The position numbers were made by a program, and so were the translations under genes. Source: Limosilactobacillus sp. (GTDB lineage: Bacteria > Bacillota > Bacilli > Lactobacillales > Lactobacillaceae). Taken from it: 64,000 nucleotides of DNA. The notes below the pieces were generated by a model that did no database searches, was not told the origin of the DNA, and saw nothing but the letters and a program-made list of their open reading frames with translations. The DNA lies in contig NZ_JAKVPE010000001.1 of the NCBI RefSeq assembly GCF_022482365.1, positions 2,098,176-2,162,175 of the forward strand, in the 5' to 3' direction. The stretch's first letter is position 1. Each line of letters opens with the position of its first letter. Below, one piece after another: positions 1 to 64,000 of this stretch.

Positions 1-287
1 GTTGGGAGCAGCTGACGGATGCGGCGATCCATGCCTTGTCCGAGCGCCCTAAGCCGGTGATCTTCATCCTGTGGGGACGGGCCGCGCGGGACAAGAAGAA
101 GCTGATCAACCTGAACACCAACATTGTTCTCGAATCGGCACACCCGAGTCCGCTCTCGGCTAACCGGGGATTCTTTGGCTCCCGGCCATTTTCCAAGACC
201 AACGAAGCACTTCAGGCAATGGGAGAAAAGCCAATTGATTGGCAACTACCGGCCCAGCCAGTTGTTGACGAGCGAGTAGCAAACTAG
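1..287 (+). CDS. ung: Uracil-DNA glycosylase, C-terminal part
   Basis: This is the 3' end of a gene that begins before the window; the reading frame is open from base 3. The family removes uracil from DNA as the first step of base-excision repair in the cytoplasm. The visible part has the motif HPSPLSA, the family's second active-site motif with its catalytic histidine, preceded by the VIFILWG strand typical of family 1 enzymes and followed by GFFGSRPF. The gene ends 40 bp before pta. An ung-pta-tsaE-acetyltransferase order is common in lactobacilli, which supports the call. The TTG at 36 is not a real start, because the protein continues upstream of it. Confidence 0.95.
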
Positions 288-327
288 GATTGTAGATACT
301 TAACGATCACTAGAGGAGGTTTGCATA

Positions 328-1302
328 ATGGAATTATTTGATGAAATTGCGGCAAAGGTCAAGGGACAAAACAAGACGATTGTGTTCCCAGAAGGTGAAG
401 ATAAGCGGGTTCTGGGCGCTGCCATCCGCCTGCAAAACGACGGCCTGGTAAAGCCAATCCTGCTGGGTACCCGTGCTGACATTGAAAAGACCGCTAGCGA
501 CAACGGCTTTGACATCAGTGGCCTGGAAATCATCGACCCAGCCGAATACCCAGAGGCTGACAAGAAGGCCATGTTTGATTCCCTCCTGGAACGGCGGAAG
601 GGCAAGAACACGCCGGAACAGGTTACGGAAATGCTCAAGGACGTCTCCTACTTCGGGACGATGCTGGTCTACATGGGCAAGGCCGACGGAATGGTTTCCG
701 GTGCCGTTCACTCCACTGGTTCAACCGTTCGTCCGGCACTCCAGATCGTTAAGACCAAGCCAGGTGCACGGCGGATCAGCGGGGCCTTCCTGATGCTCAA
801 GGGCGACCAGCGCTACGTCTTCGCTGACTGTGCAATTAACATCGAATTGGACGCACCAACGATGGCCGAGGTGGCCGTTCAGAGTGCCGAAACCGCAAAG
901 CTCTTCGGCATTGATCCAAAGGTTGCCCTGCTGAGCTTCTCTACCAAGGGCTCTGCTAAGGGTGACATGGTTACCAAGGTTGCCGACGCCACTGCTAAGG
1001 TGCACGAAATGGCTCCTGACCTGCCAGCCGATGGTGAGCTGCAGTTTGATGCCGCCTTTGTTCCAGAGGTTGGTGCACTGAAGGCTCCGGGCTCCAAGGT
1101 TGCCGGTCACGCCAACGTCTTCATCTTCCCAAGCCTGGAAGCAGGGAACATTGGCTACAAGATTGCTCAACGGTTTGGTGGCTTCACCGCCGTTGGTCCA
1201 ATCTTGCAGGGCCTGAACGCTCCAATTGCCGACCTGTCACGGGGTTGCAATGAGGACGACGTTTACAAGGTTGCCATGATCACGGCTGCCCAAACACTGT
1301 AA
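328..1302 (+). CDS. pta: Phosphate acetyltransferase
   Basis: The enzyme interconverts acetyl-CoA plus phosphate and acetyl-phosphate plus CoA, linking the phosphoketolase pathway to acetate or ethanol formation in the cytoplasm. The 324-residue length matches the short bacterial Pta form without the extra N-terminal regulatory domain. The family block GTMLVYMGKADGMVSGA lies near residues 110-126, followed by HSTGSTVRPALQ, and the C-terminal NVFIFPSLEAGNIGYK block is intact. The ATG is preceded by GAGGAGGT at 313-320. A hairpin terminator follows directly, so it can be read as a single gene or with ung. Codon use is strongly GC-ending and typical of a highly expressed core gene here. Confidence 0.97.
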   Translation: MELFDEIAAKVKGQNKTIVFPEGEDKRVLGAAIRLQNDGLVKPILLGTRADIEKTASDNGFDISGLEIIDPAEYPEADKKAMFDSLLERRKGKNTPEQVTEMLKDVSYFGTMLVYMGKADGMVSGAVHSTGSTVRPALQIVKTKPGARRISGAFLMLKGDQRYVFADCAINIELDAPTMAEVAVQSAETAKLFGIDPKVALLSFSTKGSAKGDMVTKVADATAKVHEMAPDLPADGELQFDAAFVPEVGALKAPGSKVAGHANVFIFPSLEAGNIGYKIAQRFGGFTAVGPILQGLNAPIADLSRGCNEDDVYKVAMITAAQTL

Positions 1303-1323
1303 ATTAAAGATTGAAATTAAAAC

Positions 1324-1363
1324 GGGATCCCGGTGTCAGATGGACGGTGGGATCCCATTTCTT
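1324..1363 (+). terminator. Rho-independent terminator of pta
   Basis: Two copies of the self-complementary octamer GGGATCCC (1324-1331 and 1349-1356) can pair, followed by ATTTCTT. It lies 22 bp after the pta stop and reads in the pta direction. Confidence 0.75.
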
Positions 1364-1373
1364 AATTAAGGGG

Positions 1374-1811
1374 GTGGCGACAATCAAACGGTGGCTGATT
1401 TTAGGAATCATCATTATCGGTGGTGGCCTGTTGGCACTGACCGGGATTGCCCAAGCCAATGGTCGGGAGGCGGTCGAATCCGCCCTGCAGGAAAATCTGA
1501 CCCAGGTTCGCACTTATGCCGACAGTGACCCGGGCAACTACGGCTATGCCAAGTACATTCGGCGCATTCATTACCGCGGCGGCAACCGGTGTACGATCCA
1601 GGTGAGCCCAGAGTTTAAGGGCCTGTCCGCGGCGGATCGTACTAGCGTCATCAATCAGACCCAAGCGCTGGCCAAGATGGTCCTGGTCGATCAGGGAGCC
1701 CGGACGAAAAAGCAGGTGCGCGCGGGACTGGTGGTCACGATCCGGGCTGGTCGTCAGACGCTGGGCCGCTCGCGCCCCAGTCAGCACTATCATTATTCCT
1801 GGACTCATTGA
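1374..1811 (+). CDS. Small membrane-anchored or secreted protein, unknown function
   Basis: I do not recognise a named family. From the GTG at 1374 the protein is about 145 residues. It starts with a basic stretch (TIKRW), then one hydrophobic segment (LILGIIIIGGGLLALTGIA, roughly residues 7-25), which suggests a signal anchor or signal peptide with the rest outside the cell. The remainder is basic, with a region IQVSPEFKGLSAADRTS and a basic, aromatic tail. An upstream ATG at 1311 lies inside the pta terminator and is unlikely. The GTG at 1374 overlaps the AAGGGGG ribosome site, so the start is uncertain. It sits between pta and tsaE. Confidence 0.55.
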   Translation: MATIKRWLILGIIIIGGGLLALTGIAQANGREAVESALQENLTQVRTYADSDPGNYGYAKYIRRIHYRGGNRCTIQVSPEFKGLSAADRTSVINQTQALAKMVLVDQGARTKKQVRAGLVVTIRAGRQTLGRSRPSQHYHYSWTH

Positions 1812-1881
1812 GCGGTCGGCTTTGTCATCTGGGGCCCGGTAAGTTAAAATAGGGGCAGATTGATTATTCGAGGTGCACACA

Positions 1882-2340
1882 ATGCAAAAATTAACCTTAA
1901 CCAGCCGGGACGAGACGATCGCCCTGGGTGAAAAGATTGGCCGCCTGCTCAAGGCTGGCGACGTCCTGGTCCTGGATGGTGATCTGGGTGCCGGCAAGAC
2001 GACCTTTACCAAGGGCCTGGCGAAGGGACTGGACATTCCCGACCTGATCAAGAGCCCGACCTTCACGATCATTCGGGAGTATCAGGATGGCCGCCTGCCG
2101 CTCTACCACATGGATGCCTACCGGCTGGAAAACGGTGGGGCCGAGGACCTGGGGCTAGAAGAATACTTTGACAGCGACGGGGTTAGCGTCGTCGAGTGGG
2201 CCCAGTTCGTGGAAGACGAGCTGCCGGCCGATTTCTTGGCCATCCACTTCAAGCGGACGGACGACGAAAACACCCGGGTGCTGGAATTTGAACCGCATGG
2301 TGAACACTTCACTGCCCTGGTCGCTCAGGTGGCGAACTGA
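1882..2340 (+). CDS. tsaE: tRNA N6-adenosine threonylcarbamoyltransferase ATPase subunit TsaE
   Basis: TsaE is the ATPase partner of TsaB/TsaD in making t6A37 on tRNAs that read ANN codons. A Walker A motif GDLGAGKTT occupies residues 33-41, followed by SPTFTIIREY and YHMDAYRL, blocks characteristic of the YjeE/TsaE family. The length of 152 residues is normal. I chose the ATG at 1882 because GAGGTG at 1870-1875 lies at the right distance; the in-frame GTG at 1873 is part of that site. The stop codon overlaps the ATG of the next gene by one base, indicating translational coupling. Confidence 0.95.
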   Translation: MQKLTLTSRDETIALGEKIGRLLKAGDVLVLDGDLGAGKTTFTKGLAKGLDIPDLIKSPTFTIIREYQDGRLPLYHMDAYRLENGGAEDLGLEEYFDSDGVSVVEWAQFVEDELPADFLAIHFKRTDDENTRVLEFEPHGEHFTALVAQVAN

Positions 2341-2831
2341 TGGCAGATGAGGTAGAAATCAAGCTGGCAACGGGTGATGACGCGCCCCAGGTACTAAAGT
2401 TTTTGCGGCAAGCGGCGACCGAGAGTGACGCCGTGACGGTGCCCCATCTTGCCCAAGTCACCGTTGACCAGGAAAAGCAAAACATCGACCTGATCAACCA
2501 GTTCGACGACTGCGTGATCATGCTCGCGATGCTGGGCGAGGAGATCCTGGGGATTGTCACGGTGATGGTGCTGGAGTCCCAACCCACGGCGGGGGAGCTC
2601 GGCGTGGTGGTTGCCAAAAAGTATTGGCGCAACGGAATCGGTCGGCTCCTGGTCGAGGAGGCCGAATACTGGTTTGACAATTACAGCAGCCTTGAGTCGC
2701 TGGTGCTGACGGTTTTCACTACCAACACGCCGGCAATTAAGCTTTACCAGGGCTGTCACTTTGTCCAGACCGGCACGACGACTGAGGAGGGCCGCCCAGC
2801 CCTAGTGATGGAATATCGGCCAGCTGAATAG
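2340..2831 (+). CDS. GNAT-family N-acetyltransferase
   Basis: This is a predicted acetyl-CoA-dependent N-acetyltransferase; the substrate cannot be told. The 163-residue protein has the GNAT core: the beta-4 strand ILGIVTVMVLES, the acetyl-CoA loop region VVVAKKYWRNGIGRLLVEEA at about residues 90-108 (the GIGRLL part is the pyrophosphate-binding loop), and the C-terminal NTPAIKLYQGCHFVQTG motif. The ATG overlaps the tsaE stop codon, so it is the last gene of the tsaE operon. The same order occurs in other lactobacilli, but it is not RimI, which normally sits with tsaB/tsaD. It ends at a bidirectional terminator. Confidence 0.88.
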   Translation: MADEVEIKLATGDDAPQVLKFLRQAATESDAVTVPHLAQVTVDQEKQNIDLINQFDDCVIMLAMLGEEILGIVTVMVLESQPTAGELGVVVAKKYWRNGIGRLLVEEAEYWFDNYSSLESLVLTVFTTNTPAIKLYQGCHFVQTGTTTEEGRPALVMEYRPAE

Positions 2832-2833
2832 CA

Positions 2834-2870
2834 AAAAAGCTTCGGGAAGCAAGATTCCTGAAGCTTTTTG
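2834..2870. terminator. Bidirectional terminator between convergent genes
   Basis: AAAAAGCTTCGGGAA (2835-2849) pairs with TTCCTGAAGCTTTTT (2855-2869) with few mismatches. A-tract and T-tract on the two sides let it serve both the acetyltransferase and the convergent exonuclease gene. Confidence 0.85.
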
Positions 2871-2875
2871 ATTTC

Positions 2876-3412
2876 TTAGCCAAACATCTTGATGAAAGGC
2901 TTGATTTTTTGGTCGCCGAAATGCTGGTCCTGGTAGAGTAGAATGTTGGCGCAGGCTTGGGCATCGTCAAGGGCGTTGTGGTGGTGATGAAGGTCAATGT
3001 TGAGGGCGTCGCAAACCGTGTTGAGCTTGTAGTTGGCAAGGCCGGGAATCAGCTGCCGGCTGGAGCGGACCGTGTCCAGGGTCTGGTAGGCCGGTGGCTC
3101 GATCCCGTAGTGCTCCAGGGTGCTCTTTAAGACATTGTTGTCGAAGCGGTTGTTGTGGGCAATTACTAGCTTGTCGGGCGTGTAGAAGGATTTGATGTGT
3201 TCCCAGACGGCCGGGAAATCAGGCGCATCCTGGACGTCTCTTTCGTGAATTCCGTGGATCTGGACGTTACGCCAGAAGAAGTCGGTGTGGGGGTTGATCA
3301 GGGTGTAGAACTCGTCGGCAATTTGGCTATCGCGGACGATCGTCAGGGCCAGTGAGCAGGCACTGTAACGCTTGCCGCTGGCGGTTTCAAAATCCATCGC
3401 GATGAAGTTCAT
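2876..3412 (-). CDS. DnaQ-like 3'-5' exonuclease (DEDDh family)
   Basis: A stand-alone exonuclease domain resembling the DNA polymerase III epsilon subunit. All family motifs are visible: ExoI as MDFET near residues 6-10, the IHGI and VIAHNNRFD region of ExoII, and ExoIII as HHNALDDAQA, whose histidine and aspartate complete the DEDDh set. The length, 178 residues, corresponds to a lone nuclease domain without polymerase or helicase parts, as in many Firmicutes proteins of unclear repair or RNA-turnover role. The ATG at 3412 follows AGGTGG at a seven-base spacing; the in-frame ATG six codons upstream lies within or before this site. It has its own transcript, convergent with the tsaE operon. 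Confidence 0.9.
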   Translation of the reverse strand: MNFIAMDFETASGKRYSACSLALTIVRDSQIADEFYTLINPHTDFFWRNVQIHGIHERDVQDAPDFPAVWEHIKSFYTPDKLVIAHNNRFDNNVLKSTLEHYGIEPPAYQTLDTVRSSRQLIPGLANYKLNTVCDALNIDLHHHHNALDDAQACANILLYQDQHFGDQKIKPFIKMFG

Positions 3413-3546
3413 GAAGCTGCCACCTTTCATTTTGTTATTATCACTATTCTAGCGGGCTTCGATCGTTTTCGCAAAAGTTCTGCAGAAATCATGATACAAT
3501 TAGGGGCAGAGTCAAAATTATGGATAAGAAAAGGAAGGCTTACTGA

Positions 3547-4440
3547 ATGGCTAACTTAATGAATGAATTTCCGGAGATTGATATCAAGCAGGACGAACCC
3601 TTAATGAACTACACCTACACGCGCACGGGGGGACCGGCGGACTGGCTGGCCTTCCCAGAAAGCGTCGACCAGGTCAAGCAGCTGGTTGACTACGTGCGTG
3701 AACACCAGATGCCGCTGACGGTCTTGGGGAACGCCAGCAACCTGATCGTCCGCGACGGGGGAATCGATGGCTTGACGATCATCCTGACCCGGCTGAACAA
3801 GATCACGGTCAAGGACAACCAGGTGACCGCCCAGGCCGGAGCTTCCTACATTGACACGACGATTGCCGCCCGGGACCACAGTCTGACCGGCTTGGAATTT
3901 GCGGCCGGCATTCCCGGCAGTATCGGTGGGGCGGTCTTCATGAATGCTGGGGCCTACGGTGGTGAGACCCAGTTCGTGGTCACCGACGCAACGGTAATGC
4001 TGCCGGACGGGACGATCAAGCATTATGATAACCAGGGCTTGGACTTTGGCTACCGGCACAGCAGCGTCCAGGACAATCACGGGGTGGTATTAGACGCCAC
4101 CTTCACCCTGAAACCGGGTAATTATGATGAAATCAAGGCCAAGATGGACGACCTCAACGAACGGCGGGCCGCCAAGCAGCCGCTGGATCTGCCATCCTGC
4201 GGGAGTGTCTTTAAGCGGCCCAAGGGCTACTTTGCGGGTAAGCTGATTCACGATGCTGGCCTGCAGGGCTACACGCACGGTGGGGCCCAGGTTTCCACCA
4301 AGCACGCTGGCTTTATCGTCAACATCGATCACGGCACGGCCAGCGACTACCTGGCAGTGATTCACCACGTCCAGGAGACCGTTAAGGCCAAGTTCGGCGT
4401 CGACCTTGAGACTGAGGTTCGGATTATCGGTCGGAATTAA
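3547..4440 (+). CDS. murB: UDP-N-acetylenolpyruvoylglucosamine reductase MurB
   Basis: MurB reduces UDP-GlcNAc-enolpyruvate to UDP-MurNAc with NADPH and FAD, the second committed step of peptidoglycan precursor synthesis. The FAD-binding block [13 protein letters not shown] lies near residues 59-71 and [18 protein letters not shown] near 118-135. The proton-donating serine is in SCGSVFKRP around residue 220, and the final conserved glutamate is in ETEVRIIG at the C terminus. The 297-residue length is normal for the type IIa form of Firmicutes. AAGGAAGG precedes the ATG at a suitable distance. A strong terminator follows, so it is monocistronic. Confidence 0.97.
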
Positions 4441-4452
4441 AAAAATTTAAAG

Positions 4453-4489
4453 TGGGGCTCCGGCTGATCAGACCGGGCCCCATTTTAGC
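4453..4489 (+). terminator. Terminator of murB
   Basis: TGGGGCTCCGG (from 4453) pairs with CCGGGCCCCA (to 4482) around the loop CTGATCAGA, followed by TTTTAGCTT. Confidence 0.85.
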
Positions 4490-4498
4490 TTAGCTTTA

Positions 4499-4558
4499 TA
4501 AAACGTTTTACGTTTTGGCCCCTTAGGCTTTGTAATCGTTTTATGGGTATGCTAGAAT
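4499..4558 (+). promoter_or_regulatory. rbsK promoter region with LacI-type palindrome and cre-like box
   Basis: The perfect 12-bp palindrome TAAAACGTTTTA lies at 4499-4510, with the central CG typical of LacI-family operators (RbsR or CcpA type). TGTAATCGTTTTAT at 4531-4544 matches the cre consensus TGWAANCGNTNWCA at 12 of 14 positions. TAGAAT at 4553-4558 is a plausible -10. Together these suggest carbon-source control of rbsK. The regulator is inferred, since no lacI-family gene is adjacent. Confidence 0.5.
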
Positions 4559-4599
4559 AAATACTGTTAAGAATTCGGTTAAATAAGGAGGCTCAAAAC

Positions 4600-5526
4600 A
4601 TGAGCAAAAAAGTAGTTGTATTAGGTAGCATCAATGTTGACACGACGTACCACGTTGACCGTTTCCCACAACCAGGCGAGACGATCTCTGCTAAGAGCAA
4701 GAGCTCGGCCCCGGGTGGCAAGGGCGCTAACCAGGCCGTTGCGGCGGCTCGTTCTGGCGCCAAGACTTTCTTCATCGGTGCGGTTGGCTCCGACAGCGAA
4801 GGTCAGTACATGCTTGAGGCCTTAAAGGATAACGACGTTGATGTTCATCACATCACGGTTGACAAGTACCACGGGACCGGCTCCGCTGCCGTGACCCTGG
4901 ACGCGGAAGGGCAAAACGACATCATGATTTATGGTGGTGCCAACCAGGCAATGACGCCCGACCTGGTCAACGACATTGACGATGTTCTGGATGGCGCTGA
5001 CTTCCTGATCAGCCAGTTCGAAACCCCACAGGATGTCACCCTGGCGGCATTTAAGAAGGCAAAGGGACACAACGTTACCACGATCCTGAACCCGGCACCG
5101 GCTCACGACATTCTGCCGGAACTGCTGAAGTACACTGACGTGATCGCACCGAACGAAAGTGAATGTGCCCTTTTGACGGGGATTGCAATCACCGACGAAG
5201 ATTCGATGCTCAAGAGCGCTGACTACTTCCGCAAGCAAGGGGTTAAGCACCTGCTGATCACCCTGGGATCCAAGGGGGTCTTCTACTCCTGCCCAGGCGA
5301 CAAGTACGGTCTGGTGCCAGCATTTAAGGTTCACGCCGTTGATACCACGGCGGCCGGTGACACCTTCATCGGGGCCCTTTCATCTCAGTTGGAAGACGAC
5401 CTGTCCAACGTGGCGGACGCTCTGGTTTACGCCCAGCGTGCTTCCAGCCTGACAGTTCAGGGGATGGGGGCAATGCCATCAATCCCAACGGCTGACAAGG
5501 TTAAGGCTGCCCTGGCAGAAAAGTAA
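4600..5526 (+). CDS. rbsK: Ribokinase
   Basis: A PfkB-family kinase that phosphorylates D-ribose at O5 in the cytoplasm, feeding the pentose-phosphate/phosphoketolase pathway. The N-terminal GSINVDTTYHVDRFPQPGET is the ribokinase substrate-lid region, GGKGANQAVAAARSGA near residues 39-54 is PfkB signature 1, and DTTAAGDTFIGAL near residues 246-258 is signature 2 with the catalytic aspartate. The 308-residue length is typical. AAGGAGG precedes the ATG. No rbsD or ABC transporter lies next to it, so ribose may enter through a separate permease; a GRP-type sugar permease is encoded at 22260. Upstream cre- and LacI-like sites suggest catabolite control. Confidence 0.94.
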   Translation: MSKKVVVLGSINVDTTYHVDRFPQPGETISAKSKSSAPGGKGANQAVAAARSGAKTFFIGAVGSDSEGQYMLEALKDNDVDVHHITVDKYHGTGSAAVTLDAEGQNDIMIYGGANQAMTPDLVNDIDDVLDGADFLISQFETPQDVTLAAFKKAKGHNVTTILNPAPAHDILPELLKYTDVIAPNESECALLTGIAITDEDSMLKSADYFRKQGVKHLLITLGSKGVFYSCPGDKYGLVPAFKVHAVDTTAAGDTFIGALSSQLEDDLSNVADALVYAQRASSLTVQGMGAMPSIPTADKVKAALAEK

Positions 5527-5534
5527 CTTAGATC

Positions 5535-5575
5535 AAAAAAAGAAGCTCATTTCCGTTTGGAAGTGGGCTTTTTTA
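5535..5575. terminator. Terminator between rbsK and the convergent DUF1361 gene
   Basis: AAAAGAAGCTCATTTCC pairs with GGAAGTGGGCTTTTTTA around GTTT. A and T tracts on the two sides allow use in both directions. Confidence 0.8.
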
Positions 5576-6229
5576 TTATTTATAGGCTTGGCAGATTTTG
5601 ATGAACCAATAAACGACCAGTTGAAGGACGGTCATGATCGCGGCGAAGACTAGCATCTTGGGTTGCCAGATTCCCCAGAGTTGACGGAAGAACCAAGACG
5701 GGGTGAAGAGCAGGTAGATGGAATGCAGCCGCAGAAAACGGCCGATGTAGATGCCGACGCTGGCCAGGAAGGTGAAAATGATGATCCAGACAAAGCGCAG
5801 CCAGGAGTGGTGCGGCGTGGTCAGGTTCGTCAACTGGCGGGCGACCCGCTCCATGGTGATGGTGCCGATCAAAAGACAGCTGAGCGCACAGATCATCATG
5901 ATGGCAAAGACCAGCCAGATGTAGGGATCGGAGCGCAAAATGCCGTTGATGCTGGTGTGGGGATGAAGCCAGGAGAGGTGGAAGAGGTCGGTCATCACGT
6001 AGGGAGCGTTGGGATAGAAGGCCAGCCAGATGAGGAGCAGGAGCCAAAAGGCCAGTGCCCGCCGATCGTTGAAGCGGTGCATCTGGAAGCTGAGCTCGAT
6101 GGGGACGTAGCCGAGAAAAGTATTCAGTGCCATGAAGTCGTAGGGGGATTTCATGAACAGTTTCAAAAGGATGATTAGGACCCAGAAGAAGAGGCGGATC
6201 TGCCAGGTCGGTGAGAGACGCTTAACCAT
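5576..6229 (-). CDS. DUF1361 family polytopic membrane protein
   Basis: A 217-residue membrane protein with about six hydrophobic helices. The conserved DUF1361 motifs can be seen: FYPNAPYVMTDLFHL near the middle and VGIYIGRFLRLHS in the last third. The family's function is not known. The ATG at 6229 is eight bases from an AAGGGGG site; the in-frame ATG two codons earlier is too close to it. It is convergent with rbsK and divergent from cdaA, transcribed alone. Confidence 0.8.
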   Translation of the reverse strand: MVKRLSPTWQIRLFFWVLIILLKLFMKSPYDFMALNTFLGYVPIELSFQMHRFNDRRALAFWLLLLIWLAFYPNAPYVMTDLFHLSWLHPHTSINGILRSDPYIWLVFAIMMICALSCLLIGTITMERVARQLTNLTTPHHSWLRFVWIIIFTFLASVGIYIGRFLRLHSIYLLFTPSWFFRQLWGIWQPKMLVFAAIMTVLQLVVYWFIKICQAYK

Positions 6230-6357
6230 CGCCATACCCCCTTAAATAAGAATTAATCATGACAATCATATCAAATATTTGTGAATTTAGTGTGGCGCTT
6301 TCGCCAAATGCAAAAAATGATATAATATGATCGTGAATTTAGAGGATGGTGAATGCG

Positions 6358-7206
6358 ATGCAGTCTATAACTTCGCTTTTGACATGGCAAAATCTGGTTC
6401 ACCTCATTGATATTTTGGTCATTTGGTTCTTGATCTATGAACTGCTGATCCTGATTCGCGGGACGCGGGCTGTCCAGCTCTTTCGTGGAATCCTGATCAT
6501 CATCTTGGTCAAGGTCATCTCCTGGTATGCGGGCCTCAGTACCGTTTCCTGGGTGATGGACCAGATCCTCAATTGGGGTGTCATTGCCATCGTGATCATC
6601 TTCCAACCCGAAATCCGCCGGGGGCTGGAGCATCTGGGGCGTGGGACCTTCCTGAGCCACAACCAGTCGACCAACGAAACCGAGGAGGAAATGATCAAGC
6701 AGCTTGATAGTGCGATTCAGTACATGTCGAAGCGGCGAATCGGTGCCCTGATCAGTATTCAGATGAAGACGGGGCTTGAAGAGTACATTGAAACGGGGAT
6801 TCCGCTCGATGCGGATATTTCCGGCGCCCTGTTGATCAACACGTTTATTCCGAACACGCCGCTGCACGATGGGGCTGTGATTATCAAGAATAACCGGATT
6901 GCGGTGGCGGCGGCCTACCTGCCCCTGTCCGACAGCAAGCTGATCCCCAAGGAACTGGGGACCCGGCACCGGGCGGCGGTCGGGATCAGTGAGGTCACGG
7001 ATGCGGTCACGATCGTGATTTCCGAGGAAACGGGCGAGGTCTCGATCACTAAGGACAACGAATTGATCCGCAACATGTCGCAGAACGATTACCTGAAGTT
7101 CCTGCGATCGCAGCTGTGCACGCACGAACCAGCTCACGAGAGCGTTCTGACGCGAATCTTCTCGCTTTTTGTAGGACATGGAGGTGGCCGGCATGGACAA
7201 CAATAA
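6358..7206 (+). CDS. cdaA: Diadenylate cyclase CdaA
   Basis: CdaA joins two ATP into cyclic di-AMP, the second messenger that controls potassium, osmotic balance and wall homeostasis in Firmicutes. Three N-terminal membrane helices (about residues 10-80) are followed by the DAC domain. The DGA motif is at residues 171-173 and RHR at 203-205, the positions expected for the family, which supports the ATG at 6358 over the ATG at 6346 or GTG at 6349. TATAAT at 6321-6326 is a likely -10. The gene overlaps cdaR by 14 bp and starts the conserved cdaA-cdaR-glmM block, followed here by glmS. Confidence 0.96.
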   Translation: MQSITSLLTWQNLVHLIDILVIWFLIYELLILIRGTRAVQLFRGILIIILVKVISWYAGLSTVSWVMDQILNWGVIAIVIIFQPEIRRGLEHLGRGTFLSHNQSTNETEEEMIKQLDSAIQYMSKRRIGALISIQMKTGLEEYIETGIPLDADISGALLINTFIPNTPLHDGAVIIKNNRIAVAAAYLPLSDSKLIPKELGTRHRAAVGISEVTDAVTIVISEETGEVSITKDNELIRNMSQNDYLKFLRSQLCTHEPAHESVLTRIFSLFVGHGGGRHGQQ

Positions 7207-8071
7207 GGGCTTTTTCAGCCGTAAGTGGGTGCTGCGACTTTCCTCGTTAATTCTGGCCATCATGCTTTTTGCCTACGTTAACGGCAGCAAGAGTGGCTTT
7301 TTGCGCCAGACGACCCGGGGCAGCAACAACAGCGCCCTGATGTCGAACAAGTCGGCCACGATCAAAATGCCCTTGGACATCACGATCGATAATTCCAAGT
7401 ACGTGGTGACGGGTTATCCGCAGTACGTCAAAGTCAAAATCACGGGACCGTCCGCTCTGGTAACCACCACTACCAACACGCAGAACTTCAAGGTTTACGT
7501 CAACCTCGGCAAGCTGGGGCCGGGCAAGCACCAGGTGCCAATTAAGACCAGTGGCCTGAACTCGGAGCTCAAAGCGACGGTAGTGCCGAAGGATATCAAC
7601 GTCCGAATCCAGCAGCGGCGCACGGTCAATATGAAGGTCACGGTCCGGGTCAACTCGCGGAACCTGGCCGATGGCTATCAGGTTGGTCGGGCCCGGGCGG
7701 ACGTCAGCAACGTTCAGGTCACCGGGGCTCAGGATCAAGTTTCACGGGTAAGCCGGGTGGTTGCCTATGTCGTTGTGCCGCGGGATGCGAAGAGCACTCT
7801 GGAGCGGCAGGTGACCCTCCAAGCCCTCGATAAGAACGGCCAAATCTTGAACGTCTCGATCGTTCCGACGACCACCAACGTTACCGTACCGATCAATTCA
7901 AAGAACGGTGACGATGACAGCTCGAGCAGCAGTTCGTCGGGGACGGATGACGAGTCCGCATCCAATTCCTCTAGCGGGAAAAAGGTGCAAACTGGCTCAT
8001 CAAGTAGTAGCATAGGTAATAATACGAATGACAACACGAGCTCGACCGAATCGAGCAGCAGTCAGTCTTGA
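7193..8071 (+). CDS. cdaR: CdaA regulatory protein CdaR (YbbR domains)
   Basis: CdaR binds CdaA at the membrane and modulates c-di-AMP synthesis. The protein has one N-terminal transmembrane helix ([20 protein letters not shown]), then YbbR-type repeats rich in V-x-V strands up to about residue 240. It ends with a low-complexity tail of about 50 residues made mostly of Ser, Asp, Asn and Thr. GGAGGTGG at 7180-7187 points to the ATG at 7193, not the upstream ATG at 7178. The start lies inside the end of cdaA, so translation is probably coupled. The Ser-rich tail may be a flexible extracytoplasmic extension. Confidence 0.93.
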
Positions 8072-8088
8072 TAAATAAGGAGTATATG

Positions 8089-9444
8089 ATGAAACTGAAA
8101 TATTTTGGTACCGATGGTGTTCGGGGAGTTGCAAATAAAGATTTGAGTCCGGAACTGGCCTTTCGGGTTGGCCGTGCGGGAGGCTACGTTTTGACGCGTC
8201 ACTCAGAACGCAAGCAGCCCCAGGTATTAGTAGCCCGGGATACGCGGATTTCCGGCCAGATGTTGGAAAACGCCCTGATTGCCGGGCTTCTCTCCGTCGG
8301 CATTGAGGTTCTGCGGCTCGGCGTTGTGACGACGCCCGGGGTTGCCTACCTGGTTCGGGCCCAGGAAGCCGATGCCGGAGTGATGATCACGGCGAGTCAC
8401 AACCCGATTAAGTACAACGGGATTAAGTACTTCGGGGGCAACGGCTTCAAGCTGTCCGACGACCTGGAATACGAAATCGAGCAGTTGCTGGATGCCAACA
8501 CGGACGAGCTGCCACGGCCATCGGATAAGGGCCTCGGGACGGTGGCCGATTACCACGAAGGAGCGTTGAAGTACACCTCCTTCCTTGAGCAGACGGTTTC
8601 GACCGACCTGTCCGGCTTAAAGATCGTAGTAGACGCCGCTAACGGTGCCACCAGTGCCTTTGTCTCCAACCTCTTCGCCGACATGAACGTCGACTTTACC
8701 GCCATCAATGCCAAGCCGGATGGCCTGAACACCAACCTTCACTGTGGTTCGACCCACCCAGAAGGACTGCAGAAGGCGGTTGTTGAAAACGGCGCCGATC
8801 TTGGGGTGGCCTTCGACGGTGACGGTGACCGTTGCATTGCCGTCGACAGCGAAGGAAACATCGTTGATGGTGACAAGATCATGTACATCTGCGGCAAGTA
8901 CCTGGACGCCAAGGGCATGCTGAAGAAGGACACGGTGGTAACGACTGTGATGAGCAACCTGGGGATGTACAAGGCCCTGGAGGCTCACGGCATGAAGAGC
9001 GTTAAGACGAAGGTCGGTGACCGCTACGTTGTCGAAGAAATGCTGAAGAACGGCTACAACCTGGGTGGTGAACAGTCCGGGCACATCATCTTCCTCGACC
9101 ACAACACGACCGGGGATGGGATGTTGACCTCCCTGCAATTGCTGTCGGTTGTCAAGGAAAGTGGCAAGAGCCTGAAGGAACTGGCCAGCGATGTGCAGAC
9201 CTACCCACAGGAGCTGTTGAACATCAAGGTTGCGGACAAGGCTGCCGCAATGGACAATCCAAAGCTGAAGCAGGTGATTGCGACGGTCGAGGAAAAGATG
9301 CACGGCGACGGTCGGGTTCTGGTTCGGCCGAGCGGGACGGAACCGCTGCTGCGGATCATGGCCGAGGCCCCGACGCCGGAGCTCGTTCACCAATATGTTG
9401 AAGAAATTGGTGATGTTGCCCGCGCCGAGCTAGAAGTTAAGTAG
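8089..9444 (+). CDS. glmM: Phosphoglucosamine mutase GlmM
   Basis: GlmM converts glucosamine-6-phosphate to glucosamine-1-phosphate, the step after GlmS on the way to UDP-GlcNAc. The N terminus [13 protein letters not shown] is diagnostic. The phosphoserine motif TASHNP gives Ser103, the metal loop is DGDGDR, and the phosphate-binding loop is [12 protein letters not shown] near the C terminus. The 451-residue length is normal. AAGGAG at 8077-8082 fits the ATG at 8089 better than the adjacent ATG at 8086. GlmM is known to interact with and inhibit CdaA in some Firmicutes, so co-transcription with cdaA and cdaR makes sense. A terminator separates it from glmS. Confidence 0.97.
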
Positions 9445-9455
9445 TAAAAAGAAAC

Positions 9456-9500
9456 TAAAACTGGTTTGCTTTACGAAAAGTGAACCAGTTTTATTTTTTG
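9456..9500 (+). terminator. Terminator of the cdaA-cdaR-glmM operon
   Basis: AAAACTGGTTTGCTTT pairs with AGTGAACCAGTTTT around a short loop, followed by ATTTTTTG. It lies directly after glmM. Confidence 0.85.
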
Positions 9501-9537
9501 CCTATTTTTTTGACCTAGACCAATGCAGGGCCTTTAA

Positions 9538-9566
9538 TTGACATGGACCGCCGAAACTTGTATCAT
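9538..9566 (+). promoter_or_regulatory. glmS promoter
   Basis: TTGACA (9538-9543), a 17-bp spacer and TATCAT (9561-9566) make a near-consensus vegetative promoter. The predicted leader is only about 70 nt, too short for a glmS ribozyme, and none of its pattern was seen. Confidence 0.75.
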
Positions 9567-9639
9567 ACATATATGTTGTAGCAGACCATTAGGCTAATCT
9601 ATTGATCTATACCAATTAAAATAAAAGGATGGAAAAATT

Positions 9640-11460
9640 ATGTGTGGAATTGTTGGTGTAACGGGGACCGATAAGACCCTGTCAATTTTAATCGATGGTT
9701 TAAAGAAATTGGAATACCGTGGTTATGATTCTGCCGGGGTTTACGTTAACGATAATGACGGCCACGACTACCTGGTTAAGCGGCCAGGACGGATCAGCAA
9801 CCTGGAAGCAGCCCTGACCGATGACGTTCACGGGCTGTCCGGGATTGGCCACACCCGTTGGGCTACGCATGGTGCCCCAACCGAGGCAAACGCGCACCCG
9901 CAGTACTCCCAGGATAATCGTTTCTACCTGGTTCACAATGGTGTGATTGAAAACTATGTTCAATTAAAGAAGGAATACCTGGCGGACGTTCACTTTAACA
10001 GCCAGACCGACACCGAGGTCATCGTTCAGCTGGTAGACCACTTTGTTGTGGAAAACCACATGGACACCGAGACGGCAATGCTGAAGGTTCTGCGCCTGAT
10101 CAGCGCGGACTCCTCCTACGCCTTTGTAATGATCGACCGGGAAGATCCGGAGACGCTCTACGTTGCGAAGAACAAGAGTCCGCTGCTGGTCGGCCTGGGC
10201 GACGGTTACAACATGGTAGGCTCCGACGCCATGTCAATGATTAAGGAAACGAACCGGTTCATGGAAATTGCCGACCACGAGCTGGTGATCGTCAAGCCGG
10301 ACCACGTCACGATCAAGGACTTCGACGGCAACGAAAAGAGTCGCGAAAGCTTCACGGTTGACATGGATCCAAGTGCTGCCGACAAGGGGACCTACCCATT
10401 CTACATGCTGAAGGAAATCGATGAGCAGCCGGCCGTTATGCGGAAGCTGGTTCGGGAATACTTTGGCGACAGTGACGATCCCCAGATTGATCCGAACCTG
10501 ATTCAAAAGCTGGCCGAAGCTGATCACCTCTACATCATTGGTGCCGGGACCAGTTATCACGCCGGTCTGGTTGGTGCCCGGCTCTTCGAACGGCTCTGTG
10601 GCATTCCAACCACGGCCCACATTTCTTCCGAGTTTGCCTACGAACAACCACTGCTGTCCAAGAAGCCATTCTTCATCTTCCTGAGTCAGAGTGGTGAAAC
10701 GGCCGACAGTCGGCAGGTTCTGGTCGGGGTCAACGAACACAAGTGGCCAAGCCTGACCATCACTAACGTCGACAAGTCCACCCTGTCCCGTGAAGCAACC
10801 TTTACGGAACCGCTTTATGCCGGTCCAGAAATTGCCGTGGCTTCCACCAAGGCCTACACCGCTCAGATTGCCGTAGAAGCAATCCTGGCTAAGGCTCTGG
10901 GTGAATACCTGGGCAAGGAAGCTGCCAAGGGCTTCGACGTTAAGCACCAACTCGGCCTGGTCGCCAACGGCATGCAATCAATTACCGACAGCAAGAAGGA
11001 GATTGAAGAGGTGGCCTCTCGCTACCTGTCCAAGCCACGGAACGCCTTCTACATTGGTCGGGGAATCGACTGGAGCGTTTCCCTGGAAGCAGCCCTGAAG
11101 CTGAAGGAAATCTCCTACGTGCAGGCGGAAGGTTTTGCTTCTGGTGAACTGAAGCACGGGACGATTGCGCTGATCGAGAAGGGGACGCCAGTACTGGGCA
11201 TCATTACCCAGGACCGGACTGCCGGCTTGACCCGGAGCAACCTGGATGAGACCCGGGCGCGGGGTGCCAACACGATCACGATCGTTGCTCGTCACCTGGC
11301 CCAGGAGGACGACACGATCGTCTTGCCAGACGTCGACCAATACCTGACGCCGCTGCTGTCTGTGATTCCAGCCCAGCTGCTGGCATACTACACCAGCCTT
11401 GGCAAGGGCCTGGACGTCGACAAGCCACGGAACTTGGCTAAGTCCGTTACCGTTCAATAA
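9640..11460 (+). CDS. glmS: Glutamine-fructose-6-phosphate aminotransferase GlmS
   Basis: GlmS makes glucosamine-6-phosphate from fructose-6-phosphate and glutamine, entering the hexosamine pathway for peptidoglycan. The N-terminal amidotransferase domain starts MCGIVG, giving the catalytic Cys after Met removal, with HTRWATHG and VHNGVIENY following. Two SIS domains follow: GAGTSYHAGL and SQSGETADS in the first, GRGIDWSVSLEAALKLKEISY in the second, and the protein ends in KPRNLAKSVTVQ as usual. The length of 606 residues is normal. AAAGGATGG precedes the ATG. It has its own promoter and terminator. Confidence 0.98.
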   Translation: MCGIVGVTGTDKTLSILIDGLKKLEYRGYDSAGVYVNDNDGHDYLVKRPGRISNLEAALTDDVHGLSGIGHTRWATHGAPTEANAHPQYSQDNRFYLVHNGVIENYVQLKKEYLADVHFNSQTDTEVIVQLVDHFVVENHMDTETAMLKVLRLISADSSYAFVMIDREDPETLYVAKNKSPLLVGLGDGYNMVGSDAMSMIKETNRFMEIADHELVIVKPDHVTIKDFDGNEKSRESFTVDMDPSAADKGTYPFYMLKEIDEQPAVMRKLVREYFGDSDDPQIDPNLIQKLAEADHLYIIGAGTSYHAGLVGARLFERLCGIPTTAHISSEFAYEQPLLSKKPFFIFLSQSGETADSRQVLVGVNEHKWPSLTITNVDKSTLSREATFTEPLYAGPEIAVASTKAYTAQIAVEAILAKALGEYLGKEAAKGFDVKHQLGLVANGMQSITDSKKEIEEVASRYLSKPRNAFYIGRGIDWSVSLEAALKLKEISYVQAEGFASGELKHGTIALIEKGTPVLGIITQDRTAGLTRSNLDETRARGANTITIVARHLAQEDDTIVLPDVDQYLTPLLSVIPAQLLAYYTSLGKGLDVDKPRNLAKSVTVQ

Positions 11461-11471
11461 AATTAAAATAT

Positions 11472-11527
11472 GAAATGTCAAAGAGGTCGTGAGGCGTTTG
11501 CCCCATGGCATCTTTGACATTTTTTAG
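11472..11527 (+). terminator. Terminator of glmS
   Basis: AAATGTCAAAGA pairs with TCTTTGACATTT at the base of a longer imperfect hairpin, followed by TTTTTAG. Confidence 0.85.
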
Positions 11528-11717
11528 TAAAAAGTTAAAAAGTTTGTCGATTAATATTGACATTCCGTTCTGAAACCGCTATCATAATAGTCGCAAGGTA
11601 TTAAGTATTTACCTTCTAATCAATTCTCTTTCTCTCTTATGCCAATCATCGTCGTCCAGACGGTGATTTTTTGGTTTAAAGTCGCTATAATGTTTAATGT
11701 TGAAAGGGATGAGTTGC

Positions 11718-12029
11718 GTGGAAAAACAACATCAAGTGCTGACCCTGATTGAGGAAATCACCCGCAATGACGGCAGCAAATACTACGAGATTGGCAACAT
11801 GGTTCATAACGGCCGCGCCGAATTGGCGGCCGAACGGGGCTTCATCAAGGAAGTACGGATCCTGCAGCTAAACATTCCCCATTCCAGGAACGTGATTCGC
11901 TACGAGGACTTCATCAACTCGCATTACGTGATGCAGGACGAGTCGATGGACCACTGGGAAGAGTGGAAGCGGACGCCCGAGATGGATCAGGTTGTCAATG
12001 ACATTTTGAAGGAAAACCATATCGGTTAG
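11718..12029 (+). CDS. Small hypothetical protein, about 104 residues
   Basis: I do not recognise a family. From the GTG at 11718 the protein is acidic to neutral with no membrane segment or signal peptide, so it is probably cytoplasmic. Visible blocks are VLTLIEEITRNDGSKYYEIG and, at the C terminus, HWEEWKRTPEMDQVVNDIL. AAAGGG at 11703-11708 is nine bases from the GTG and abuts the ATG at 11709, so the GTG is favoured. The coding pattern matches neighbouring core genes. It appears monocistronic, with a weak hairpin after it. Confidence 0.65.
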   Translation: MEKQHQVLTLIEEITRNDGSKYYEIGNMVHNGRAELAAERGFIKEVRILQLNIPHSRNVIRYEDFINSHYVMQDESMDHWEEWKRTPEMDQVVNDILKENHIG

Positions 12030-12030
12030 A

Positions 12031-12067
12031 CGAGCCGGTAGCACTTTTGCTGTCTGGCTTATTTTTA
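12031..12067 (+). terminator. Weak terminator after the 104-residue gene
   Basis: AGCCGGTAGCA pairs imperfectly with TGCTGTCTGGCT, followed by TATTTTTAGG. Confidence 0.55.
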
Positions 12068-12108
12068 GGTACTTTTGAGGAAACTGCCGTGGAGGAATAC
12101 GCTATATA

Positions 12109-13932
12109 ATGAAGCCGGTTGGAGAAAAACGTCAATACATTACGGGAATCGACGGGCTCCGGACGCTCGCCGTTTTAGGGGTAATCATCTACCACTTATT
12201 GCCAAACGTCTTGCAGGGTGGCTATCTGGGAGTGCCCCTTTTTCTGTTGATTTCGGGTTATTTTGTCACCTACCAATTTAGTCGTCAGCTGGACGATCAG
12301 CAGCATATTGATATCTGGCACTTCTACCGCAAACGCTTCCGGCGGCTTTATCCAGTGCTGGTCGCCATGTTGTTTTTGACGACTGCCTACATCACCCTCT
12401 TTGCCCACGATTTGCTTCACAACATTCGGATGATCGTGATGACCAACCTGCTCTGGGTGTACAACTGGTGGGAGATTCGCCACGGCCAATCCTATTTTGA
12501 CCAATTCGGCGGGGCCTCACCCTTTACCCACCTATGGACTCTGGGAGTGGAGGCTCAGTTCTACCTGCTCTGGCCGCTGATCATCACCTTGCTCTTTATG
12601 ATCTTGCGGAAGAAAAAGACGGTTCGGCGGGTGATTTTGCTGCTGGCAATTGCCTCGGCGGTGGAAATGGCAATTCTGTACGATCCGGCGAACGTTAATC
12701 GGGTTTACTACGGGACCGATACCCGGGCCTTCTCCCTTTTGCTGGGGTCCTGGCTGGGGCTGGCGTGGCCACTGAACCGCCTGAACCCCCATCCCGCTAT
12801 CAAGCTGCAGCACGGCCTGAACGCGGTCGGCATTGCGATGGCAGTCATTACCGTCGTGGGCTTCTTCACCCTCAATGGACAAACGGCTTTGACCTACCAC
12901 GGGGGGATGTTTTTCTACAGTCTGATTGGGACGATCCTGATTGCGACGATTCTCCATCCCGGCTCACGGATGAATGCCTGGTTCTCTAATCCGGTCTTTC
13001 ACTGGGTCGGCCAGCGTTCCTACGGGATCTATGTCTATCAGTATCCGGTAATGGTCTTTTACGAGCGCCTGGTTAAGGTTGGCCTGCATCCAGTCCTTAA
13101 CTCGATTATTGAGGTGACCATTATTCTACTGATCAGTGAAGCGTCCTATCGCTTTTGGGAACGGCCGCTGGCGGACTGGCACTGGTCGAATTTATTTAGT
13201 GGACACCGGACCTGGCAGCAGTGGACCCGGCTGGGGGCTAGCGTCGTCGTTCTGGCGGTTGCCGTCTTTGGGATGGCCCAGCCGGATCACGCACCACGGA
13301 AGACGGCCGTTCAGCAACGGATTGAGAAGAGTCACAAGAAGGCCAGCAAGCACAATCAGGCGATCGCGGCCGGGAAGAAAGTTCAGACCGACACCTCCGC
13401 CAACGTTAAGCAGTACGCACTGACGCCGAGCGAGGCCCAGGCGGCCCAGAAACTTAAGATCACGGCGATTGGTGACTCGGTCATGGCCGACGCGGCAGAC
13501 AGCATTCAAAAGCTGATGCCTCAAGCCTACGTTGATGCTCAGGTGGGACGGCAGGGCTCTGCTGCTCCGGACGTGATTAAGCAGCTGGATAAGCAGGGGC
13601 ACTTGAATCAGATCGTGGTGCTGAACCTGGGAACCAACGGCTCGATGAGTCAGCAAACGATTGACGACATTGTGCACGAGATCGGCCCCAATCGGCAAAT
13701 TTATTGGCTAACGGCTCACGTTCCGACAAAGCCATGGCAACAGACGGTTAACGATGAGATCAACGCTGCGGGCAAGCAGTATAGCAACGTTCACGTGGTA
13801 GATTGGTACGGTGCCAGTGAGAATCACAGTGATTGGTTTGGCAAGGACAATGTGCACATGGGTGAGCAGGGGAACATCAACTACGCCCGCTTGATTGCCA
13901 AGTCGATCCTGGCCGATCAGAAGGGGAAATAG
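12109..13932 (+). CDS. OatA-like peptidoglycan or surface O-acyltransferase
   Basis: The N-terminal part (about residues 10-360) is an acyltransferase-3 membrane domain: GIDGLRTLAVLGVIIYH, then GGYLGVPLFLLISGYF and about ten helices, with WTLGVEAQFYLLWP conserved. The C-terminal part is an extracellular SGNH esterase-type domain with GDS at 455-457, LGTNG near 508 and DNVH at 580-583, giving the Ser-Asp-His set. This layout is that of OatA, which moves acetyl groups onto MurNAc O6 and gives lysozyme resistance; related proteins act on other surface polymers, so the substrate is inferred. GGAGG at 12091 lies a rather long 13 bases before the ATG. A MarR gene follows after one base. Confidence 0.87.
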   Translation: MKPVGEKRQYITGIDGLRTLAVLGVIIYHLLPNVLQGGYLGVPLFLLISGYFVTYQFSRQLDDQQHIDIWHFYRKRFRRLYPVLVAMLFLTTAYITLFAHDLLHNIRMIVMTNLLWVYNWWEIRHGQSYFDQFGGASPFTHLWTLGVEAQFYLLWPLIITLLFMILRKKKTVRRVILLLAIASAVEMAILYDPANVNRVYYGTDTRAFSLLLGSWLGLAWPLNRLNPHPAIKLQHGLNAVGIAMAVITVVGFFTLNGQTALTYHGGMFFYSLIGTILIATILHPGSRMNAWFSNPVFHWVGQRSYGIYVYQYPVMVFYERLVKVGLHPVLNSIIEVTIILLISEASYRFWERPLADWHWSNLFSGHRTWQQWTRLGASVVVLAVAVFGMAQPDHAPRKTAVQQRIEKSHKKASKHNQAIAAGKKVQTDTSANVKQYALTPSEAQAAQKLKITAIGDSVMADAADSIQKLMPQAYVDAQVGRQGSAAPDVIKQLDKQGHLNQIVVLNLGTNGSMSQQTIDDIVHEIGPNRQIYWLTAHVPTKPWQQTVNDEINAAGKQYSNVHVVDWYGASENHSDWFGKDNVHMGEQGNINYARLIAKSILADQKGK

Positions 13933-13933
13933 C

Positions 13934-14410
13934 ATGACCGCAAACGATGACCTGTTGAATCAGGCAATTAATATCTACCTGTCAGCACTAAAGCGGCTGG
14001 AGCACGTCGTTTCCCAGCCGGCGGCGCAGTATTCGCTGTCCTTTGAACAGTACCTGATCCTGCAGGAGATTGTGGCGCATCCGGGGACGAAGCTGATGGA
14101 CATCGCCGCCCGGCGGCAGGTAACGCGCAGTGCCGTCTCGCGCCAGCTTCGGGTGCTGATCAAGCACGATTACGTTTCGCAGGAACGGGACCAGGAGGAC
14201 CGGCGGAAGGTTTCGCTGGTGGCGACGCCGGCCGGCTGCCGGGTGGCCCATGCCATCGAGTCGCGCATCAATCAGCGCTTTGCCAAGTGGGTGCGGATTT
14301 ATGGTGAGGAACGCGGAAGGAAGCTCCTGCAGCTACTGGACGAATTTAACCACCAGGTAATTCAGCCGGAGAATGACTTGAACCGAAAGGATGAAGAGAA
14401 GAATGATTAA
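13934..14410 (+). CDS. MarR-family transcriptional regulator
   Basis: A 158-residue winged-helix regulator. The DNA-binding core is visible as KLMDIAARRQVTRSAVSRQLRVL, with the wing QERDQEDRRKVSLVATPAG (residues about 75-95), the pattern that defines MarR proteins. The ATG at 13934 follows the oatA-like stop codon by one base and has GAAGGGG upstream, so it is translated with that gene. The stop codon overlaps the HAD gene start. Co-transcription suggests that it regulates this operon, possibly in response to a phenolic or wall stress signal; the ligand is not known. Confidence 0.9.
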   Translation: MTANDDLLNQAINIYLSALKRLEHVVSQPAAQYSLSFEQYLILQEIVAHPGTKLMDIAARRQVTRSAVSRQLRVLIKHDYVSQERDQEDRRKVSLVATPAGCRVAHAIESRINQRFAKWVRIYGEERGRKLLQLLDEFNHQVIQPENDLNRKDEEKND

Positions 14411-15212
14411 GATGATTGCTTTGGACCTTGACAACACGCTGCTCAACAGTGAAAAGGAGATTTCCCAGCGCAACGAAGCGGTCTTGAAAAAGCTGCATGA
14501 GCGAGGCATCCACGTCGTCCTGTGCACCGGCCGGCCGATCAACGCCATCTGGCCATTGATTGAACAGCTCGGCTTGACCCGGCCCGATGATTACACGATC
14601 ACCTTCAATGGGGGACTGGTGGTCAACAACGTCACCAAGGAGCACCTTTTCGAGTTGGGGATGCAGAAGGCGGACCTGCAGCCGCTGTTTGACTTTGTGC
14701 AGCGGGAAAAGATTCCGCTGGATGTTCTCGACTTCGACCGGGTCTACGAACTGACCGATCAGCCGGGCTCCATTTACCGTTCAGTTCTCAAGAACATCGA
14801 ATTCCGTGATACGAAGCTGGCGGACTTGCCGGAAACGACCTACAGCAAGGCGGTCATGGCGATCCCGGCCGAACGCCTGGCCCCGATCATTGCCGATCTG
14901 CCGGATGAGCTGAAGGAACATTACCATGCGGTTCAGTCCCAGGCAATGATCATGGAGTTTCTGCCCCAGCACGTTAACAAGAGCGTTGGTCTGAAGGCGC
15001 TGCTTGACCACTTCGGCGAAGACTTTAGCAACCTGATGAGCTTCGGGGATGCCGACAACGACCTGGAAATGATCCAGGACGCGGCTCAGGGGATCGTTAT
15101 GGCCAATGGCTTGCCAGAGGTTAAGGCGGCCGCAACGGCACTGACCGATTCAAACGACGATGATGGGGTGGCAACGTATTGTGAACGCTACTTTGCCGAT
15201 CTTTTGAAATAA
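14403..15212 (+). CDS. Cof-type HAD hydrolase
   Basis: A sugar-phosphate or nucleotide phosphatase-type enzyme of the HAD IIB (Cof) group. The nucleophile motif is LDLDNTLL (Asp8, Asp10), motif II is LCTGRP, and motif IV is FGDADNDLEM near residues 214-223. A cap domain with HVNKSVGLKALL precedes it. The length, 269 residues, is typical. I prefer the ATG at 14403, which gives the canonical short N terminus; an ATG at 14391 is in frame but next to the AAAGG. It overlaps the marR stop by eight bases, so the three genes form one operon ending at a clear terminator. The exact substrate cannot be predicted. Confidence 0.9.
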   Translation: MIKMIALDLDNTLLNSEKEISQRNEAVLKKLHERGIHVVLCTGRPINAIWPLIEQLGLTRPDDYTITFNGGLVVNNVTKEHLFELGMQKADLQPLFDFVQREKIPLDVLDFDRVYELTDQPGSIYRSVLKNIEFRDTKLADLPETTYSKAVMAIPAERLAPIIADLPDELKEHYHAVQSQAMIMEFLPQHVNKSVGLKALLDHFGEDFSNLMSFGDADNDLEMIQDAAQGIVMANGLPEVKAAATALTDSNDDDGVATYCERYFADLLK

Positions 15213-15221
15213 ATAAGCAAT

Positions 15222-15256
15222 CACCGTTGCCAATTTGTTTGGCAGCGGTTTTTTTG
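15222..15256 (+). terminator. Terminator after the acyltransferase-marR-HAD operon
   Basis: ACCGTTGCCAA pairs with TTTGGCAGCGGT around TTTG, followed by TTTTTTG. Confidence 0.85.
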
Positions 15257-15276
15257 TCACTAAATTATTAAAATGT

Positions 15277-15332
15277 GAAGGAACTGTTACATTTTGTCGA
15301 AAAATGTAATTCATTTGCGAAGGAATTGTTAC
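15277..15332 (+). promoter_or_regulatory. Direct repeats upstream of the LysM protein gene
   Basis: GAAGGAACTGTTAC (15277-15290) and GAAGGAATTGTTAC (15319-15332) differ at one base and start 42 bp apart, four helical turns. TGTTAC resembles a WalR half-site (TGTWAH), and WalRK often controls wall hydrolases, but the usual five-base spacing between half-sites is not present. TATCAT at 15354-15359 is a possible -10. Confidence 0.45.
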
Positions 15333-15405
15333 TGGCCGGTAACGTTGGTTGTGTATCATAAAGACAGTCAAAACGAAACGAATTAAAAAGGATGGTTGTT
15401 AATTT

Positions 15406-15972
15406 ATGATTTCTAAGAAAAACTTTATGAAGGCCGCAACGACTCTTGGTGCCATGACCCTTGGGGTTGCGGCAGCGACGTCGGTTGCCAACGCCGACTC
15501 CGTTTACACGGTGAAGAGCGGTGACACGCTTTCAAGCATTTCTTACAAGTTTGCACAGGACAACAGCCTGGTTAATTCCATTGCCAAGGATAACCACATC
15601 TCTAACATCAACCAGATCAGCGTTGGCCAACGCCTGGTTATCAAGAGTGGCAGTCACCAAGGCGGGCAGAGCACGAGCGCCCCGGCCGCAACGACGACCA
15701 CGACGAGCACCACGACAACGAATAATAATGCCAGCTCAACTGTTAGTGGCAGTGAAGCGGCTGCTAAGGCCTGGATTGCCAACCGCGAATCCGGCGGCAG
15801 CTACAGTGCAATGAATGGTCAATACGTTGGTAAGTACCAGCTTTCCGCTTCCTACCTGGGTGGTGACTACTCCGCCGCTAACCAGGAAAAGGTGGCTGAT
15901 CAATACGTTGCTAGTCGTTACGGTTCCTGGACTGCTGCTCAGCAGTTCTGGCAGGCCAATGGCTGGTACTAA
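15406..15972 (+). CDS. Secreted LysM protein with Apf/lysozyme-like C terminus
   Basis: The 188-residue precursor has a signal peptide (basic start, hydrophobic core, cleavage after ANA near residue 30), one LysM peptidoglycan-binding domain (YTVKSGDTLSSISYKF to about residue 77), a Thr/Ser/Asn linker at about residues 82-112, and a C-terminal domain with AWIANRESGGSYSA and GKYQLSASYLGG. This is the layout of lactobacillus aggregation-promoting factors, small wall proteins with a lysozyme-like fold. The glutamate in NRESGG would be the catalytic residue if it is active. It is expected to bind the cell wall outside. AAGGATGG precedes the ATG; upstream repeats may be regulatory. Confidence 0.88.
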   Translation: MISKKNFMKAATTLGAMTLGVAAATSVANADSVYTVKSGDTLSSISYKFAQDNSLVNSIAKDNHISNINQISVGQRLVIKSGSHQGGQSTSAPAATTTTTSTTTTNNNASSTVSGSEAAAKAWIANRESGGSYSAMNGQYVGKYQLSASYLGGDYSAANQEKVADQYVASRYGSWTAAQQFWQANGWY

Positions 15973-15990
15973 TTTAATCTGAGAACAATG

Positions 15991-16018
15991 AAAGCACTTC
16001 CGATTGGGAGTGCTTTTT
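15991..16018 (+). terminator. Terminator of the LysM protein gene
   Basis: AAAGCACTTCC pairs with GGGAGTGCTTT around GATT, followed by a T run. Confidence 0.88.
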
Positions 16019-16062
16019 GCTATCCAAGCGAGGCGGGGTATGGTAAACTATTAATTGTATCT

Positions 16063-16433
16063 GGGGACGTTCTTGGATTCGACAGGTATAGGTCGAGTTT
16101 CGACTGCGTTTCGAAGGTTGCGTCTTCGTAAAAACGCTCAGTTTTCAAATTATAACTGCAAACAATAATTCAAACGCTTACGCTCTTGCTGCCTAACAAG
16201 TAGCATGCGTAAATCCGTTCCGGGTTCGTCCATGATGCGGTAACGGGTTTCATATTTAGTGGACTACGCTGGCCGTCGCCGCTTGAGATTGTCAGAAGAG
16301 ATTTTCAAGCTAGCTAGCCATGGTTGCCCTGATCAGCGGCGTTTTGACTAGTGAAGCTTAAATAGCTGAGATACGAACGTAGAGGTCGAAATGGCGATAT
16401 GCTTGGACACGGGTTCGACTCCCGTCGTCTCCA
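16063..16433 (+). ncRNA. ssrA: Transfer-messenger RNA (tmRNA)
   Basis: The 5' end GGGGACGTTCTTGGATTCGACAGG and the 3' end GGTTCGACTCCCGTCGTCTCCA are the tRNA-like halves of tmRNA. The tag reading frame resumes at GCA 16158 and ends at TAA 16194-16196. It encodes ANNNSNAYALAA, whose ALAA end directs ClpXP-type proteolysis after ribosome rescue. The 371-nt length is standard and the 3' CCA is encoded. The 3' end of ssrA is a common integration site; here an insertion sequence lies just beyond it in the terminator. Confidence 0.97.
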
Positions 16434-16448
16434 TTTTTAGCATTTTGA

Positions 16449-16492
16449 GTGCCTTTATATCATCGCAAAACGTTGATATAAAGGCATTTTTG
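16449..16492 (+). terminator. tmRNA terminator, edge altered by IS insertion
   Basis: GTGCCTTTATATCA pairs with TGATATAAAGGCAT, followed by TTTTTG. The T run forms part of the 13-bp direct repeat of the adjacent IS30-type element, which inserted right at the end of this terminator. Confidence 0.85.
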
Positions 16493-16499
16493 TTTTTGC

Positions 16500-17778
16500 G
16501 GTAGATTATAGAATGAAGTTAGCCACCCAGTTGGTGGTAAATAAAAAACGCCATTCGGCGTGACATCAGGTATCATATTAAGTGAACCAAACCTATATGA
16601 AAGGATGTCCGTCAAATGACGCACTTAAATGATACCATGTCTACTATTTTATTGACTACTCATAAAAAGAATGCTCATCTTACTAAAGAAGAACGTGTGA
16701 TGATTGCGACTTTAAAGTCGCAAGGACTTTCCAATCGCGCAATTGGTCGCCAATTAGGAGTTAATCATCAAACAATTAATAACGAGCTCAACCGTGGTAC
16801 GGTCCGCCAACTTCGTCGTCAAAAATCTAATGGTAAGATTTACGAATATTCTTACTACATCTATAGTTATGAAGCTGGTCAGGCCACATATCTTGAACAT
16901 CACCGCCATTCTGGTCGTCGTCGCTTATATTATTCTTCAAAGCAATTTTTACGATTAGCTGATCAGCTAATGCTTGGTGAGTTTGACGACCACCATTACT
17001 CCCCACAAGCGGTTATTTATAAGGCTCGAGATTTAATGAATGATGGCACCCTGATCCCAAAGTCGGTTGTAACTTTATATCAATGGATTAATGAGGGTGT
17101 GCTTCGTACGTCCAATTTAGACCTCTTTGAAAAACCTAAACGTAAGCATCATCAAACTCATCCGCAAGCTAAAAGGTGCTTAGGGCCTAATATTGCTCAA
17201 CGACCTCAAACTGCGGACCAACGGTCCGAAATTGGCCATTGGGAACTGGATACAGTTCAGGGACAGAAAAACGGTAATGACAGTGTTGTACTAGTAATGA
17301 CTGATCGCCTTTCACGAGTTAATATCACGAGTAAAATTGCTGGTAAAACTGCGCATGCAGTAAATCAGTTCTTTATAAATTTGCGCCAGAAAATGGGCAC
17401 AGATGCTTACTATCGCATTTTTAAGACAATAACCTCTGACAACGGTTCAGAATTTAGTGAGTTAACACAAGTTCACGATCATGTTTTCTATGCTGATCCG
17501 TATTCCCCTTGGGAACGTGGATCCAATGAGATCAATAACCGGTTTCTCCGCAAGGAGATTACCAAAGGTGAAGCTATAAATAACTATAGTAGTGCTCAGA
17601 TCATAGCGACTAATGATTGGATGAATCACTATCCACGAGCTATGTTTAATGGACATTCGTCAATGGATATCTATCGTAAGGCCTTCTACCAAGAGATATC
17701 ACAGCTCCATCAACCAATAATCAATTGGTCAGTATTATTTATTTGAGTCCAGTGGCTAACTTATTCTTGAAATTTAGG
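16500..17778 (+). mobile_element. IS30-family insertion sequence, copy 1
   Basis: The 1279-bp element starts GGTAGATTATAG and ends AAATTTAGG, with imperfect terminal inverted repeats that share AAGTTAGCCAC at the same offset (16 bases in) on both ends. It is flanked by the 13-bp direct repeat TTTTTGTTTTTGC at 16487-16499 and 17779-17791. An apparently identical copy lies at 43997-45275. It carries one transposase gene and sits 66 bp behind the end of tmRNA. Confidence 0.93.
16616..17746 (+). CDS. IS30-family transposase, copy 1
   Basis: A 376-residue transposase with an N-terminal helix-turn-helix (LTKEERVMIATLKSQGLSN, then GRQLGVNHQTI) and a C-terminal DDE integrase core. The DDE residues are visible in GHWELDTV, TSDNGSEF and SPWERGSNE, the IS30 family pattern. 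The frame is intact, so it may be active. AAAGGATG precedes the ATG. The protein is identical to that of the second copy at 44113-45243. The gene is clearly more AT-rich than the core genes around it, consistent with acquisition. Confidence 0.95.
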   Translation: MTHLNDTMSTILLTTHKKNAHLTKEERVMIATLKSQGLSNRAIGRQLGVNHQTINNELNRGTVRQLRRQKSNGKIYEYSYYIYSYEAGQATYLEHHRHSGRRRLYYSSKQFLRLADQLMLGEFDDHHYSPQAVIYKARDLMNDGTLIPKSVVTLYQWINEGVLRTSNLDLFEKPKRKHHQTHPQAKRCLGPNIAQRPQTADQRSEIGHWELDTVQGQKNGNDSVVLVMTDRLSRVNITSKIAGKTAHAVNQFFINLRQKMGTDAYYRIFKTITSDNGSEFSELTQVHDHVFYADPYSPWERGSNEINNRFLRKEITKGEAINNYSSAQIIATNDWMNHYPRAMFNGHSSMDIYRKAFYQEISQLHQPIINWSVLFI

Positions 17779-17843
17779 TTTTTGTTTTTGCAACAAATTG
17801 TACCAAATTAAACAAAAAGACAACCAACGTAATAGTCGGCTGT

Positions 17844-18026
17844 CTAGTTGCTTAATTCATGTTGTCGTTGCCTGATACAGTCCAATAGCATTGTTAGATC
17901 GTCTTCTGTGGCGTCTTTTAAAATAAAGTTCTTAGCTACTGATTTACGGTTGATGTATTGAGTACGGGCCTTGTTTTTTCGGCGGTATTTGTTAATTGCC
18001 CGGTGTTGGGCTTCAGTCATTGCCAT
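17844..18026 (-). CDS. Small basic protein of phage/plasmid type, 60 residues
   Basis: I do not recognise a named family. The protein starts MAMTEAQHRAINKYRRKNKART and ends DLTMLLDCIRQRQHELSN. This layout resembles the short ribbon-helix-helix-like proteins common on lactobacillus plasmids and prophages, which start MTEAQ...A..KY; that comparison is from memory and weak. The ATG at 18026 follows AAAGGAAG at a seven-base spacing; the in-frame ATG further up precedes this site. It starts four bases after the stop of the 58-residue gene at 18031, so the two are likely cotranscribed. It is AT-rich compared with the core. Confidence 0.6.
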   Translation of the reverse strand: MAMTEAQHRAINKYRRKNKARTQYINRKSVAKNFILKDATEDDLTMLLDCIRQRQHELSN

Positions 18027-18030
18027 GTTG

Positions 18031-18207
18031 CTACTTCCTTTCAATTTTGAATTCTATTAGCTTGCGGCGTTTGTTCTTAGGAGTGTGTCGCCACTCATTG
18101 AATTTATGAACGTCTTGCTTAATTATCCCCATAACTTCACGGGGATTGTAAACATCTAATGCAATAGTAACGTGCTTATTTTTTGACTGGTATTTGAAAC
18201 GCCTCAT
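18031..18207 (-). CDS. Small basic protein of unknown function, 58 residues
   Basis: The protein MRRFKYQSKNKHVTIALDVY... is rich in Lys and Arg (the C terminus NKRRKLIEFKIERK is very basic) and has no membrane segment, so nucleic-acid binding is possible but unproven. GAGG eight bases before the ATG at 18207 supports this start over an upstream in-frame ATG. It is directly followed by the 60-residue gene, giving a two-gene unit downstream of the terminator of the 33-residue peptide gene. It may be a remnant of an element integrated next to tmRNA. Confidence 0.55.
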   Translation of the reverse strand: MRRFKYQSKNKHVTIALDVYNPREVMGIIKQDVHKFNEWRHTPKNKRRKLIEFKIERK

Positions 18208-18249
18208 ATTCTCAACCTCGTTTTTAAATGCTATAATATACATATAAAA

Positions 18250-18292
18250 AGCCCCAAAGGTTGTTGACTTTGGCGAGTCAACCTTTGGGTGG
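18250..18292 (-). terminator. Strong terminator of the 33-residue peptide gene
   Basis: On the minus strand CCCAAAGGTTGACT pairs with AGTCAACAACCTTTGGGG (three-base bulge) around CGCCAA, followed by CTTTTTAT. It lies 12-50 bp after the peptide stop codon. Confidence 0.8.
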
Positions 18293-18303
18293 TGGGTTAA
18301 CCA

Positions 18304-18405
18304 CTAATCAAAAATAACTACTAGCTTAAAGCGTAAGGGCACCAAGCTAAACTCAACCGAGTATGCTTTGACCGAACGCTTTTTGTTTTCGCCCTTTCCG
18401 TTCAT
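18304..18405 (-). CDS. 33-residue cationic peptide gene
   Basis: A very short gene with all signals of expression. A near-consensus promoter lies at 18439-18468, the ribosome site AAGGGGGTGG is five bases before the ATG, and a strong terminator follows the stop. The peptide begins MNGKGENKKRSVKAYSVEF and ends SLVPLRFKLVVIFD: a basic N-terminal half followed by a hydrophobic C-terminal half. It has no double-glycine leader and no cysteine. It could be a membrane-active peptide, a toxin, a leader peptide or a small regulator; the sequence does not decide. It lies in the low-GC block between the tmRNA-linked IS and the alcohol dehydrogenase. Confidence 0.6.
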   Translation of the reverse strand: MNGKGENKKRSVKAYSVEFSLVPLRFKLVVIFD

Positions 18406-18438
18406 GGTAACCACCCCCTTTCCTTAGGGGCTACCTAT

Positions 18439-18468
18439 ATTATATACATATGTAGGGGACGAAAACAA
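18439..18468 (-). promoter_or_regulatory. Promoter of the 33-residue peptide gene
   Basis: On the minus strand TTGTTT (18463-18468) is separated by 18 bp from TATAAT (18439-18444), with the ribosome site about 20 bp downstream. Confidence 0.6.
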
Positions 18469-18506
18469 TATTAATTTTGATCAGTATTAAGTTATTGAGA
18501 CAAAAT

Positions 18507-18543
18507 TAGAAGGGGATGGACGTCAGTTAGTTCATCCTTTTTT
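18507..18543. terminator. Hairpin with T run in the tmRNA-adh interval
   Basis: GGATGGAC pairs with GTTCATCC around GTCAGTTA, followed by TTTTTTAG. No plus-strand gene lies just upstream, so it may be a remnant. Confidence 0.45.
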
Positions 18544-18601
18544 AGTGTCTGCCAATCTATCTATGCTATTGCAGCAATTAGGCTAGATTTTATTTTGATA
18601 C

Positions 18602-18641
18602 AAAAAAGGAGCCATGCCCAATCGCACGGCTCCTTTTTAGG
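18602..18641. terminator. Terminator of the alcohol dehydrogenase gene
   Basis: AAAAAGGAGCC pairs with GGCTCCTTTTT around ATGCCCAATCGCAC. It ends the minus-strand adh transcript and can also work in the other direction. Confidence 0.85.
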
Positions 18642-18658
18642 TAAATTGCATTTAATTT

Positions 18659-19702
18659 CTAGTCGGCAACGACCACGTAGGACTTGATGACCTGACGCTC
18701 GTCCATGCCCTTGTAGGCGGCGTCGATGTCGTCCAAGCTAAAGCTCTTGGTGAAGACCTTGCCAGGATTGATTTCACCGTCCAGGACGGCCTTGAGCAGG
18801 ACTTCCTTGTCGTAGGTGGTGACGGATGCGGGACCACCGGCAACAATCGTGTTCTTGTAGAATGGGGTGGTCATGTCCTGCTTTGGCGTGTGCGGCAGGC
18901 CAACCCGGCCCACGATGGCACCCGGCCGACCAACCTTCATGGCGGTGTCGGTCGACTGCTCCGTCCCGACACATTCCAGGACGGCGTCGGCACCGTCGCC
19001 GTTGGTCAGCTCCATGATCTGTTTGACGGCCTCGTCACCACGTTCGGCAACGTTGTCGGTGGCACCGAATTCCTTGGCCAGGGCCTGGCGATCGGCGTGC
19101 CGACTGGTGGAAATGATCTTCTTGGCGCCCCGCAGCTTGGCGGCAATGATGGCACAGAGACCAACGGCACCGTCACCCATGACGACGACCGTGTCGCCCG
19201 CGCCGACGTTGGCAACCCGGGCGGCGTGGTAACCAGTGGCCATGACGTCGGCCAGCGTCAGCAGGGACTTGAGCATCCCTTCACTGTAGTCGCTTGGCTG
19301 GCCAGGAATCTTGACCAGGGCCCACTGACCATGCTGGAAACGAATATATTCGGCCTGAACGCCGTTGCTGAAATTGTCACTGTGACTCAGGCAGGAACCG
19401 TCAAAGCCGGCCCGGCAGGCGGAACAGTGGCCGCAACCGTGGGTGAATGGGGCAATTACGAAGTCACCCGGCTTGACCGTGGTGATGTCTGATCCGACCT
19501 CTTCGACAATCCCGATGGCCTCGTGACCGGAGTTTTCCTCATTCGGCTCCAGCGGATTGATTCCCCGGAAGTTCCAGAGATCGGAACCGCAGACGCAGGT
19601 CCGAACGACCTTGATAATGACGTCATCTGGGGCTTGGACAGTTGGCTTGTCAATGTCGACCAGCTTCATCTCGCCCTTCTTGGCAAATACAGCAGATTTC
19701 AT
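18659..19702 (-). CDS. Zinc-dependent medium-chain alcohol dehydrogenase
   Basis: An NAD(P)-dependent dehydrogenase of the GroES/Rossmann type. The catalytic zinc ligands are Cys38 (CGSD) and His60-Glu61 (GHE). The structural zinc site is Cys90, Cys93, Cys96 and Cys104. The cofactor fold GDGAVGLCAI lies near residues 177-186. The 347-residue length and the CRAGFDGSC variant place it with zinc-binding dehydrogenases of the IMP/Tdh-like group; the substrate is not clear and need not be ethanol. AAAGGGG is eight bases before the ATG. It is transcribed alone, with a promoter at 19732-19761. Confidence 0.9.
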   Translation of the reverse strand: MKSAVFAKKGEMKLVDIDKPTVQAPDDVIIKVVRTCVCGSDLWNFRGINPLEPNEENSGHEAIGIVEEVGSDITTVKPGDFVIAPFTHGCGHCSACRAGFDGSCLSHSDNFSNGVQAEYIRFQHGQWALVKIPGQPSDYSEGMLKSLLTLADVMATGYHAARVANVGAGDTVVVMGDGAVGLCAIIAAKLRGAKKIISTSRHADRQALAKEFGATDNVAERGDEAVKQIMELTNGDGADAVLECVGTEQSTDTAMKVGRPGAIVGRVGLPHTPKQDMTTPFYKNTIVAGGPASVTTYDKEVLLKAVLDGEINPGKVFTKSFSLDDIDAAYKGMDERQVIKSYVVVAD

Positions 19703-19731
19703 AAAAAGGTCCCCTTTCTGTAATCACTTTC

Positions 19732-19761
19732 ATTATAGCCGATTGCTCCACAGAGTTGTAA
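19732..19761 (-). promoter_or_regulatory. Promoter of the alcohol dehydrogenase gene
   Basis: On the minus strand TTACAA (19756-19761), an 18-bp spacer and TATAAT (19732-19737) precede the gene by about 30 bp. Confidence 0.55.
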
Positions 19762-19911
19762 TGCTTAAACCTAATACCTAGCCATGCACGCGCTGGATGA
19801 TGTCAAATGTGAAAGAATGATGACTTCTTATTCGCAAGGTGCGCGCTGGTGCTTCGGGAATGTTAAACTAAAGAAAATGCGCAATTTTTTAAAGTTAGGA
19901 AGTGCGATCAC

Positions 19912-20625
<714 letters not shown>

Positions 20626-20635
20626 GACCTGAGTC

Positions 20636-22123
20636 ATGAAATTAATGTATCGTTTGATGCTGACCTTTTTTACGATCATCATTGTCTTGCTCGCAATCCT
20701 CAGCATCTCATTTGTTCAGGTAACCAACAATACGCTCTACCACAATACGTGGAACCAAATGAAAAACTACGCCGACAGCCTGGTTCAGGACTCGATCCGC
20801 TACGATCCGGTCAACAAGCAGTTTATCGGCTTTGCCACCCGGTCGCTCCAGACCAATGCCAATCTTTTGACGCGGCAGAACGTCCACTTTGCCATGTATG
20901 ACGCTACCCAACAGCGGATTTACGCCAGCAACGGTTTTACCCCGACCATCACCAAGGCGCAGTGGCGCAAGTTAAAAGATGGCAAAATCATTTGTACCCG
21001 GGAGACCATGGCCAAGATTAGTCACCGGGTTGCCGATACATCCAAGCCCCAGATTACCGAGGTCCTGAAGCCCTACTTCTATCATGGCAAGCTGGTGGCA
21101 GTGGTTTCGATCGCCACCTTCATTTCGACGATTAGGGAGAACATGCGCCAGATCATCCTTAACCTATTGGTGGCCTTCGTGATCGCTGCCCTGCTCACCC
21201 TGGTGGTCAGCTACTTCTTGGCCCGGTCGATCACCAGGCGAATTGAACGCCTGCGGGCCGCCACTCACGAGGTCGCCAAGGGCAACTACGACGTTCAGGT
21301 GGCTACGACCGGGAAGGACGAGGTGTCCGACCTGGCGCAAAGCTTTAACACGATGACCCGGTCGCTGAACGCCTCGCAAAAGGAGATTCGCCACCAGGAG
21401 GAACGGCGGCGGCAGTTCATGGCCGACGCGGCTCACGAGATGCGGACGCCGCTGACGACCATCAACGGAATCCTCGAGGGCCTGGAATATGACGTGATCC
21501 CGGAAGAGGACAAGAAACACAGCATTCAGCTGATGCAAAACGAAACCAAGCGCCTGATCCGCCTGGTCAACGATAACCTGGACTACGAGAAGATCCGGAC
21601 CAATCAAATCTCGATGGAGCGGAAGGTATTCGATGCCGCGGCCGTCCTGACCAACCTCAAGGAGCAGCTGGAGAAGAAGGCTACGGCCCAGGGCGACCAG
21701 CTGTCGTTGGACGTGCCGAGTGATCTCCGGGTTTACGCCGACTACGACCGCTTCGTCCAGATCATGTTTAACATCATCCAGAATGCCATCCAGTTTACCC
21801 AGAACGGGACGATTAAGATTAGCGGCCGACTGGAGGAGACGGGCAGTCGCTTTGTAGTCGCCGATAACGGAATTGGGATGACCAAGGACCAGCTCGCCAA
21901 CATCTGGGAGCGCTACTACAAGGCCGACCGGTCCCGGATGAACACTAAGTACGGTGAATCCGGCCTCGGCCTGGCGATTGTCCACCAGCTGGTCCACCTG
22001 CATGGTGGCAAGATCGACGTGCAGAGCACCCAGGGAAAGGGAACCACCTTTACCATCTTCTTCCCGGACCGTGACCATGCACCGCACGGAGGCAGTGCTC
22101 AACAACCACAGTCCAAAAAATAA
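20636..22123 (+). CDS. Sensor histidine kinase (HAMP, HisKA, HATPase)
   Basis: A 495-residue membrane kinase partnered with the preceding regulator. A first transmembrane helix (about residues 5-27) and a second (about 165-195) flank an extracellular sensor domain of about 140 residues, which looks like a single Cache/PAS-type sensor. HAMP follows at about 197-248, then the HisKA phosphoacceptor His267 in DAAHEMRTPLTT. The ATP-binding domain shows the N box NIIQNAIQFT, G1 DNGIGM, F box IWERYYK and G2 SGLGLAI. The gene is complete. There is no obvious target operon next to it apart from the GRP transporter downstream, which has its own promoter region. Confidence 0.95.
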   Translation: MKLMYRLMLTFFTIIIVLLAILSISFVQVTNNTLYHNTWNQMKNYADSLVQDSIRYDPVNKQFIGFATRSLQTNANLLTRQNVHFAMYDATQQRIYASNGFTPTITKAQWRKLKDGKIICTRETMAKISHRVADTSKPQITEVLKPYFYHGKLVAVVSIATFISTIRENMRQIILNLLVAFVIAALLTLVVSYFLARSITRRIERLRAATHEVAKGNYDVQVATTGKDEVSDLAQSFNTMTRSLNASQKEIRHQEERRRQFMADAAHEMRTPLTTINGILEGLEYDVIPEEDKKHSIQLMQNETKRLIRLVNDNLDYEKIRTNQISMERKVFDAAAVLTNLKEQLEKKATAQGDQLSLDVPSDLRVYADYDRFVQIMFNIIQNAIQFTQNGTIKISGRLEETGSRFVVADNGIGMTKDQLANIWERYYKADRSRMNTKYGESGLGLAIVHQLVHLHGGKIDVQSTQGKGTTFTIFFPDRDHAPHGGSAQQPQSKK

Positions 22124-22182
22124 AGAAGCCCAAAACCGCTATTTTTAAGTAACCAGAATACATTGCTCAATTATTAACGAAT

Positions 22183-22208
22183 GGAAAGCGCTTGCGTAAA
22201 CGTTTGCA
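22183..22208 (+). promoter_or_regulatory. Two overlapping cre-like boxes before the sugar transporter gene
   Basis: GGAAAGCGCTTGCG (22183-22196) and CGTAAACGTTTGCA (22195-22208) each match the CcpA box at 11-12 of 14 positions and overlap by two bases. This suggests strong catabolite repression of the transporter. Confidence 0.6.
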
Positions 22209-22259
22209 TTGTGCTAAATTATTTTCTTGTAGTATTGATTGATAGGAGAGAATTGTATT

Positions 22260-23120
22260 ATGGTTTATTTACTTGCGCTGGTCCCTGCCCTTGGCTGGGG
22301 GATCATGCCGCTGATCACCGGTAAGATCGGTGGTTCAACGATTAATCAGATGTTTGGAATCGGTGCCGGTGCCTCGATCGTAGGGATCGTTGCCTTCCTG
22401 GTCGGTCACCCGAGTGTCAGCACGACTGGCTTCTGGTTCTCGGTCCTTTGTGGGGCCCTGTGGACGATCGGTCAGATCGGACAGTTCGTGTCCTTCAAGC
22501 GGATGGGGGTTTCAAACACCATTCCACTGTCCACTGTTTTCCAGCTGGTTGGTAACTCCCTGATCGGGGTCATCATCTTCGGCGAATGGCGTGGTGCCCG
22601 GGCCCTGACGATTGGGTTCATCGCTCTGCTGGTCGTGATCATTGGTGCGCTGATGACCTCCGTTTCCGACGGCAAGAGCGGTAAGAAGGTGACGATGCAG
22701 AACTTCCTCTTCCTGCTGGTCACGACGATTGGTTACTGGGTCTACTCGGCCTTTCCAAAGATGCCGGTTGTCAGCCATGAGGACGCACTCGGGGTCTTCC
22801 TCCCAGAAATGCTGGGGATCCTGCTGGGTTCTGTGATCTACACGATCGCTTCCGGCCACGCCTACGCCTTCAAGCAGAAGGAGCAGTACTTAAACATCTT
22901 CGGTGGTCTGTCATGGGGGATCGCGGCCCTGGCCTACATCTTCGCCGGTCGGGCCCTTGGTGTTACCGTGGCCTTCGTCTTCACCCAGATGAACGTCATC
23001 ATCGCGACGCTCGGGGGTGTCCTCGTCCTGCACGAACAAAAGACGGCACGCGAGATGGGCTTCACCATTGGTGGAATCATCCTGATTGTGCTCGGTAGTA
23101 TTGGAACCATTTTTGCCTAG
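22260..23120 (+). CDS. GRP-family sugar permease (RbsU/GlcU type)
   Basis: A 286-residue permease with ten predicted transmembrane helices, of the glucose/ribose porter family of the drug/metabolite superfamily. Characteristic blocks are LVPALGWGIMPLI at the start, GALWTIGQIGQF, and SWGIAALAYIFAGRALGVTVAFVFTQMN. Members carry ribose (RbsU) or glucose (GlcU) by proton symport. Ribose is a reasonable guess because a ribokinase gene elsewhere in the window lacks its own transporter, but this is inference. TAGGAG lies before the ATG at 22260; the TTG start upstream is not needed. Overlapping cre boxes imply CcpA control. Confidence 0.88.
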   Translation: MVYLLALVPALGWGIMPLITGKIGGSTINQMFGIGAGASIVGIVAFLVGHPSVSTTGFWFSVLCGALWTIGQIGQFVSFKRMGVSNTIPLSTVFQLVGNSLIGVIIFGEWRGARALTIGFIALLVVIIGALMTSVSDGKSGKKVTMQNFLFLLVTTIGYWVYSAFPKMPVVSHEDALGVFLPEMLGILLGSVIYTIASGHAYAFKQKEQYLNIFGGLSWGIAALAYIFAGRALGVTVAFVFTQMNVIIATLGGVLVLHEQKTAREMGFTIGGIILIVLGSIGTIFA

Positions 23121-23144
23121 AGTTGAATATTAAAGTGACCGTTT

Positions 23145-23178
23145 GGGGCCCAGCATTCAATCGCGAATGCTGGGCCCC
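23145..23178. repeat. Perfect 14-bp GC-rich hairpin without a T run
   Basis: The 14 bases GGGGCCCAGCATTC (23145-23158) and their exact complement (23165-23178) flank the six-base loop AATCGC. No run of T follows on either strand. It may still stop or stabilise the transporter transcript. Confidence 0.7.
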
Positions 23179-23226
23179 AGCAATGTTATACTTGATTTAC
23201 TAATAATAGGGGAACTTGCAAGAGTA

Positions 23227-23937
23227 ATGAAAATTTGTCCAAAGTGCAATACGAAAAACGATGATGGCAACATTTTTTGCCAAAACTGTGGGGCCAAGCT
23301 GCCGGGGACGCTGGCACTGGTCTGCCCGCAGTGCGGCAAGGTCTGTGCGCTGGGGACCAAGGAGTGTCCGGTCTGCCACACCAAGCTGAATGGACAGCCG
23401 CATCAAGTAGTACTGGAAATTGCGCCGCGGAAGACCAATCAGCGGCTGACGATGCTTTTAAACGTTTTAATTATCATCATTTTCTTAATTTTCGCGGTCT
23501 ATTGTGCTCAGCAAACCCAGCTTTCAAGTCACTATATTGGAGCGAAGGTAGTCTGCTACGATCAGAATCACCGCTACCGGTTCACCGAATACTTTGTGGT
23601 GAATGAGCACGTTGACCCTAAGGACGACGAATTTCAGGCGGCCTACGTTGGCTGCAACAAGACCGGGGCGGCGAAGCTTAAGAATATTGAGATTGGTCAC
23701 ATTGACAAGCTCTATCGGACGCATCGTCACTACCTCATCAAGGCGGGATACAGAAATACCGTCTTTACCGGTCCCAAAAAAATCAGCATTCAGATACAGC
23801 TGAAGAAGAAGAATGCCGCGATGACCGACAGCTTCGGTCCTGATGCTAAAATTCACCCTGCTGAATTTACCGGGCCGGGCAAGACGATGCAGAAGGGTTA
23901 CGCCAAGATCATCTCAATTGGAACCAATACGGACTAA
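23227..23937 (+). CDS. Zinc-ribbon membrane protein of unknown function
   Basis: The 236-residue protein has two N-terminal zinc ribbons (CPKC...CQNC near residues 4-23 and CPQC...CPVC near 39-58), one transmembrane helix at about residues 76-96 (LLNVLIIIIFLIFAVYCA) and an extracellular domain of about 140 residues with no recognised motif. Such zinc-ribbon plus single-helix proteins are common in lactobacilli and are often called TcaA-like or zinc-ribbon domain proteins. The function is not established. The ATG at 23227 begins the canonical MKICPKC; a GGGGA lies about 13 bases upstream. It ends at a strong terminator convergent with the AgrC-like kinase. Confidence 0.8.
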   Translation: MKICPKCNTKNDDGNIFCQNCGAKLPGTLALVCPQCGKVCALGTKECPVCHTKLNGQPHQVVLEIAPRKTNQRLTMLLNVLIIIIFLIFAVYCAQQTQLSSHYIGAKVVCYDQNHRYRFTEYFVVNEHVDPKDDEFQAAYVGCNKTGAAKLKNIEIGHIDKLYRTHRHYLIKAGYRNTVFTGPKKISIQIQLKKKNAAMTDSFGPDAKIHPAEFTGPGKTMQKGYAKIISIGTNTD

Positions 23938-23942
23938 TAAAG

Positions 23943-23987
23943 AAGCCGAGAAGGCGGGAAATCTCCCGCGCTTCTCGGCTTTTTTTC
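23943..23987. terminator. Terminator between the zinc-ribbon gene and the AgrC-like kinase
   Basis: AGCCGAGAAGGCGGGA pairs with TCCCGCGCTTCTCGGCT around AATC, followed by TTTTTTT. It probably serves the plus-strand gene mainly. Confidence 0.9.
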
Positions 23988-25342
23988 TAATGATGAATAA
24001 TCAGTACTTGTTCGAGCCAGTGATTGGCGGACTTGGTATTGTGGGCGATCAACGGGTACTTGTTCAAGATCATCCGCAGGTTTCGCAGGCCAAGCGAATG
24101 CCGGCTGGTAGTGAGACCAGTGAAGTGACCGTTTAACTGGTTGAGATCGACGCGCTCGTCCTTCGTTGAGTTGCCGATCACGATCAGCTGCTCCTGGTCC
24201 TTGTTAAAGTAGCTAAAGCTAATCTTCTTTTCTACGGACTGGGCGGCCGCGTTGATGGCATTGTCGAAGAGAATCGAGATCATTCGCAAGGCGTCAGTGA
24301 TGTTGATGGCCTTCACCAACGTGATCGGCTCGACCACCTCGATGGTGACGTCAATTTGCTTATCCATGGCCGCCATCACCTTGCTGTAGACCAGACTCTT
24401 GATCTCCAAGTCCTTGATGTTGGCGAGGTGACCAAGCACCGCCGTCCGAATTTCGACGTTGGAATTGGTCGGCAAAACGACGTGGTCGAAGATCTGGCGG
24501 ACTTCCTCAATCGTGCCGTCGTGAACGGCATCGTTTAAGCTGAGAAGGAGGTTCTTGTAGTCGTGACGAAAACGCCGCAGGTCATCGTACATCTCCTCGA
24601 TGTGACTGGTGTAGGTCTGCAGGTTGGTCAGTTCCGTTGCCTGGCTAAGCGCGAGTCCGCGGTAGTAGAAATAATTTGCCGCGATTTTGACGAAGGCAAC
24701 GGTCAGGAGGTAGTAGAGAATCCCGATGCAGACGAAGGTGAACGTGTTGATGTGGAGAAACTGGCTGTGAAAGCCAAAGCGAAAAATGTTAAACGAAAGT
24801 AAATAGAGATTGAATAGCCAGGCAAGCAGTGGGCGCTGCCGGATGATCATGGTTGAATATCGGTCAAAGCTATCCTTAAACTTCTTGACAAAGAGGTAGG
24901 TCAGGAGCAATTCAATAATGATGATCACGTCCGCACCATAATTATTGAAGGCGATCACGGTACTCGGCGAGAAAGCACCATAGATGGCCGTAACGGTTGG
25001 GCCGAGGATTCCCGTCGTAAATTCATAAATTGCCATAACAAAGATGAAGTTGCTGGCGATGTAGGTAAAGCTAATGTGGCGCTTGGCAACGATAAAGTAG
25101 ATGAGCAGCGCAATGACGAAGGTTGCCAGGATAATGAGCACCAGCGAAGCCGGGACAAACAAATAGAAAAATGAGGTCAGGATCCAAAACCACCAGGGGA
25201 TCCGAATGTTAGTCAGAAGACTGAAAACTTTGTAGATCCCAAAGGCCGCGATGAGCGGTTGGAGAATGAAGCCTAAAAAGATACCGACATAGTTCCCACC
25301 AAAGGATGCCAGCATTGCTGATAAAGTCTTTACAAGAAACAT
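23987..25342 (-). CDS. AgrC/ComD-type quorum-sensing histidine kinase
   Basis: A 451-residue kinase of the HPK10 peptide-pheromone group. Six or seven hydrophobic helices fill residues 1-225, followed by the phosphoacceptor His260 in FRHDYKNLL and a GHKL ATPase domain with the N box LFDNAINAA and the G box HSLGLRN. These motifs and the absence of a HAMP domain define AgrC-like kinases. AGGTGG is seven bases before the ATG. Its likely partner, a LytTR regulator, is at 27041-27781 on the same strand, but an IS110 element lies between them and the regulator gene ends in its own terminator. No pheromone precursor gene was found nearby. Confidence 0.9.
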   Translation of the reverse strand: MFLVKTLSAMLASFGGNYVGIFLGFILQPLIAAFGIYKVFSLLTNIRIPWWFWILTSFFYLFVPASLVLIILATFVIALLIYFIVAKRHISFTYIASNFIFVMAIYEFTTGILGPTVTAIYGAFSPSTVIAFNNYGADVIIIIELLLTYLFVKKFKDSFDRYSTMIIRQRPLLAWLFNLYLLSFNIFRFGFHSQFLHINTFTFVCIGILYYLLTVAFVKIAANYFYYRGLALSQATELTNLQTYTSHIEEMYDDLRRFRHDYKNLLLSLNDAVHDGTIEEVRQIFDHVVLPTNSNVEIRTAVLGHLANIKDLEIKSLVYSKVMAAMDKQIDVTIEVVEPITLVKAINITDALRMISILFDNAINAAAQSVEKKISFSYFNKDQEQLIVIGNSTKDERVDLNQLNGHFTGLTTSRHSLGLRNLRMILNKYPLIAHNTKSANHWLEQVLIIHH

Positions 25343-25414
25343 TTATAAACCACCTATCAAGATAAAAAATAGTCAACGTCCCATCTTACCACGTTAACTA
25401 AACAGACTAACATT

Positions 25415-25463
25415 AGTAGCGAAATCAATTGCTCGACGGGGTGATTGATTTCGCTACTTTTTT
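25415..25463 (+). terminator. Orphan plus-strand terminator hairpin upstream of the kinase gene
   Basis: A perfect 15-bp stem (25415-25429 with 25444-25458, arms starting AGTAGCG and ending CGCTACT) is followed by TTTTTTG. It reads left to right, while the gene on its left reads right to left, so there is no evident gene for it to terminate. It may belong to a lost gene or to the IS edge. Confidence 0.7.
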
Positions 25464-25474
25464 GTTAAAGTAGT

Positions 25475-25640
25475 GATGAAGTTGACATGTCGAAGGCTTT
25501 TTTGACCCATGAGGTCGTGAACTAAACTGGCAACTTCATCGGGTATCCCTATTTCGTTCGAAGTCTGTTGGCTCTTAGGTCGTGTATTGAAAATTGGAAT
25601 AATTACCCTTAAAAGAATTGAACTTCATACAGGAGATGAT
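25475..25640 (+). ncRNA. Candidate IS110 bridge-RNA region
   Basis: The non-coding stretch before the IS110 transposase folds. GATGAAGTTG (25475-25484) is the exact complement of CAACTTCATC (25531-25540), and GACC/GGTC form a hairpin inside it (25504-25516). AGGTCGTG occurs at 25512-25519 and again at 25578-25585. IS110-group elements are known to encode a structured bridge RNA between their left end and the transposase gene. That this is one is inferred from position and folding, not from a covariance match. Confidence 0.4.
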
Positions 25641-25644
25641 ATTA

Positions 25645-26850
25645 ATGCGTTGTGTGTTTGGAATTGATGTTAGCAGTAAAACTTGTAACGTTGCGGTGGT
25701 AGTTAATGAACACTTAGTAGACGAGGCCAAACTGAGTTTGGATATGGTGGGGTTCAATCAGTTAAAAGCTGCCCTAGATGCCTACACCGACCCCGAAGTG
25801 GTCTTTGAAGCCACTGGAGTGTATTCTCGACGGCTCGAACGATTCTTGACTGATAACGGCTACCAATTTGTACGACTGAATCCCTTGCAGGCCCGAATTG
25901 AGTTAACCAGTTTCCGCTACAATAAAACAGACGTTAATGATGCACAGAACCTTGCTTATAGTAGTTTTTATCGACATCACCGTTTGACCTCCCCAGAAGC
26001 ACCGGTCTACCAAAACTTGCGGGATCTCAACCGCTTTTATCAAAACGTTACTAATGACGTGGTTCGGCTGAAAAACCGATTACATAAGATTCTTCAGCTA
26101 ACTTTCCCTGAGCTTGAGCAACTGCTCAGCGTTACTGACGGTGAATTTTACTGGCAAATTGTAGTACATTATGCCCACCCATCGTTTGTGCTCTTAGAAA
26201 GCGAAAAACAGATAATTACCTTTTTAGCCAGTGTTTCAAAAAAGAAAGTTACCAGCGTTTATCTTCAACGAATTGCCCACCGTCTGGTGGGATTAAGCAA
26301 GCAAGCTTATCCAGCCGTAACAGCTGATTCTCCCAAGGTTATGGAACTTTGTTACTATGCCCAACAGTTGATTGATGGTAACCAGCAAAAAGCAGCTTTA
26401 ATTGAGCAAATGGTAGCGATCGCTAAGGAGTTGCCAGAATTTCAAAACCTCATTAGTATTCCCGGGTTTGGTGAAACCACTGTAGTGACCTTGATTGCGG
26501 AATTTGGTGATATTCGACGTTTCAAGAGCAGTAACGCTATGAATGCATTCGTTGGAATTGATTTTCGACATTATGAATCCGGTAAGTTTGTGGCAAAAGA
26601 TACGATTAGCAAGCGTGGTAACGCAATTGCGCGTAAACTCCTATACAAAGCCGTTCTGAATTGTGTAATCGCTTCTCATTACCACCCCAACCACATTGGG
26701 GACTTTTATCAAAAAAGAAAAAAGCAATCCTCTTCGCCACAAACGAAAAAGATTGCCATTAGTGCAATACATCGCCTAATCCGTACGATGTATCATCTTG
26801 TAAAAAATGACCAGTTTTACGATTATTCTAAAACCCATATAAATCGCTAA
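25645..26850 (+). CDS. IS110-family transposase
   Basis: A 401-residue DEDD recombinase. The N-terminal domain starts FGIDVSSKTCNVAVV, carrying the first acidic residue, with VFEATGVYSRRLERFL and KTDVNDAQNLA following. The C-terminal transposase_20 domain shows LISIPGFGETTVVTLIAEFGD and AFVGIDFRHYESGK, with the catalytic serine region near SKRGNAIARKLLYKA. CAGGAG precedes the ATG at 25645; an in-frame ATG nine codons upstream lacks a site. The frame is intact. The element lies between an AgrC-like kinase gene and a LytTR regulator gene and points against both. IS110 elements lack inverted repeats, so I cannot place the ends. Confidence 0.93.
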   Translation: MRCVFGIDVSSKTCNVAVVVNEHLVDEAKLSLDMVGFNQLKAALDAYTDPEVVFEATGVYSRRLERFLTDNGYQFVRLNPLQARIELTSFRYNKTDVNDAQNLAYSSFYRHHRLTSPEAPVYQNLRDLNRFYQNVTNDVVRLKNRLHKILQLTFPELEQLLSVTDGEFYWQIVVHYAHPSFVLLESEKQIITFLASVSKKKVTSVYLQRIAHRLVGLSKQAYPAVTADSPKVMELCYYAQQLIDGNQQKAALIEQMVAIAKELPEFQNLISIPGFGETTVVTLIAEFGDIRRFKSSNAMNAFVGIDFRHYESGKFVAKDTISKRGNAIARKLLYKAVLNCVIASHYHPNHIGDFYQKRKKQSSSPQTKKIAISAIHRLIRTMYHLVKNDQFYDYSKTHINR

Positions 26851-27011
26851 AATTAGGTCATGATTCATTTTACAGCCAATGGTCAAAATAACCAAGGCCA
26901 TGGGCTTATTTAGTATACCCTTAAACTCCTAAGCTTCTTTGAATGAATACCCTTCAGACCATCTCAACAACTAATTCTAAATCAAATTCCTTGTGGGGCT
27001 TGACTAATGGT

Positions 27012-27056
27012 AGAAAAAAGTGATTAGGATTTTCAGTCTCCTAATCACTTTTTTTG
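27012..27056 (-). terminator. Terminator of the LytTR regulator gene
   Basis: AAAAAAGTGATTAGGA pairs with TCCTAATCACTTTTTT around a short loop; the hairpin overlaps the 3' end of the regulator gene. T runs occur on both strands. Confidence 0.85.
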
Positions 27057-27781
27057 ATCAAGCCCAGTAGTTTCTTTTCGTGGCGCCGCGAAACCGGACA
27101 GGTGTCACCGTTGAAAAATTCAATGGTGTGGTGGAAGAAGTCGATCTTTTTGACCTGCTGCGGATTAATCAGGTAGCTGCGGTGGGCCCGGAAGAAGTGG
27201 TTATCCAGTTTTTCGATTTCGTGGAGGTTGTAATTGACCTGGATCGACTGTCCATCCGCCGTGTGCATCATGCTGGAATGGGAATTGGCGCTGTTGGAGG
27301 CGAAGTAACAGATGTTGTCCAGGGGCATCTTCAACAGGTCGGTATAGGACTTGTAGGTGAAGAACTCCCGGTTGGCCTGGCGCGTGTTCTTGCGGATTAT
27401 TGTTCGCAAGTCGGCGGTGAGCTCCTCGTAAACGTTGCCCCGGTCCTTGGCGATGAAATCCAGCGCACTGACCCGGTACTTATAGGTTGTGTAGACCATC
27501 TCATCGTGAACGGTAATAAAAATGATTGACGCTAGTTGGTCATGGACCCGGATGGTTTGGCTAAACTTCAGGCCGGCATTCTTGTCCCCATTGATCTCGA
27601 GGTCAAGAATGAAGACGTTCTCCTTACTTGGACGTGGCAGGGCGGCCCGAATCTCTTCAATGCTTTGAAAAAAAAGCAAGTCCACACCCTGAAGATGAAA
27701 CTGCCTGCTAATTTGTTGAATCATTCGCTGCAAGTATGTTAATTGTCGCCTGTCATCTTCCAGGATAAAGATATTTAGCAT
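27041..27781 (-). CDS. LytTR-family response regulator (AgrA/ComE type)
   Basis: A 246-residue regulator. The receiver domain has acidic residues at Glu8-Asp10 and the phosphoacceptor Asp60 (FILDLEI), and the sequence FITVHDEMVYTTYKYRVSAL continues it. The C-terminal LytTR DNA-binding domain contains FFRAHRSYLINPQQVKKID and FNGDTCPVSRRHEKKL, the diagnostic end. GGGAGG is nine bases before the ATG at 27781. It is probably the partner of the AgrC-like kinase at 23987, now separated by IS110. It is divergent from the first glucan-binding protein gene, and a repeat pair in the shared promoter region is a possible binding site. Confidence 0.92.
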   Translation of the reverse strand: MLNIFILEDDRRQLTYLQRMIQQISRQFHLQGVDLLFFQSIEEIRAALPRPSKENVFILDLEINGDKNAGLKFSQTIRVHDQLASIIFITVHDEMVYTTYKYRVSALDFIAKDRGNVYEELTADLRTIIRKNTRQANREFFTYKSYTDLLKMPLDNICYFASNSANSHSSMMHTADGQSIQVNYNLHEIEKLDNHFFRAHRSYLINPQQVKKIDFFHHTIEFFNGDTCPVSRRHEKKLLGLIKKSD

Positions 27782-27892
27782 GATGCATAACCTCCCAAAT
27801 AATACCCCATTCGAATATATCATATCTAAGGGAGGGAACGATTGCTTTGGTATTAGGTTGGGAGAATTTGTGAAGAAACGCTGAAAAAGACG

Positions 27893-27931
27893 GCTAACTT
27901 TTTCAACTAATGGTAAATCATTTCAGCTAAT
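27893..27931. promoter_or_regulatory. Direct repeats between the LytTR regulator and the first glucan-binding gene
   Basis: TTTCAACTAAT (27901-27911) and TTTCAGCTAAT (27921-27931) are spaced by exactly 20 bp, with a further CTAA at 27893. Paired 9-11 bp repeats spaced about two turns apart are the known architecture of LytTR binding sites. The interval 27782-28094 holds nothing else that I can identify except the downstream TATACT near 28049. Confidence 0.5.
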
Positions 27932-28094
27932 TGCAATTGGTGAGTTGTGAGAAACAACCAACAATTTTCAGCAAGCGGGGGAGTTTTTCACCCAAAACCA
28001 TGAAAATGAAGAAAAAGTCAGAAATCTATGTCAGCAGATAGCAAAATTTTTATACTTAGAATTGTAATATTAAGTTTTTGGGAGGAATTTGATA

Positions 28095-29300
28095 ATGCGA
28101 TTACACAAGGGATGGCTGGTTTCATTAAGTGTGCTGGCCGGGATTACGCTGGGTTCTGCTAGCCTGGCTAATGCACACGCTGACGACAACGGTGCGGCAT
28201 CTGTCAGCACCAGTCAAGTGGTAACGAATGCTACAACGACGCAGGACACCACGACGGCAACAGCTAACGACAGCAATGCCAACCAGGCAGCCACTAACCA
28301 GGCGGCTACCAATGACGAGGCAGCTACGACGACCACTGATCAGCAGGCCACGGCCAGCGACCAGAGCAATGTGACGGTCTCGACGCCGAAAGCTTCGACG
28401 AACGGCTGGGTTCAAAACGAATATGGCTTCTGGCAATATTTGCAAAACGGTACTCCAATCAGTGATGGCTGGCAAATGATCGATGGCCAATGGTACTTCT
28501 TTAGTGGCACTTACATGGCTGCCAATGGAGAATGTGCTACCTCTTTTTCTGACAATACGAAAGAATTCCTAAATAGTTACTACTACTTTGATGCAAATGG
28601 CCATTATTTAACTAATGGTTGGATTAATATAAAGGACGGCTATTGGACTTACGCCAGACCAGACGGGCGATTAGTTACTGGCTGGCAAAAGATTAACGGG
28701 TCCTGGTACTTTTTTATTAACCTGAAGGGCGGCCCAGCGATGGCCTTTAACCAGATCCATGGAGATCAAAAAGGTAACTACTACTCTTTTGATGCGAACG
28801 GCCATTACCAGACTAATCAGTGGGTAAAGTCAGACCTAGATGGTTCGTGGCACTATGCACAGGCAAATGGGATCCTAGCCACTGGCTGGCAGAAGATCAA
28901 TGGCCGCTGGTATTACTTTGTGAACTCTGAGGACTATCAATTAGTAGATGGTACTTACGCGGGTAATGGCCCGGCAGCAGCTACTGGCTGGCAAAAGATT
29001 AACAACCGTTGGTACTACTTCGACCCAACGAATGCTTGGGGAGATACCGGTTGGCAGTACTTGAATGGCAATTGGTACTACTTTGACTGGAATAACGCTT
29101 GGGCAGAGACTGGCTGGCAGTGGATCAACGGTCACTGGTACTACTTCGATAACAACAATGCCTGGGCACTGAAGGGCTGGCAGAAGATCAATGGTTCCTG
29201 GTACTACTTCGATCCAACGAATGCTTGGATGGTCACGGGTACCCAGACCATCAACGGTAAGACCTACACCTTCAATAGCGATGGTCAGCTGCAAGAATAA
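28095..29300 (+). CDS. Secreted glucan-binding repeat protein 1
   Basis: A 401-residue secreted protein. The signal peptide KGWLVSLSVLAGITLGSASLANAHA is followed by a Thr/Ala/Asn/Gln-rich linker (about residues 30-100) and then aromatic repeats of about 20 residues of the type GWQKINGxWYYFDxxNAW. These are the cell-wall/glucan-binding repeats found at the ends of glucansucrases and choline-binding-like proteins. No catalytic domain and no LPXTG anchor are present, so it probably acts as a binding or adhesion protein outside the cell. GGGAGGA precedes the ATG at 28095. It is a tandem paralogue of the next gene and lies beside the LytTR regulator. Confidence 0.88.
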   Translation: MRLHKGWLVSLSVLAGITLGSASLANAHADDNGAASVSTSQVVTNATTTQDTTTATANDSNANQAATNQAATNDEAATTTTDQQATASDQSNVTVSTPKASTNGWVQNEYGFWQYLQNGTPISDGWQMIDGQWYFFSGTYMAANGECATSFSDNTKEFLNSYYYFDANGHYLTNGWINIKDGYWTYARPDGRLVTGWQKINGSWYFFINLKGGPAMAFNQIHGDQKGNYYSFDANGHYQTNQWVKSDLDGSWHYAQANGILATGWQKINGRWYYFVNSEDYQLVDGTYAGNGPAAATGWQKINNRWYYFDPTNAWGDTGWQYLNGNWYYFDWNNAWAETGWQWINGHWYYFDNNNAWALKGWQKINGSWYYFDPTNAWMVTGTQTINGKTYTFNSDGQLQE

Positions 29301-29312
29301 TTGGAAAAGTTG

Positions 29313-29352
29313 AAAAAAGACTGTTGACGTCAGTGGCGTCAGCAGTCTTTTT
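29313..29352 (+). terminator. Terminator of glucan-binding protein 1 gene
   Basis: AAAGACTGTTGACG pairs with CGTCAGCAGTCTTT around TCAGTGG, followed by a T run. Confidence 0.88.
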
Positions 29353-29475
29353 CAGTGAACTGTCGCGTTTTTAAGTCAGCGTAAGAAAATGGCCGAATTA
29401 GTCCCAGAAAGGTTTTTGATAATGAAAACCCTTTATAATTAAATTGTACTATCAAACTTTTGGGAGGGACTTTTG

Positions 29476-30693
29476 ATGAAATTACGTAAAGGATGGCTAG
29501 TCTCATTAAGCGTCTTAGCTGGAATTACGCTTGGCGCAGCTGGGATAACGAATGCCCACGCTGATGACAGCAATGCGGTGGCAACCATCGATCAGCAGGT
29601 CGTTGCGACGACTGATCAACAGACAGCGCAAACGCAGGCTACTACTAACGAGACTGCTACTACAGCAACAACTAGTGAAGCAACAACAGCTCCGGCTCAG
29701 GAGACGGTGACGGTTTCTAATGCCCAGGCCGCTAACACTGGTTGGTCACAGAACAGCAATGGTACGTGGGTATACTACAAGAGTGACGGCACTCAGGCCA
29801 AGAACGGCTGGCAACAGATTAACGGTTCTTGGTACCTCTTTGACCAAAACGGTGTCATGGTCCAGAATGGGGCTTACACTGCATACTTTGGCACGGATCC
29901 TGAAAAACGAGCAAAAGCTGATTCTTACTACTTCGATAACAATGGTCACTATCAGACGAATGGTTGGATCTGGGATCAGGTCGCCAAAAAATGGTGCTAT
30001 GCTTACTCGAATGGTACGTTAGCAAGTGGCTGGCAGAAGGTCAACGGTTCCTGGTACCTATTCGGTGATTACGTATGGCTTGGCGACAATAACTACAAAG
30101 GCCCTTATATGTATGCTAATGAAGTAGCAGGAGCTACAGGTGAAGATGCTTATTATTTTGATGCAAATGGTCATTATGTAACGAATAAGTGGGTTAATCT
30201 CGATGGCGCTTGGGCTTATGCGAAATCAAACGGGGTTCTCGCTACTGATTGGCAGAAGATCAACGGTCGTTGGTACCACTTTAGTGATGGTGGTGAAGCT
30301 ATCCCATTAGCGTACACAGGTTGGGACAGGATTAACGGTCGCTGGTACTACTTCGACCCGACTAATGTCTGGGCAGTAACCGGCTGGCAAAAGCTCAACG
30401 GCAATTGGTACTACTTCGACCCAACCAACGCTTGGGCAGAGACCGGTTGGCAATATCTGAACGGCAACTGGTACTACTTTGATAACGACAATGCTTGGGC
30501 ACTGAAGGGCTGGCAGAAGATCAACGGTCACTGGTACTACTTCGACAACAACAACGCCTGGGCCTTGAAGGGCTGGCAGTGGATCAATGGCCACTGGTAC
30601 TACTTTGACCCAACGAATGCCTGGATGGTCACCGGTACCCAAACCATTAACGGCAAGACCTACACCTTTAATGATGATGGTCAGATGCAATAA
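29476..30693 (+). CDS. Secreted glucan-binding repeat protein 2
   Basis: A 405-residue paralogue of the previous protein, with the same signal peptide (KGWLVSLSVLAGITLGAAG, NAHA cleavage region), a Thr/Ala/Gln-rich linker and the same GWQKING...WYYFDPTNAW repeats, ending GTQTINGKTYTFNDDGQMQ. The upstream leaders are also similar (both contain TTTTGGGAGG), so the pair arose by tandem duplication including the ribosome site. TATAAT lies at about 29432. It has no enzyme domain. Repeats near the C terminus are almost identical between the two genes, so gene conversion is possible. Likely role: binding exopolysaccharide or wall glucan. Confidence 0.88.
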   Translation: MKLRKGWLVSLSVLAGITLGAAGITNAHADDSNAVATIDQQVVATTDQQTAQTQATTNETATTATTSEATTAPAQETVTVSNAQAANTGWSQNSNGTWVYYKSDGTQAKNGWQQINGSWYLFDQNGVMVQNGAYTAYFGTDPEKRAKADSYYFDNNGHYQTNGWIWDQVAKKWCYAYSNGTLASGWQKVNGSWYLFGDYVWLGDNNYKGPYMYANEVAGATGEDAYYFDANGHYVTNKWVNLDGAWAYAKSNGVLATDWQKINGRWYHFSDGGEAIPLAYTGWDRINGRWYYFDPTNVWAVTGWQKLNGNWYYFDPTNAWAETGWQYLNGNWYYFDNDNAWALKGWQKINGHWYYFDNNNAWALKGWQWINGHWYYFDPTNAWMVTGTQTINGKTYTFNDDGQMQ

Positions 30694-30703
30694 TTAGGGA
30701 GAC

Positions 30704-30738
30704 AAAAAAGTTCACCGCTGCTGGTGAGCTTTTTTAGT
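30704..30738 (+). terminator. Terminator of glucan-binding protein 2 gene
   Basis: AAAAAGTTCACC pairs with GGTGAGCTTTTTT around GCTGCT, followed by AG. Confidence 0.85.
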
Positions 30739-30791
30739 TTGAAGTTGGGGTTCATAATCCGAACAAAACGGCTAATTTTGCCCAATTTTAA

Positions 30792-30820
30792 TTGCAAGCC
30801 CCCCTGGAATCCGCTATCAT
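30792..30820 (+). promoter_or_regulatory. pgi promoter
   Basis: TTGCAA (30792-30797), a 17-bp spacer and TATCAT (30815-30820) lie about 50 bp before the pgi start. Confidence 0.65.
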
Positions 30821-30867
30821 TTAGGGTGTGTTAATAAATAACAATTAATAGAAAGAAGTTATTTGAT

Positions 30868-32226
30868 ATGGCTCATGTTTCATTAGACAAGCAAGGCTTA
30901 AAGCAATTTGTACACGCAAACGAACTCGGTGAGATGCAGGCAATGGTCAACGCCGCCGACGAAGAACTTCGTCAGGGCACCGGTGCCGGCGCGGACTTCC
31001 GCGACTGGCTCCATCTGCCGACCGAATACGACAAGGAAGAATTTGCCCGCATCAAGCAGGCTGCCAAGAAGATCCAATCCGACTCCGACATCCTGGTTGT
31101 GATTGGGATCGGGGGCTCCTACCTGGGTGCCCAGATGGCAATTGATTTCCTGCACAACACCTTCTACCAGGCCCAGAGCGCTGAGGATCGCAAGTACCCA
31201 CTGGTCATCTTTGCCGGGAACTCCCTGAGTTCGACCTACGTCCACGATCTGCTCCAGCTGATCGGCGACAAGGACTTCTCCGTCAACATCGTCTCCAAGT
31301 CCGGGACGACCACGGAACCATCCATTGCCTTCCGGATCTTCAAGGACAAGCTGATCGCCAAGTACGGCGAGGAAGAAGCCAACAAGCGGATCTACGCCAC
31401 GACCGACAAGGCCAAGGGGGCCCTGAAGACCGAGGCCGACGCTCACGGTTATGAAAGCTTCGTCATTCCGGATGGGGTCGGCGGTCGTTACTCCGTCCTC
31501 TCCGCCGTTGGTTTACTGCCAATCGCCGCTTCCGGTGCCGACATTGACCAGCTGATGGCCGGTGCCGCCCAGGCCGAAAAGGACTTCGTTGACCCTGACC
31601 TGACCAAGAACGAAGCCTACCAGTACGCTGCCTACCGGAACATCCTGTACCGGAAGGGCTACGAAACCGAGCTGCTGGAAAACTACGAGCCAAACATGCG
31701 GATGTTCGCCGAATGGTGGAAGCAGCTGGCTGGCGAATCCGAAGGGAAGGATCAAAAGGGCATCTACCCATCCAGCGCTAACTTCACGACTGACCTGCAC
31801 TCCCTGGGTCAGTACATCCAGGAGGGCCGGCGCTTCCTGATGGAGACCGTGGTCAAGCTTGACAAGCCAAACTTCGACGTCGACATCCCGAGCGAGGACG
31901 ACAACCTCGACGGCCTCAAGTACCTGGAAGGCAAGACGATGGACTTCGCCAACACTAAGGCCTACGAAGCCGTTGTTGCCGCCCACACGGCCGGTGGCGT
32001 CCCAGTCATGACCGTTCACATTCCAGAAGAGAACGAGTACACCCTGGGCTATTTGATCTACTTCTTTGAAGTGGCCATGGGCATCTCCGGCTACCTGAAC
32101 GGGATCAACCCATTCAACCAGCCGGGCGTCGAAGCCTACAAGGTCAACATGTTTGGCCTGCTGGGCAAGCCGGGCTACGAAGAGGTCGGCGACAAGCTGC
32201 GGGCAGAGATGGAAAAGAACAACTAA
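30868..32226 (+). CDS. pgi: Glucose-6-phosphate isomerase
   Basis: The enzyme interconverts glucose-6-phosphate and fructose-6-phosphate; in a heterofermenter it supplies fructose-6-phosphate mainly for GlmS and wall synthesis. Visible PGI blocks are [33 protein letters not shown] (phosphate site) and [16 protein letters not shown], with [12 protein letters not shown] and a C-terminal [14 protein letters not shown]. The length of 452 residues is the usual short bacterial form. AAAGAAG precedes the ATG. It has its own promoter and terminator and strongly GC-ending codons. Confidence 0.97.
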
Positions 32227-32237
32227 GATGAATCAAA

Positions 32238-32272
32238 AGCCGCTGATCGGGATTGGTCAACGGCTTTTTTAC
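32238..32272 (+). terminator. Terminator of pgi
   Basis: AAAGCCG...TGATC pairs with GGTCA...CGGCTTT around a short loop, followed by TTTACT. Confidence 0.8.
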
Positions 32273-32287
32273 TAAGGGGCTGTGAAG

Positions 32288-32494
32288 ATGAAGGAAAAAC
32301 TGAAGAAGAATCGTGACCGGGTCCAGGAGCACCTGGCCGTCTGGCTGGTTCTCACCATTTGCCTCTGGATCGTTAAGGCTTTTGTGGGCTGGGCCTTCCT
32401 GCAATACGTGGTTTGGCTGTCGGCGGCCTACTCATTCTTCCTGGCACTCGTGTGGTTATACTTGGAATGGCGGATTTTGCGCCAATCTGCTTAA
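32288..32494 (+). CDS. Small two-helix membrane protein, 68 residues
   Basis: A basic cytoplasmic start (KEKLKKNRDR) is followed by two hydrophobic segments (WLVLTICLWIVKAFVGWAF and VVWLSAAYSFFLALVWLYL), giving a hairpin membrane protein. I recognise no family beyond small lactobacillus membrane proteins. AAGGGG eight bases before the ATG at 32288 supports this start over the GTG two codons earlier. It lies between pgi and xylR and seems to be a separate short gene. Confidence 0.65.
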   Translation: MKEKLKKNRDRVQEHLAVWLVLTICLWIVKAFVGWAFLQYVVWLSAAYSFFLALVWLYLEWRILRQSA

Positions 32495-32546
32495 GCGGTC
32501 TAAACAAGCAGATACGCTGACCCGCTAATCACCCTATAAGTTTAAG

Positions 32547-32574
32547 TTGATTGGTCTATCCACCATGTTATAAT
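32547..32574 (+). promoter_or_regulatory. xylR promoter
   Basis: TTGATT (32547-32552), a 16-bp spacer and TATAAT (32569-32574) lie 40 bp before the regulator gene. Confidence 0.65.
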
Positions 32575-32613
32575 AATTATAACTAGTTAAAACTGATAAA
32601 GAAGGAAAACTAC

Positions 32614-33783
32614 ATGGCAATTGACCACCGTAACATGACGCGAATTAAGAATCGGAAGCTGGTTCTCCAGCAGCTCTTCAATAACGACGAGATTTCCCGG
32701 GCCGAAATCGCGCGCCGGCTGAATCTCAACAAGTCGACCGTCTCCTCGATCTATTCGGACCTGAAGGAAGAGGGCTACATTGAAGAGATTCGGCAGGGTG
32801 AATCGTCGAGCAATGGTGGTCGCAAGCCCAGCATGATCAAGCTCAACCGCAATTACGGCTTTGTCGCCAGCTTCAACGTCGGGACGACCTACCTAGCATC
32901 GATGTTTAACTATACTAATGGTGAGATTATCCAGTATGATCGCCAGGAGATCGCCGAGTTTGACATCCTCAACATCATGCAGATGATCAAGCAAAAGATC
33001 AACGAGCTGCAGAAGGTCAACCAGACGCGCCATGGCCTGCTGGCAATCTGTTTTTCCGTTCACGGGATCGTCTTCAACAACGAGGTGCGGGATTCGCCAT
33101 TCCTGCACCTCAATGGCGTCGATTTGCGGAAGTACTTTGAGCAGGAATTTGATGTTCCGGTCGTCCTGGAAAACGAGGCGAACCTGACCGCCGTCTTTGA
33201 GCAAGACTACTGCACGGGCAGTGAAATCAACAACCTGATTGCGATCAGTGTTCACCGGGGGATCGGGATGGGAATCATCACCGCCGGGAGCCTTTATCGC
33301 GGCAATCTCGGAACCGCCGGCGAAATTGGTCGTGACCTGACCCGCCTGCCGGATGGCAGTCAGGTCAAGGTGGAGTCCCTGTGCTCAGAGGACGTCATCT
33401 TCAACCAGGTCATGGCGGCCAAAGGACTGAAGAAATTGAGCCACGACGAGTTGCGGGAGCTGTACATTAACGATGACGAGGCCCGCAAGATCGTCGATAC
33501 GGCCATTCAGCGGATCGCCGACGTGGCTTACAACGCCATCGTCACGCTTGGCCCCCAAGAGGTTTTCTTCAGTTCCTCGATCTTTGAGGAATTGCCGGGA
33601 GTCTTTGACAACCTTCAGCAGGAACTGGTCAAGATGGGAGCCTTTTCGCCGATTCGAATGGTGCAGGGTTCGCGCTACGCCTCCTTGCTCGGGGCCAGCT
33701 CGATGGCGATTCATCACGGCCTTGGCCTGCAGGGCTACTGGCTCCGCTTGAAGAAGCCGCAGGAGACGGAAAATATTGGTTAA
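32614..33783 (+). CDS. xylR: ROK-family repressor, probably XylR
   Basis: A 389-residue regulator with an N-terminal winged helix (FNNDEISRAEIARRLNLNKSTVSSIYSDL, residues about 23-52) and a C-terminal ROK sugar-binding domain (GIGMGIITAGSLYRGNLGTAGEIG near residues 218-241). This is the layout of XylR and NagC type regulators. The xylose permease, xylA and xylB lie next to it and carry a shared TTAGTT palindrome, so assignment as XylR is an inference from context. Residues for the ROK zinc site are reduced to a single Cys (SLCSED), as in several XylR proteins. AAGGAAA precedes the ATG. Confidence 0.85.
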   Translation: MAIDHRNMTRIKNRKLVLQQLFNNDEISRAEIARRLNLNKSTVSSIYSDLKEEGYIEEIRQGESSSNGGRKPSMIKLNRNYGFVASFNVGTTYLASMFNYTNGEIIQYDRQEIAEFDILNIMQMIKQKINELQKVNQTRHGLLAICFSVHGIVFNNEVRDSPFLHLNGVDLRKYFEQEFDVPVVLENEANLTAVFEQDYCTGSEINNLIAISVHRGIGMGIITAGSLYRGNLGTAGEIGRDLTRLPDGSQVKVESLCSEDVIFNQVMAAKGLKKLSHDELRELYINDDEARKIVDTAIQRIADVAYNAIVTLGPQEVFFSSSIFEELPGVFDNLQQELVKMGAFSPIRMVQGSRYASLLGASSMAIHHGLGLQGYWLRLKKPQETENIG

Positions 33784-33787
33784 ATGA

Positions 33788-33826
33788 TTAATGCTGTCGG
33801 GGAAGCATCTCCGGCAGCATTTTTAC
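33788..33826 (+). terminator. Terminator of xylR
   Basis: AATGCTGTCGGGGA pairs with TCTCCGGCAGCATT around AGCA, followed by TTTTACT. Confidence 0.85.
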
Positions 33827-33837
33827 TTGGACACAAA

Positions 33838-33894
33838 AAACGGGCGGGAAAACTCAGTCGCAAAGTTGAGTTTTCTCACCCGTAATTTTTTTAT
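33838..33894. terminator. Second, bidirectional terminator before the convergent permease gene
   Basis: ACGGGCGGGAAAACTCA pairs with TGAGTTTTCTCACCCGT around GTCGCAAAGT, with A and T tracts outside. It probably ends the minus-strand permease transcript. Confidence 0.8.
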
Positions 33895-33947
33895 GAGGGG
33901 GAAAGGGGGTAATTAGATCCCTAATTTAAGCATGTATCAAATTGCCA

Positions 33948-35324
33948 TTAGTTCTTGGCAGCCTTAGCAGCCTTCTTCTTGGCAGCTTGGTCACGCAGCC
34001 ATTGTTCGATCGCTTCCAGGGACTTGCCTTGGGTTTCGAAGACCTTGGCGTGAACGAACCAGATGGCGAGCAGGCAGCAGACACCGTAACCGATAAACAG
34101 GGTCCCCTTACCGAAGAAGCTCAGCAGTGGTGGGAAGGTCAGGGAAACGATCATGTTGGCAGTCCAGTTGACACCAGCGGAGAAGGAGTTCCCTAAACCA
34201 CGAATGTTCAGTGGGAACATTTCACCGATCATAGTCCACATGATTGGGCCCCAGGTACCGGAGAATGAAGCAATGTAAACAACCATTGAGATAACGGCAA
34301 CATCGGCAGCAAACTTGGATTCACTGGAGTGCATCAGACCCCAGCACATGATGAACAGAGTGATGGCCATCAGCCAACCACCGACAACCAGCATCTTCCG
34401 CCGGCTAACCCGGTTCATCAGCCAGATACCGATGACAGTAACGATAACGTTGAAAATCCCAATCCAAATGTGTGACAGCAGTGCGAAGTGAACACCGAAC
34501 CCGGCGTCAGTAAAGATGGTTGGTGCGTAGTAGAGCACGGTGTTACAACCCATGATCTGCTGGAAGATTGCCAGACCAACGGCGGCAACCAGGGCAGGAC
34601 GAACCATGTCACCAAACAGTTCGCTCCAACCACCAGACTTGATGGCAGCCTGTTGACGAATCTTTTCGATATCGTTGTCAACAACCTCTTTGTCGTTAGC
34701 GTTCATGGCCATCAGAACGTCATGAGCGGCCTGTTCGTTGTTGTTCCGAACCAGGTAACGAGGAGATTCTGGCAGGATAATTGCACCGAAGAACAGGATA
34801 GCAGCTGGGATGGCAGCTAAACCTAACATCCAACGCCAGCCGGAGTAGAGACCTTGCAGCCAGTAGTTGAAGAGGTAAGCCGTCAGAAGACCGGTCATAA
34901 CCATCAGCTGGAAGAGCCCGGACATCATCCCACGCTTAGCAACTGGTGCTAATTCGGCCAGGTAGGTTGGAATCAAGGCAGAAGCGGCCCCGACACCTAA
35001 ACCTAAGATGATCCGGAAGATAATCAGTGTCCAGAATTCGGGAGCAAAACCGGAACCTAAAGCACCGACGAAGAAAATAATGGAAGTAACCATCAGTAAC
35101 TTCCGCCGACCATAACGGTCTGAGAAAGGTCCAATGGTTACGGCACCAAGAATGGCACCTAAAAGAACTGCAGATACGACACAACCCTGTTGCCAGGAGT
35201 TAAGGGATAATTGCTTTTCGATAAAAAGAATGGCACCAGAGATTGAACCAGTATCGTAACCGAATAGCAGTCCACCAAGGGCGGCAAAGAAGTAAATCCA
35301 CCCGGAAGAAAGTTTATGCTTCAT
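33948..35324 (-). CDS. xylT: Xylose:H+ symporter-like sugar porter
   Basis: A 458-residue MFS sugar porter with twelve helices. Family signatures are LLFGYDTGSISGA near the start, DRYGRRK, RIILGLGVGAASALIPTYLAELAP, PESPRYLV in the central loop region and FETQGKSLEAIEQ at the end. Closest known types are XylE/XylT/AraE; xylose is inferred from the neighbouring xylA, xylB and ROK regulator. AAGGAG ten bases before the ATG at 35324 supports this start. It is divergent from xylA and has its own operator-like palindrome and cre-like box upstream. Confidence 0.88.
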   Translation of the reverse strand: MKHKLSSGWIYFFAALGGLLFGYDTGSISGAILFIEKQLSLNSWQQGCVVSAVLLGAILGAVTIGPFSDRYGRRKLLMVTSIIFFVGALGSGFAPEFWTLIIFRIILGLGVGAASALIPTYLAELAPVAKRGMMSGLFQLMVMTGLLTAYLFNYWLQGLYSGWRWMLGLAAIPAAILFFGAIILPESPRYLVRNNNEQAAHDVLMAMNANDKEVVDNDIEKIRQQAAIKSGGWSELFGDMVRPALVAAVGLAIFQQIMGCNTVLYYAPTIFTDAGFGVHFALLSHIWIGIFNVIVTVIGIWLMNRVSRRKMLVVGGWLMAITLFIMCWGLMHSSESKFAADVAVISMVVYIASFSGTWGPIMWTMIGEMFPLNIRGLGNSFSAGVNWTANMIVSLTFPPLLSFFGKGTLFIGYGVCCLLAIWFVHAKVFETQGKSLEAIEQWLRDQAAKKKAAKAAKN

Positions 35325-35394
35325 GATATTTAATCTCCTTAAAGTATAAGAATGAATGTAAGTCAAATGGGTGAAGTTAGTTGCCTATACGTTG

Positions 35395-35463
35395 TTGTGT
35401 TGGTTTATCTTACCAACTAACATCATTATAATAACATAAAATAATAAAATTGAAAGCGCTTCA
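35395..35463 (-). promoter_or_regulatory. Operator-like palindrome and cre-like box upstream of the xylose permease
   Basis: 35395-35420 is a gapped palindrome on the minus strand (TTAGTTGGT...AACCAAC...CAA), related to the site before xylA. TGAAAGCGCTTCA at 35451-35463 is a near-palindromic CcpA-type box. Together they suggest xylose induction and catabolite repression. Confidence 0.55.
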
Positions 35464-35792
35464 GTTAAATTTCTTGATAAAAGTTGAGCATGGGAACGCT
35501 GAAAGCCAGCTGGGCCAAGGGATGGCTGAGGATAAAATTTTTGCTAAAAAATGACTGTGATCGCTAAATGTGGCCTTGACCACTCTAAAAGATTGGCTCC
35601 ACATCACGGATTAATGGCGACGCTCACAAGAGGGAAATAATGCGATTGGGCCAGCAGCTTTTCATATTAATGAAATGCCCATTAATTACGATTGAGATTC
35701 CCGGGTTAGTAAATAGCGGGGCATACTATATGTAGAGATTATTTTCTTAGCAAAGAAACTTGTTTTTTTCTGCACAAAATCGTAAGAAAGGG
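35464..35792. other. Non-coding interval in the divergent xylT-xylA region
   Basis: This 330-bp stretch has stop codons in all frames and no gene, terminator or repeat that I can identify. It lies between the permease control sites and the xylA promoter. Confidence 0.5.
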
Positions 35793-35853
35793 TTTACAAA
35801 TCAGAAAAAGGGAGTATATTAAGAGTCGTAAGTTAGTTGTTTATACAAACTAA
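35793..35853 (+). promoter_or_regulatory. xylA promoter and XylR-type operator
   Basis: TTTACA (35793-35798), a 16-bp spacer and TATATT (35815-35820) are followed by a 21-bp palindrome at 35833-35853 (TTAGTTG...CAAACTAA). The palindrome lies where a repressor would block the start of transcription, as known for XylR sites. Confidence 0.7.
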
Positions 35854-35876
35854 ATCTTTTCAGGAGGCTACTAACT

Positions 35877-37226
35877 ATGGCTGATTTATGGCAAGGCATT
35901 AATGACATTAAGTACGAAGGACCTCACAAGGGTCTTAAGTCGGGCTTGTTCTATCAATACTACAACCCAGATGAAGTAATCTTGGGCAAGAAGATGAAGG
36001 ATTGGCTGCGGTTCGCCGTTGCTTACTGGCACACATTTGATCAACGGCTGGTTGACCCATTCGGTGACGGAACTGCAATGCGTCCATACGACAAGTACAC
36101 TGATCCAATGGACCAAGCTTTGGCCAAGGTTGACTACGCATTTGAATTCTACAAGAAGTTAGGCGTTAACTTCCTGTGCTTCCACGATCGTGACCTGGCT
36201 CCACAAGGCGACACTCTTCGTGAAACCAACAAGAACTTGGACAAGGTTGTTGACAAGATAGTTGAATATCAAAAGGACAGCGGCATGAAGGTTCTTTGGA
36301 ACACTTCAAACCTCTTCACTGACCCACGGTTCCTTGAAGGTGCAGGCACGGCTCCTTCTGCTAAGATTTACGCTTACGCATGTGCTCAATTAAAGCACAG
36401 CCTGGAAATTGGTAAGCGGGTTGGCTCTGAGAACTATGTCTTCTGGGGTGGTCGTGAAGGTTACGAATCACTTTGGAACACCGAAATGAAGCGTGAACAA
36501 TCACACATCGCTAAGTTCTTCCACATGGCTAAGGACTACGCTAACGAGATTGGCTTCGATGCACAGATGCTGCTTGAACCAAAGCCGAAGGAACCAACTA
36601 CTCACCAGTACGACTTTGACGCCGCAACGACGATCAACTTCATGCGTGAATACGGTCTGGACAAGGACTTCAAGCTGAACCTTGAAGGTAACCACGCTAA
36701 CCTGGCTGGTCACACTTACCAGCACGAAATTCGGGTTGCTCGTGAAGCTGGCCTGCTTGGTTCTCTGGATGCCAACCAGGGTGACAAGCTGATCGGTTGG
36801 GATATTGATGAATTCCCATCCAACCTGTACGAAACTACTGCTGCTATGTGGGAAGTTGTTGAAAACGGCAGCATCGGTCCTCGCGGTGGTCTGAACTTTG
36901 ATGCTAAGCCACGTCGGACTTCCTTCAAGCCAGAAGACCTCTTCTACAGCCACATTGTTGGTATGGACAGCTTTGCCGCAGGTCTGCGGGTTGCTGCCGC
37001 TATGAAGGAAGACGGCTTCTTAGACGACATCCTGAAGAAGCGTTACGCTAGCTGGGACGAAGGTCTTGGCAAGCGGATTGAAGAAGGCAAGGAAGACTTC
37101 AAGAGCATTGAACCAACTGTTCTGGACGCTACTGAAGAAGAACTCCGTGCATCTACTCAATCTGATCACCTTGAAGAAATCAAGGACACCATCAACCACT
37201 ACATGATTGAAACGCTGGCAAAGTAA
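35877..37226 (+). CDS. xylA: Xylose isomerase
   Basis: The enzyme converts D-xylose to D-xylulose with divalent metal ions, the first step of xylose use. The 449 residues are the class II length. Signatures are [11 protein letters not shown] near residues 98-108 (catalytic His and Asp), [11 protein letters not shown] near 187-197, and [10 protein letters not shown] and [12 protein letters not shown] further on with metal-binding residues. AGGAGG is nine bases before the ATG. Its codons are less GC-biased at the third position than the neighbouring xylB, as often seen in highly expressed genes here. A repressor palindrome overlaps its leader, and a terminator follows at 37329. Confidence 0.97.
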
Positions 37227-37328
37227 AGCTAAAAAACATCACTTTTCAGACAATTCAACTACGACAACTCTAACTAATACGATTAAACCTATCAATCCAA
37301 ATACACGGTGATGATATCAAGCGTTCAA

Positions 37329-37374
37329 TCAGCAAAAGGGCTGAGGCAATCAACTTTGCCCCGGCCCTTTTGTT
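37329..37374 (+). terminator. Terminator between xylA and xylB
   Basis: AAAAGGGCTGAGGCAA pairs with TTTGCCCCGGCCCTTTT around TCAAC, followed by G and TT. It would lower read-through into xylB. Confidence 0.85.
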
Positions 37375-37397
37375 AATTTAAGAAGGGAATGAAAATT

Positions 37398-38906
37398 ATG
37401 GCAGAATACGTAATTGGGGTCGACCTGGGAACGAGTGCGGTGAAGGTTTCGGCAATGGACCGTGACGGTCAGATTGCCGCCCAAGAAAGCTATGGCTACC
37501 CGCTGCACCAGCCGCATCCGGGTTACAGCGAACAGGATCCAAAGGACTGGCTGTATGGGACGACCATCGCCATTGACCGGCTGATCCTGCGGGACGGAAT
37601 CGACGCTGACGAGATCAAAGGGATCTCCTTCTCCGGTCAAATGCACGGCCTGGTTTTGCTGGATGAGAACGGTCAGGTTCTGCGGCCGGCAATGCTGTGG
37701 AACGATACCCGGACCACTAAGCAGTGCGAAGAGATCATGGACAAGCTCGGCGACAAGTTCATTGACATCACGGGGAACCGGGCGCTGGAAGGCTTCACCC
37801 TGCCAAAATTGTTGTGGGTGAAGGAAAATGAACCGGAGATCTGGGCTAAGGCCAAGAGCTTCCTGTTGCCAAAGGACTACGTGCGCTTCGTGATGACCGG
37901 CAAGCAGGCCCTGGACTACTCCGATGCTACCGGGACGGTCCTCTTTGACATCAAGAAGGGCGAATGGAGCAAGGAAATTTGTGACGCCTTCGATATCCCA
38001 ATGTCGATGTGCCCACCGCTGATCCGCTCAATCGACCTTGCCGGAACGGTCACGGATTACTACTCGATGTTCTCCGGACTGAAGACCAGCACGAAAGTCT
38101 TCGGCGGGGGCGGTGACAACGCCTGTGGTGCTGTTGGTGCCGGAATTATCAAGCCAAACATGGTAATGTCCAGCATCGGGACTTCCGGCGTGGTGCTGAA
38201 GTACGAACCGGATGCCAACGTCAACTACCACGGTGCTCTTCAGTATGAATGCCACGCCATTCCGGATTCCTACTATTCAATGGGGGTTACCCTGGCGGCC
38301 GGTCACTCACTGAACTGGTTCAAGCACACCTTTGCTCCCGATGAGGACTTCACCGAGATGGTTGCCAAGGCCGGTAAGCGGCCAATCGGCGCTAACGGCC
38401 TGCTCTTCACGCCGTACGTGGTTGGTGAACGGACGCCGTACGCCGATGCCGATATCCGGGGGAGCTTCCTCGGCGTCGACAGCATGCAGAACAAGTATGA
38501 CTTTGTCCGGGCTGTGATTGAAGGGATCACCTTCAGCTTCCGGGACATCCTCAACATTTATGACCAACACGGCCAGGACTTTGACACGGTCGTGGCGATC
38601 GGTGGGGGTGCCAAGAGTGACTTCTGGCTCCAGCTCCAGGCCAATATCTTCAACACCAAGGTCGTTTCCCTGACTAACGAGCAGGGGCCGGGCCTCGGGG
38701 CATCGATGCTGGCTGCCGTTGGGCTGGGCTGGTACGACTCCCTGGAAGACTGTGCCAAGAAGTTCGTCCACTTCGGCAAGACCTACGAGCCGCAGCCGGC
38801 TGCCGTGGCCAAGTACAATGACCTCTACAAGACCTACCACCAGGTTTACGATCAGACCAAGGGCATCAGCCATCAACTGATGAAGCTGCGGAACGAATGG
38901 GACTAA
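37398..38906 (+). CDS. xylB: Xylulokinase
   Basis: A FGGY-family kinase that phosphorylates D-xylulose to xylulose-5-phosphate, the substrate of phosphoketolase. The N-terminal [15 protein letters not shown] is the phosphate loop, [13 protein letters not shown] near residues 75-87 is characteristic of XylB, and [16 protein letters not shown] in the last third is the second ATP motif. The length of 502 residues is normal. AAGGGA ten bases before the ATG at 37398 supports this start; the ATG at 37389 is too close to it. It follows xylA after a terminator, so it may be expressed by partial read-through or by its own promoter. Confidence 0.96.
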
Positions 38907-38945
38907 TCATAGCAGTCAGATCAACTCAAACATTCTATAACAAAT

Positions 38946-38987
38946 AAAAGGAAGATTACCGTTTGATTGCGGGAATCTTCCTTTTGT
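38946..38987. terminator. Terminator between xylB and the convergent regulator gene
   Basis: AAAGGAAGATT pairs with AATCTTCCTTT around a loop of about 16 bases, followed by TG. A T run also occurs for the minus strand. Confidence 0.75.
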
Positions 38988-38995
38988 TATCTATA

Positions 38996-39844
38996 TTATT
39001 TACTGCTTTCTTGCACCAGGCCGTTGAAGAAGTGCTTGATTGAGACCTGACCGCCGCTGGTGCGCTGGCCCTGAAGATAGGCAATCTCGTTGTGGACGTT
39101 CTTGTATTCGTAGAGGTTGTTGGCATACTCCAGGATGATGTCGTTTTCCGGATAGTCGATACACATGTGGGCCAAGTTGTTGAGGCCGGACCGAATGTCG
39201 CGTCGCACCCGTTGGAAGATTATCTTCTTGCCGTGGGCGTCGCAGCCAAAGGCCTCCGCGAAGTTGATCTCCTCGAAGTCCAGCTCCCGTTCGATCATCA
39301 TGTTGGTGATGCTGATGATTTCCTGGCCGCCGTTGCCCGAGGTAATGCCAAGGAAGCGCAGGATGGAGCGGGCATTTTCCTTTTTCTTTTCCTTATAGCT
39401 GACGGCGACGGTATTGCTGTTGGTGGCGGCACCGCTGACCAGGTCGAGAATCTGGAGGAGGCGCTTCGACATGTCGATGTTTTGTCCAGCCAATTTGATG
39501 ACCGTCTTTACCTCGGCGATGTTAAGGGGCTTTTCCAGGAAAAAGTCGATCCCGTTCTTGTAGGCCTTGGTGCGGGTCTCGGGGTCGATCGCCGTTGCCA
39601 TCATGATGAAGTGGGGATAGTGACGGCTATCCTGAATTCGGTGAACCAGGTCGATGCCATCCATCTTCGGCATGGCGTAGTCGACAAACATGATGTCGAT
39701 ACTGAGCCGCATGGCATCATCGAAGGCCTGCTGGGGATCGGTCGTGGTACCGACGATCGAATTATTGAAGTCGTTTTCGATGATGTTGCGCAGCAGTTCG
39801 GTGGCATTGTCATCGTCGTTATTATTTACAATATAGAAATTCAT
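38996..39844 (-). CDS. Orphan GlnL/YcbB-type response regulator
   Basis: A 282-residue protein with a receiver domain (phosphoacceptor Asp55 in FVDYAMPKMDG, Lys in FFLEKPL) followed by a C-terminal domain of the YcbB/GlnL type (SILRFLGITSGNGGQEIISI to IFQRVRRDIRSGLNNLAHMCIDYPENDIILEYANNLYEY). In Bacillus subtilis GlnL, paired with the kinase GlnK, controls glutamine use. No kinase gene lies nearby, so it is an orphan. AAGAGGA precedes the ATG at 39844. It is divergent from arcB-arcC, and matching repeat triplets are found at its own promoter and before arcB, so it probably regulates both. Confidence 0.85.
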   Translation of the reverse strand: MNFYIVNNNDDDNATELLRNIIENDFNNSIVGTTTDPQQAFDDAMRLSIDIMFVDYAMPKMDGIDLVHRIQDSRHYPHFIMMATAIDPETRTKAYKNGIDFFLEKPLNIAEVKTVIKLAGQNIDMSKRLLQILDLVSGAATNSNTVAVSYKEKKKENARSILRFLGITSGNGGQEIISITNMMIERELDFEEINFAEAFGCDAHGKKIIFQRVRRDIRSGLNNLAHMCIDYPENDIILEYANNLYEYKNVHNEIAYLQGQRTSGGQVSIKHFFNGLVQESSK

Positions 39845-39864
39845 ACTGGGTCCTCTTGACTTTC

Positions 39865-39927
39865 TGAAGTACAATGAAGTTTTTTGAAGTTCAAGATTAT
39901 TTTACCGCTTCGTGCAATGACGCACAA
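39865..39927 (-). promoter_or_regulatory. Promoter of the GlnL-type gene with three 10-bp-spaced repeats
   Basis: On the minus strand TTGTGC (39922-39927), a 17-bp spacer and TAAAAT (39899-39904) form the promoter. Just downstream, on the plus strand, TGAAGT occurs at 39865, 39875 and 39885, exactly 10 bp apart with four-base gaps. Their position over the transcription start suggests autorepression. Confidence 0.6.
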
Positions 39928-39988
39928 TAGAATTATTTGAAAATGATGGTTAATTCCCGTGGAGTGGGCATTTATTTCATCAAAAAAC

Positions 39989-40100
39989 TTGGGTCCGCTT
40001 TCATTGATGTTATAATAGGCCTTGAGAAGCAAATACCGCAAAATTTTTTCGATAAATTTTGCGAAGTTATGCGAAGCTTCTTGAAGTATACCGGTATGAT
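39989..40100 (+). promoter_or_regulatory. arcB promoter region with inverted repeat and three 10-bp-spaced repeats
   Basis: TTGGGT (39989-39994), a 16-bp spacer and TATAAT (40011-40016) form one promoter. GCAAAATTT and AAATTTTGC form an inverted repeat at 40038-40062. GAAG repeats at 40063, 40073 and 40083 (CGAAGT, CGAAGC, TGAAGT) lie just upstream of TATGAT (40095-40100), a second possible -10 that has no good -35. This is the layout expected for an activator-dependent promoter. Confidence 0.55.
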
Positions 40101-40132
40101 AGTAACTGTAATAACCAAGGAGGAATTTAATT

Positions 40133-41140
40133 ATGGCTTTTAATTTACGTAATCGCAGTTTCTTAACTCTCGCTGACTTCAACAAGCGTGAAATGGAATA
40201 CATGCTTAACCTGGCTGAAGATCTGAAGAAGGCTAAGTACACTGGTACTGAAGCTAAGAACCTCGAAGGCAAGAACATTGCCCTGATCTTCGAAAAGAGC
40301 TCCACTCGGACCCGTTGCTCATTCGAAGTTGGTGCCAAGGATGAAGGTGCTCACGTAACTTACCTCGGTCCTTCAGGCTCACACATTGGTCACAAGGAAT
40401 CTGTTAAGGATACCGCACGTGTTCTTGGTGGCATGTTCGATGGTATCGAATACCGTGGATTCTCCCAGCGGAACGTTGAAACCCTGGCTAAGTACTCAGG
40501 TGTTCCAGTATGGAACGGTCTGACTGACGAAGACCACCCAACCCAAGTTCTGGCCGACTTCCTGACTGCTCACGAAGTTCTGAAGAAGCCATACGAACAA
40601 ATCAAGTTCGGCTTCGTTGGTGACGGCCAAGACAACGTATCCAACGCCTTGATGTTAGGTGCTGCCGTTATGGGGATGGAATACCACGTTGTAACTCCTA
40701 AGGAACTGAACCCAACCAAGGAAGTTCTGGACAAGGCTAACGCAATTGCCAAGGAAACTGGCGCTAAGATCGTTGTTTCCAACGACGTTAAGGAAGGCGT
40801 TAAGGGCATGGACGTAATCTACGCCGATGTTTGGGTATCAATGGGTGAATCCGACGACATGTGGGAAAAGCGGATCAACCTGCTGAAGCCTTACCAAGTA
40901 ACGATGGACGTTATGAAGGCTACTGAGAACCCTAACGTTCTGTTCGAACACTGTCTGCCAGCATTCCACAACCTGGACACTGAAGTAGGTAAGGAAATCT
41001 ACAAGAAGTTCGGTCTCAAGGAAATGGAAGTTACTGACGAAGTCTTCGAAAGCAAGCACTCTGTTGTCTTCCGTGAAGCCGAAAACCGGATGCACACCAT
41101 CAAGGCTGTGATGGTTGCTACCTTAGGTGAACAGGGCTAA
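40133..41140 (+). CDS. arcB: Ornithine carbamoyltransferase, catabolic
   Basis: In the arginine deiminase pathway this enzyme splits citrulline with phosphate into ornithine and carbamoyl-phosphate. The carbamoyl-phosphate motif STRTR is at residues 57-61, HPTQVLAD near 133-140, the ornithine-binding block WVSMGE further on, and HCLPAFH near 272-278. The length of 335 residues and the direct linkage to carbamate kinase indicate the catabolic (ArcB) rather than biosynthetic (ArgF) form. AAGGAGG precedes the ATG. arcA and the arginine/ornithine antiporter are not in the window. Codons show a high-expression bias. A repeat triplet for a GlnL-type regulator lies upstream. Confidence 0.96.
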
Positions 41141-41156
41141 TTAGGGAGGCAGTTAG

Positions 41157-42089
41157 ATGGCTAAAGTAGTTGTTGCCTTAGGTGGTAACGCCCTCGGTAA
41201 ATCACCTGAAGAGCAATTAAAGTTAGTTAAGAATACCGCATCCTCATTGATTGGTCTGATCGATGCTGGTAACCAAGTTGTTATCAGCCACGGTAACGGT
41301 CCACAGGTTGGTGCCATCAACCTGGGCATGAACTTTGCTGCCGAGAATGGTAAGACGGCTGCCTTCCCATTCCCTGAATGTGGTGCCATGAGCCAAGGCT
41401 ACATTGGTTACCATCTGCAACAGAGTCTGCAAAACGAACTGCACAAGCGGTGGATGAACAAGAATGTTGCTACCATCGTTACGCAGATTGCCGTTGACCC
41501 ACAGGATCCAGCATTTGACAATCCTTCCAAGCCAGTTGGTGACTTCTACACGAAGGAACAAGCTGAGCAAATCGAGAAGGAAAAGGGCTACACCTTTAAG
41601 GAAGACGCTGGCCGGGGTTACCGTCAGGTCGTTCCTTCACCACTGCCGAAGAAGATCATGGAACTCGACAGCATCAACACGCTGATCGAATCCGGTGACC
41701 TGGTTATCGCTGGTGGTGGCGGTGGGGTTCCAGTCATCATGACTGATGACGGTCTCCAAGGTGTTCCTGCCGTTATCGACAAGGACCGTTCTAGCTCCCT
41801 GCTGGCCGACCAAATCAGTGCCGACAAGCTGATCATCCTGACTGCCGTTGACTACGTATACGTCAACTACGGCAAGCCGGATGAAAAGGCCTTGAAGACG
41901 CTGACGATCGACGAAGCTCACCAGTACATGGACGAAAAGCAGTTCGCTGCTGGTAGTATGCTGCCGAAGATCGAAGCCTGCATGTCATTCGTTGAAGGCC
42001 ACCCAGAGCGTGAAGCAATTATCACTTCTCTGAACGGCTTAGACGATGCCTTAGCTGGCAAGGTTGGTACGGTTATTCGTGACAACTAA
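41157..42089 (+). CDS. arcC: Carbamate kinase
   Basis: The enzyme transfers phosphate from carbamoyl-phosphate to ADP, yielding ATP, ammonia and carbon dioxide, the energy-gaining step of arginine catabolism. The 310-residue protein begins [12 protein letters not shown] and has [11 protein letters not shown] near residues 41-51, the family's nucleotide-site lysine region [14 protein letters not shown] and a late AADK-like block ([14 protein letters not shown]). AGGGAGG precedes the ATG. The gene starts 16 bp after arcB, so the two are one operon, ended by a strong terminator. Confidence 0.96.
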
Positions 42090-42098
42090 AGCAAATAC

Positions 42099-42137
42099 GA
42101 AACGGCTGACGAGAATTCCTCGTCGGCCGTTTTTTGT
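42099..42137 (+). terminator. Terminator of arcB-arcC
   Basis: AACGGCTGACGAG pairs with CTCGTCGGCCGTT around AATTC, followed by TTTTTG. Confidence 0.88.
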
Positions 42138-42211
42138 GCGCTCATTTTTTGTCTTCCGTTATGTGTTAAAATGGTCTACGTGTAAATTTATAGATTGGAA
42201 AGTGGAAAGTT

Positions 42212-43132
42212 ATGACCAATAAGAAAGTCTTGGGGACGGTCATGATCATCGTGGCCTGTACCTTTTGGGGGATCTCGGGCTTGTTTGCCAAGGCCCTGTT
42301 TAATGCCAGTACGGAAATCACTTCGATGTGGGTGACTCAAACCCGGATGATTTCTGCCGGAATTATTTTGCTGATCATCAGCCAGTTCAAGGGCGACCAG
42401 CCATTCAAGATCTTTAAGAACCTGCACGATGCCTGGGTAATCTTTGCCTATGGCTTCTTTGGATTGGTGCCGGTGCAGTACGGCTACTTCATGGCGGTCC
42501 AGTTTGGCAACGCCTCGATTGCGACGGTTTTGCAGTTCTTGGGACCCTTCTTCATCATTGCCTACGTGGCCGTCTTCCGTCACATTCCGCCGCGCCGGAT
42601 CGAGATCATCAGTGCGCTGATCGCCTTTGCCGGGGTCTTCATCCTGGCAACGCACGGTCAGCTCAATCACATGGCAATCACGCCCCTGGTCCTGTTCTGG
42701 GGTCTGGTTGCTGCGGTGGGTGTTGCCACCAACACCCTGATTCCTCAGCAGATGCTGCGGACCAACCGGGTACCATCGCTGGTGGTGACCGGCTGGGGGC
42801 TGCTCTTTGCGGGATTGTCGCTTTTGGCCATTCACCCGGCCCAGCCGCACGTTCCCAACCTGCCGATTGTTTGGATCTGCTGGCTGGGGATCCTGGTGAT
42901 TGGGACCCTGATCCCGTTCCAGCTGGCTAACAATTCACTCAAGTACATCGACGCGACGACCTTTAGCCTGATGGATGCCTTTGAGCCGTTGGCGGCCACG
43001 ATTGGTTCCGTTTTGCTGTTCAATCTCCACATGACGGGGATGGACATCGTGGGGTCGATCCTGGTAATCGTGGCGGTGCTGGCGATTAACATTCGCATCC
43101 CGCAACACCACGAAGGTGAAAACATTGCTTAA
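42212..43132 (+). CDS. EamA/DMT-family permease
   Basis: A 306-residue membrane protein with ten helices in two EamA repeats (FWGISGLFAKALFNAS in the first, VLFWGLVAAVGVATNTLIP at the start of the second, TFSLMDAFEPLAATIGSVLLF near the end). Members export or import amino acids, metabolites or cations; the substrate is not predictable. GGAAAG precedes the ATG at about eight bases. Convergent with the matrixin-like gene, sharing a bidirectional terminator. Confidence 0.88.
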   Translation: MTNKKVLGTVMIIVACTFWGISGLFAKALFNASTEITSMWVTQTRMISAGIILLIISQFKGDQPFKIFKNLHDAWVIFAYGFFGLVPVQYGYFMAVQFGNASIATVLQFLGPFFIIAYVAVFRHIPPRRIEIISALIAFAGVFILATHGQLNHMAITPLVLFWGLVAAVGVATNTLIPQQMLRTNRVPSLVVTGWGLLFAGLSLLAIHPAQPHVPNLPIVWICWLGILVIGTLIPFQLANNSLKYIDATTFSLMDAFEPLAATIGSVLLFNLHMTGMDIVGSILVIVAVLAINIRIPQHHEGENIA

Positions 43133-43135
43133 AGA

Positions 43136-43174
43136 AAACTGCCAAGTCTGACTTTTCGGACTTGGCAGTTTTTC
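43136..43174. terminator. Bidirectional terminator between permease and protease genes
   Basis: AAAACTGCCAAGTC pairs with GACTTGGCAGTTTT around TGACTTTTCG, with A and T tracts on the two sides. Confidence 0.88.
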
Positions 43175-43178
43175 GTGT

Positions 43179-43895
43179 TTATTGATTGCTTTGCTGTTGA
43201 CTCTGACTGGTGGAACTCTGATTGGTTTTCGGGGTCGACGAGTAGAGCTTTTGAACCGCTTGGACATCGGTGGGCTGGATTGTATAGAATGATCCGGCCG
43301 GTTGCATGACCGAGGTGCCGTTGTTGTGCTGGAGCCCAATTGCGTGGCCCAGTTCGTGCTCGGCCGTGTTGACAATCCGCTGTTGGGAATAGCCGTAGCT
43401 GGGGTCAAGCAGGTAGGCGGCGTTCAGCTGGACGTCGGCGTGAACCAGGTAACCGGTCATTGCATTGGTGCTTGAATTGGTCAAGCCAGCTGCCCCGTCA
43501 CTTTTGTCGTTGATGGCAGAAATGACAATGTCGGCCTTGGACTTGTCACTAATCTCGTTAAAGGTAAATGCTCCCGTGCGATTCCACTGGCTGATTGCCG
43601 ACTCGGCGGCGTTGCGCAGGACCGGGCTGGTCAGATCAATGTAGACGGTCGCGTTGGCGTGCTGCCAGCGCCCGTCGCTCGAACTGGTCTTTTGAGTATC
43701 ATCTTTTTGTGAAGTTAGCGCGGTGACCTTTTTCCCCGTCAACTTGTTGATTCCGTTATAAGTAAGTACTTGAACGTCGTGAATGGCGACGTTGGCCCCC
43801 TGTTGGAAGAGGGCGTTGTTTTGGTAGAACCAGATGATTCCGCCGAATAACAGTAAATAAACTAATGGTAAGAACAGGCGTCTACGAATCCCCAC
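43179..43895 (-). CDS. Secreted or membrane-anchored matrixin-like metalloprotease
   Basis: The protein of about 238 residues starts with a basic stretch and a hydrophobic segment (LFLPLVYLLLFGGIIWFY), an uncleaved anchor or signal peptide, so it acts outside the cell. The catalytic zinc motif HELGHAIGLQH is at about residues 180-190 and a Met-turn (SVMQP) follows, which is the M10/matrixin pattern. The tail is Ser/Gln-rich. The start is unclear: AGGAGG at 43899-43904 directly abuts two GTG codons (43898, 43895), and an ATT at 43889 has the best spacing. I use the second GTG. It is convergent with the EamA gene. Substrate unknown. Confidence 0.82.
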   Translation of the reverse strand: MGIRRRLFLPLVYLLLFGGIIWFYQNNALFQQGANVAIHDVQVLTYNGINKLTGKKVTALTSQKDDTQKTSSSDGRWQHANATVYIDLTSPVLRNAAESAISQWNRTGAFTFNEISDKSKADIVISAINDKSDGAAGLTNSSTNAMTGYLVHADVQLNAAYLLDPSYGYSQQRIVNTAEHELGHAIGLQHNNGTSVMQPAGSFYTIQPTDVQAVQKLYSSTPKTNQSSTSQSQQQSNQ

Positions 43896-43996
43896 CACCT
43901 CCTAATGCTCAAATTTTAGTATAGTTTAGGGGCAAAAGTCTATTAATTCGCCCACCTTAGTCGAAATTTTAGGATTTCTTGTAATGGAATTCACAG

Positions 43997-45275
43997 GGTA
44001 GATTATAGAATGAAGTTAGCCACCCAGTTGGTGGTAAATAAAAAACGCCATTCGGCGTGACATCAGGTATCATATTAAGTGAACCAAACCTATATGAAAG
44101 GATGTCCGTCAAATGACGCACTTAAATGATACCATGTCTACTATTTTATTGACTACTCATAAAAAGAATGCTCATCTTACTAAAGAAGAACGTGTGATGA
44201 TTGCGACTTTAAAGTCGCAAGGACTTTCCAATCGCGCAATTGGTCGCCAATTAGGAGTTAATCATCAAACAATTAATAACGAGCTCAACCGTGGTACGGT
44301 CCGCCAACTTCGTCGTCAAAAATCTAATGGTAAGATTTACGAATATTCTTACTACATCTATAGTTATGAAGCTGGTCAGGCCACATATCTTGAACATCAC
44401 CGCCATTCTGGTCGTCGTCGCTTATATTATTCTTCAAAGCAATTTTTACGATTAGCTGATCAGCTAATGCTTGGTGAGTTTGACGACCACCATTACTCCC
44501 CACAAGCGGTTATTTATAAGGCTCGAGATTTAATGAATGATGGCACCCTGATCCCAAAGTCGGTTGTAACTTTATATCAATGGATTAATGAGGGTGTGCT
44601 TCGTACGTCCAATTTAGACCTCTTTGAAAAACCTAAACGTAAGCATCATCAAACTCATCCGCAAGCTAAAAGGTGCTTAGGGCCTAATATTGCTCAACGA
44701 CCTCAAACTGCGGACCAACGGTCCGAAATTGGCCATTGGGAACTGGATACAGTTCAGGGACAGAAAAACGGTAATGACAGTGTTGTACTAGTAATGACTG
44801 ATCGCCTTTCACGAGTTAATATCACGAGTAAAATTGCTGGTAAAACTGCGCATGCAGTAAATCAGTTCTTTATAAATTTGCGCCAGAAAATGGGCACAGA
44901 TGCTTACTATCGCATTTTTAAGACAATAACCTCTGACAACGGTTCAGAATTTAGTGAGTTAACACAAGTTCACGATCATGTTTTCTATGCTGATCCGTAT
45001 TCCCCTTGGGAACGTGGATCCAATGAGATCAATAACCGGTTTCTCCGCAAGGAGATTACCAAAGGTGAAGCTATAAATAACTATAGTAGTGCTCAGATCA
45101 TAGCGACTAATGATTGGATGAATCACTATCCACGAGCTATGTTTAATGGACATTCGTCAATGGATATCTATCGTAAGGCCTTCTACCAAGAGATATCACA
45201 GCTCCATCAACCAATAATCAATTGGTCAGTATTATTTATTTGAGTCCAGTGGCTAACTTATTCTTGAAATTTAGG
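43997..45275 (+). mobile_element. IS30-family insertion sequence, copy 2
   Basis: A second 1279-bp copy of the element at 16500, with the same ends and the same orientation. It is flanked by the 14-bp direct repeat AATGGAATTCACAG at 43983-43996 and 45276-45289. Because each copy has its own target repeat, the copies inserted independently. This one lies between the matrixin-like gene and a hypothetical gene. Confidence 0.93.
44113..45243 (+). CDS. IS30-family transposase, copy 2
   Basis: This 376-residue protein is identical to the one at 16616-17746, with the N-terminal helix-turn-helix and the DDE motifs GHWELDTV, TSDNGSEF and SPWERGSNE. The frame is intact. Identity at the nucleotide level as far as I compared the two copies (starts, ends, internal blocks) implies recent transposition. 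It points towards the hypothetical gene at 45347. Confidence 0.95.
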   Translation: MTHLNDTMSTILLTTHKKNAHLTKEERVMIATLKSQGLSNRAIGRQLGVNHQTINNELNRGTVRQLRRQKSNGKIYEYSYYIYSYEAGQATYLEHHRHSGRRRLYYSSKQFLRLADQLMLGEFDDHHYSPQAVIYKARDLMNDGTLIPKSVVTLYQWINEGVLRTSNLDLFEKPKRKHHQTHPQAKRCLGPNIAQRPQTADQRSEIGHWELDTVQGQKNGNDSVVLVMTDRLSRVNITSKIAGKTAHAVNQFFINLRQKMGTDAYYRIFKTITSDNGSEFSELTQVHDHVFYADPYSPWERGSNEINNRFLRKEITKGEAINNYSSAQIIATNDWMNHYPRAMFNGHSSMDIYRKAFYQEISQLHQPIINWSVLFI

Positions 45276-45346
45276 AATGGAATTCACAGGCAACAATGGT
45301 TTGAGTTAAAATATAGCTAGAAAAGATTGTTGGAAGGGTGATTTCG

Positions 45347-45829
45347 ATGGCACACGTATTCGTAGTTCAAGTGGAATTAAGCTGGGGTGAAAGGCGGGAA
45401 TACCTGCTTGCCAATGATGTTGAACCCGGCCTTGAGCACCGCCTGGCAACTCGCAAGGACTGGCAGGAGGTTATGCGTGGTGCCTTGATCAACGTTCCTG
45501 TTGCCCCGTACTTACCCAGTGAACGAACCATGCCGCCAATGGCAACCGCCAAGGTGCTTGACGTGCGGGCGGTTGAAGCAGATGCGGCGCCAAAGCTGCA
45601 ACGAACGCGGAGCCAGTTCATCATGGCCGCGGTTTGGCAACGGCAGGATAGTGCCACCAACTATAATTTCTTGCACCATGACTATTCACCGGCGACGCAG
45701 GCACAGATCAAGGCCGACGTTGACCACTGGGTGAACAACACGTCCACGGCGGCCGTCACCAAGCAGACTAAACAGCGGATCGCAGAGCAGGAAGCAGAAT
45801 TTGCAAAAGAAATTGAGAAAAAGGGTTGA
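45347..45829 (+). CDS. Hypothetical protein, 160 residues
   Basis: I do not recognise a family. The protein is soluble, with AHVFVVQVELSWGERREYLL at the start, a middle part with ATAKVLDVRAVEADAAPK, and a charged helical C terminus (KQTKQRIAEQEAEFAKEIEKKG). GGAAGGGTG precedes the ATG at 45347 at a good distance. The start region lies 70 bp after IS30 copy 2. TTCACA in the IS target repeat and TAAAAT at 45307-45312 form a possible promoter that survived the insertion. A tRNA gene follows 52 bp downstream. Codon use is core-like. Confidence 0.65.
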   Translation: MAHVFVVQVELSWGERREYLLANDVEPGLEHRLATRKDWQEVMRGALINVPVAPYLPSERTMPPMATAKVLDVRAVEADAAPKLQRTRSQFIMAAVWQRQDSATNYNFLHHDYSPATQAQIKADVDHWVNNTSTAAVTKQTKQRIAEQEAEFAKEIEKKG

Positions 45830-45881
45830 CGAAAGTGGCAATTCCCTGTATAGTAATAACCGTTGATTAAGACAACGACAT

Positions 45882-45952
45882 TGGGAATTGGCCAAGCGGT
45901 AAGGCAAAGGACTCTGAATCCTTGATCACTGGTTCGAACCCAGTATTCCCAA
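45882..45952 (+). tRNA. tRNA-Gln (anticodon CTG)
   Basis: Acceptor TGGGAAT pairs with ATTCCCA. The D arm is GCC...GGC, the anticodon stem AAGGA/TCCTT holds the loop CTCTGAA with anticodon CTG, and the T arm is ACTGG TTCGAAC CCAGT. The discriminator is A; CCA is not encoded. A hairpin with a T run follows. It is a minor isoacceptor that reads CAG, useful in this GC-rich-codon genome. Confidence 0.93.
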
Positions 45953-45957
45953 TCATA

Positions 45958-45997
45958 TGAGTCACAGTTCAAGTTAATTGGATTGTGACTTTTTTAT
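45958..45997 (+). terminator. Terminator after tRNA-Gln
   Basis: AGTCACA pairs with TGTGACT over a long loop, followed by TTTTTATTTT. Confidence 0.65.
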
Positions 45998-46050
45998 TTT
46001 CCCGCGGATTCAAAATCTGTTACAATTGCCATTATGAGAGGAAGAGAAAA

Positions 46051-46380
46051 ATGGCTAGTAATTCTGATTCAATTTATTATGTCCTGTCGAAACTCAAGCG
46101 GCATCCGGAACTGATCACGATGCAGTGGGCGCGCTACACCAATACCATCACGCTCGAAATTGACGATCGTTTGAAGATTGCGGACGCGGGATTTTATTTT
46201 CCGGCAATGAAGCTGATGGTTAATCGGCTGTCGAATGACTTTGTGGCCAAAAATGAGGACCTGCTGGACGACTACTTTCGGCTGACCAACTGCAGGCAGC
46301 CCAACTACCACAACGTGTGGGTGACGACCGCGCACTTACCGACTAAGCATGCCTACCTGCTGGAATTATCGTATGAGTAA
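46051..46380 (+). CDS. Hypothetical protein, 109 residues
   Basis: No family recognised. It is a small soluble protein with YYVLSKLKRHPELITMQWARYTNTI near the start and a C-terminal part WVTTAHLPTKHAYLLELSYE. GAGAGGAAGAG lies six bases before the ATG at 46051; the longer open frame upstream is not coding-like. It sits between two tRNA genes. Codon use is mixed but core-like. The function cannot be inferred. Confidence 0.6.
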   Translation: MASNSDSIYYVLSKLKRHPELITMQWARYTNTITLEIDDRLKIADAGFYFPAMKLMVNRLSNDFVAKNEDLLDDYFRLTNCRQPNYHNVWVTTAHLPTKHAYLLELSYE

Positions 46381-46448
46381 AAAAGTTTAATTTCTAATTG
46401 ACAGGGATAGTTGAATAACGTATAATCACATTTGTACGTTAATGCTAT

Positions 46449-46521
46449 TGCCCGCTGGTCAAATTGGTTAAGACGTCGCCCTCTCAAGGCGGAGTTACGG
46501 GTTCGATCCCCGTGCGGGTGA
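46449..46521 (+). tRNA. tRNA-Glu (anticodon CTC)
   Basis: D arm GTC...GAC, anticodon stem TCGCC/GGCGG with loop CTCTCAA (anticodon CTC), and T arm ACGGG TTCGATC CCCGT. The acceptor pairs TGCCCGC with GCGGGTG, so the first two pairs would be T-G and G-T wobbles, which is unusual. The discriminator is A; CCA is not encoded. A T run follows at once. The ends could be off by one base. Confidence 0.85.
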
Positions 46522-46620
46522 TTTTTTATGCTTTCATTTAATTTCATCTAGTTGTAAATGCTTGATATAACGGCGTTTTCCCAAGATGTTAATCTTGAAT
46601 GTAAGTCTTTCTAAATAAGT

Positions 46621-46649
46621 TTTGAGTCAAATTTGAGTCAAGTTTGACC
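46621..46649 (+). repeat. Short direct repeats TTTGAGTCAA(A/G)
   Basis: TTTGAGTCAAA (46621-46631), TTTGAGTCAAG (46632-46642) and a partial TTTGACC follow head to tail with an 11-bp period, 100 bp behind tRNA-Glu. Such repeats resemble integrase arm-type sites near tRNA-linked attachment sites. No integrase gene is present. Confidence 0.45.
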
Positions 46650-46656
46650 GGCACGC

Positions 46657-46687
46657 TGACCATCACAGTTTCTGTGGTGGTTTTTTA
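46657..46687 (+). terminator. Hairpin terminator before the IS30-type element
   Basis: ACCATCACAG pairs with CTGTGGTGGT around TTT, followed by TTTTTATTT. It may be the terminator of a gene removed during rearrangement. Confidence 0.7.
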
Positions 46688-46690
46688 TTT

Positions 46691-47745
46691 GGCAGATTGT
46701 AGAATTTAAGTTGAACATTTGAGTGGACAGAAAAACCCATAAAGGTCTTTAATGGTGTCACCACAACATTCCATTAGAAAGAAGGACCTTTATGGGCACC
46801 ACTATTTTATCATTTGAAGACCGCGTTGTCATCGAAACACTTCATCATGAAAAGCACTCACTTCAATATATTGCCGATTATTTAGGCTTTAGTAAAACCA
46901 CTATCTTTAATGAGGCTCATCGCTTAGCTGGTGAGTATCACGCAGTTAAGGCTCAAACTGACCATGAAGTTAAACTTAGTCATCGTGGTCGTAAAACCAT
47001 CTTAACGACTAACCTAAAGCGATTGATTGAAGAAAAAATCAAGATCCAAAAATGGTCAATTGAACAAGTGGCTCATGTAGTTAGAATTGCCTACAAAACC
47101 ATCTATAACTGGATTGATCAGGGACTACTGGATATTAATGTGACTGATTTACCTGACCATGGTATTCGTCGCAAACGAGCTAAAGAAACCCGTGGTACTT
47201 TTCGTCATGGACGTTCCATCGAAGATCGTCCAGCTGAAATTTCTGATCGTAATACTTCAGGTCACTTTGAAGCTGATACAGTTTTATCTGGAAAACGTAA
47301 AGGTCAAGCAGTAGCTACGTTTGTCGAGCGTAAGAGTCGGCTTACCATCGTTAAACGGCTTAATGGACGAGATAGTACTTCAATGACCAAGGCTATTTTA
47401 GAATTGGCTAACCAGTTAGGAGATAATCTCAAGACCCTTACTGTTGACCATGGGAAAGAATTCGCCAACTACAATTTGATTGAAGAACAGACCGGTGTTC
47501 CGCTGTACTTTGCGCACGCTTATTCGCCACATGAACGAGGCAGTAATGAAAATCGCAACCGAGTACTACGCCGCTTCATTCCCAAAGGTCAACCGATTGA
47601 TGAGATTACCGATGATGAATTGATTCAAATTAACTGGTATTTGAATTCCCGACCACTCAAATGTTTAAATTGGCGAACACCGATTGAGCTCTTTTTGCGT
47701 AATCTGCGTTACTAAATTTGTTCAAGTTATTTCTTGCAATCTGCC
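46691..47745 (+). mobile_element. IS30-family insertion sequence, second type
   Basis: The 1055-bp element has inverted ends GGCAGATTGTAG...AAGTTGAACA and, in reverse complement, GGCAGATTGCAA...ACTTGAACA. It differs from the IS30-type copies at 16500 and 43997. No clear target duplication beyond two bases was seen. It interrupts a gene whose 3' end remains at 47746-47826. Confidence 0.88.
46792..47715 (+). CDS. IS30-family transposase, second type
   Basis: A 307-residue transposase with a helix-turn-helix start (LSFEDRVVIETLHHEKHSLQ, IADYLGFSKTTI) and the DDE core visible as GHFEADTVLSG, LTVDHGKEF and SPHERGSNENRNR. The length is typical for the shorter IS30 members. AGAAAGAAGGACC precedes the ATG. 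The frame is intact, so the element may be mobile. It is AT-rich compared with core genes. Confidence 0.94.
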   Translation: MGTTILSFEDRVVIETLHHEKHSLQYIADYLGFSKTTIFNEAHRLAGEYHAVKAQTDHEVKLSHRGRKTILTTNLKRLIEEKIKIQKWSIEQVAHVVRIAYKTIYNWIDQGLLDINVTDLPDHGIRRKRAKETRGTFRHGRSIEDRPAEISDRNTSGHFEADTVLSGKRKGQAVATFVERKSRLTIVKRLNGRDSTSMTKAILELANQLGDNLKTLTVDHGKEFANYNLIEEQTGVPLYFAHAYSPHERGSNENRNRVLRRFIPKGQPIDEITDDELIQINWYLNSRPLKCLNWRTPIELFLRNLRY

Positions 47746-47826
47746 TTATCAAAAGAATGCCTGACGCAGACGATCCGCGATAGAAATCAGAAGTTTATCA
47801 CGCGGTTGGCCGGGTGGCTGGTTTAG
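47746..47826 (+). pseudogene. 3' end of an unknown gene cut by IS30
   Basis: The open frame continues out of the IS right end and reads LSKECLTQTIRDRNQKFIT, then RLAGWLV and a stop. The 5' part is not found on the other side of the IS. The fragment is too short for a family call. Confidence 0.4.
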
Positions 47827-47893
47827 TGGCCTTAGAAGCTGTCCAAGATCTATGATTTTTGATATACTTCTATGTAAAAAGCGAGTTTAAGCT

Positions 47894-48566
47894 ATGAAAA
47901 ATTATCCCAGCAATATTACTCGGCAACAATTTGAATTAATTCGACCAGCTTTAGAAATTTTCGTAAGCGAACTAAGCCTCGAAAATATGATCTCTACGAG
48001 GTTTTCTGTGCGGTCCTATATGTCTTGAAAACCGGTTGCCAATGGCGTCAAGTCCCCGGTGATTTCCCAGAATGGCGGTCAGTTTACAACTATTACAAAA
48101 TTTGGTCAACTAAAGCTGAGCATACGGCTGATTCTTTATTGGAACAAGTTTTAAAAAATTGTCATTGCTCGGCGAACTTACCAAAGACGTTCAGCTTTAA
48201 CTTTCTTTATTATCGTTGACGCTCAGAGCATCAAAAACACCGCTACTGCTGAAAACAAGGGTTACGACGCTGGTAAGAAAATCTCGGGGATTAAGCGCCA
48301 TCTGGCAGTTGATATCAATGGCTTTCCGCAGGCCATTCACATGGCGCGAGCGAACGTCTCTGATCGAGACGGGGCCAGTGCCATGATCGCTTTACATGCC
48401 ATGCATTTACGCCAGGTTCAAAATGTCTTAGTTGATGGTGGTTATTCAGGCGTTAATTTTCAGCTCGATGTAGCCAGTAATTTAAACGCAACCGTGCAGG
48501 TTGCGAAGCGCAATGAGTTGCATCGATTCGAAGTCATGCCCCAACGTTGGGTAGTCGAACGAAAAA
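47894..48566 (+). pseudogene. Degenerate IS5-family transposase
   Basis: The pieces in different frames read MKNYPSNITRQQFELIRPAL, then VLKTGCQWRQVPGDFPEWRSV, then VDAQSIKNTATAENKGYDAG and HLAVDINGFPQAIHMARANV, and end at RWVVER. These are the blocks of an IS5-type (DUF4096 plus DDE_Tnp_1) transposase. At least two frameshifts (near 47961 and 48170) break it, and the 3' end is cut by a junction with an MFS transporter gene at about 48562. It cannot make a functional protein. Confidence 0.85.
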
Positions 48567-49221
48567 AATTGAGAAGATTGCTGCCAACCATCAAGTTCCG
48601 GCGAAAAGCAGGCCACCCAAGCGGGCGTCTTGGACTCAGGCAAAGAAGCTGTTTGCTGGGCCGATGGGATTACTGTTTCTTCTGATTTTAATTTCTTCAT
48701 TTGGATTAGTTGGCTTCGAAAGCATTTATAGTCTGTATGTCAACGAAGTTTTTGGCTTCACAATGGGCAATATCGCTTTGGTATTGACGTTAAATGGACT
48801 GACCTCGCTGACATTTCAAGCATTGCTGTTCGACAGGCTGGTCGTCTGGCTGACTGAAAAACGCTTGATTCGCTACTGCTTCTTACTCTCGTTTCTGGGC
48901 ACCGGCTGGATTATTCTGGCGCACTCCAAATTAGAAGTGATTATTGCAACTTTAATTGTGTTTACCGCCTATGACCTGATTCGCCCGGCGATTACGACTC
49001 TGCTGACCAAAGCAAGTGCCACTAAGCAAGGTTTAATCAATGGCGTTAACATGTCTTTGACCAGTGTCGGCAACATCGTTGGGCCGATTGTTTCCGGCGC
49101 GTTGTTGGATGCAAGTTATCACCTGCCATACTTGGTCGTGATCGTCTTCCTGTTCATTTCATGGATCATGACGTATTGGATTCGGGATCATTTCTCGGTT
49201 GATTTGACTGAGACTAACTAG
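48562..49221 (+). pseudogene. MFS multidrug-type transporter, C-terminal half
   Basis: The frame encodes about 219 residues: a basic cytoplasmic loop (KKIEKIAANHQVPAKSRPPK) and then six helices such as GLLFLLILISSFGLVGFESIYSLYV and the last IVGPIVSGALLDASYHLPYLVVIVFL. This is the second half of an MFS efflux pump of the MdtG/TetA type. The first six helices are missing because an IS5-type remnant is joined directly upstream. A TTG at 48547 inside the remnant gives an open chimera of 224 residues, but no ribosome site is seen. It is most likely dead. Confidence 0.8.
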
Positions 49222-49364
49222 GCTTTTCCTGCTGTGAGTGGGAGGAGCCTTTTTTGCTGAACGGAATCGGCAGCCAACTTTTTTTGAAATTTAGACTACA
49301 TTTTCCTATCATCGCCTCTCATGATCAGTTATAATGAAAGCGCATACTGGATATGCACAAATGA

Positions 49365-50162
<798 letters not shown>

Positions 50163-50202
50163 GAGCGCGACGAACCCCGGGTGATCCCGGAGCGTATTTT
50201 CA

Positions 50203-50262
50203 AGGCAGAAGGGAGCTGTTAGTAAAATAAGTGTCTCAAAACCTGTAACCTCTTCGCTAAAG
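50203..50262 (+). repeat. Non-coding repeat, copy 1
   Basis: Begins AAGGCAGAAGGGAGC and continues with AATAAGTG and AAACCTGTAACCTCT. A diverged copy starts at 50402. The interval has no gene; between the copies I see no other structure that I can name. Confidence 0.55.
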
Positions 50263-50401
50263 TAAGTGTGCAGCTCAACAAAACGGTCAATGATGGAAGG
50301 TTTTAGTTCATCGTTGGTCCTTTTTGATTTGTGTAGCAGGGGTCAGGGGTGTCGCCCACGGGGCTAGGCAGGCTTTCAGCCGGCCGTCGGAGCATGCGTA
50401 T

Positions 50402-50460
50402 AAGGCAGAAGGGAGCCGTAACTCCAATAAGTGCAATCAAACCTGTAGCCTCTCTTAAGC
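50402..50460 (+). repeat. Non-coding repeat, copy 2
   Basis: Begins AAGGCAGAAGGGAGC, with AATAAGTG and AAACCTGTAGCCTCT following; roughly three quarters identical to copy 1 over 60 bp, and offset from it by 199 bp. Confidence 0.55.
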
Positions 50461-50497
50461 ACCACTGCTATCGAGCCTAAACGTGCGGCACTCGGCT

Positions 50498-50574
50498 GAT
50501 CCCAGAATTTAAGTGAAGAAGCGAGTCATTCCAGAAACAGGAATAACTCGCTTCTTCACTTAAATTCTGGGATC
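50498..50574. repeat. Long 35-bp inverted repeat (hairpin)
   Basis: The arms 50498-50532 and 50540-50574 are complementary at 34 of 35 positions around the seven-base loop AGAAACA. The outer end is GATCCCAG. There is no T run beyond the stem on either strand, so it is not a standard terminator. It may be a MITE-like or protein-binding palindrome. Confidence 0.8.
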
Positions 50575-50594
50575 AAAACGCCTCGCGCCACACC

Positions 50595-51179
50595 CTAAGG
50601 CATAATCATCTTAATAAAAATCGGCGTAATATAAGTTTCCACAATCGCAGCCACAAACAGCAGCGGCATCACCAGGACCAGCGTATCCGTCAGCGTCTGC
50701 TTCAGTAGCTCAATGTATTTAATATCCTCACGTTTGCGTTTTAAGAATTTATTCATCCCATACCAGGCCAGCCGTGCACTGATCGCAGCGGCAATCACCT
50801 GGGCAGAAATTTCAAAAATTCCGTGTGGCAGGACACCACCGACAAACATCAGGAAAGGACTACTAACGATCGAAATCACCAAACCGACACTATAGGCATT
50901 TTGCAAAACATAATACCAATAAATCGGTAGTGGAATCACACCCAAGGCGATGACAACGGCGGCACCAGCGAAGTTCCAGAAAAATAATGGCAAAAAATTA
51001 GTTTTGCTGGGTGCTGTTTTATCGATTCCACTCGTAAAGTGATGGACTAGACTGCTGGTGTCCGTGAAATTCTTGGCATAGATCAACACGATGATTCAGA
51101 CGATTGCTATGACGATCAGATATTCAACGGCTTTCTTAAAATAGATGCTTTTAAAACGATCAATACTTCCTCTAATCAT
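50595..51179 (-). pseudogene. SpoIIM-like (DUF95) membrane protein with in-frame stop
   Basis: From the ATG at 51179 (AAGGGGGAC upstream) the frame reads MIRGSIDRFKSIYFKKAVEY and IVIAIV, then TGA at 51096-51098, and continues in frame as IIVLIYAKNF and a further 160 residues. The remainder has several helices and the block LPHGIFEISAQVIAAAI, characteristic of the stage II sporulation M-like family, which is widespread in non-spore-formers with unknown function. The TGA would replace a Trp (TGG) inside the first helix. Without readthrough only a 27-residue peptide is made. Base composition is lower in GC than the core. Confidence 0.75.
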
Positions 51180-51519
51180 AACCTGTCCCCCTTGTTTTCT
51201 ATAAGTGTCAATCCAAAAAAAGGGGGGTCTTGTACGCTATGGCTACCGTAACTTCTTTCATTTCCGGATCAGAATTCTTATTTCGTTGAAGACCTCTAAT
51301 CTAATGAGTCGTGAATTATCAAAAAAAGAGAACTAGACCAATAGCCAATGTGGATTAGTCTAATTCTCAAGAATCTCTTCATCCTTACCGATTGACAAAG
51401 AGCCTTTAATGCTATCTATAATTGTTACAACTAGATTATTAAATTTAGTTGTTCTATCAATATTTCTTAGGTTTAATCATTAATGTCAATATCTAACGTA
51501 CAGAAAGGCTTTTGAACTA
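51180..51519. other. Non-coding interval before the PTPS-related gene
   Basis: This stretch has a weak hairpin at 51333-51375 (GAGAACTAGAC with GTCTAATTCTC) and a possible promoter: TTGACA (51392-51397), a 19-bp spacer and TATAAT (51417-51422). I see no gene. It is AT-rich like the gene that follows. Confidence 0.5.
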
Positions 51520-53082
51520 ATGCGATCGTCTAAAAGAACTAATTTTAAATACTATTGCTTATTTCTCATTAATACATTTGTTATTTACTTTTTTGAGGTG
51601 AAAAATGGAATCATTTGTGGTTGGGACCTTCAATTTCATCTTAACCGTATTGAGGAACTATCGCAAAGTATATATAGTGGACACTTGTTATCATCCAATG
51701 GTAGCTTTGCTTTCTGTCAGATTGGTTTATTAGTTAACAAATTTTACCCATATTTGTTTTTATATCCCTTTGCTCTGCTTAGGGGCCTTATCAACCCAGT
51801 TCTTGCCTACAACATTTGCTTAATAAGCATAACTATCTTGTCATTTATTATTTCTTACAGGGCTATTACATACGTCAGTCGTTCTTCCTTATCTGGTTTC
51901 TTCTTTAGCATTATCTATAACAACAGTGGTTACATATTATTACAGATAACCCAGCGCGGCGATATTGCAGAATACATCGCCCTGGCTTTATTGCCACTAC
52001 TGTTAGAAGGTTTTATCGGTCTAATTGACAATGATAATTCGCTAAAGTGGCTTTGGTTACCGATCATTTTTATTCTATTAACCTACGACCATCTATTATC
52101 TACTATTTTGTTTATGCTCTTTATGATAATAATGGCATTATTTTACTGGCATGAATTTCGTTCAAAATTAATAAAATTGATCATTTCTATGGGAATCGTT
52201 ATTGTTGCTACGTTACCAGTCTCGTTGCAAATCATTTTAACTACTCATCAAAATAGAATCATTACCCCCATTGTTCCTGATACTCTGCAAAACGAGGCTC
52301 TTAAGCCAAGTGATCTTTTTCTTAATTCATTAAATAACAATGTTCCGGGTCTACTTTCTGAAGTTAACGTTGGAATTGTTGTTTTGCTTTGCGTTATTTT
52401 TAGTATTTGGACTCTGAAGCAGAGTTCCAAATTAGGACGACAGTTAGGAATACTAGGAGTGATATTCCTATTTCTATCAACCAACTTGTTTCCATGGTTT
52501 ATCTTCCAGCACACCATTATGCACGTTCTTCAATTTCCATGGCGTTTCCTCGGAATAGCTACCTTCTGTATTGCTTATGCAATCTCTGTAGCTCTGCAGA
52601 ATGTGCGGGGCCGTAACATAGCGATGATCTTCTTTATTCTTATTAATATGGTTACCTTCAACTATATGCACACGTTTTGTCATCGTAATAATCAGGTCAT
52701 TGATTATCATAGTGTCAAGCAATACAATAACTACGCAACTGAAGCGGTATATACAGACTATATGCCATACCAAACGCTACACGGGATCAATAAGGCCGCC
52801 AATTTCCGAAAAGCTTCTGATATACATCGACACATTGCTTTGATAAATGGGAAGAGAATTAGACTAAGCAACAGACAAATTCATCCAGAATATGATCGAA
52901 TTAGCTATCGCTTAACAAACCTAATTCCCAACAAAAAGAATCAGGTTACCCTTCCACTTCTTAATTACGGTAAGAATTATTCTAAAGATGGCATCAAAGT
53001 CCAACAATCTTCCAAGGGAACTACCACTATTATTTTTGTCCCTTCGCAACCACATCAACACATAACAATCTATTTAAGATGA
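51520..53082 (+). CDS. PTPS-related (GT-C-like) polytopic membrane protein
   Basis: A 520-residue membrane protein with about eleven helices. The first extracytoplasmic loop carries GWDLQFHLNRIEELSQSIYSG, whose acidic residue and FHL motif are typical of the 6-pyruvoyl-tetrahydropterin-synthase-related membrane domain, a GT-C glycosyltransferase-like family. The C-terminal 130 residues are soluble and probably outside. It probably handles a lipid-linked sugar, but this is inference. AGAAAGG precedes the ATG. The gene is strongly AT-rich compared with the core, a sign of transfer from a lower-GC lactobacillus. Confidence 0.75.
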   Translation: MRSSKRTNFKYYCLFLINTFVIYFFEVKNGIICGWDLQFHLNRIEELSQSIYSGHLLSSNGSFAFCQIGLLVNKFYPYLFLYPFALLRGLINPVLAYNICLISITILSFIISYRAITYVSRSSLSGFFFSIIYNNSGYILLQITQRGDIAEYIALALLPLLLEGFIGLIDNDNSLKWLWLPIIFILLTYDHLLSTILFMLFMIIMALFYWHEFRSKLIKLIISMGIVIVATLPVSLQIILTTHQNRIITPIVPDTLQNEALKPSDLFLNSLNNNVPGLLSEVNVGIVVLLCVIFSIWTLKQSSKLGRQLGILGVIFLFLSTNLFPWFIFQHTIMHVLQFPWRFLGIATFCIAYAISVALQNVRGRNIAMIFFILINMVTFNYMHTFCHRNNQVIDYHSVKQYNNYATEAVYTDYMPYQTLHGINKAANFRKASDIHRHIALINGKRIRLSNRQIHPEYDRISYRLTNLIPNKKNQVTLPLLNYGKNYSKDGIKVQQSSKGTTTIIFVPSQPHQHITIYLR

Positions 53083-53176
53083 CGAAAAAGTAAATAGTCA
53101 GCAATACCCCGTCTAGGCGCGGTTGACCAATCCTCCTATACTGAAGACATAAGATTCAGTACAGGAGGATTTCTTT

Positions 53177-53256
53177 ATGGAAGAGAAGCATGATATTGTG
53201 GCACCCGTTTTCAAAGCCAAAGGTAAGCCAGTTAGTAAGGGCCGGATTTACAATCT
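53177..53256 (+). pseudogene. 5' end of an unknown gene cut by IS30
   Basis: After AGGAGG at 53163 and ATG at 53177 the frame reads MEEKHDIVAPVFKAKG, then KPVSKGRIYN, and then runs into the left end of the next insertion sequence. The rest is missing. It may be the start of another transposase; I cannot assign it. Confidence 0.4.
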
Positions 53257-54373
53257 AAGTGCAACATCATAAATTAAACAAAAAGGCCATGAAGACCTAA
53301 ACTTAAATTGACCAAAAAATAAGAAAGGTGATCTTCATGACTCAGATTGATTCTAACATTCCTCGTTACTACCATCAACTAACTAGTGAGCAGCGTGGAC
53401 AGATTGAGGCACTACATGATCTGAACTGGTCTAATGCCGCGATCGCCAGAAAGCTTCACTGTCATCGGTCAACGATTGGTCGTGAGCTTAAACGTGGTCG
53501 TGTCTTACAGCGTAACTCAGATTACTTTCTTTACCATCACTACTATGGTGAAACGGCGCCAGCCAAGCATGAACAGCGGCGGCTGAAATGTCATTGTCAT
53601 TTCTTGCTTAAACGGGGCCATTTCTTCTTTAAGCTCCTAACCAAACAGCTGGGCAGCCAATTTAACGCGATGAGTGTGGACGAGTTTATTGGCCAGTTCA
53701 AGTTAAAGTTTCCTGACCAGTTTTGTCCGTCAACGCCAACTGTTTACCGCTATATTGACCAGGGACGGTTAGCCATTAAGAATCTTGATTTACCACAGAA
53801 GCTAAGTCGGCATCTAAAAAAGCACCATCGTTCCCACTCTCGGCAAGCAGTGAAGCGGCTGGGAGTTTCAATTGAAAAACGCCCGCAAAAGATTAATCAG
53901 CGCCAACGTCCTTTTGATTGGGAGGGGGGATTTAGTCAAGGGGGTTCGGCGGAAGAATCAACCAGCCCTGATGACTCTAACAGAACGCTTAACGCGCTTT
54001 GAGATTGTCATTAAGATTCCCAATTACCGAGCAGGAACCTGTCGTCAAGAGCTTCAGAAGGTGATTAATTACCATCCAAACTGGTTTAACTCGATCACTT
54101 TTGATAATGGTGCCGAATTCTCTACATTGGCTAAAATTAGACATGCCAAGATTTACTTCGCTCACCCGTACTCACCTTGGGAACGGGGAAGCAATGAAAA
54201 CAATAATGGACTGCTTCGTCAATTCTATCCCAAGGGCCAACCCATTAAGCAATCCCTTCTCTACCTCCACCAAGCAGTCCAAGCTATCAATACCAAGCCC
54301 CGCAAGCTTCTTCACTACCACACCGCTCAACAATGTTTTCATCAATATTTAGCTTCATAGCCATGTTGCACTT
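53257..54373 (+). mobile_element. IS30-family insertion sequence, third type, defective
   Basis: The ends share AAGTGCAACAT (53257-53267, and in reverse complement at 54363-54373). The 1117-bp element carries a single transposase gene broken by a frameshift. No target duplication was seen. It cuts a small gene on its left. Confidence 0.8.
53337..54360 (+). pseudogene. IS30-family transposase with frameshift
   Basis: The first part has the helix-turn-helix (LTSEQRGQIEALHDLNWSN, ARKLHCHRSTIGRELKRG), the second part the DDE core (ITFDNGAEF, SPWERGSNENNN). They are in different frames. The break lies at the G run near 53924-53929: removing one G restores the expected WEGDLVKG. The change is therefore a one-base insertion in a homopolymer; a sequencing error cannot be excluded. 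GAAAGGTG precedes the ATG at 53337. Confidence 0.85.
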
Positions 54374-54493
54374 GAGTTGACAATTCGTGTTTACAAATCA
54401 ACTAAGAAAATAGCTCTAGTTATTTAAAAACATGATATACTGAAGTCATCCTAAGGCGGTCGCTCTAATTGACAGAGCGCTTAAAAATCCCTT

Positions 54494-54613
54494 AGTAACC
54501 TAATTTTTTCAATTTCTGTAATTGATAGGCGGAATCTTGCCTTAGAGAAAGTTACCTAGATTAAAGTGTCCAACTTGCAGGGTTCACTTCAAGAATTAAC
54601 CTTTACTAAGTTC
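54494..54613. repeat. 120-bp direct repeat, left copy
   Basis: The block begins AGTAACCTAATTTTTTC and ends CTTTACTAAGTTC. It is repeated at 56122-56241 with one difference seen (A/G near 54561). The stretch contains AAAGTGTCCAACTTGCAGG, similar to the ends of IS3-type elements. It directly abuts the ISL3-type element. Confidence 0.85.
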
Positions 54614-56102
54614 GGCTCTTCGTCAAGAAGTACTGATAAGATAAATTGAATAATTTCTAAGCAGCTCTTGCCTGACCCTGGACATGAGCTGTTTTATTAT
54701 GCCAATTAATGGCGATATAAGAATTCGGCAGGGAAATCAGGATACGAACGCGGAAGTGGAAGAAGTTACGAAAGCCATAGGCAGTCCGTTTGATAACTTT
54801 AATCTTATTGTTTGTACCCTCAACGGGACCATTCGTGTAATGATCATATTTGAAGCTGGCGATGATTTCTTGACGATGGGTTCGCAGAGTGCGTTGGACC
54901 TTCTGAAACGCTTGGGGAAGCGCGGTCCATTTGATAGCTAATAGTTGGTTGAGAGCTGACTTACTCCGATGATTAACTGCTAGAATCAGGCCTTGGTAAT
55001 ATTGATAGGCCTGCTTAAGCTCGTCGTCGAAAGCTAATAAACGATGAATAACCTCAATATCAGTTAGCTGGGCGTAACCAAAATTGCGGCGGCGCCAAAA
55101 GTTATCATACTTGAGGAGTGCACTAGGGGTTAAGAGCAGTTTCCAAAAATGTTTGAGAGCTCGCCATTGCCGGGAACTTTTTCCGGCACGGTTCATTACT
55201 TTAATCCTAGTTTGGTTCAGGGCACGGTAAGCTTGAGCTACGACATGGAAGTGGTCCGCGATAATTAAAGCATGCGGAAATAGCTCTTGAATCAAGCGGC
55301 GGTAAGGAGTATAGAGATCGACCGTAACAGTTTGAACCGCTAAACGAGCGCGGTGACTATAACGCAGGAAGTAATTGCGAAGAAAGCTACTCCGGCGTGA
55401 AAGAATGATATCGAGCGTTCGATGGTTCTCAATGTTTACGAGAATCATGCTCATTCCGCTGGGCGCAAAGCGACCAGAATGAAAGTCATCGAAGGCAATA
55501 TGACGGGGAAGCCAATGGTAGTTAGGCTTAAAGACATGATCAAGGTGATTAATTACGCGCCTGACGGTCCAGCCCGAAACAGAAAAATCATCGGCGATAT
55601 CAGTTTGGGATTCATTCTTAACCAGTTGCATCATAATGCGTTGCTTAATACTCGTGGCGATATGTTGACGATATTGGACATCCTCGACCGGAGCTAATTT
55701 CGTCACTGTTTGTGGACATTGAGGAGAAGCTGGGCAAATATACTTCTGCTTTTTAATCGACCAAACAGTCGGCTTGTAATGAAGGCCTGCCCCATGATAG
55801 TTAACGATTTTAATGCCATTCTTGTACATTAGCCGGCCACAATGAGGACAATGCATGGGGTAGGATTGAACAAGATGGACCACAATATAATCGCCGTGAT
55901 CGGCAATCGAGTCTTCTTTAGTATTGGTATCAAGTTCAAGATGAGTGTCTTTAATTCCGAGAGCAGTTCTGATAGAATTATCCATGAAAGATGGTCCTTT
56001 CTTAAACGAAGACGGGGGTCAGCCATCTTTCGTTTTTTATTTTAAATTTAAACCAAAATAAGCACTGATGTTAAATCCATCAGTACTTAAAATTGTAGAA
56101 CC
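54614..56102 (-). mobile_element. ISL3-family insertion sequence
   Basis: The ends GGCTCTTC...AAGTACTGAT and, in reverse complement, GGTTCTAC...AAGTACTGAT are imperfect inverted repeats; the transposase gene fills the element on the minus strand. The expected 8-bp target duplication is missing: the left flank ends CTAAGTTC, the right flank starts ATTTTTAT. Confidence 0.85.
54657..55985 (-). CDS. ISL3-family transposase
   Basis: A 442-residue transposase. The N-terminal zinc finger CPHCGRLMYKNG and the CPASPQCPQTVTK block, a helix-turn-helix (DIADDFSVSGWTVRRVI) and the DDE core region (FDDFHSG with the first Asp, VTVDLYTPYRRLIQELFPHA with the second, and GPVEGTNNKIKVIKRTAYG with the Glu) are all visible. 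AAAGGA lies nine bases before the ATG. The frame is intact, so the element may be active. It lies between two 120-bp direct repeats. Confidence 0.94.
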   Translation of the reverse strand: MDNSIRTALGIKDTHLELDTNTKEDSIADHGDYIVVHLVQSYPMHCPHCGRLMYKNGIKIVNYHGAGLHYKPTVWSIKKQKYICPASPQCPQTVTKLAPVEDVQYRQHIATSIKQRIMMQLVKNESQTDIADDFSVSGWTVRRVINHLDHVFKPNYHWLPRHIAFDDFHSGRFAPSGMSMILVNIENHRTLDIILSRRSSFLRNYFLRYSHRARLAVQTVTVDLYTPYRRLIQELFPHALIIADHFHVVAQAYRALNQTRIKVMNRAGKSSRQWRALKHFWKLLLTPSALLKYDNFWRRRNFGYAQLTDIEVIHRLLAFDDELKQAYQYYQGLILAVNHRSKSALNQLLAIKWTALPQAFQKVQRTLRTHRQEIIASFKYDHYTNGPVEGTNNKIKVIKRTAYGFRNFFHFRVRILISLPNSYIAINWHNKTAHVQGQARAA

Positions 56103-56121
56103 ATTTTTATGAATAAATCAG

Positions 56122-56241
56122 AGTAACCTAATTTTTTCAATTTCTGTAATTGATAGGCGGAATCTTGCCTTAGAGAAAGTTGCCTAGATTAAAGTGTCCA
56201 ACTTGCAGGGTTCACTTCAAGAATTAACCTTTACTAAGTTC
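56122..56241. repeat. 120-bp direct repeat, right copy
   Basis: Same sequence as 54494-54613 apart from one base. Nineteen bases (56103-56121) separate it from the ISL3 end, and it ends seven bases before the 3' end of the GH13 gene. Confidence 0.85.
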
Positions 56242-56248
56242 AGACTTG

Positions 56249-58015
56249 CTATTTCATTGTAATCACAAACCCATTTGGCATCAATTGGTGATCCTGTACG
56301 CCCTGGCTAAGAAGTAACCGACCGGTACTTAAGCATTTAATTGGTAAATTCGTAGTGTTGAAAATCCCCGTAAGAACCTTTCCGGCACCCATACGAGAAA
56401 TTTCCACCAGTCCTGTCGGCAAGACTTTAAGAACAACCATGCCGCCTTCAATCAAGTCTGCATTGTTCCGTCGCAATGCCACTAACTTTTTAAAGAAAGT
56501 AAACATATCCTGACCATCATCATCTGGCACCCAATTCATCGGTTTCCGACAGTCTGGGTCATTATCGCCATCCATGCCGTACTCGGTACCATAATAAATC
56601 GACGGTGTACCAGGCTGCAAGAAGGTAAAGGCAAAGGTTTCCTTGACCAGATCCCGGTTACCACGAGCCTGGGTCATAATCCTGGCAGTGTCATGTGAAT
56701 CTAAAACATTAAACATCATCTGGTTAGTCTGGTCACGATACTTCATCAACTGATTACTCAGATGGTCTATCATTTGTTCCGCGCTAATCCGATGATTAAT
56801 GAAATGATCCAAAATAGCACCTGTATAACTGTAATTCATAACCCCGCTGAACTCGTCCCCGTTCAGCCACGCCTGCGAAGTATGCCAAATCTCACCTAGG
56901 ATATAAAAATCTGGTTTGAGGGCCGTTGTCTCCTGGTGGAACCTCTTCCAGAAGTGGTGGTCAATTTCATTGGCCACATCCAGCCGCCAAGCATCAATAT
57001 CAAATTCCTCAATCCAATATTTGGCAATTCCCAACAAGTAATCCTGCACTGCTGGGTTAGCTGTATTGAGTTTCGGCATATGCGGTGTGTAATCAAAGGT
57101 ATCGTAAGTTGCATCCGGGGTAAATTCAAAGTTCTTGGTCGGCGTGTAAGTTGCTGGGAACTTATTAACATGGAACCAATCAGCATATTTCGAGTTTTGG
57201 CCGTTTTTAAGGACGTCCTGCCACTGCGGCGACTTATCACCAATATGGTTAAAGACGGCATCTAGCATTACCTTAATCCCCCGCTTGTGAGCCTGGGCAA
57301 CTACTTCCTTAAATAAGGCGGCGTCACCAAAGTGGGGGTCAATCTGGTAATAGTCTTCTGTATCATACTTATGGTTAGAAGGGGCTTTAAAAAGCGGGTT
57401 AAAGTAGATCCCATTGACACCCAATGCTTGAAGGTGGTCAAGGTGGTCCAGTACACCCTGCAAGTCACCGCCATAGAAATCCTGACGACCAGGATGGTCA
57501 TTGGCATTCCACTTTTTAGTACCAGCAGGGTCGTTGGACTGATCACCATTGGCAAAGCGCTCGGGGAAAATCTGGTACCAAACCGTTTTCTTTACCCATT
57601 CTGGAGCGTGAAACATATCAATCTCTTGGAAGAAGGGCATCCGAAAGTAGGTATTTAAATCATTCAAGGCCGCGTGGTCATCTGGCTGAAGGTAGCCCCG
57701 GTCGGTATAAACCGTCCTCGTCCCATCAGCGCCAGTGATGTCAAAGGCATACGCCAAGCGCTTTTTCGGCTCGGTAACCGCAATCTGCCAATAATCATAG
57801 AGGTCATCAGACAAGATTTTCTTCATCGGCGTCGGTTTGGTATAAAATGGCGGTTTAATTCCCGCCAGGCTGCGAAGACTGTAAGGGTCACCGTGCAATA
57901 GCTGGACCGCTTTTACGTCATCTTTAGCAGTCCGTAAACGGATATGCATCGTCTGAGAGTCATAAAGAAAGGCCATTTCGCTTTCTGGCCGGTGGTAGAT
58001 AGCAGCAAGTTTCAT
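56249..58015 (-). CDS. GH13 neopullulanase/maltogenic amylase-type hydrolase
   Basis: A cytoplasmic 588-residue enzyme that hydrolyses maltodextrins or cyclodextrins. An N-terminal CBM34-like domain (about residues 1-120) precedes the GH13 barrel. The catalytic residues are Asp346 (WRLDVANE), Glu375 (ILGEIW) and Asp442 (DSHDT), with VMLDAVFNH as region I. There is no signal peptide. This is the neopullulanase/cyclomaltodextrinase group (GH13_20). The ATG overlaps the permease stop codon by one base, so uptake and hydrolysis are translationally coupled. GC is intermediate. The ribosome site is in the permease 3' end (AAGGGAGATATTG). Confidence 0.93.
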   Translation of the reverse strand: MKLAAIYHRPESEMAFLYDSQTMHIRLRTAKDDVKAVQLLHGDPYSLRSLAGIKPPFYTKPTPMKKILSDDLYDYWQIAVTEPKKRLAYAFDITGADGTRTVYTDRGYLQPDDHAALNDLNTYFRMPFFQEIDMFHAPEWVKKTVWYQIFPERFANGDQSNDPAGTKKWNANDHPGRQDFYGGDLQGVLDHLDHLQALGVNGIYFNPLFKAPSNHKYDTEDYYQIDPHFGDAALFKEVVAQAHKRGIKVMLDAVFNHIGDKSPQWQDVLKNGQNSKYADWFHVNKFPATYTPTKNFEFTPDATYDTFDYTPHMPKLNTANPAVQDYLLGIAKYWIEEFDIDAWRLDVANEIDHHFWKRFHQETTALKPDFYILGEIWHTSQAWLNGDEFSGVMNYSYTGAILDHFINHRISAEQMIDHLSNQLMKYRDQTNQMMFNVLDSHDTARIMTQARGNRDLVKETFAFTFLQPGTPSIYYGTEYGMDGDNDPDCRKPMNWVPDDDGQDMFTFFKKLVALRRNNADLIEGGMVVLKVLPTGLVEISRMGAGKVLTGIFNTTNLPIKCLSTGRLLLSQGVQDHQLMPNGFVITMK

Positions 58016-59361
58016 TAGTCAATATCTCCCTTTTCAACAGAGGTTTCCTTGACAACGTAAACCGCAAATGCCCCAATCAGTGCTAGGGCAGCAGCTACGA
58101 CCAGCATGTGTGGCATGTAGTTGCCCAATAACGGATAAAGAGCAAAGGAGCAAACAGAAGCAACAATCTGCGGGAAGCAGATCCAGCAGTTGAATAACCC
58201 CATGTAAGTACCATCATGCTTACCATCCAGGGCATTCGTCAGGATAGTGAACGGGATGGAGTTGATCGTAACCCAGCACATCCCGATACCAATAAAAGCA
58301 ACGAACGATAATAGCTTAGTCGGCGCAACAGACAAGCCCCAGAAGCCGAGGGCACCCAGGACCATTCCTAAGGCGTAGGCAGGTTTCCGAATTCGGTCAT
58401 TCAGCTTTTGCAAAACCAATCCGTAAATAATTGCTACCCCGACTTCAACACCAGACAGGACACCAAACCAGTTCCCGGCCGCTTGGTAAGCAGCGCTAGA
58501 AGCATTCGTAGTGTGCCAGATGTTTTGGGCCACCGTCCCTGCACCATAAGTCCACAGGTATTGGAAACCAGTCCAAGAGAAGAATTCAACAATTCCCAGC
58601 GTCCAGAAAACCTTGGGCGCGTGTTTAACAATTGTGAAGAAGTTTTCACTGATATTAGCATTTTGGTCTAAGCCGTGGTACTTGGCATAAGTCTCTGGGT
58701 CATATTCGTCAACTTTCCAAATAGTAAAGATTGATGAAACAACTAAAATCGCAGCTCCAATATAGAATGACCACTTAACAGAATCTGGTAATTCACCCTT
58801 AGCTGCAACATTCTTAACCCCAATCCAGGTCAACAAAAACGGGAAGAGGTCAGCGGCAACGGACCCGATGTTTCCCCAAATCGTCTGCCATGACCAAGCC
58901 TGGTCCTTTTGTTCATCGTTTACCATGTCAGAAATCATCATCTTGAATGGCTGCATCGACATATTTGAAGACAGGTCCATAAATAGGATGGCTACCGCGC
59001 CGAACCATAGCGCAGTCGAAGTCTTGAAACCAAACGAGCCGGAGTTCGGCAACAGGCACATCACAATGACAGCCACAATCGTCCCTAAAATCAAGTAAGG
59101 GAGCCGCCGCCCAATTTTAGGAATCCAGGTCCGGTCGGAAAAGTAGCCGACCAGTGGTTGAACAACCATCCCTGCTAATGGCGGCAGGATGAAAAACCAT
59201 CCTAGCTTGGTTGGGTCCGCCCCCAGGGTTTGGAAGATCCGCCCCATGTTAGCACTCTGCAAAGCAAAGGCCATCGATGTCCCTAGGTTTCCAAACGTCA
59301 TTAGCATTAATACCGAAAACGCAAGCGAAGGCAAACGTTTATTCAACTTTTTTCGATTCAT
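58015..59361 (-). CDS. malT: MFS maltose/maltodextrin permease (GPH/SLC45-like)
   Basis: A 448-residue permease with twelve helices. Characteristic parts are FGNLGTSMAFALQSANMGRIF near the start, PPLAGMVVQPLVGYFSDRTW in the first loop, FKMMISDMVNDEQKDQAWS, and GMCWVTINSIPFTILTNAL in the second half. These define the sucrose/maltose (SLC45-like) MFS group. Maltose is inferred from the coupled GH13 hydrolase. The ATG at 59361 begins the normal N terminus, but an IS5-type element ends five bases upstream, so the native ribosome site is gone. A TTG at 59397 inside the IS would add twelve residues. Expression may be altered or lost. Confidence 0.87.
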   Translation of the reverse strand: MNRKKLNKRLPSLAFSVLMLMTFGNLGTSMAFALQSANMGRIFQTLGADPTKLGWFFILPPLAGMVVQPLVGYFSDRTWIPKIGRRLPYLILGTIVAVIVMCLLPNSGSFGFKTSTALWFGAVAILFMDLSSNMSMQPFKMMISDMVNDEQKDQAWSWQTIWGNIGSVAADLFPFLLTWIGVKNVAAKGELPDSVKWSFYIGAAILVVSSIFTIWKVDEYDPETYAKYHGLDQNANISENFFTIVKHAPKVFWTLGIVEFFSWTGFQYLWTYGAGTVAQNIWHTTNASSAAYQAAGNWFGVLSGVEVGVAIIYGLVLQKLNDRIRKPAYALGMVLGALGFWGLSVAPTKLLSFVAFIGIGMCWVTINSIPFTILTNALDGKHDGTYMGLFNCWICFPQIVASVCSFALYPLLGNYMPHMLVVAAALALIGAFAVYVVKETSVEKGDID

Positions 59362-59366
59362 AAGTA

Positions 59367-60255
59367 GGGTCTGTCTTAAAACAAGCTTTTTAGCCAAAGT
59401 TCCGGTATAATCTGGTTAAAAAACAAGAAATGAGGAATCACCGCATGACTAAGCCTCCATTAACCACTAATCGACACGCCATCTCTGATGAAAAGTGGCA
59501 GCAAATTGAAAAGCTCTTTCCCGCCTATACCACTGGTCGACCACCCAAGTTAAGTAATCGAGCGGCTTTAAATGCCGTGCTCTGGCAACTCAAGGTCGGC
59601 TCACCCTGGCGAGACTTGCCTACCGAGTTTGGTTCTTGGAAAACCGTTTATAGCCGGTTCCGAAAGTGGACGGATAGTGGTCTCTTCGAACAGATCTTCA
59701 AAATCATTTGTGAGGACGACGATCCCGACATGGAAAATGTCAGCCTGGACTCGACGACCATTCGGGTCCATCAAAAGGGCACTGGGGCTCAAAAAAATCC
59801 CGCTGCACAGTAGAAAATCAAGCGATCGGCCGCAGTGCCGGGGGCCTCACGACCAAAATTCATGTCGTCGTTGATGGCCTGGGGAACCCGCTCAAAATGA
59901 TCCTCACGGGTGGTCAAGTTCACGACAGTCAAGTTGCGCAACCCTTAATCAGTCAGTTAAAAATTGCCGGCGTCAATGTGATTGCGGATAAAGCCTATGG
60001 CAGTGAGGCTTTTCGCCAATACTTGGAAGCTGAGGAAGGCACCTATACCATTCCGCCCAAGAGTAACGCTAAAGAGAAATGGCCGGTGGACTACTACGTG
60101 TATCGTGAACGGCACTTAATTGAAAACTTCTTCAATCAACTGAAGAACTTCTGGCGAATTGCGACCCGCTATGACAAGTTAGCTCACGTTTATTTAGAAC
60201 GCGTTTACTTGGCGGCGATTCTGATTCGCCTGAAATAAAGTTTTCAGACGGACCC
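59367..60255 (+). mobile_element. IS5-family insertion sequence
   Basis: The 889-bp element begins GGGTCTGTCTTAAAAC and ends, in reverse complement, GGGTCCGTCTGAAAAC, a 16-bp inverted repeat with two differences. It carries a two-frame transposase. It inserted five bases before the start codon of the maltose permease gene. No clear target duplication is seen. Confidence 0.92.
59445..60238 (+). CDS. IS5-family transposase, two frames joined by -1 frameshift
   Basis: The first frame (from ATG 59445, GAGGAA upstream) has HAISDEKWQQIEKLFPAY, WQLKVGSPWRDLPTEFGSW and VSLDSTTIRVHQKGTG and stops at 59811. The second frame has GRSAGGLTTKIHVVVDGLG, VNVIADKAYGSEAFRQYL and RHLIENFFNQLKNFWRIATR, with the remaining DDE residues. 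The two are related by -1, and the run AAAAAAA at 59791-59797, inside the overlap, is a classic slippery site. IS5 relatives of the IS427/IS1031 group often use such frameshifting, so the element is probably functional. Confidence 0.85.
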
Positions 60256-60407
60256 TTGACTATTCGTAGAAATAATAAAAGTGTCATCTCTAGGGGGTGT
60301 TTTGAATAGGAACATATTCAACGACGGAAAAATTAATCACACGTTACTTTCTTTACAAATTACAAAAAAATGATAAAATGATTAGAAAAAGGAAAGAAAG
60401 TGAACAT

Positions 60408-61832
60408 ATGTCATCATTATTCCGTAAAAAAGATATTAATGATCTTGTTAAACACGCCTCACCTTTAAAGCGCACCTTAAAAACTTGGGATCTAACTTTT
60501 TTAGGTATTGGTGCCATCATAGGGACTGGAATCTTTGTTCTAACTGGTAAAGGAGCCCTAACAGCTGGGCCTGCCTTGGCTTTATCATTTTTTATGGCAG
60601 CTATATGTTGTGGCTTTGCTGGATTATGCTATGCTGAATTTGCTTCAATGGCTCCGGTTGCCGGATCCGCCTACACATATTCATACATTGCATTTGGTGA
60701 AATTATTGCTTTTATTATTGGATGGGATTTAATCTTAGAGTATGCTCTTGGCGCGGCAACTGTTTCAGTTGGTTGGTCTGGTTATTTTACTAATTTATTA
60801 AGTAATATGGGAATCCGTATTCCCACCTTATTAACTGCTGCAATAGGAACAACTCCTGGAGTCAATACAATTTTTAACTTACCAGCCTTTTTAATTGTCC
60901 TAGTTATTACTTGGATTATTTCAATTGGGATTACTCAAACTAAGCGAGTTAATGACACAATGGTTCTAGTTAAACTAGCAGTTATTGTTTTATTTATTAT
61001 TTGTACAATTTGGTTTATTAAGCCACAAAATTGGCATCCTTTTAGTCCATTTGGTTGGTATTCTTATCACAATGGAACTGCATCTGGTATTATTCCAGCT
61101 GCATCTATTGTGTTCTTCTCTTTCATCGGATTTGATGCCGTATCTTCCAGTGCTGAGGAAACTATCAATCCTAGTAAGACATTACCACGGGGAATTTTAC
61201 TGTCATTATTAATTTCAACGATACTTTATATCATTATGACATTGACTATGACTGGTGTTGTTAAATATACTATTTTTATTAAGTATTTAAATGCTCCTAT
61301 TTTAGCTGTTTTAGCCAAAACGGGACAAACTTGGTTATCCATTATTGTTAGCGTGGGGGCTATTTTAGGCATGACTACCGTTATTTTGGTTCAACTATAT
61401 GGGCAATCAAGAATTAGTTACTCAATGTCGAGAGATGGTCTATTTCCCAAATTCTTTGGTCAAGTCGATCAAAAACATCAAACTCCCTTTAAAGGAACTT
61501 GGTTTTTTGGAATTATTACAGCGTTAGCAAGTGGATTTATCAATTTAAATATTTTATCAGAATTGGTCAATATCGGAACTTTAACTGCTTTTATTTTAGT
61601 TTCTGCCGGAGTTCTTCTAATGCGTCGTACCCATCCTGAAATCCATCGAGGCTTTCGGGCACCAGGAGTTCCAATTACCCCAATTATTGCAATTATTTTT
61701 TGTATTACGCTTATAGCCGGACTAAATTGGGAAACTTGGCTACGATTTGTAGTTTGGCTGGCAATCGGTATGGCTATTTACTTTGGCTATGGTAGACGCC
61801 ATGCAACTATTAAGGATAAAAAGGGAGAATGA
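60408..61832 (+). CDS. APC-family amino-acid permease
   Basis: A 474-residue transporter with twelve helices or more, of the cationic-amino-acid/YfnA type (TWDLTFLGIGAIIGTGIFVLTG... in pieces: FLGIGAIIGTGIFVLTGKGA near residues 26-45, then AEFASMAPVAGSAYTYSY and SFIGFDAVSSSAEETINPSK). These motifs are diagnostic of APC transporters that lie near UspA proteins. The substrate is uncertain. AAGGAAAG precedes the ATG at 60408, with an in-frame ATG ten codons upstream. The gene is strongly AT-rich (third positions A/T), unlike the core, and forms an operon with the following UspA gene: a transferred pair. Confidence 0.88.
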   Translation: MSSLFRKKDINDLVKHASPLKRTLKTWDLTFLGIGAIIGTGIFVLTGKGALTAGPALALSFFMAAICCGFAGLCYAEFASMAPVAGSAYTYSYIAFGEIIAFIIGWDLILEYALGAATVSVGWSGYFTNLLSNMGIRIPTLLTAAIGTTPGVNTIFNLPAFLIVLVITWIISIGITQTKRVNDTMVLVKLAVIVLFIICTIWFIKPQNWHPFSPFGWYSYHNGTASGIIPAASIVFFSFIGFDAVSSSAEETINPSKTLPRGILLSLLISTILYIIMTLTMTGVVKYTIFIKYLNAPILAVLAKTGQTWLSIIVSVGAILGMTTVILVQLYGQSRISYSMSRDGLFPKFFGQVDQKHQTPFKGTWFFGIITALASGFINLNILSELVNIGTLTAFILVSAGVLLMRRTHPEIHRGFRAPGVPITPIIAIIFCITLIAGLNWETWLRFVVWLAIGMAIYFGYGRRHATIKDKKGE

Positions 61833-61835
61833 CAT

Positions 61836-62264
61836 ATGACTTATAAGCGAATATTAGTTGGCTTAGATGGTTCAGAACAAGCTGATCGAGCTTTTAAGGT
61901 AGGATGTGATTTATCAAAATCTTTATCAGCTACACTTTATATAATTTGGATTGTTAATCGTGATCGTGGTATGGATTCTTCTTTTGGTGTTAATGAAGAT
62001 TTTTATCGAGATCTGTATAATCAAATCACGCAAAGAATTAAACCATATGTTGATCAAGCACAGGCTCAAAAACTTAATGTTGTTAGTAAGGTTTTAGTTG
62101 GAAACATCAAGGTCATATTGGCTAAAGAGTTTCCCCAAGAAAATCAAATTGATTTAATCATATTAGGAAATACTGGCATTAATGTAGTTGAGAAAATGAT
62201 TCAGGGATCACATAGCGGTTATGTCGTTCGGCATTCCTCCTGTGACGTCCTAATTGTTAAGTAA
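61836..62264 (+). CDS. Universal stress protein (UspA family)
   Basis: A 142-residue cytoplasmic protein with the UspA fold: KRILVGLDGSEQADRAFKVG at the start and the ATP-binding motif GNTGINVVEKMIQGSHSGYVVRHS split as LGNTG...GSHSGYVVRH near residues 112-135, with a final CDVLIVK. The start lies three bases after the permease stop codon, and AAAAGGGAG is in the permease 3' end, so translation is coupled. UspA proteins next to APC permeases may modulate transport. The gene is AT-rich like its partner. Confidence 0.92.
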   Translation: MTYKRILVGLDGSEQADRAFKVGCDLSKSLSATLYIIWIVNRDRGMDSSFGVNEDFYRDLYNQITQRIKPYVDQAQAQKLNVVSKVLVGNIKVILAKEFPQENQIDLIILGNTGINVVEKMIQGSHSGYVVRHSSCDVLIVK

Positions 62265-62464
62265 ATAATTTAATTTCCATGATTAATTACATTTCAGTGT
62301 AAAGATTTCGGTACTGTGCCCTGTCAAGTTTACACTTTAAAACAGACTAAGGGGTATTGTACGGTCCGAATTCATTCGAATGCTGAAGACTTTTTGCGTC
62401 TAGTGGGAATCGTTTCCGATTACTGACTAGATATGTTAAATTTAATAAAAAAGGTGGGACGAAA
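62265..62464. other. Non-coding junction between accessory and core sequence
   Basis: Contains AGTGTAAA and TTTACACT as an inverted pair (62295-62335) and no gene. Base composition changes here from AT-rich to core-like, so it marks the right edge of the accessory region. No target repeat was identified. Confidence 0.4.
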
Positions 62465-62830
62465 ATAAAATTAGAAGTAACTGATCATGCCGCAAGCTGG
62501 TTGAAAGACCACTTGGGCCTCCATGAAGGAGACCAACTAGCCTTTGTGGCGGAGAAAGGGCCGACGGGTGTCAAGGTCAAATACCAAGTGCCAACTGAAC
62601 CGGGTCAGGCAGTCGCAAAGGTGGTCAAAGCTGGGGTCACCTACTACATCGATTTTAGTGATGAGTGGTACTTTTCTGGAAAGGTGACCACCGTCGATTA
62701 TGAAAAGCAAAGGGGGATTAGCTACCACTTTGCGGCGGAAAATGATGATTTGAAGATTGTCAAGGGCAACGTAGTTCAGGCGGATAGCACGACGGCGGCG
62801 TCACGGGACTTTGAAGATTTTTGGGAATAG
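62465..62830 (+). CDS. HesB/YneR-like iron-sulfur-family protein starting at ATA
   Basis: A 121-residue protein of the HesB-like (iron-sulfur biosynthesis) superfamily, of the YneR type without all cysteines: KLEVTDHAASWLKDHLGL at the start, then VAEKGPTG and a C-terminal SRDFEDFWE. Family members begin M-K-L-E-x-T. Here the codon at that position is ATA (62465-62467), with AAGGTGG at 62451-62457 seven bases before it. No ATG, GTG or TTG fits upstream; the next TTG at 62501 would lose the first strand. So the gene uses a rare ATA start or has lost its start. The aldo/keto reductase gene follows 10 bp downstream. Confidence 0.72.
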   Translation: MKLEVTDHAASWLKDHLGLHEGDQLAFVAEKGPTGVKVKYQVPTEPGQAVAKVVKAGVTYYIDFSDEWYFSGKVTTVDYEKQRGISYHFAAENDDLKIVKGNVVQADSTTAASRDFEDFWE

Positions 62831-62840
62831 GATGGTAATA

Positions 62841-63658
62841 ATGAAGGAGGTTAAACTAAATAACGGGATTATCATGCCCGCAGTGGGGTACGGAACCTAC
62901 CAAACGGCACCGGAGGAGACAACGAAAAATGTCCTCTTGGCCCTGCAGACGGGGTACCGCCTAATTGACACGGCCCAGTATTATGGCAACGAGGCTGAGG
63001 TCGGCGAGGCCTTGACTGAGAGTGGGCTGGCCAGAGACCAGGTCTTTGTCACCACCAAGGTGCAGACTAGTGGCTACGCGGCCACCAAGGCAGGCTTAGA
63101 CGAATCGTTGCGACGGTTTAACCATGACTACTTTGACCTGGTGATCATCCACTGGCCGACCGGGAACGATGACGAGACCTACCGGGCACTAGAAGACGCC
63201 TACCAGGACGGCAAGGTGCGGCAATCGGCCTCAGTAACTTCAACGCTTCCCAGGTCCAAGCGATTATCGATGGAGCAACCGTGGCCCCGGCGATTGACCA
63301 GATTGAAACCCACCTGCTCTGGCAGCAAAAGCGGATGCACGCCTATTTGATGAGCAGGGGGATGGTTCACGAGTCTTATGCACCACTGGGTGAGAACCAG
63401 CCCGGCTTTTTGGATCAGCCGGTTTTGCAGAAGGTGGCGGCGCGTTACCATAGGACACCGGCCCAGGTTACCCTGCGCTTCTTAAACCAGGAAGGGATCG
63501 TTGTGATTCCAAAGGCCCTGGACCCGCAGCATATGGCAGATAACTTAGCGATTTTTGATTTTACCTTAGCCCCGGCTGATGTGCGGCTGCTGGAAAGCTT
63601 GGATAAGCGGCAGGCAATTGTCGGCTGGCCAGCAACGATGCAGGAGGACCAGTATTAG
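62841..63658 (+). pseudogene. Aldo/keto reductase with frameshift
   Basis: The first part (from ATG 62841) has MPAVGYGTYQT, RLIDTAQYYGNEAEVGEAL with the catalytic Asp and Tyr, and DLVIIHWPTGNDD with the catalytic His. The frame breaks at about 63221, where CGGCAATCGG stands in place of the expected CGGGCAATCGG (missing G); the -1 frame continues as IGLSNFNASQV, APLGENQPGF and VIPKALDPQHM. The protein would be about 272 residues, the 2,5-diketogluconate reductase-like length. One missing base separates it from an intact gene, so a sequencing error is possible. Confidence 0.82.
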
Positions 63659-63717
63659 CATTCTTTATGCTCATCGGGTAAAATAGGGTTAACATTGAAT
63701 AACGAGGAGATTTGATT

Positions 63718-64000
63718 TTGCAAAAATATCAATTAATGGCAACGGCGGCGGCCGGGATTGAGGCCCTGGTCGGCAAGGAACTCCGCCAGTTAGGTTACGA
63801 AGCCAAGGTTGAAAACGGCCGGGTGCGCTTTACCGGCGACATGCGGGACATTTTAACCACCAACCTGTGGCTCCGGACGGCGGACCGGATCAAGATTATT
63901 GTCGGCGAGTTTCCTGCCCGGACCTTTGATGAGCTCTTTGAAAACACGACGGCGTTGCCCTGGGAAGAATTCCTCCCGGTCGATGCCGAATTCCCGGTGG
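63718..64000 (+). CDS. RlmL/YpsC-type 23S rRNA methyltransferase, N-terminal part
   Basis: The gene begins at a TTG (63718), with GAGGAG eight bases upstream, and runs off the window. The visible 94 residues, starting QKYQLMATAAAGIEALVGKE, form the ferredoxin-like and THUMP N-terminal region; TNLWLRTADRIKIIVGEFPA is typical of class I SAM-dependent RNA methyltransferases of the YpsC/RlmL group, which make m2G in 23S rRNA. The catalytic Rossmann part lies beyond the window. Codon use is core-like. Confidence 0.85.
   Translation, partial: MQKYQLMATAAAGIEALVGKELRQLGYEAKVENGRVRFTGDMRDILTTNLWLRTADRIKIIVGEFPARTFDELFENTTALPWEEFLPVDAEFPV

Follow-up and report, generated by a model that had tools for sequence, protein, structure and literature searches.

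The locus described here raises the question of why two triplets of short repeats lie between a response-regulator-like gene and arcB, and whether the regulator next to them, which has no evident partner, is the protein that uses them. A first-pass annotation of the window, by which we mean the whole 64-kb stretch of Limosilactobacillus DNA that was analysed, had proposed that six GAAG-containing hexamers in two sets, each with an exact 10-bp period, link an orphan GlnL-type regulator to arcB, the second set preceding a TATGAT -10. All six hexamers, their period and the -10 (at 40095-40100) were verified in the sequence, and the features of the region are as follows.

38996-39844, minus strand: orphan gene for a 282-aa protein resembling a response regulator, with a degenerate receiver and a YcbB (GlnL-type) DNA-binding domain (Pfam Response_reg 5.3e-18, YcbB 5.1e-28)
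39865-39890, plus strand: regulator-side triplet TGAAGT-N4-TGAAGT-N4-TGAAGT, at 20-44 bp from the start codon of the regulator; top match in the window (17.4) of a matrix from other genera
39899-39927, minus strand: candidate regulator promoter TTGTGC-N17-TAAAAT, read from the sequence, the -35 matching at only 3/6
39989-40003, plus strand: weak cre-like sequence, two mismatches to the cre consensus
40011-40016, plus strand: second candidate arcB -10, TATAAT with TGT before it, upstream of the arcB-side triplet; putative, likewise read from the sequence
40037-40063, no strand assigned: perfect inverted repeat directly next to the arcB-side triplet (10-nt arms, 7-nt loop); resembles a minus-strand terminator, with only three G-C pairs
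40062-40087, plus strand: arcB-side triplet CGAAGT-N4-CGAAGC-N4-TGAAGT; second and third matrix matches in the window, in two registers
40095-40100, plus strand: arcB -10 hexamer TATGAT, the last repeat starting 13 bp before it; best -35 match 2/6
40133-41140, plus strand: arcB, catabolic-type ornithine carbamoyltransferase (NF003286 and TIGR00658 over cut-off)
41157-42089, plus strand: arcC, carbamate kinase (TIGR00746 over cut-off)
42212-43132, plus strand: EamA-family transporter (Pfam EamA), which adjoins arcC in many relatives of the genus, on either strand

The regulator has a receiver followed by a YcbB domain (PF08664), both over the gathering score, which fits a response regulator of the GlnL/YcbB type; in a PDB sequence search the best 60 of 195 matches covered mainly its receiver part. 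Its neighbours are xylB and arcB, and no glutaminase or glutamine transporter gene was identified among them. The description of the gene as an orphan holds at the locus itself, as there is no cognate sensor kinase gene beside it, but the same genome carries a second, kinase-paired YcbB regulator (G000:C1:485 kb), 39% identical to the first. Here, at 483.8-486.1 kb, a sensor kinase gene precedes the regulator gene with a divergent transporter gene beside the pair, and this kinase is the only homologue of its kind in the genome (E<=1e-20). The transporter gene, named yfcC here, has Pfam DcuC over cut-off and YfcC as its best NCBIfam model, at 281 bits against a curated cut-off of 500, and is preceded by the same type of site as arcB. 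About 57 kb from the locus, outside the window, arcA (over cut-off), argR and a gene for a basic amino acid/polyamine antiporter lie together, the antiporter scoring over cut-off for TIGR00905 and just below it for the arginine-ornithine model TIGR03810. Two transposase-like genes, presumably of the IS30 type by their appearance, are found downstream of the arc region (44113-45243 and 46792-47715).

With up to two mismatches the triplet pattern occurs at two places only in the window (shuffle mean 0.16; two matches in 1/100 shuffles), and with up to one mismatch it matches the 2.34-Mb genome only at these same two arrays. A backward control pattern, again with up to one mismatch, also gave two matches in the 2.34-Mb genome and therefore the strict triplet pattern alone is weak genome-wide evidence; it is position and conservation that carry the case for the arrays. 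Across 29 same-genus regulator-arcB intergenic stretches, YGAA pairs on the arcB-sense strand number 65 at a spacing of 10, 38 at 20 and 18 at 30. Between 4 and 30, no spacing other than these multiples of 10 has more than nine, and the opposite strand has none at a spacing of 10. Ten representatives hold 24 pairs at a spacing of 10, against a mean of 0.70 and a maximum of 5 in dinucleotide shuffles, 0/2000 of which reached 24. The sample is 29 rather than 30 because the coding sequences looked at in L014 (G035) run together without intergenic DNA, which is probably an artefact of that record; loci L001, L002 and L033 were left out of the counts as repeats of the window. Chance was rejected as the source of the repeats on the shuffle counts, this spacing test and the matrix described below. 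An RNA element was also rejected, as no Rfam match exceeded the gathering score in 38850-40200, where there was one sub-threshold match to sraA.

The matrix was trained on 16 arcB promoters from seven other Lactobacillaceae genera with the kinase pair, and includes no Limosilactobacillus sequence. Its three best matches in the window, at 39863, 40050 and 40060 (scores 17.4, 13.0 and 11.5), are the two arrays under discussion, with the top unrelated match at 7.2, and in a 15-kb region around the paralogue the best match is the yfcC promoter (17.3), the rest of the region reaching 0.5 once other registers of the same array are set aside. Only the two target upstreams among the 40 gene upstreams in the window score 11 or more; the accompanying shuffle test is not a strict one, with one forward and four reverse upstreams, targets included, at p<0.05. 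Control of arcA by the same type of site was considered and rejected, its promoter in the own genome scoring -9.1 (p 0.46) and the arcA promoters of this and five YcbB-less genomes ranging from -3.0 to -9.1. Between arcA and argR of the own genome, just upstream of argR, lies a weak match (L068:9352-9379; 9.9, p 0.005) that could be a hint of cross-control or could be chance.

Conservation was assessed in 36 orphan regulator intergenic stretches, with 300 shuffles per stretch and uncorrected p. The first-pass annotation had made conservation of the triplets alongside the regulator the test of its proposal, and this stands for the regulator side, where the array is found at p<0.05 in 35/36 stretches (p<0.01 in 32), and stands for the most part on the arcB side, where it is found in 25/36 (p<0.01 in 23) and fails in the other 11; both arrays reach p<0.05 in 24/36. 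The arcB-side array is significant at 23/23 of loci L003-L026 (without L014) and at 0/6 of loci L027-L032, thus failing in 6/29 Limosilactobacillus stretches, and of the seven other-genus orphan loci two are significant, one of them marginally. At L027 and L028 the regulator-side match is in the middle of the stretch, some 222 bp away from the start codon. By these counts, the regulator's own array is the constant one, and in some lineages the arcB array has drifted or been lost, which counts against universal control of arcB.

The association of the two genes is itself close. In all 30 same-genus loci (the best locus per genome) arcB adjoins the orphan regulator. Fifty genus genomes were surveyed, 31 of which have arcB (>=83% identity; a 48% carbamoyltransferase in G016 was not counted), and none of these lacks a YcbB regulator (E<=1e-50), the orphan being present in 30 and only a kinase-linked one in G005; among the 19 genomes without arcB, a YcbB regulator is found in G042 only and is kinase-linked. 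In 301 genomes of the family, 35 have both genes, five YcbB only and five arcB only, with a gap between YcbB and arcB of 0.7-2.6 kb in 35/35, although Fisher p-values for this co-occurrence overstate the evidence because the species are related. At 16/19 kinase-linked loci of other genera the regulator-kinase pair is divergent from arcB with yfcC downstream, the other three (L119, L128 and L129) having yfcC only; 14 of these 16 loci have arcC, and 14 have no arcA in the stretch. The proposed link between regulator, repeats and arcB is thus supported from three sides, by the neighbouring genes, by co-occurrence and by a motif whose training was independent.

Some variation in gene arrangement was also observed. 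One further orphan lies beside yfcC (G014), and that of Furfurilactobacillus siliginis has no arcB in its stretch. In L070 (G013) the regulator-arcB cassette is duplicated about 14 kb apart, one copy consisting of a regulator whose frame is broken and an arcB interrupted by stops, and in L069 (G005), which is without an orphan, two arcB genes flank a regulator-kinase-yfcC block, with an array only at the arcB next to yfcC.

The arrangement of the arrays relative to the promoters bears on what a bound regulator might do. Of 55 arcB and yfcC upstreams with a good array, four had no -10 by the rule used; in the other 51 the -10 follows the start of the last repeat by 13 bp in 44 and by 14 bp in seven, ties having been resolved towards 13 bp. 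None of the 51 has a -35 matching better than 4/6, and arcB in the window has 2/6. An array in place of a -35, at constant spacing to the -10, is the usual layout of activator-dependent promoters, and because of this constant spacing and the poor -35 the arcB-side array suggests itself as a candidate activator site. On the other side, the distance between a 10-bp array and the start codon of the regulator is 15-58 bp in 29 genus stretches, and a -10-like hexamer stands just upstream of it in 23/29 genus relatives, a count made in A+T-rich sequence without a control; this position, just before the start codon with the hexamer upstream, suggests autorepression. A consensus promoter scan reported none of the promoters named here, giving one match against 2.0 in shuffles, and that match (minus strand, 40112-40085) overlaps the arcB array. 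Other elements of the region include the inverted repeat at 40037-40063, which has shorter arms in L004, the nearest relative, and the weak cre-like sequence, which adjoins the second candidate arcB promoter (39989-40016); many other genera have a cre-like sequence in a different place, overlapping the final repeat ahead of the arcB -10.

If the regulator acts at these sites, does it do so as a conventional phosphorylated protein? In the alignment the window protein has Asn7-Asn8 at the acidic pair, followed by a two-residue insertion, and Ala at the aligned Ser column, with Thr84 one residue on; Asp55 and Lys105 are kept, and the complete pocket (acidic pair, Asp, Ser/Thr and Lys) is therefore absent. 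All pocket residues are kept in 27/27 kinase-linked regulators as against 3/38 orphans, the remaining 35 having lost part of the pocket, and the phosphoacceptor Asp itself is missing in 21/38 intact orphans. As the window protein and 16 other orphans keep this Asp, phosphorylation of the window regulator by another kinase or by acetyl phosphate may still take place. In 649/741 orphan pairs, compared with 71/351 kinase-linked pairs, similarity is higher in the DNA-binding part than in the receiver. Furthermore Cys228 is present in 36/39 orphans, and since it is also found in 9/27 kinase-linked regulators a redox role for it is only a possibility. The pocket counts omit two duplicate regulators and one frameshifted copy, the latter still being inside the 649/741 and 36/39 counts, and regulators with matches of less than 700 bases were left out (a frame-broken Pediococcus gene, L174; the split paralogue of G048, L073; and a partial one in G261).

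A tree with eight regulators from other Bacilli as its root places the orphans in one clade (100/100) nested among kinase-linked regulators, with at least four changes of the Asp. This clade has two subclades, and in one of them the earliest branch consists of L. mucosae-type sequences whose pocket is intact. A kinase lies beside YcbB in 30/30 outgroup loci, which were the highest-scoring among 128 genomes that gave a match. Given this nesting and the outgroup loci, the kinase-linked form is ancestral in Lactobacillaceae; most simply, the kinase partner was lost once, perhaps after a duplication, as some genomes carry both forms.

We consider it probable that the triplets are operators of the adjacent kinase-less YcbB/GlnL-type regulator, which would activate arcBC and repress itself, although binding, direction of control and independence from phosphorylation are all inferred. 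Three other explanations have to be weighed against this. It would seem unlikely that the regulator represses arcB, either as a roadblock downstream of a start at TATAAT (40011-40016) or by covering the -35 of the TATGAT promoter; repression is kept as a rival because the second TATAAT, upstream of the arcB-side array, could give arcB another start, and the repeat itself scores 4/6 as a -35 in 18/51 promoters, but the constant 13/14-bp spacing to a -10 with so poor a -35 argues for activation instead. Another explanation turns on the paralogue, which with its sensor and its place beside yfcC could be the real user of the sites, the orphan being an auxiliary or a vestigial competitor. The same 10-bp array at the paralogue's yfcC promoter fits this, as does G005, which has a kinase pair and no orphan and yet carries an array at one of its two arcB genes. 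We nevertheless regard this as quite improbable, given that only 9/50 genus genomes have a kinase homologous to that of the paralogue (E<=1e-20), that 23/30 orphan-bearing genomes, some of them incomplete, show none, and that the greater conservation of the orphans' DNA-binding domain than of their receiver is unlike the decay of a whole gene.

Least credible of all, and very improbable, is that the repeats belong to some other regulator, for example CcpA or ArgR, with the YcbB gene as a bystander. Cre-like sequences with at most one mismatch do occur within 150 bases of 40/65 arcB starts, often overlapping the last repeat, a count that has no shuffle control. The array, however, has three or four TGAA-like units, and a cre could account for no more than the last one; it also precedes regulator genes and yfcC and is absent before arcA in the five YcbB-less genomes, and the presence of arcB tracks that of YcbB.

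Under the preferred reading, in which the orphan activates arcBC and represses its own gene, protomers would bind head-to-tail, one per helical turn, on the TGAAG-like units. At arcB the array would replace the -35, its last unit starting 13 bp before the -10, and bound regulator would most likely activate arcBC, whilst at its own gene, just before the start codon, it would most likely repress itself. The ancestral Lactobacillaceae form is a kinase-regulator pair beside arcB-arcC-yfcC, probably a module for turning citrulline or arginine into ATP. The simplest course for the orphan clade is a single loss of the kinase, followed by repeated decay of the receiver pocket, with the DNA-binding domain and its sites being kept. 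The window regulator probably works without a dedicated kinase, its activity perhaps being set by its own autorepressed level, by a ligand or by another signal. If yfcC is arcE, which is itself inferred, arcB-arcC-yfcC would match the ArcE-ArcB-ArcC citrulline pathway, and for this reason citrulline or the arginine/ornithine balance would be the likeliest signal. A more specific version, which we put forward tentatively and find somewhat doubtful, is that what was once a two-component system now works as a one-component switch free of any kinase, in which the former receiver, or Cys228 in the DNA-binding domain, reads a pathway metabolite or redox state through the ancestral operator code.

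How does this compare with known systems? B. subtilis GlnL binds the direct repeats TTTTGT-N4-TTTTGT, and the window arrays have the same six-plus-four geometry; the likeness of these putative operators is one of geometry only, since the unit here is TGAAG-like and not TTTTGT. The YcbB output domain (PF08664) is common to B. subtilis GlnK-GlnL (YcbA-YcbB) and the window regulator, B. subtilis being the only one of 14 control genomes with a YcbB match, but the window gene has no adjacent kinase and its receiver pocket is degenerate. Whereas GlnL activates glsA-glnT, as stated in PMC7060608, the neighbour and likely target of the window regulator is arcBC.

By the tree, the closest relatives are the pair in the own genome and, in other Lactobacillaceae genera, the kinase-linked YcbB regulators found next to arcB-arcC-yfcC. 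These have the same 10-bp TGAAG-like operator type, 13-14 bp before the arcB or yfcC -10, and differ from the window regulator in having a kinase and every pocket residue. ArcE, ArcB and ArcC make up a short citrulline pathway, according to PMC5300872, and the 16 kinase-linked other-genus loci with arcB and yfcC would resemble such an exchange module if yfcC is arcE. In the window, by contrast, the transporter next to arcC is of the EamA type, with yfcC and arcA-argR-arcD elsewhere. In the open-access literature we found no paper that connects the arc genes of lactobacilli with a YcbB/GlnL regulator or with its site. The little-studied YcbB/GlnL family would, on the preferred reading, gain a concrete second job, in the arginine and citrulline energy metabolism of lactic acid bacteria, with a defined putative operator. 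ArcBC activity bears on how well gut and food lactobacilli tolerate acid and on their supply of ATP.

Both YcbB/GlnL regulators and aspartate-less receivers (ALRs) are already known kinds. Like ALR regulators such as RitR, the orphans would be response regulators that have left kinase control; the window protein is not itself an ALR, because it keeps Asp55, and the orphans that have lost the Asp are. RitR has a redox cysteine, as described in PMC5965902, and for Cys228 of the window regulator such a role is only a possibility. The main addition made here is an evolutionary one, in that the same site type would serve a kinase-regulator pair in other genera and a kinase-less orphan in this one. 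Around one operator type there is a graded natural series, running from the kinase pair, through the three intact-pocket orphans of L. mucosae type and those such as the window and L. reuteri-type proteins that keep the Asp in an altered pocket, to orphans without the Asp. YcbB/GlnL effector domains are, according to PMC4395418, considerably enriched among ALRs, and this series may help to explain that enrichment.
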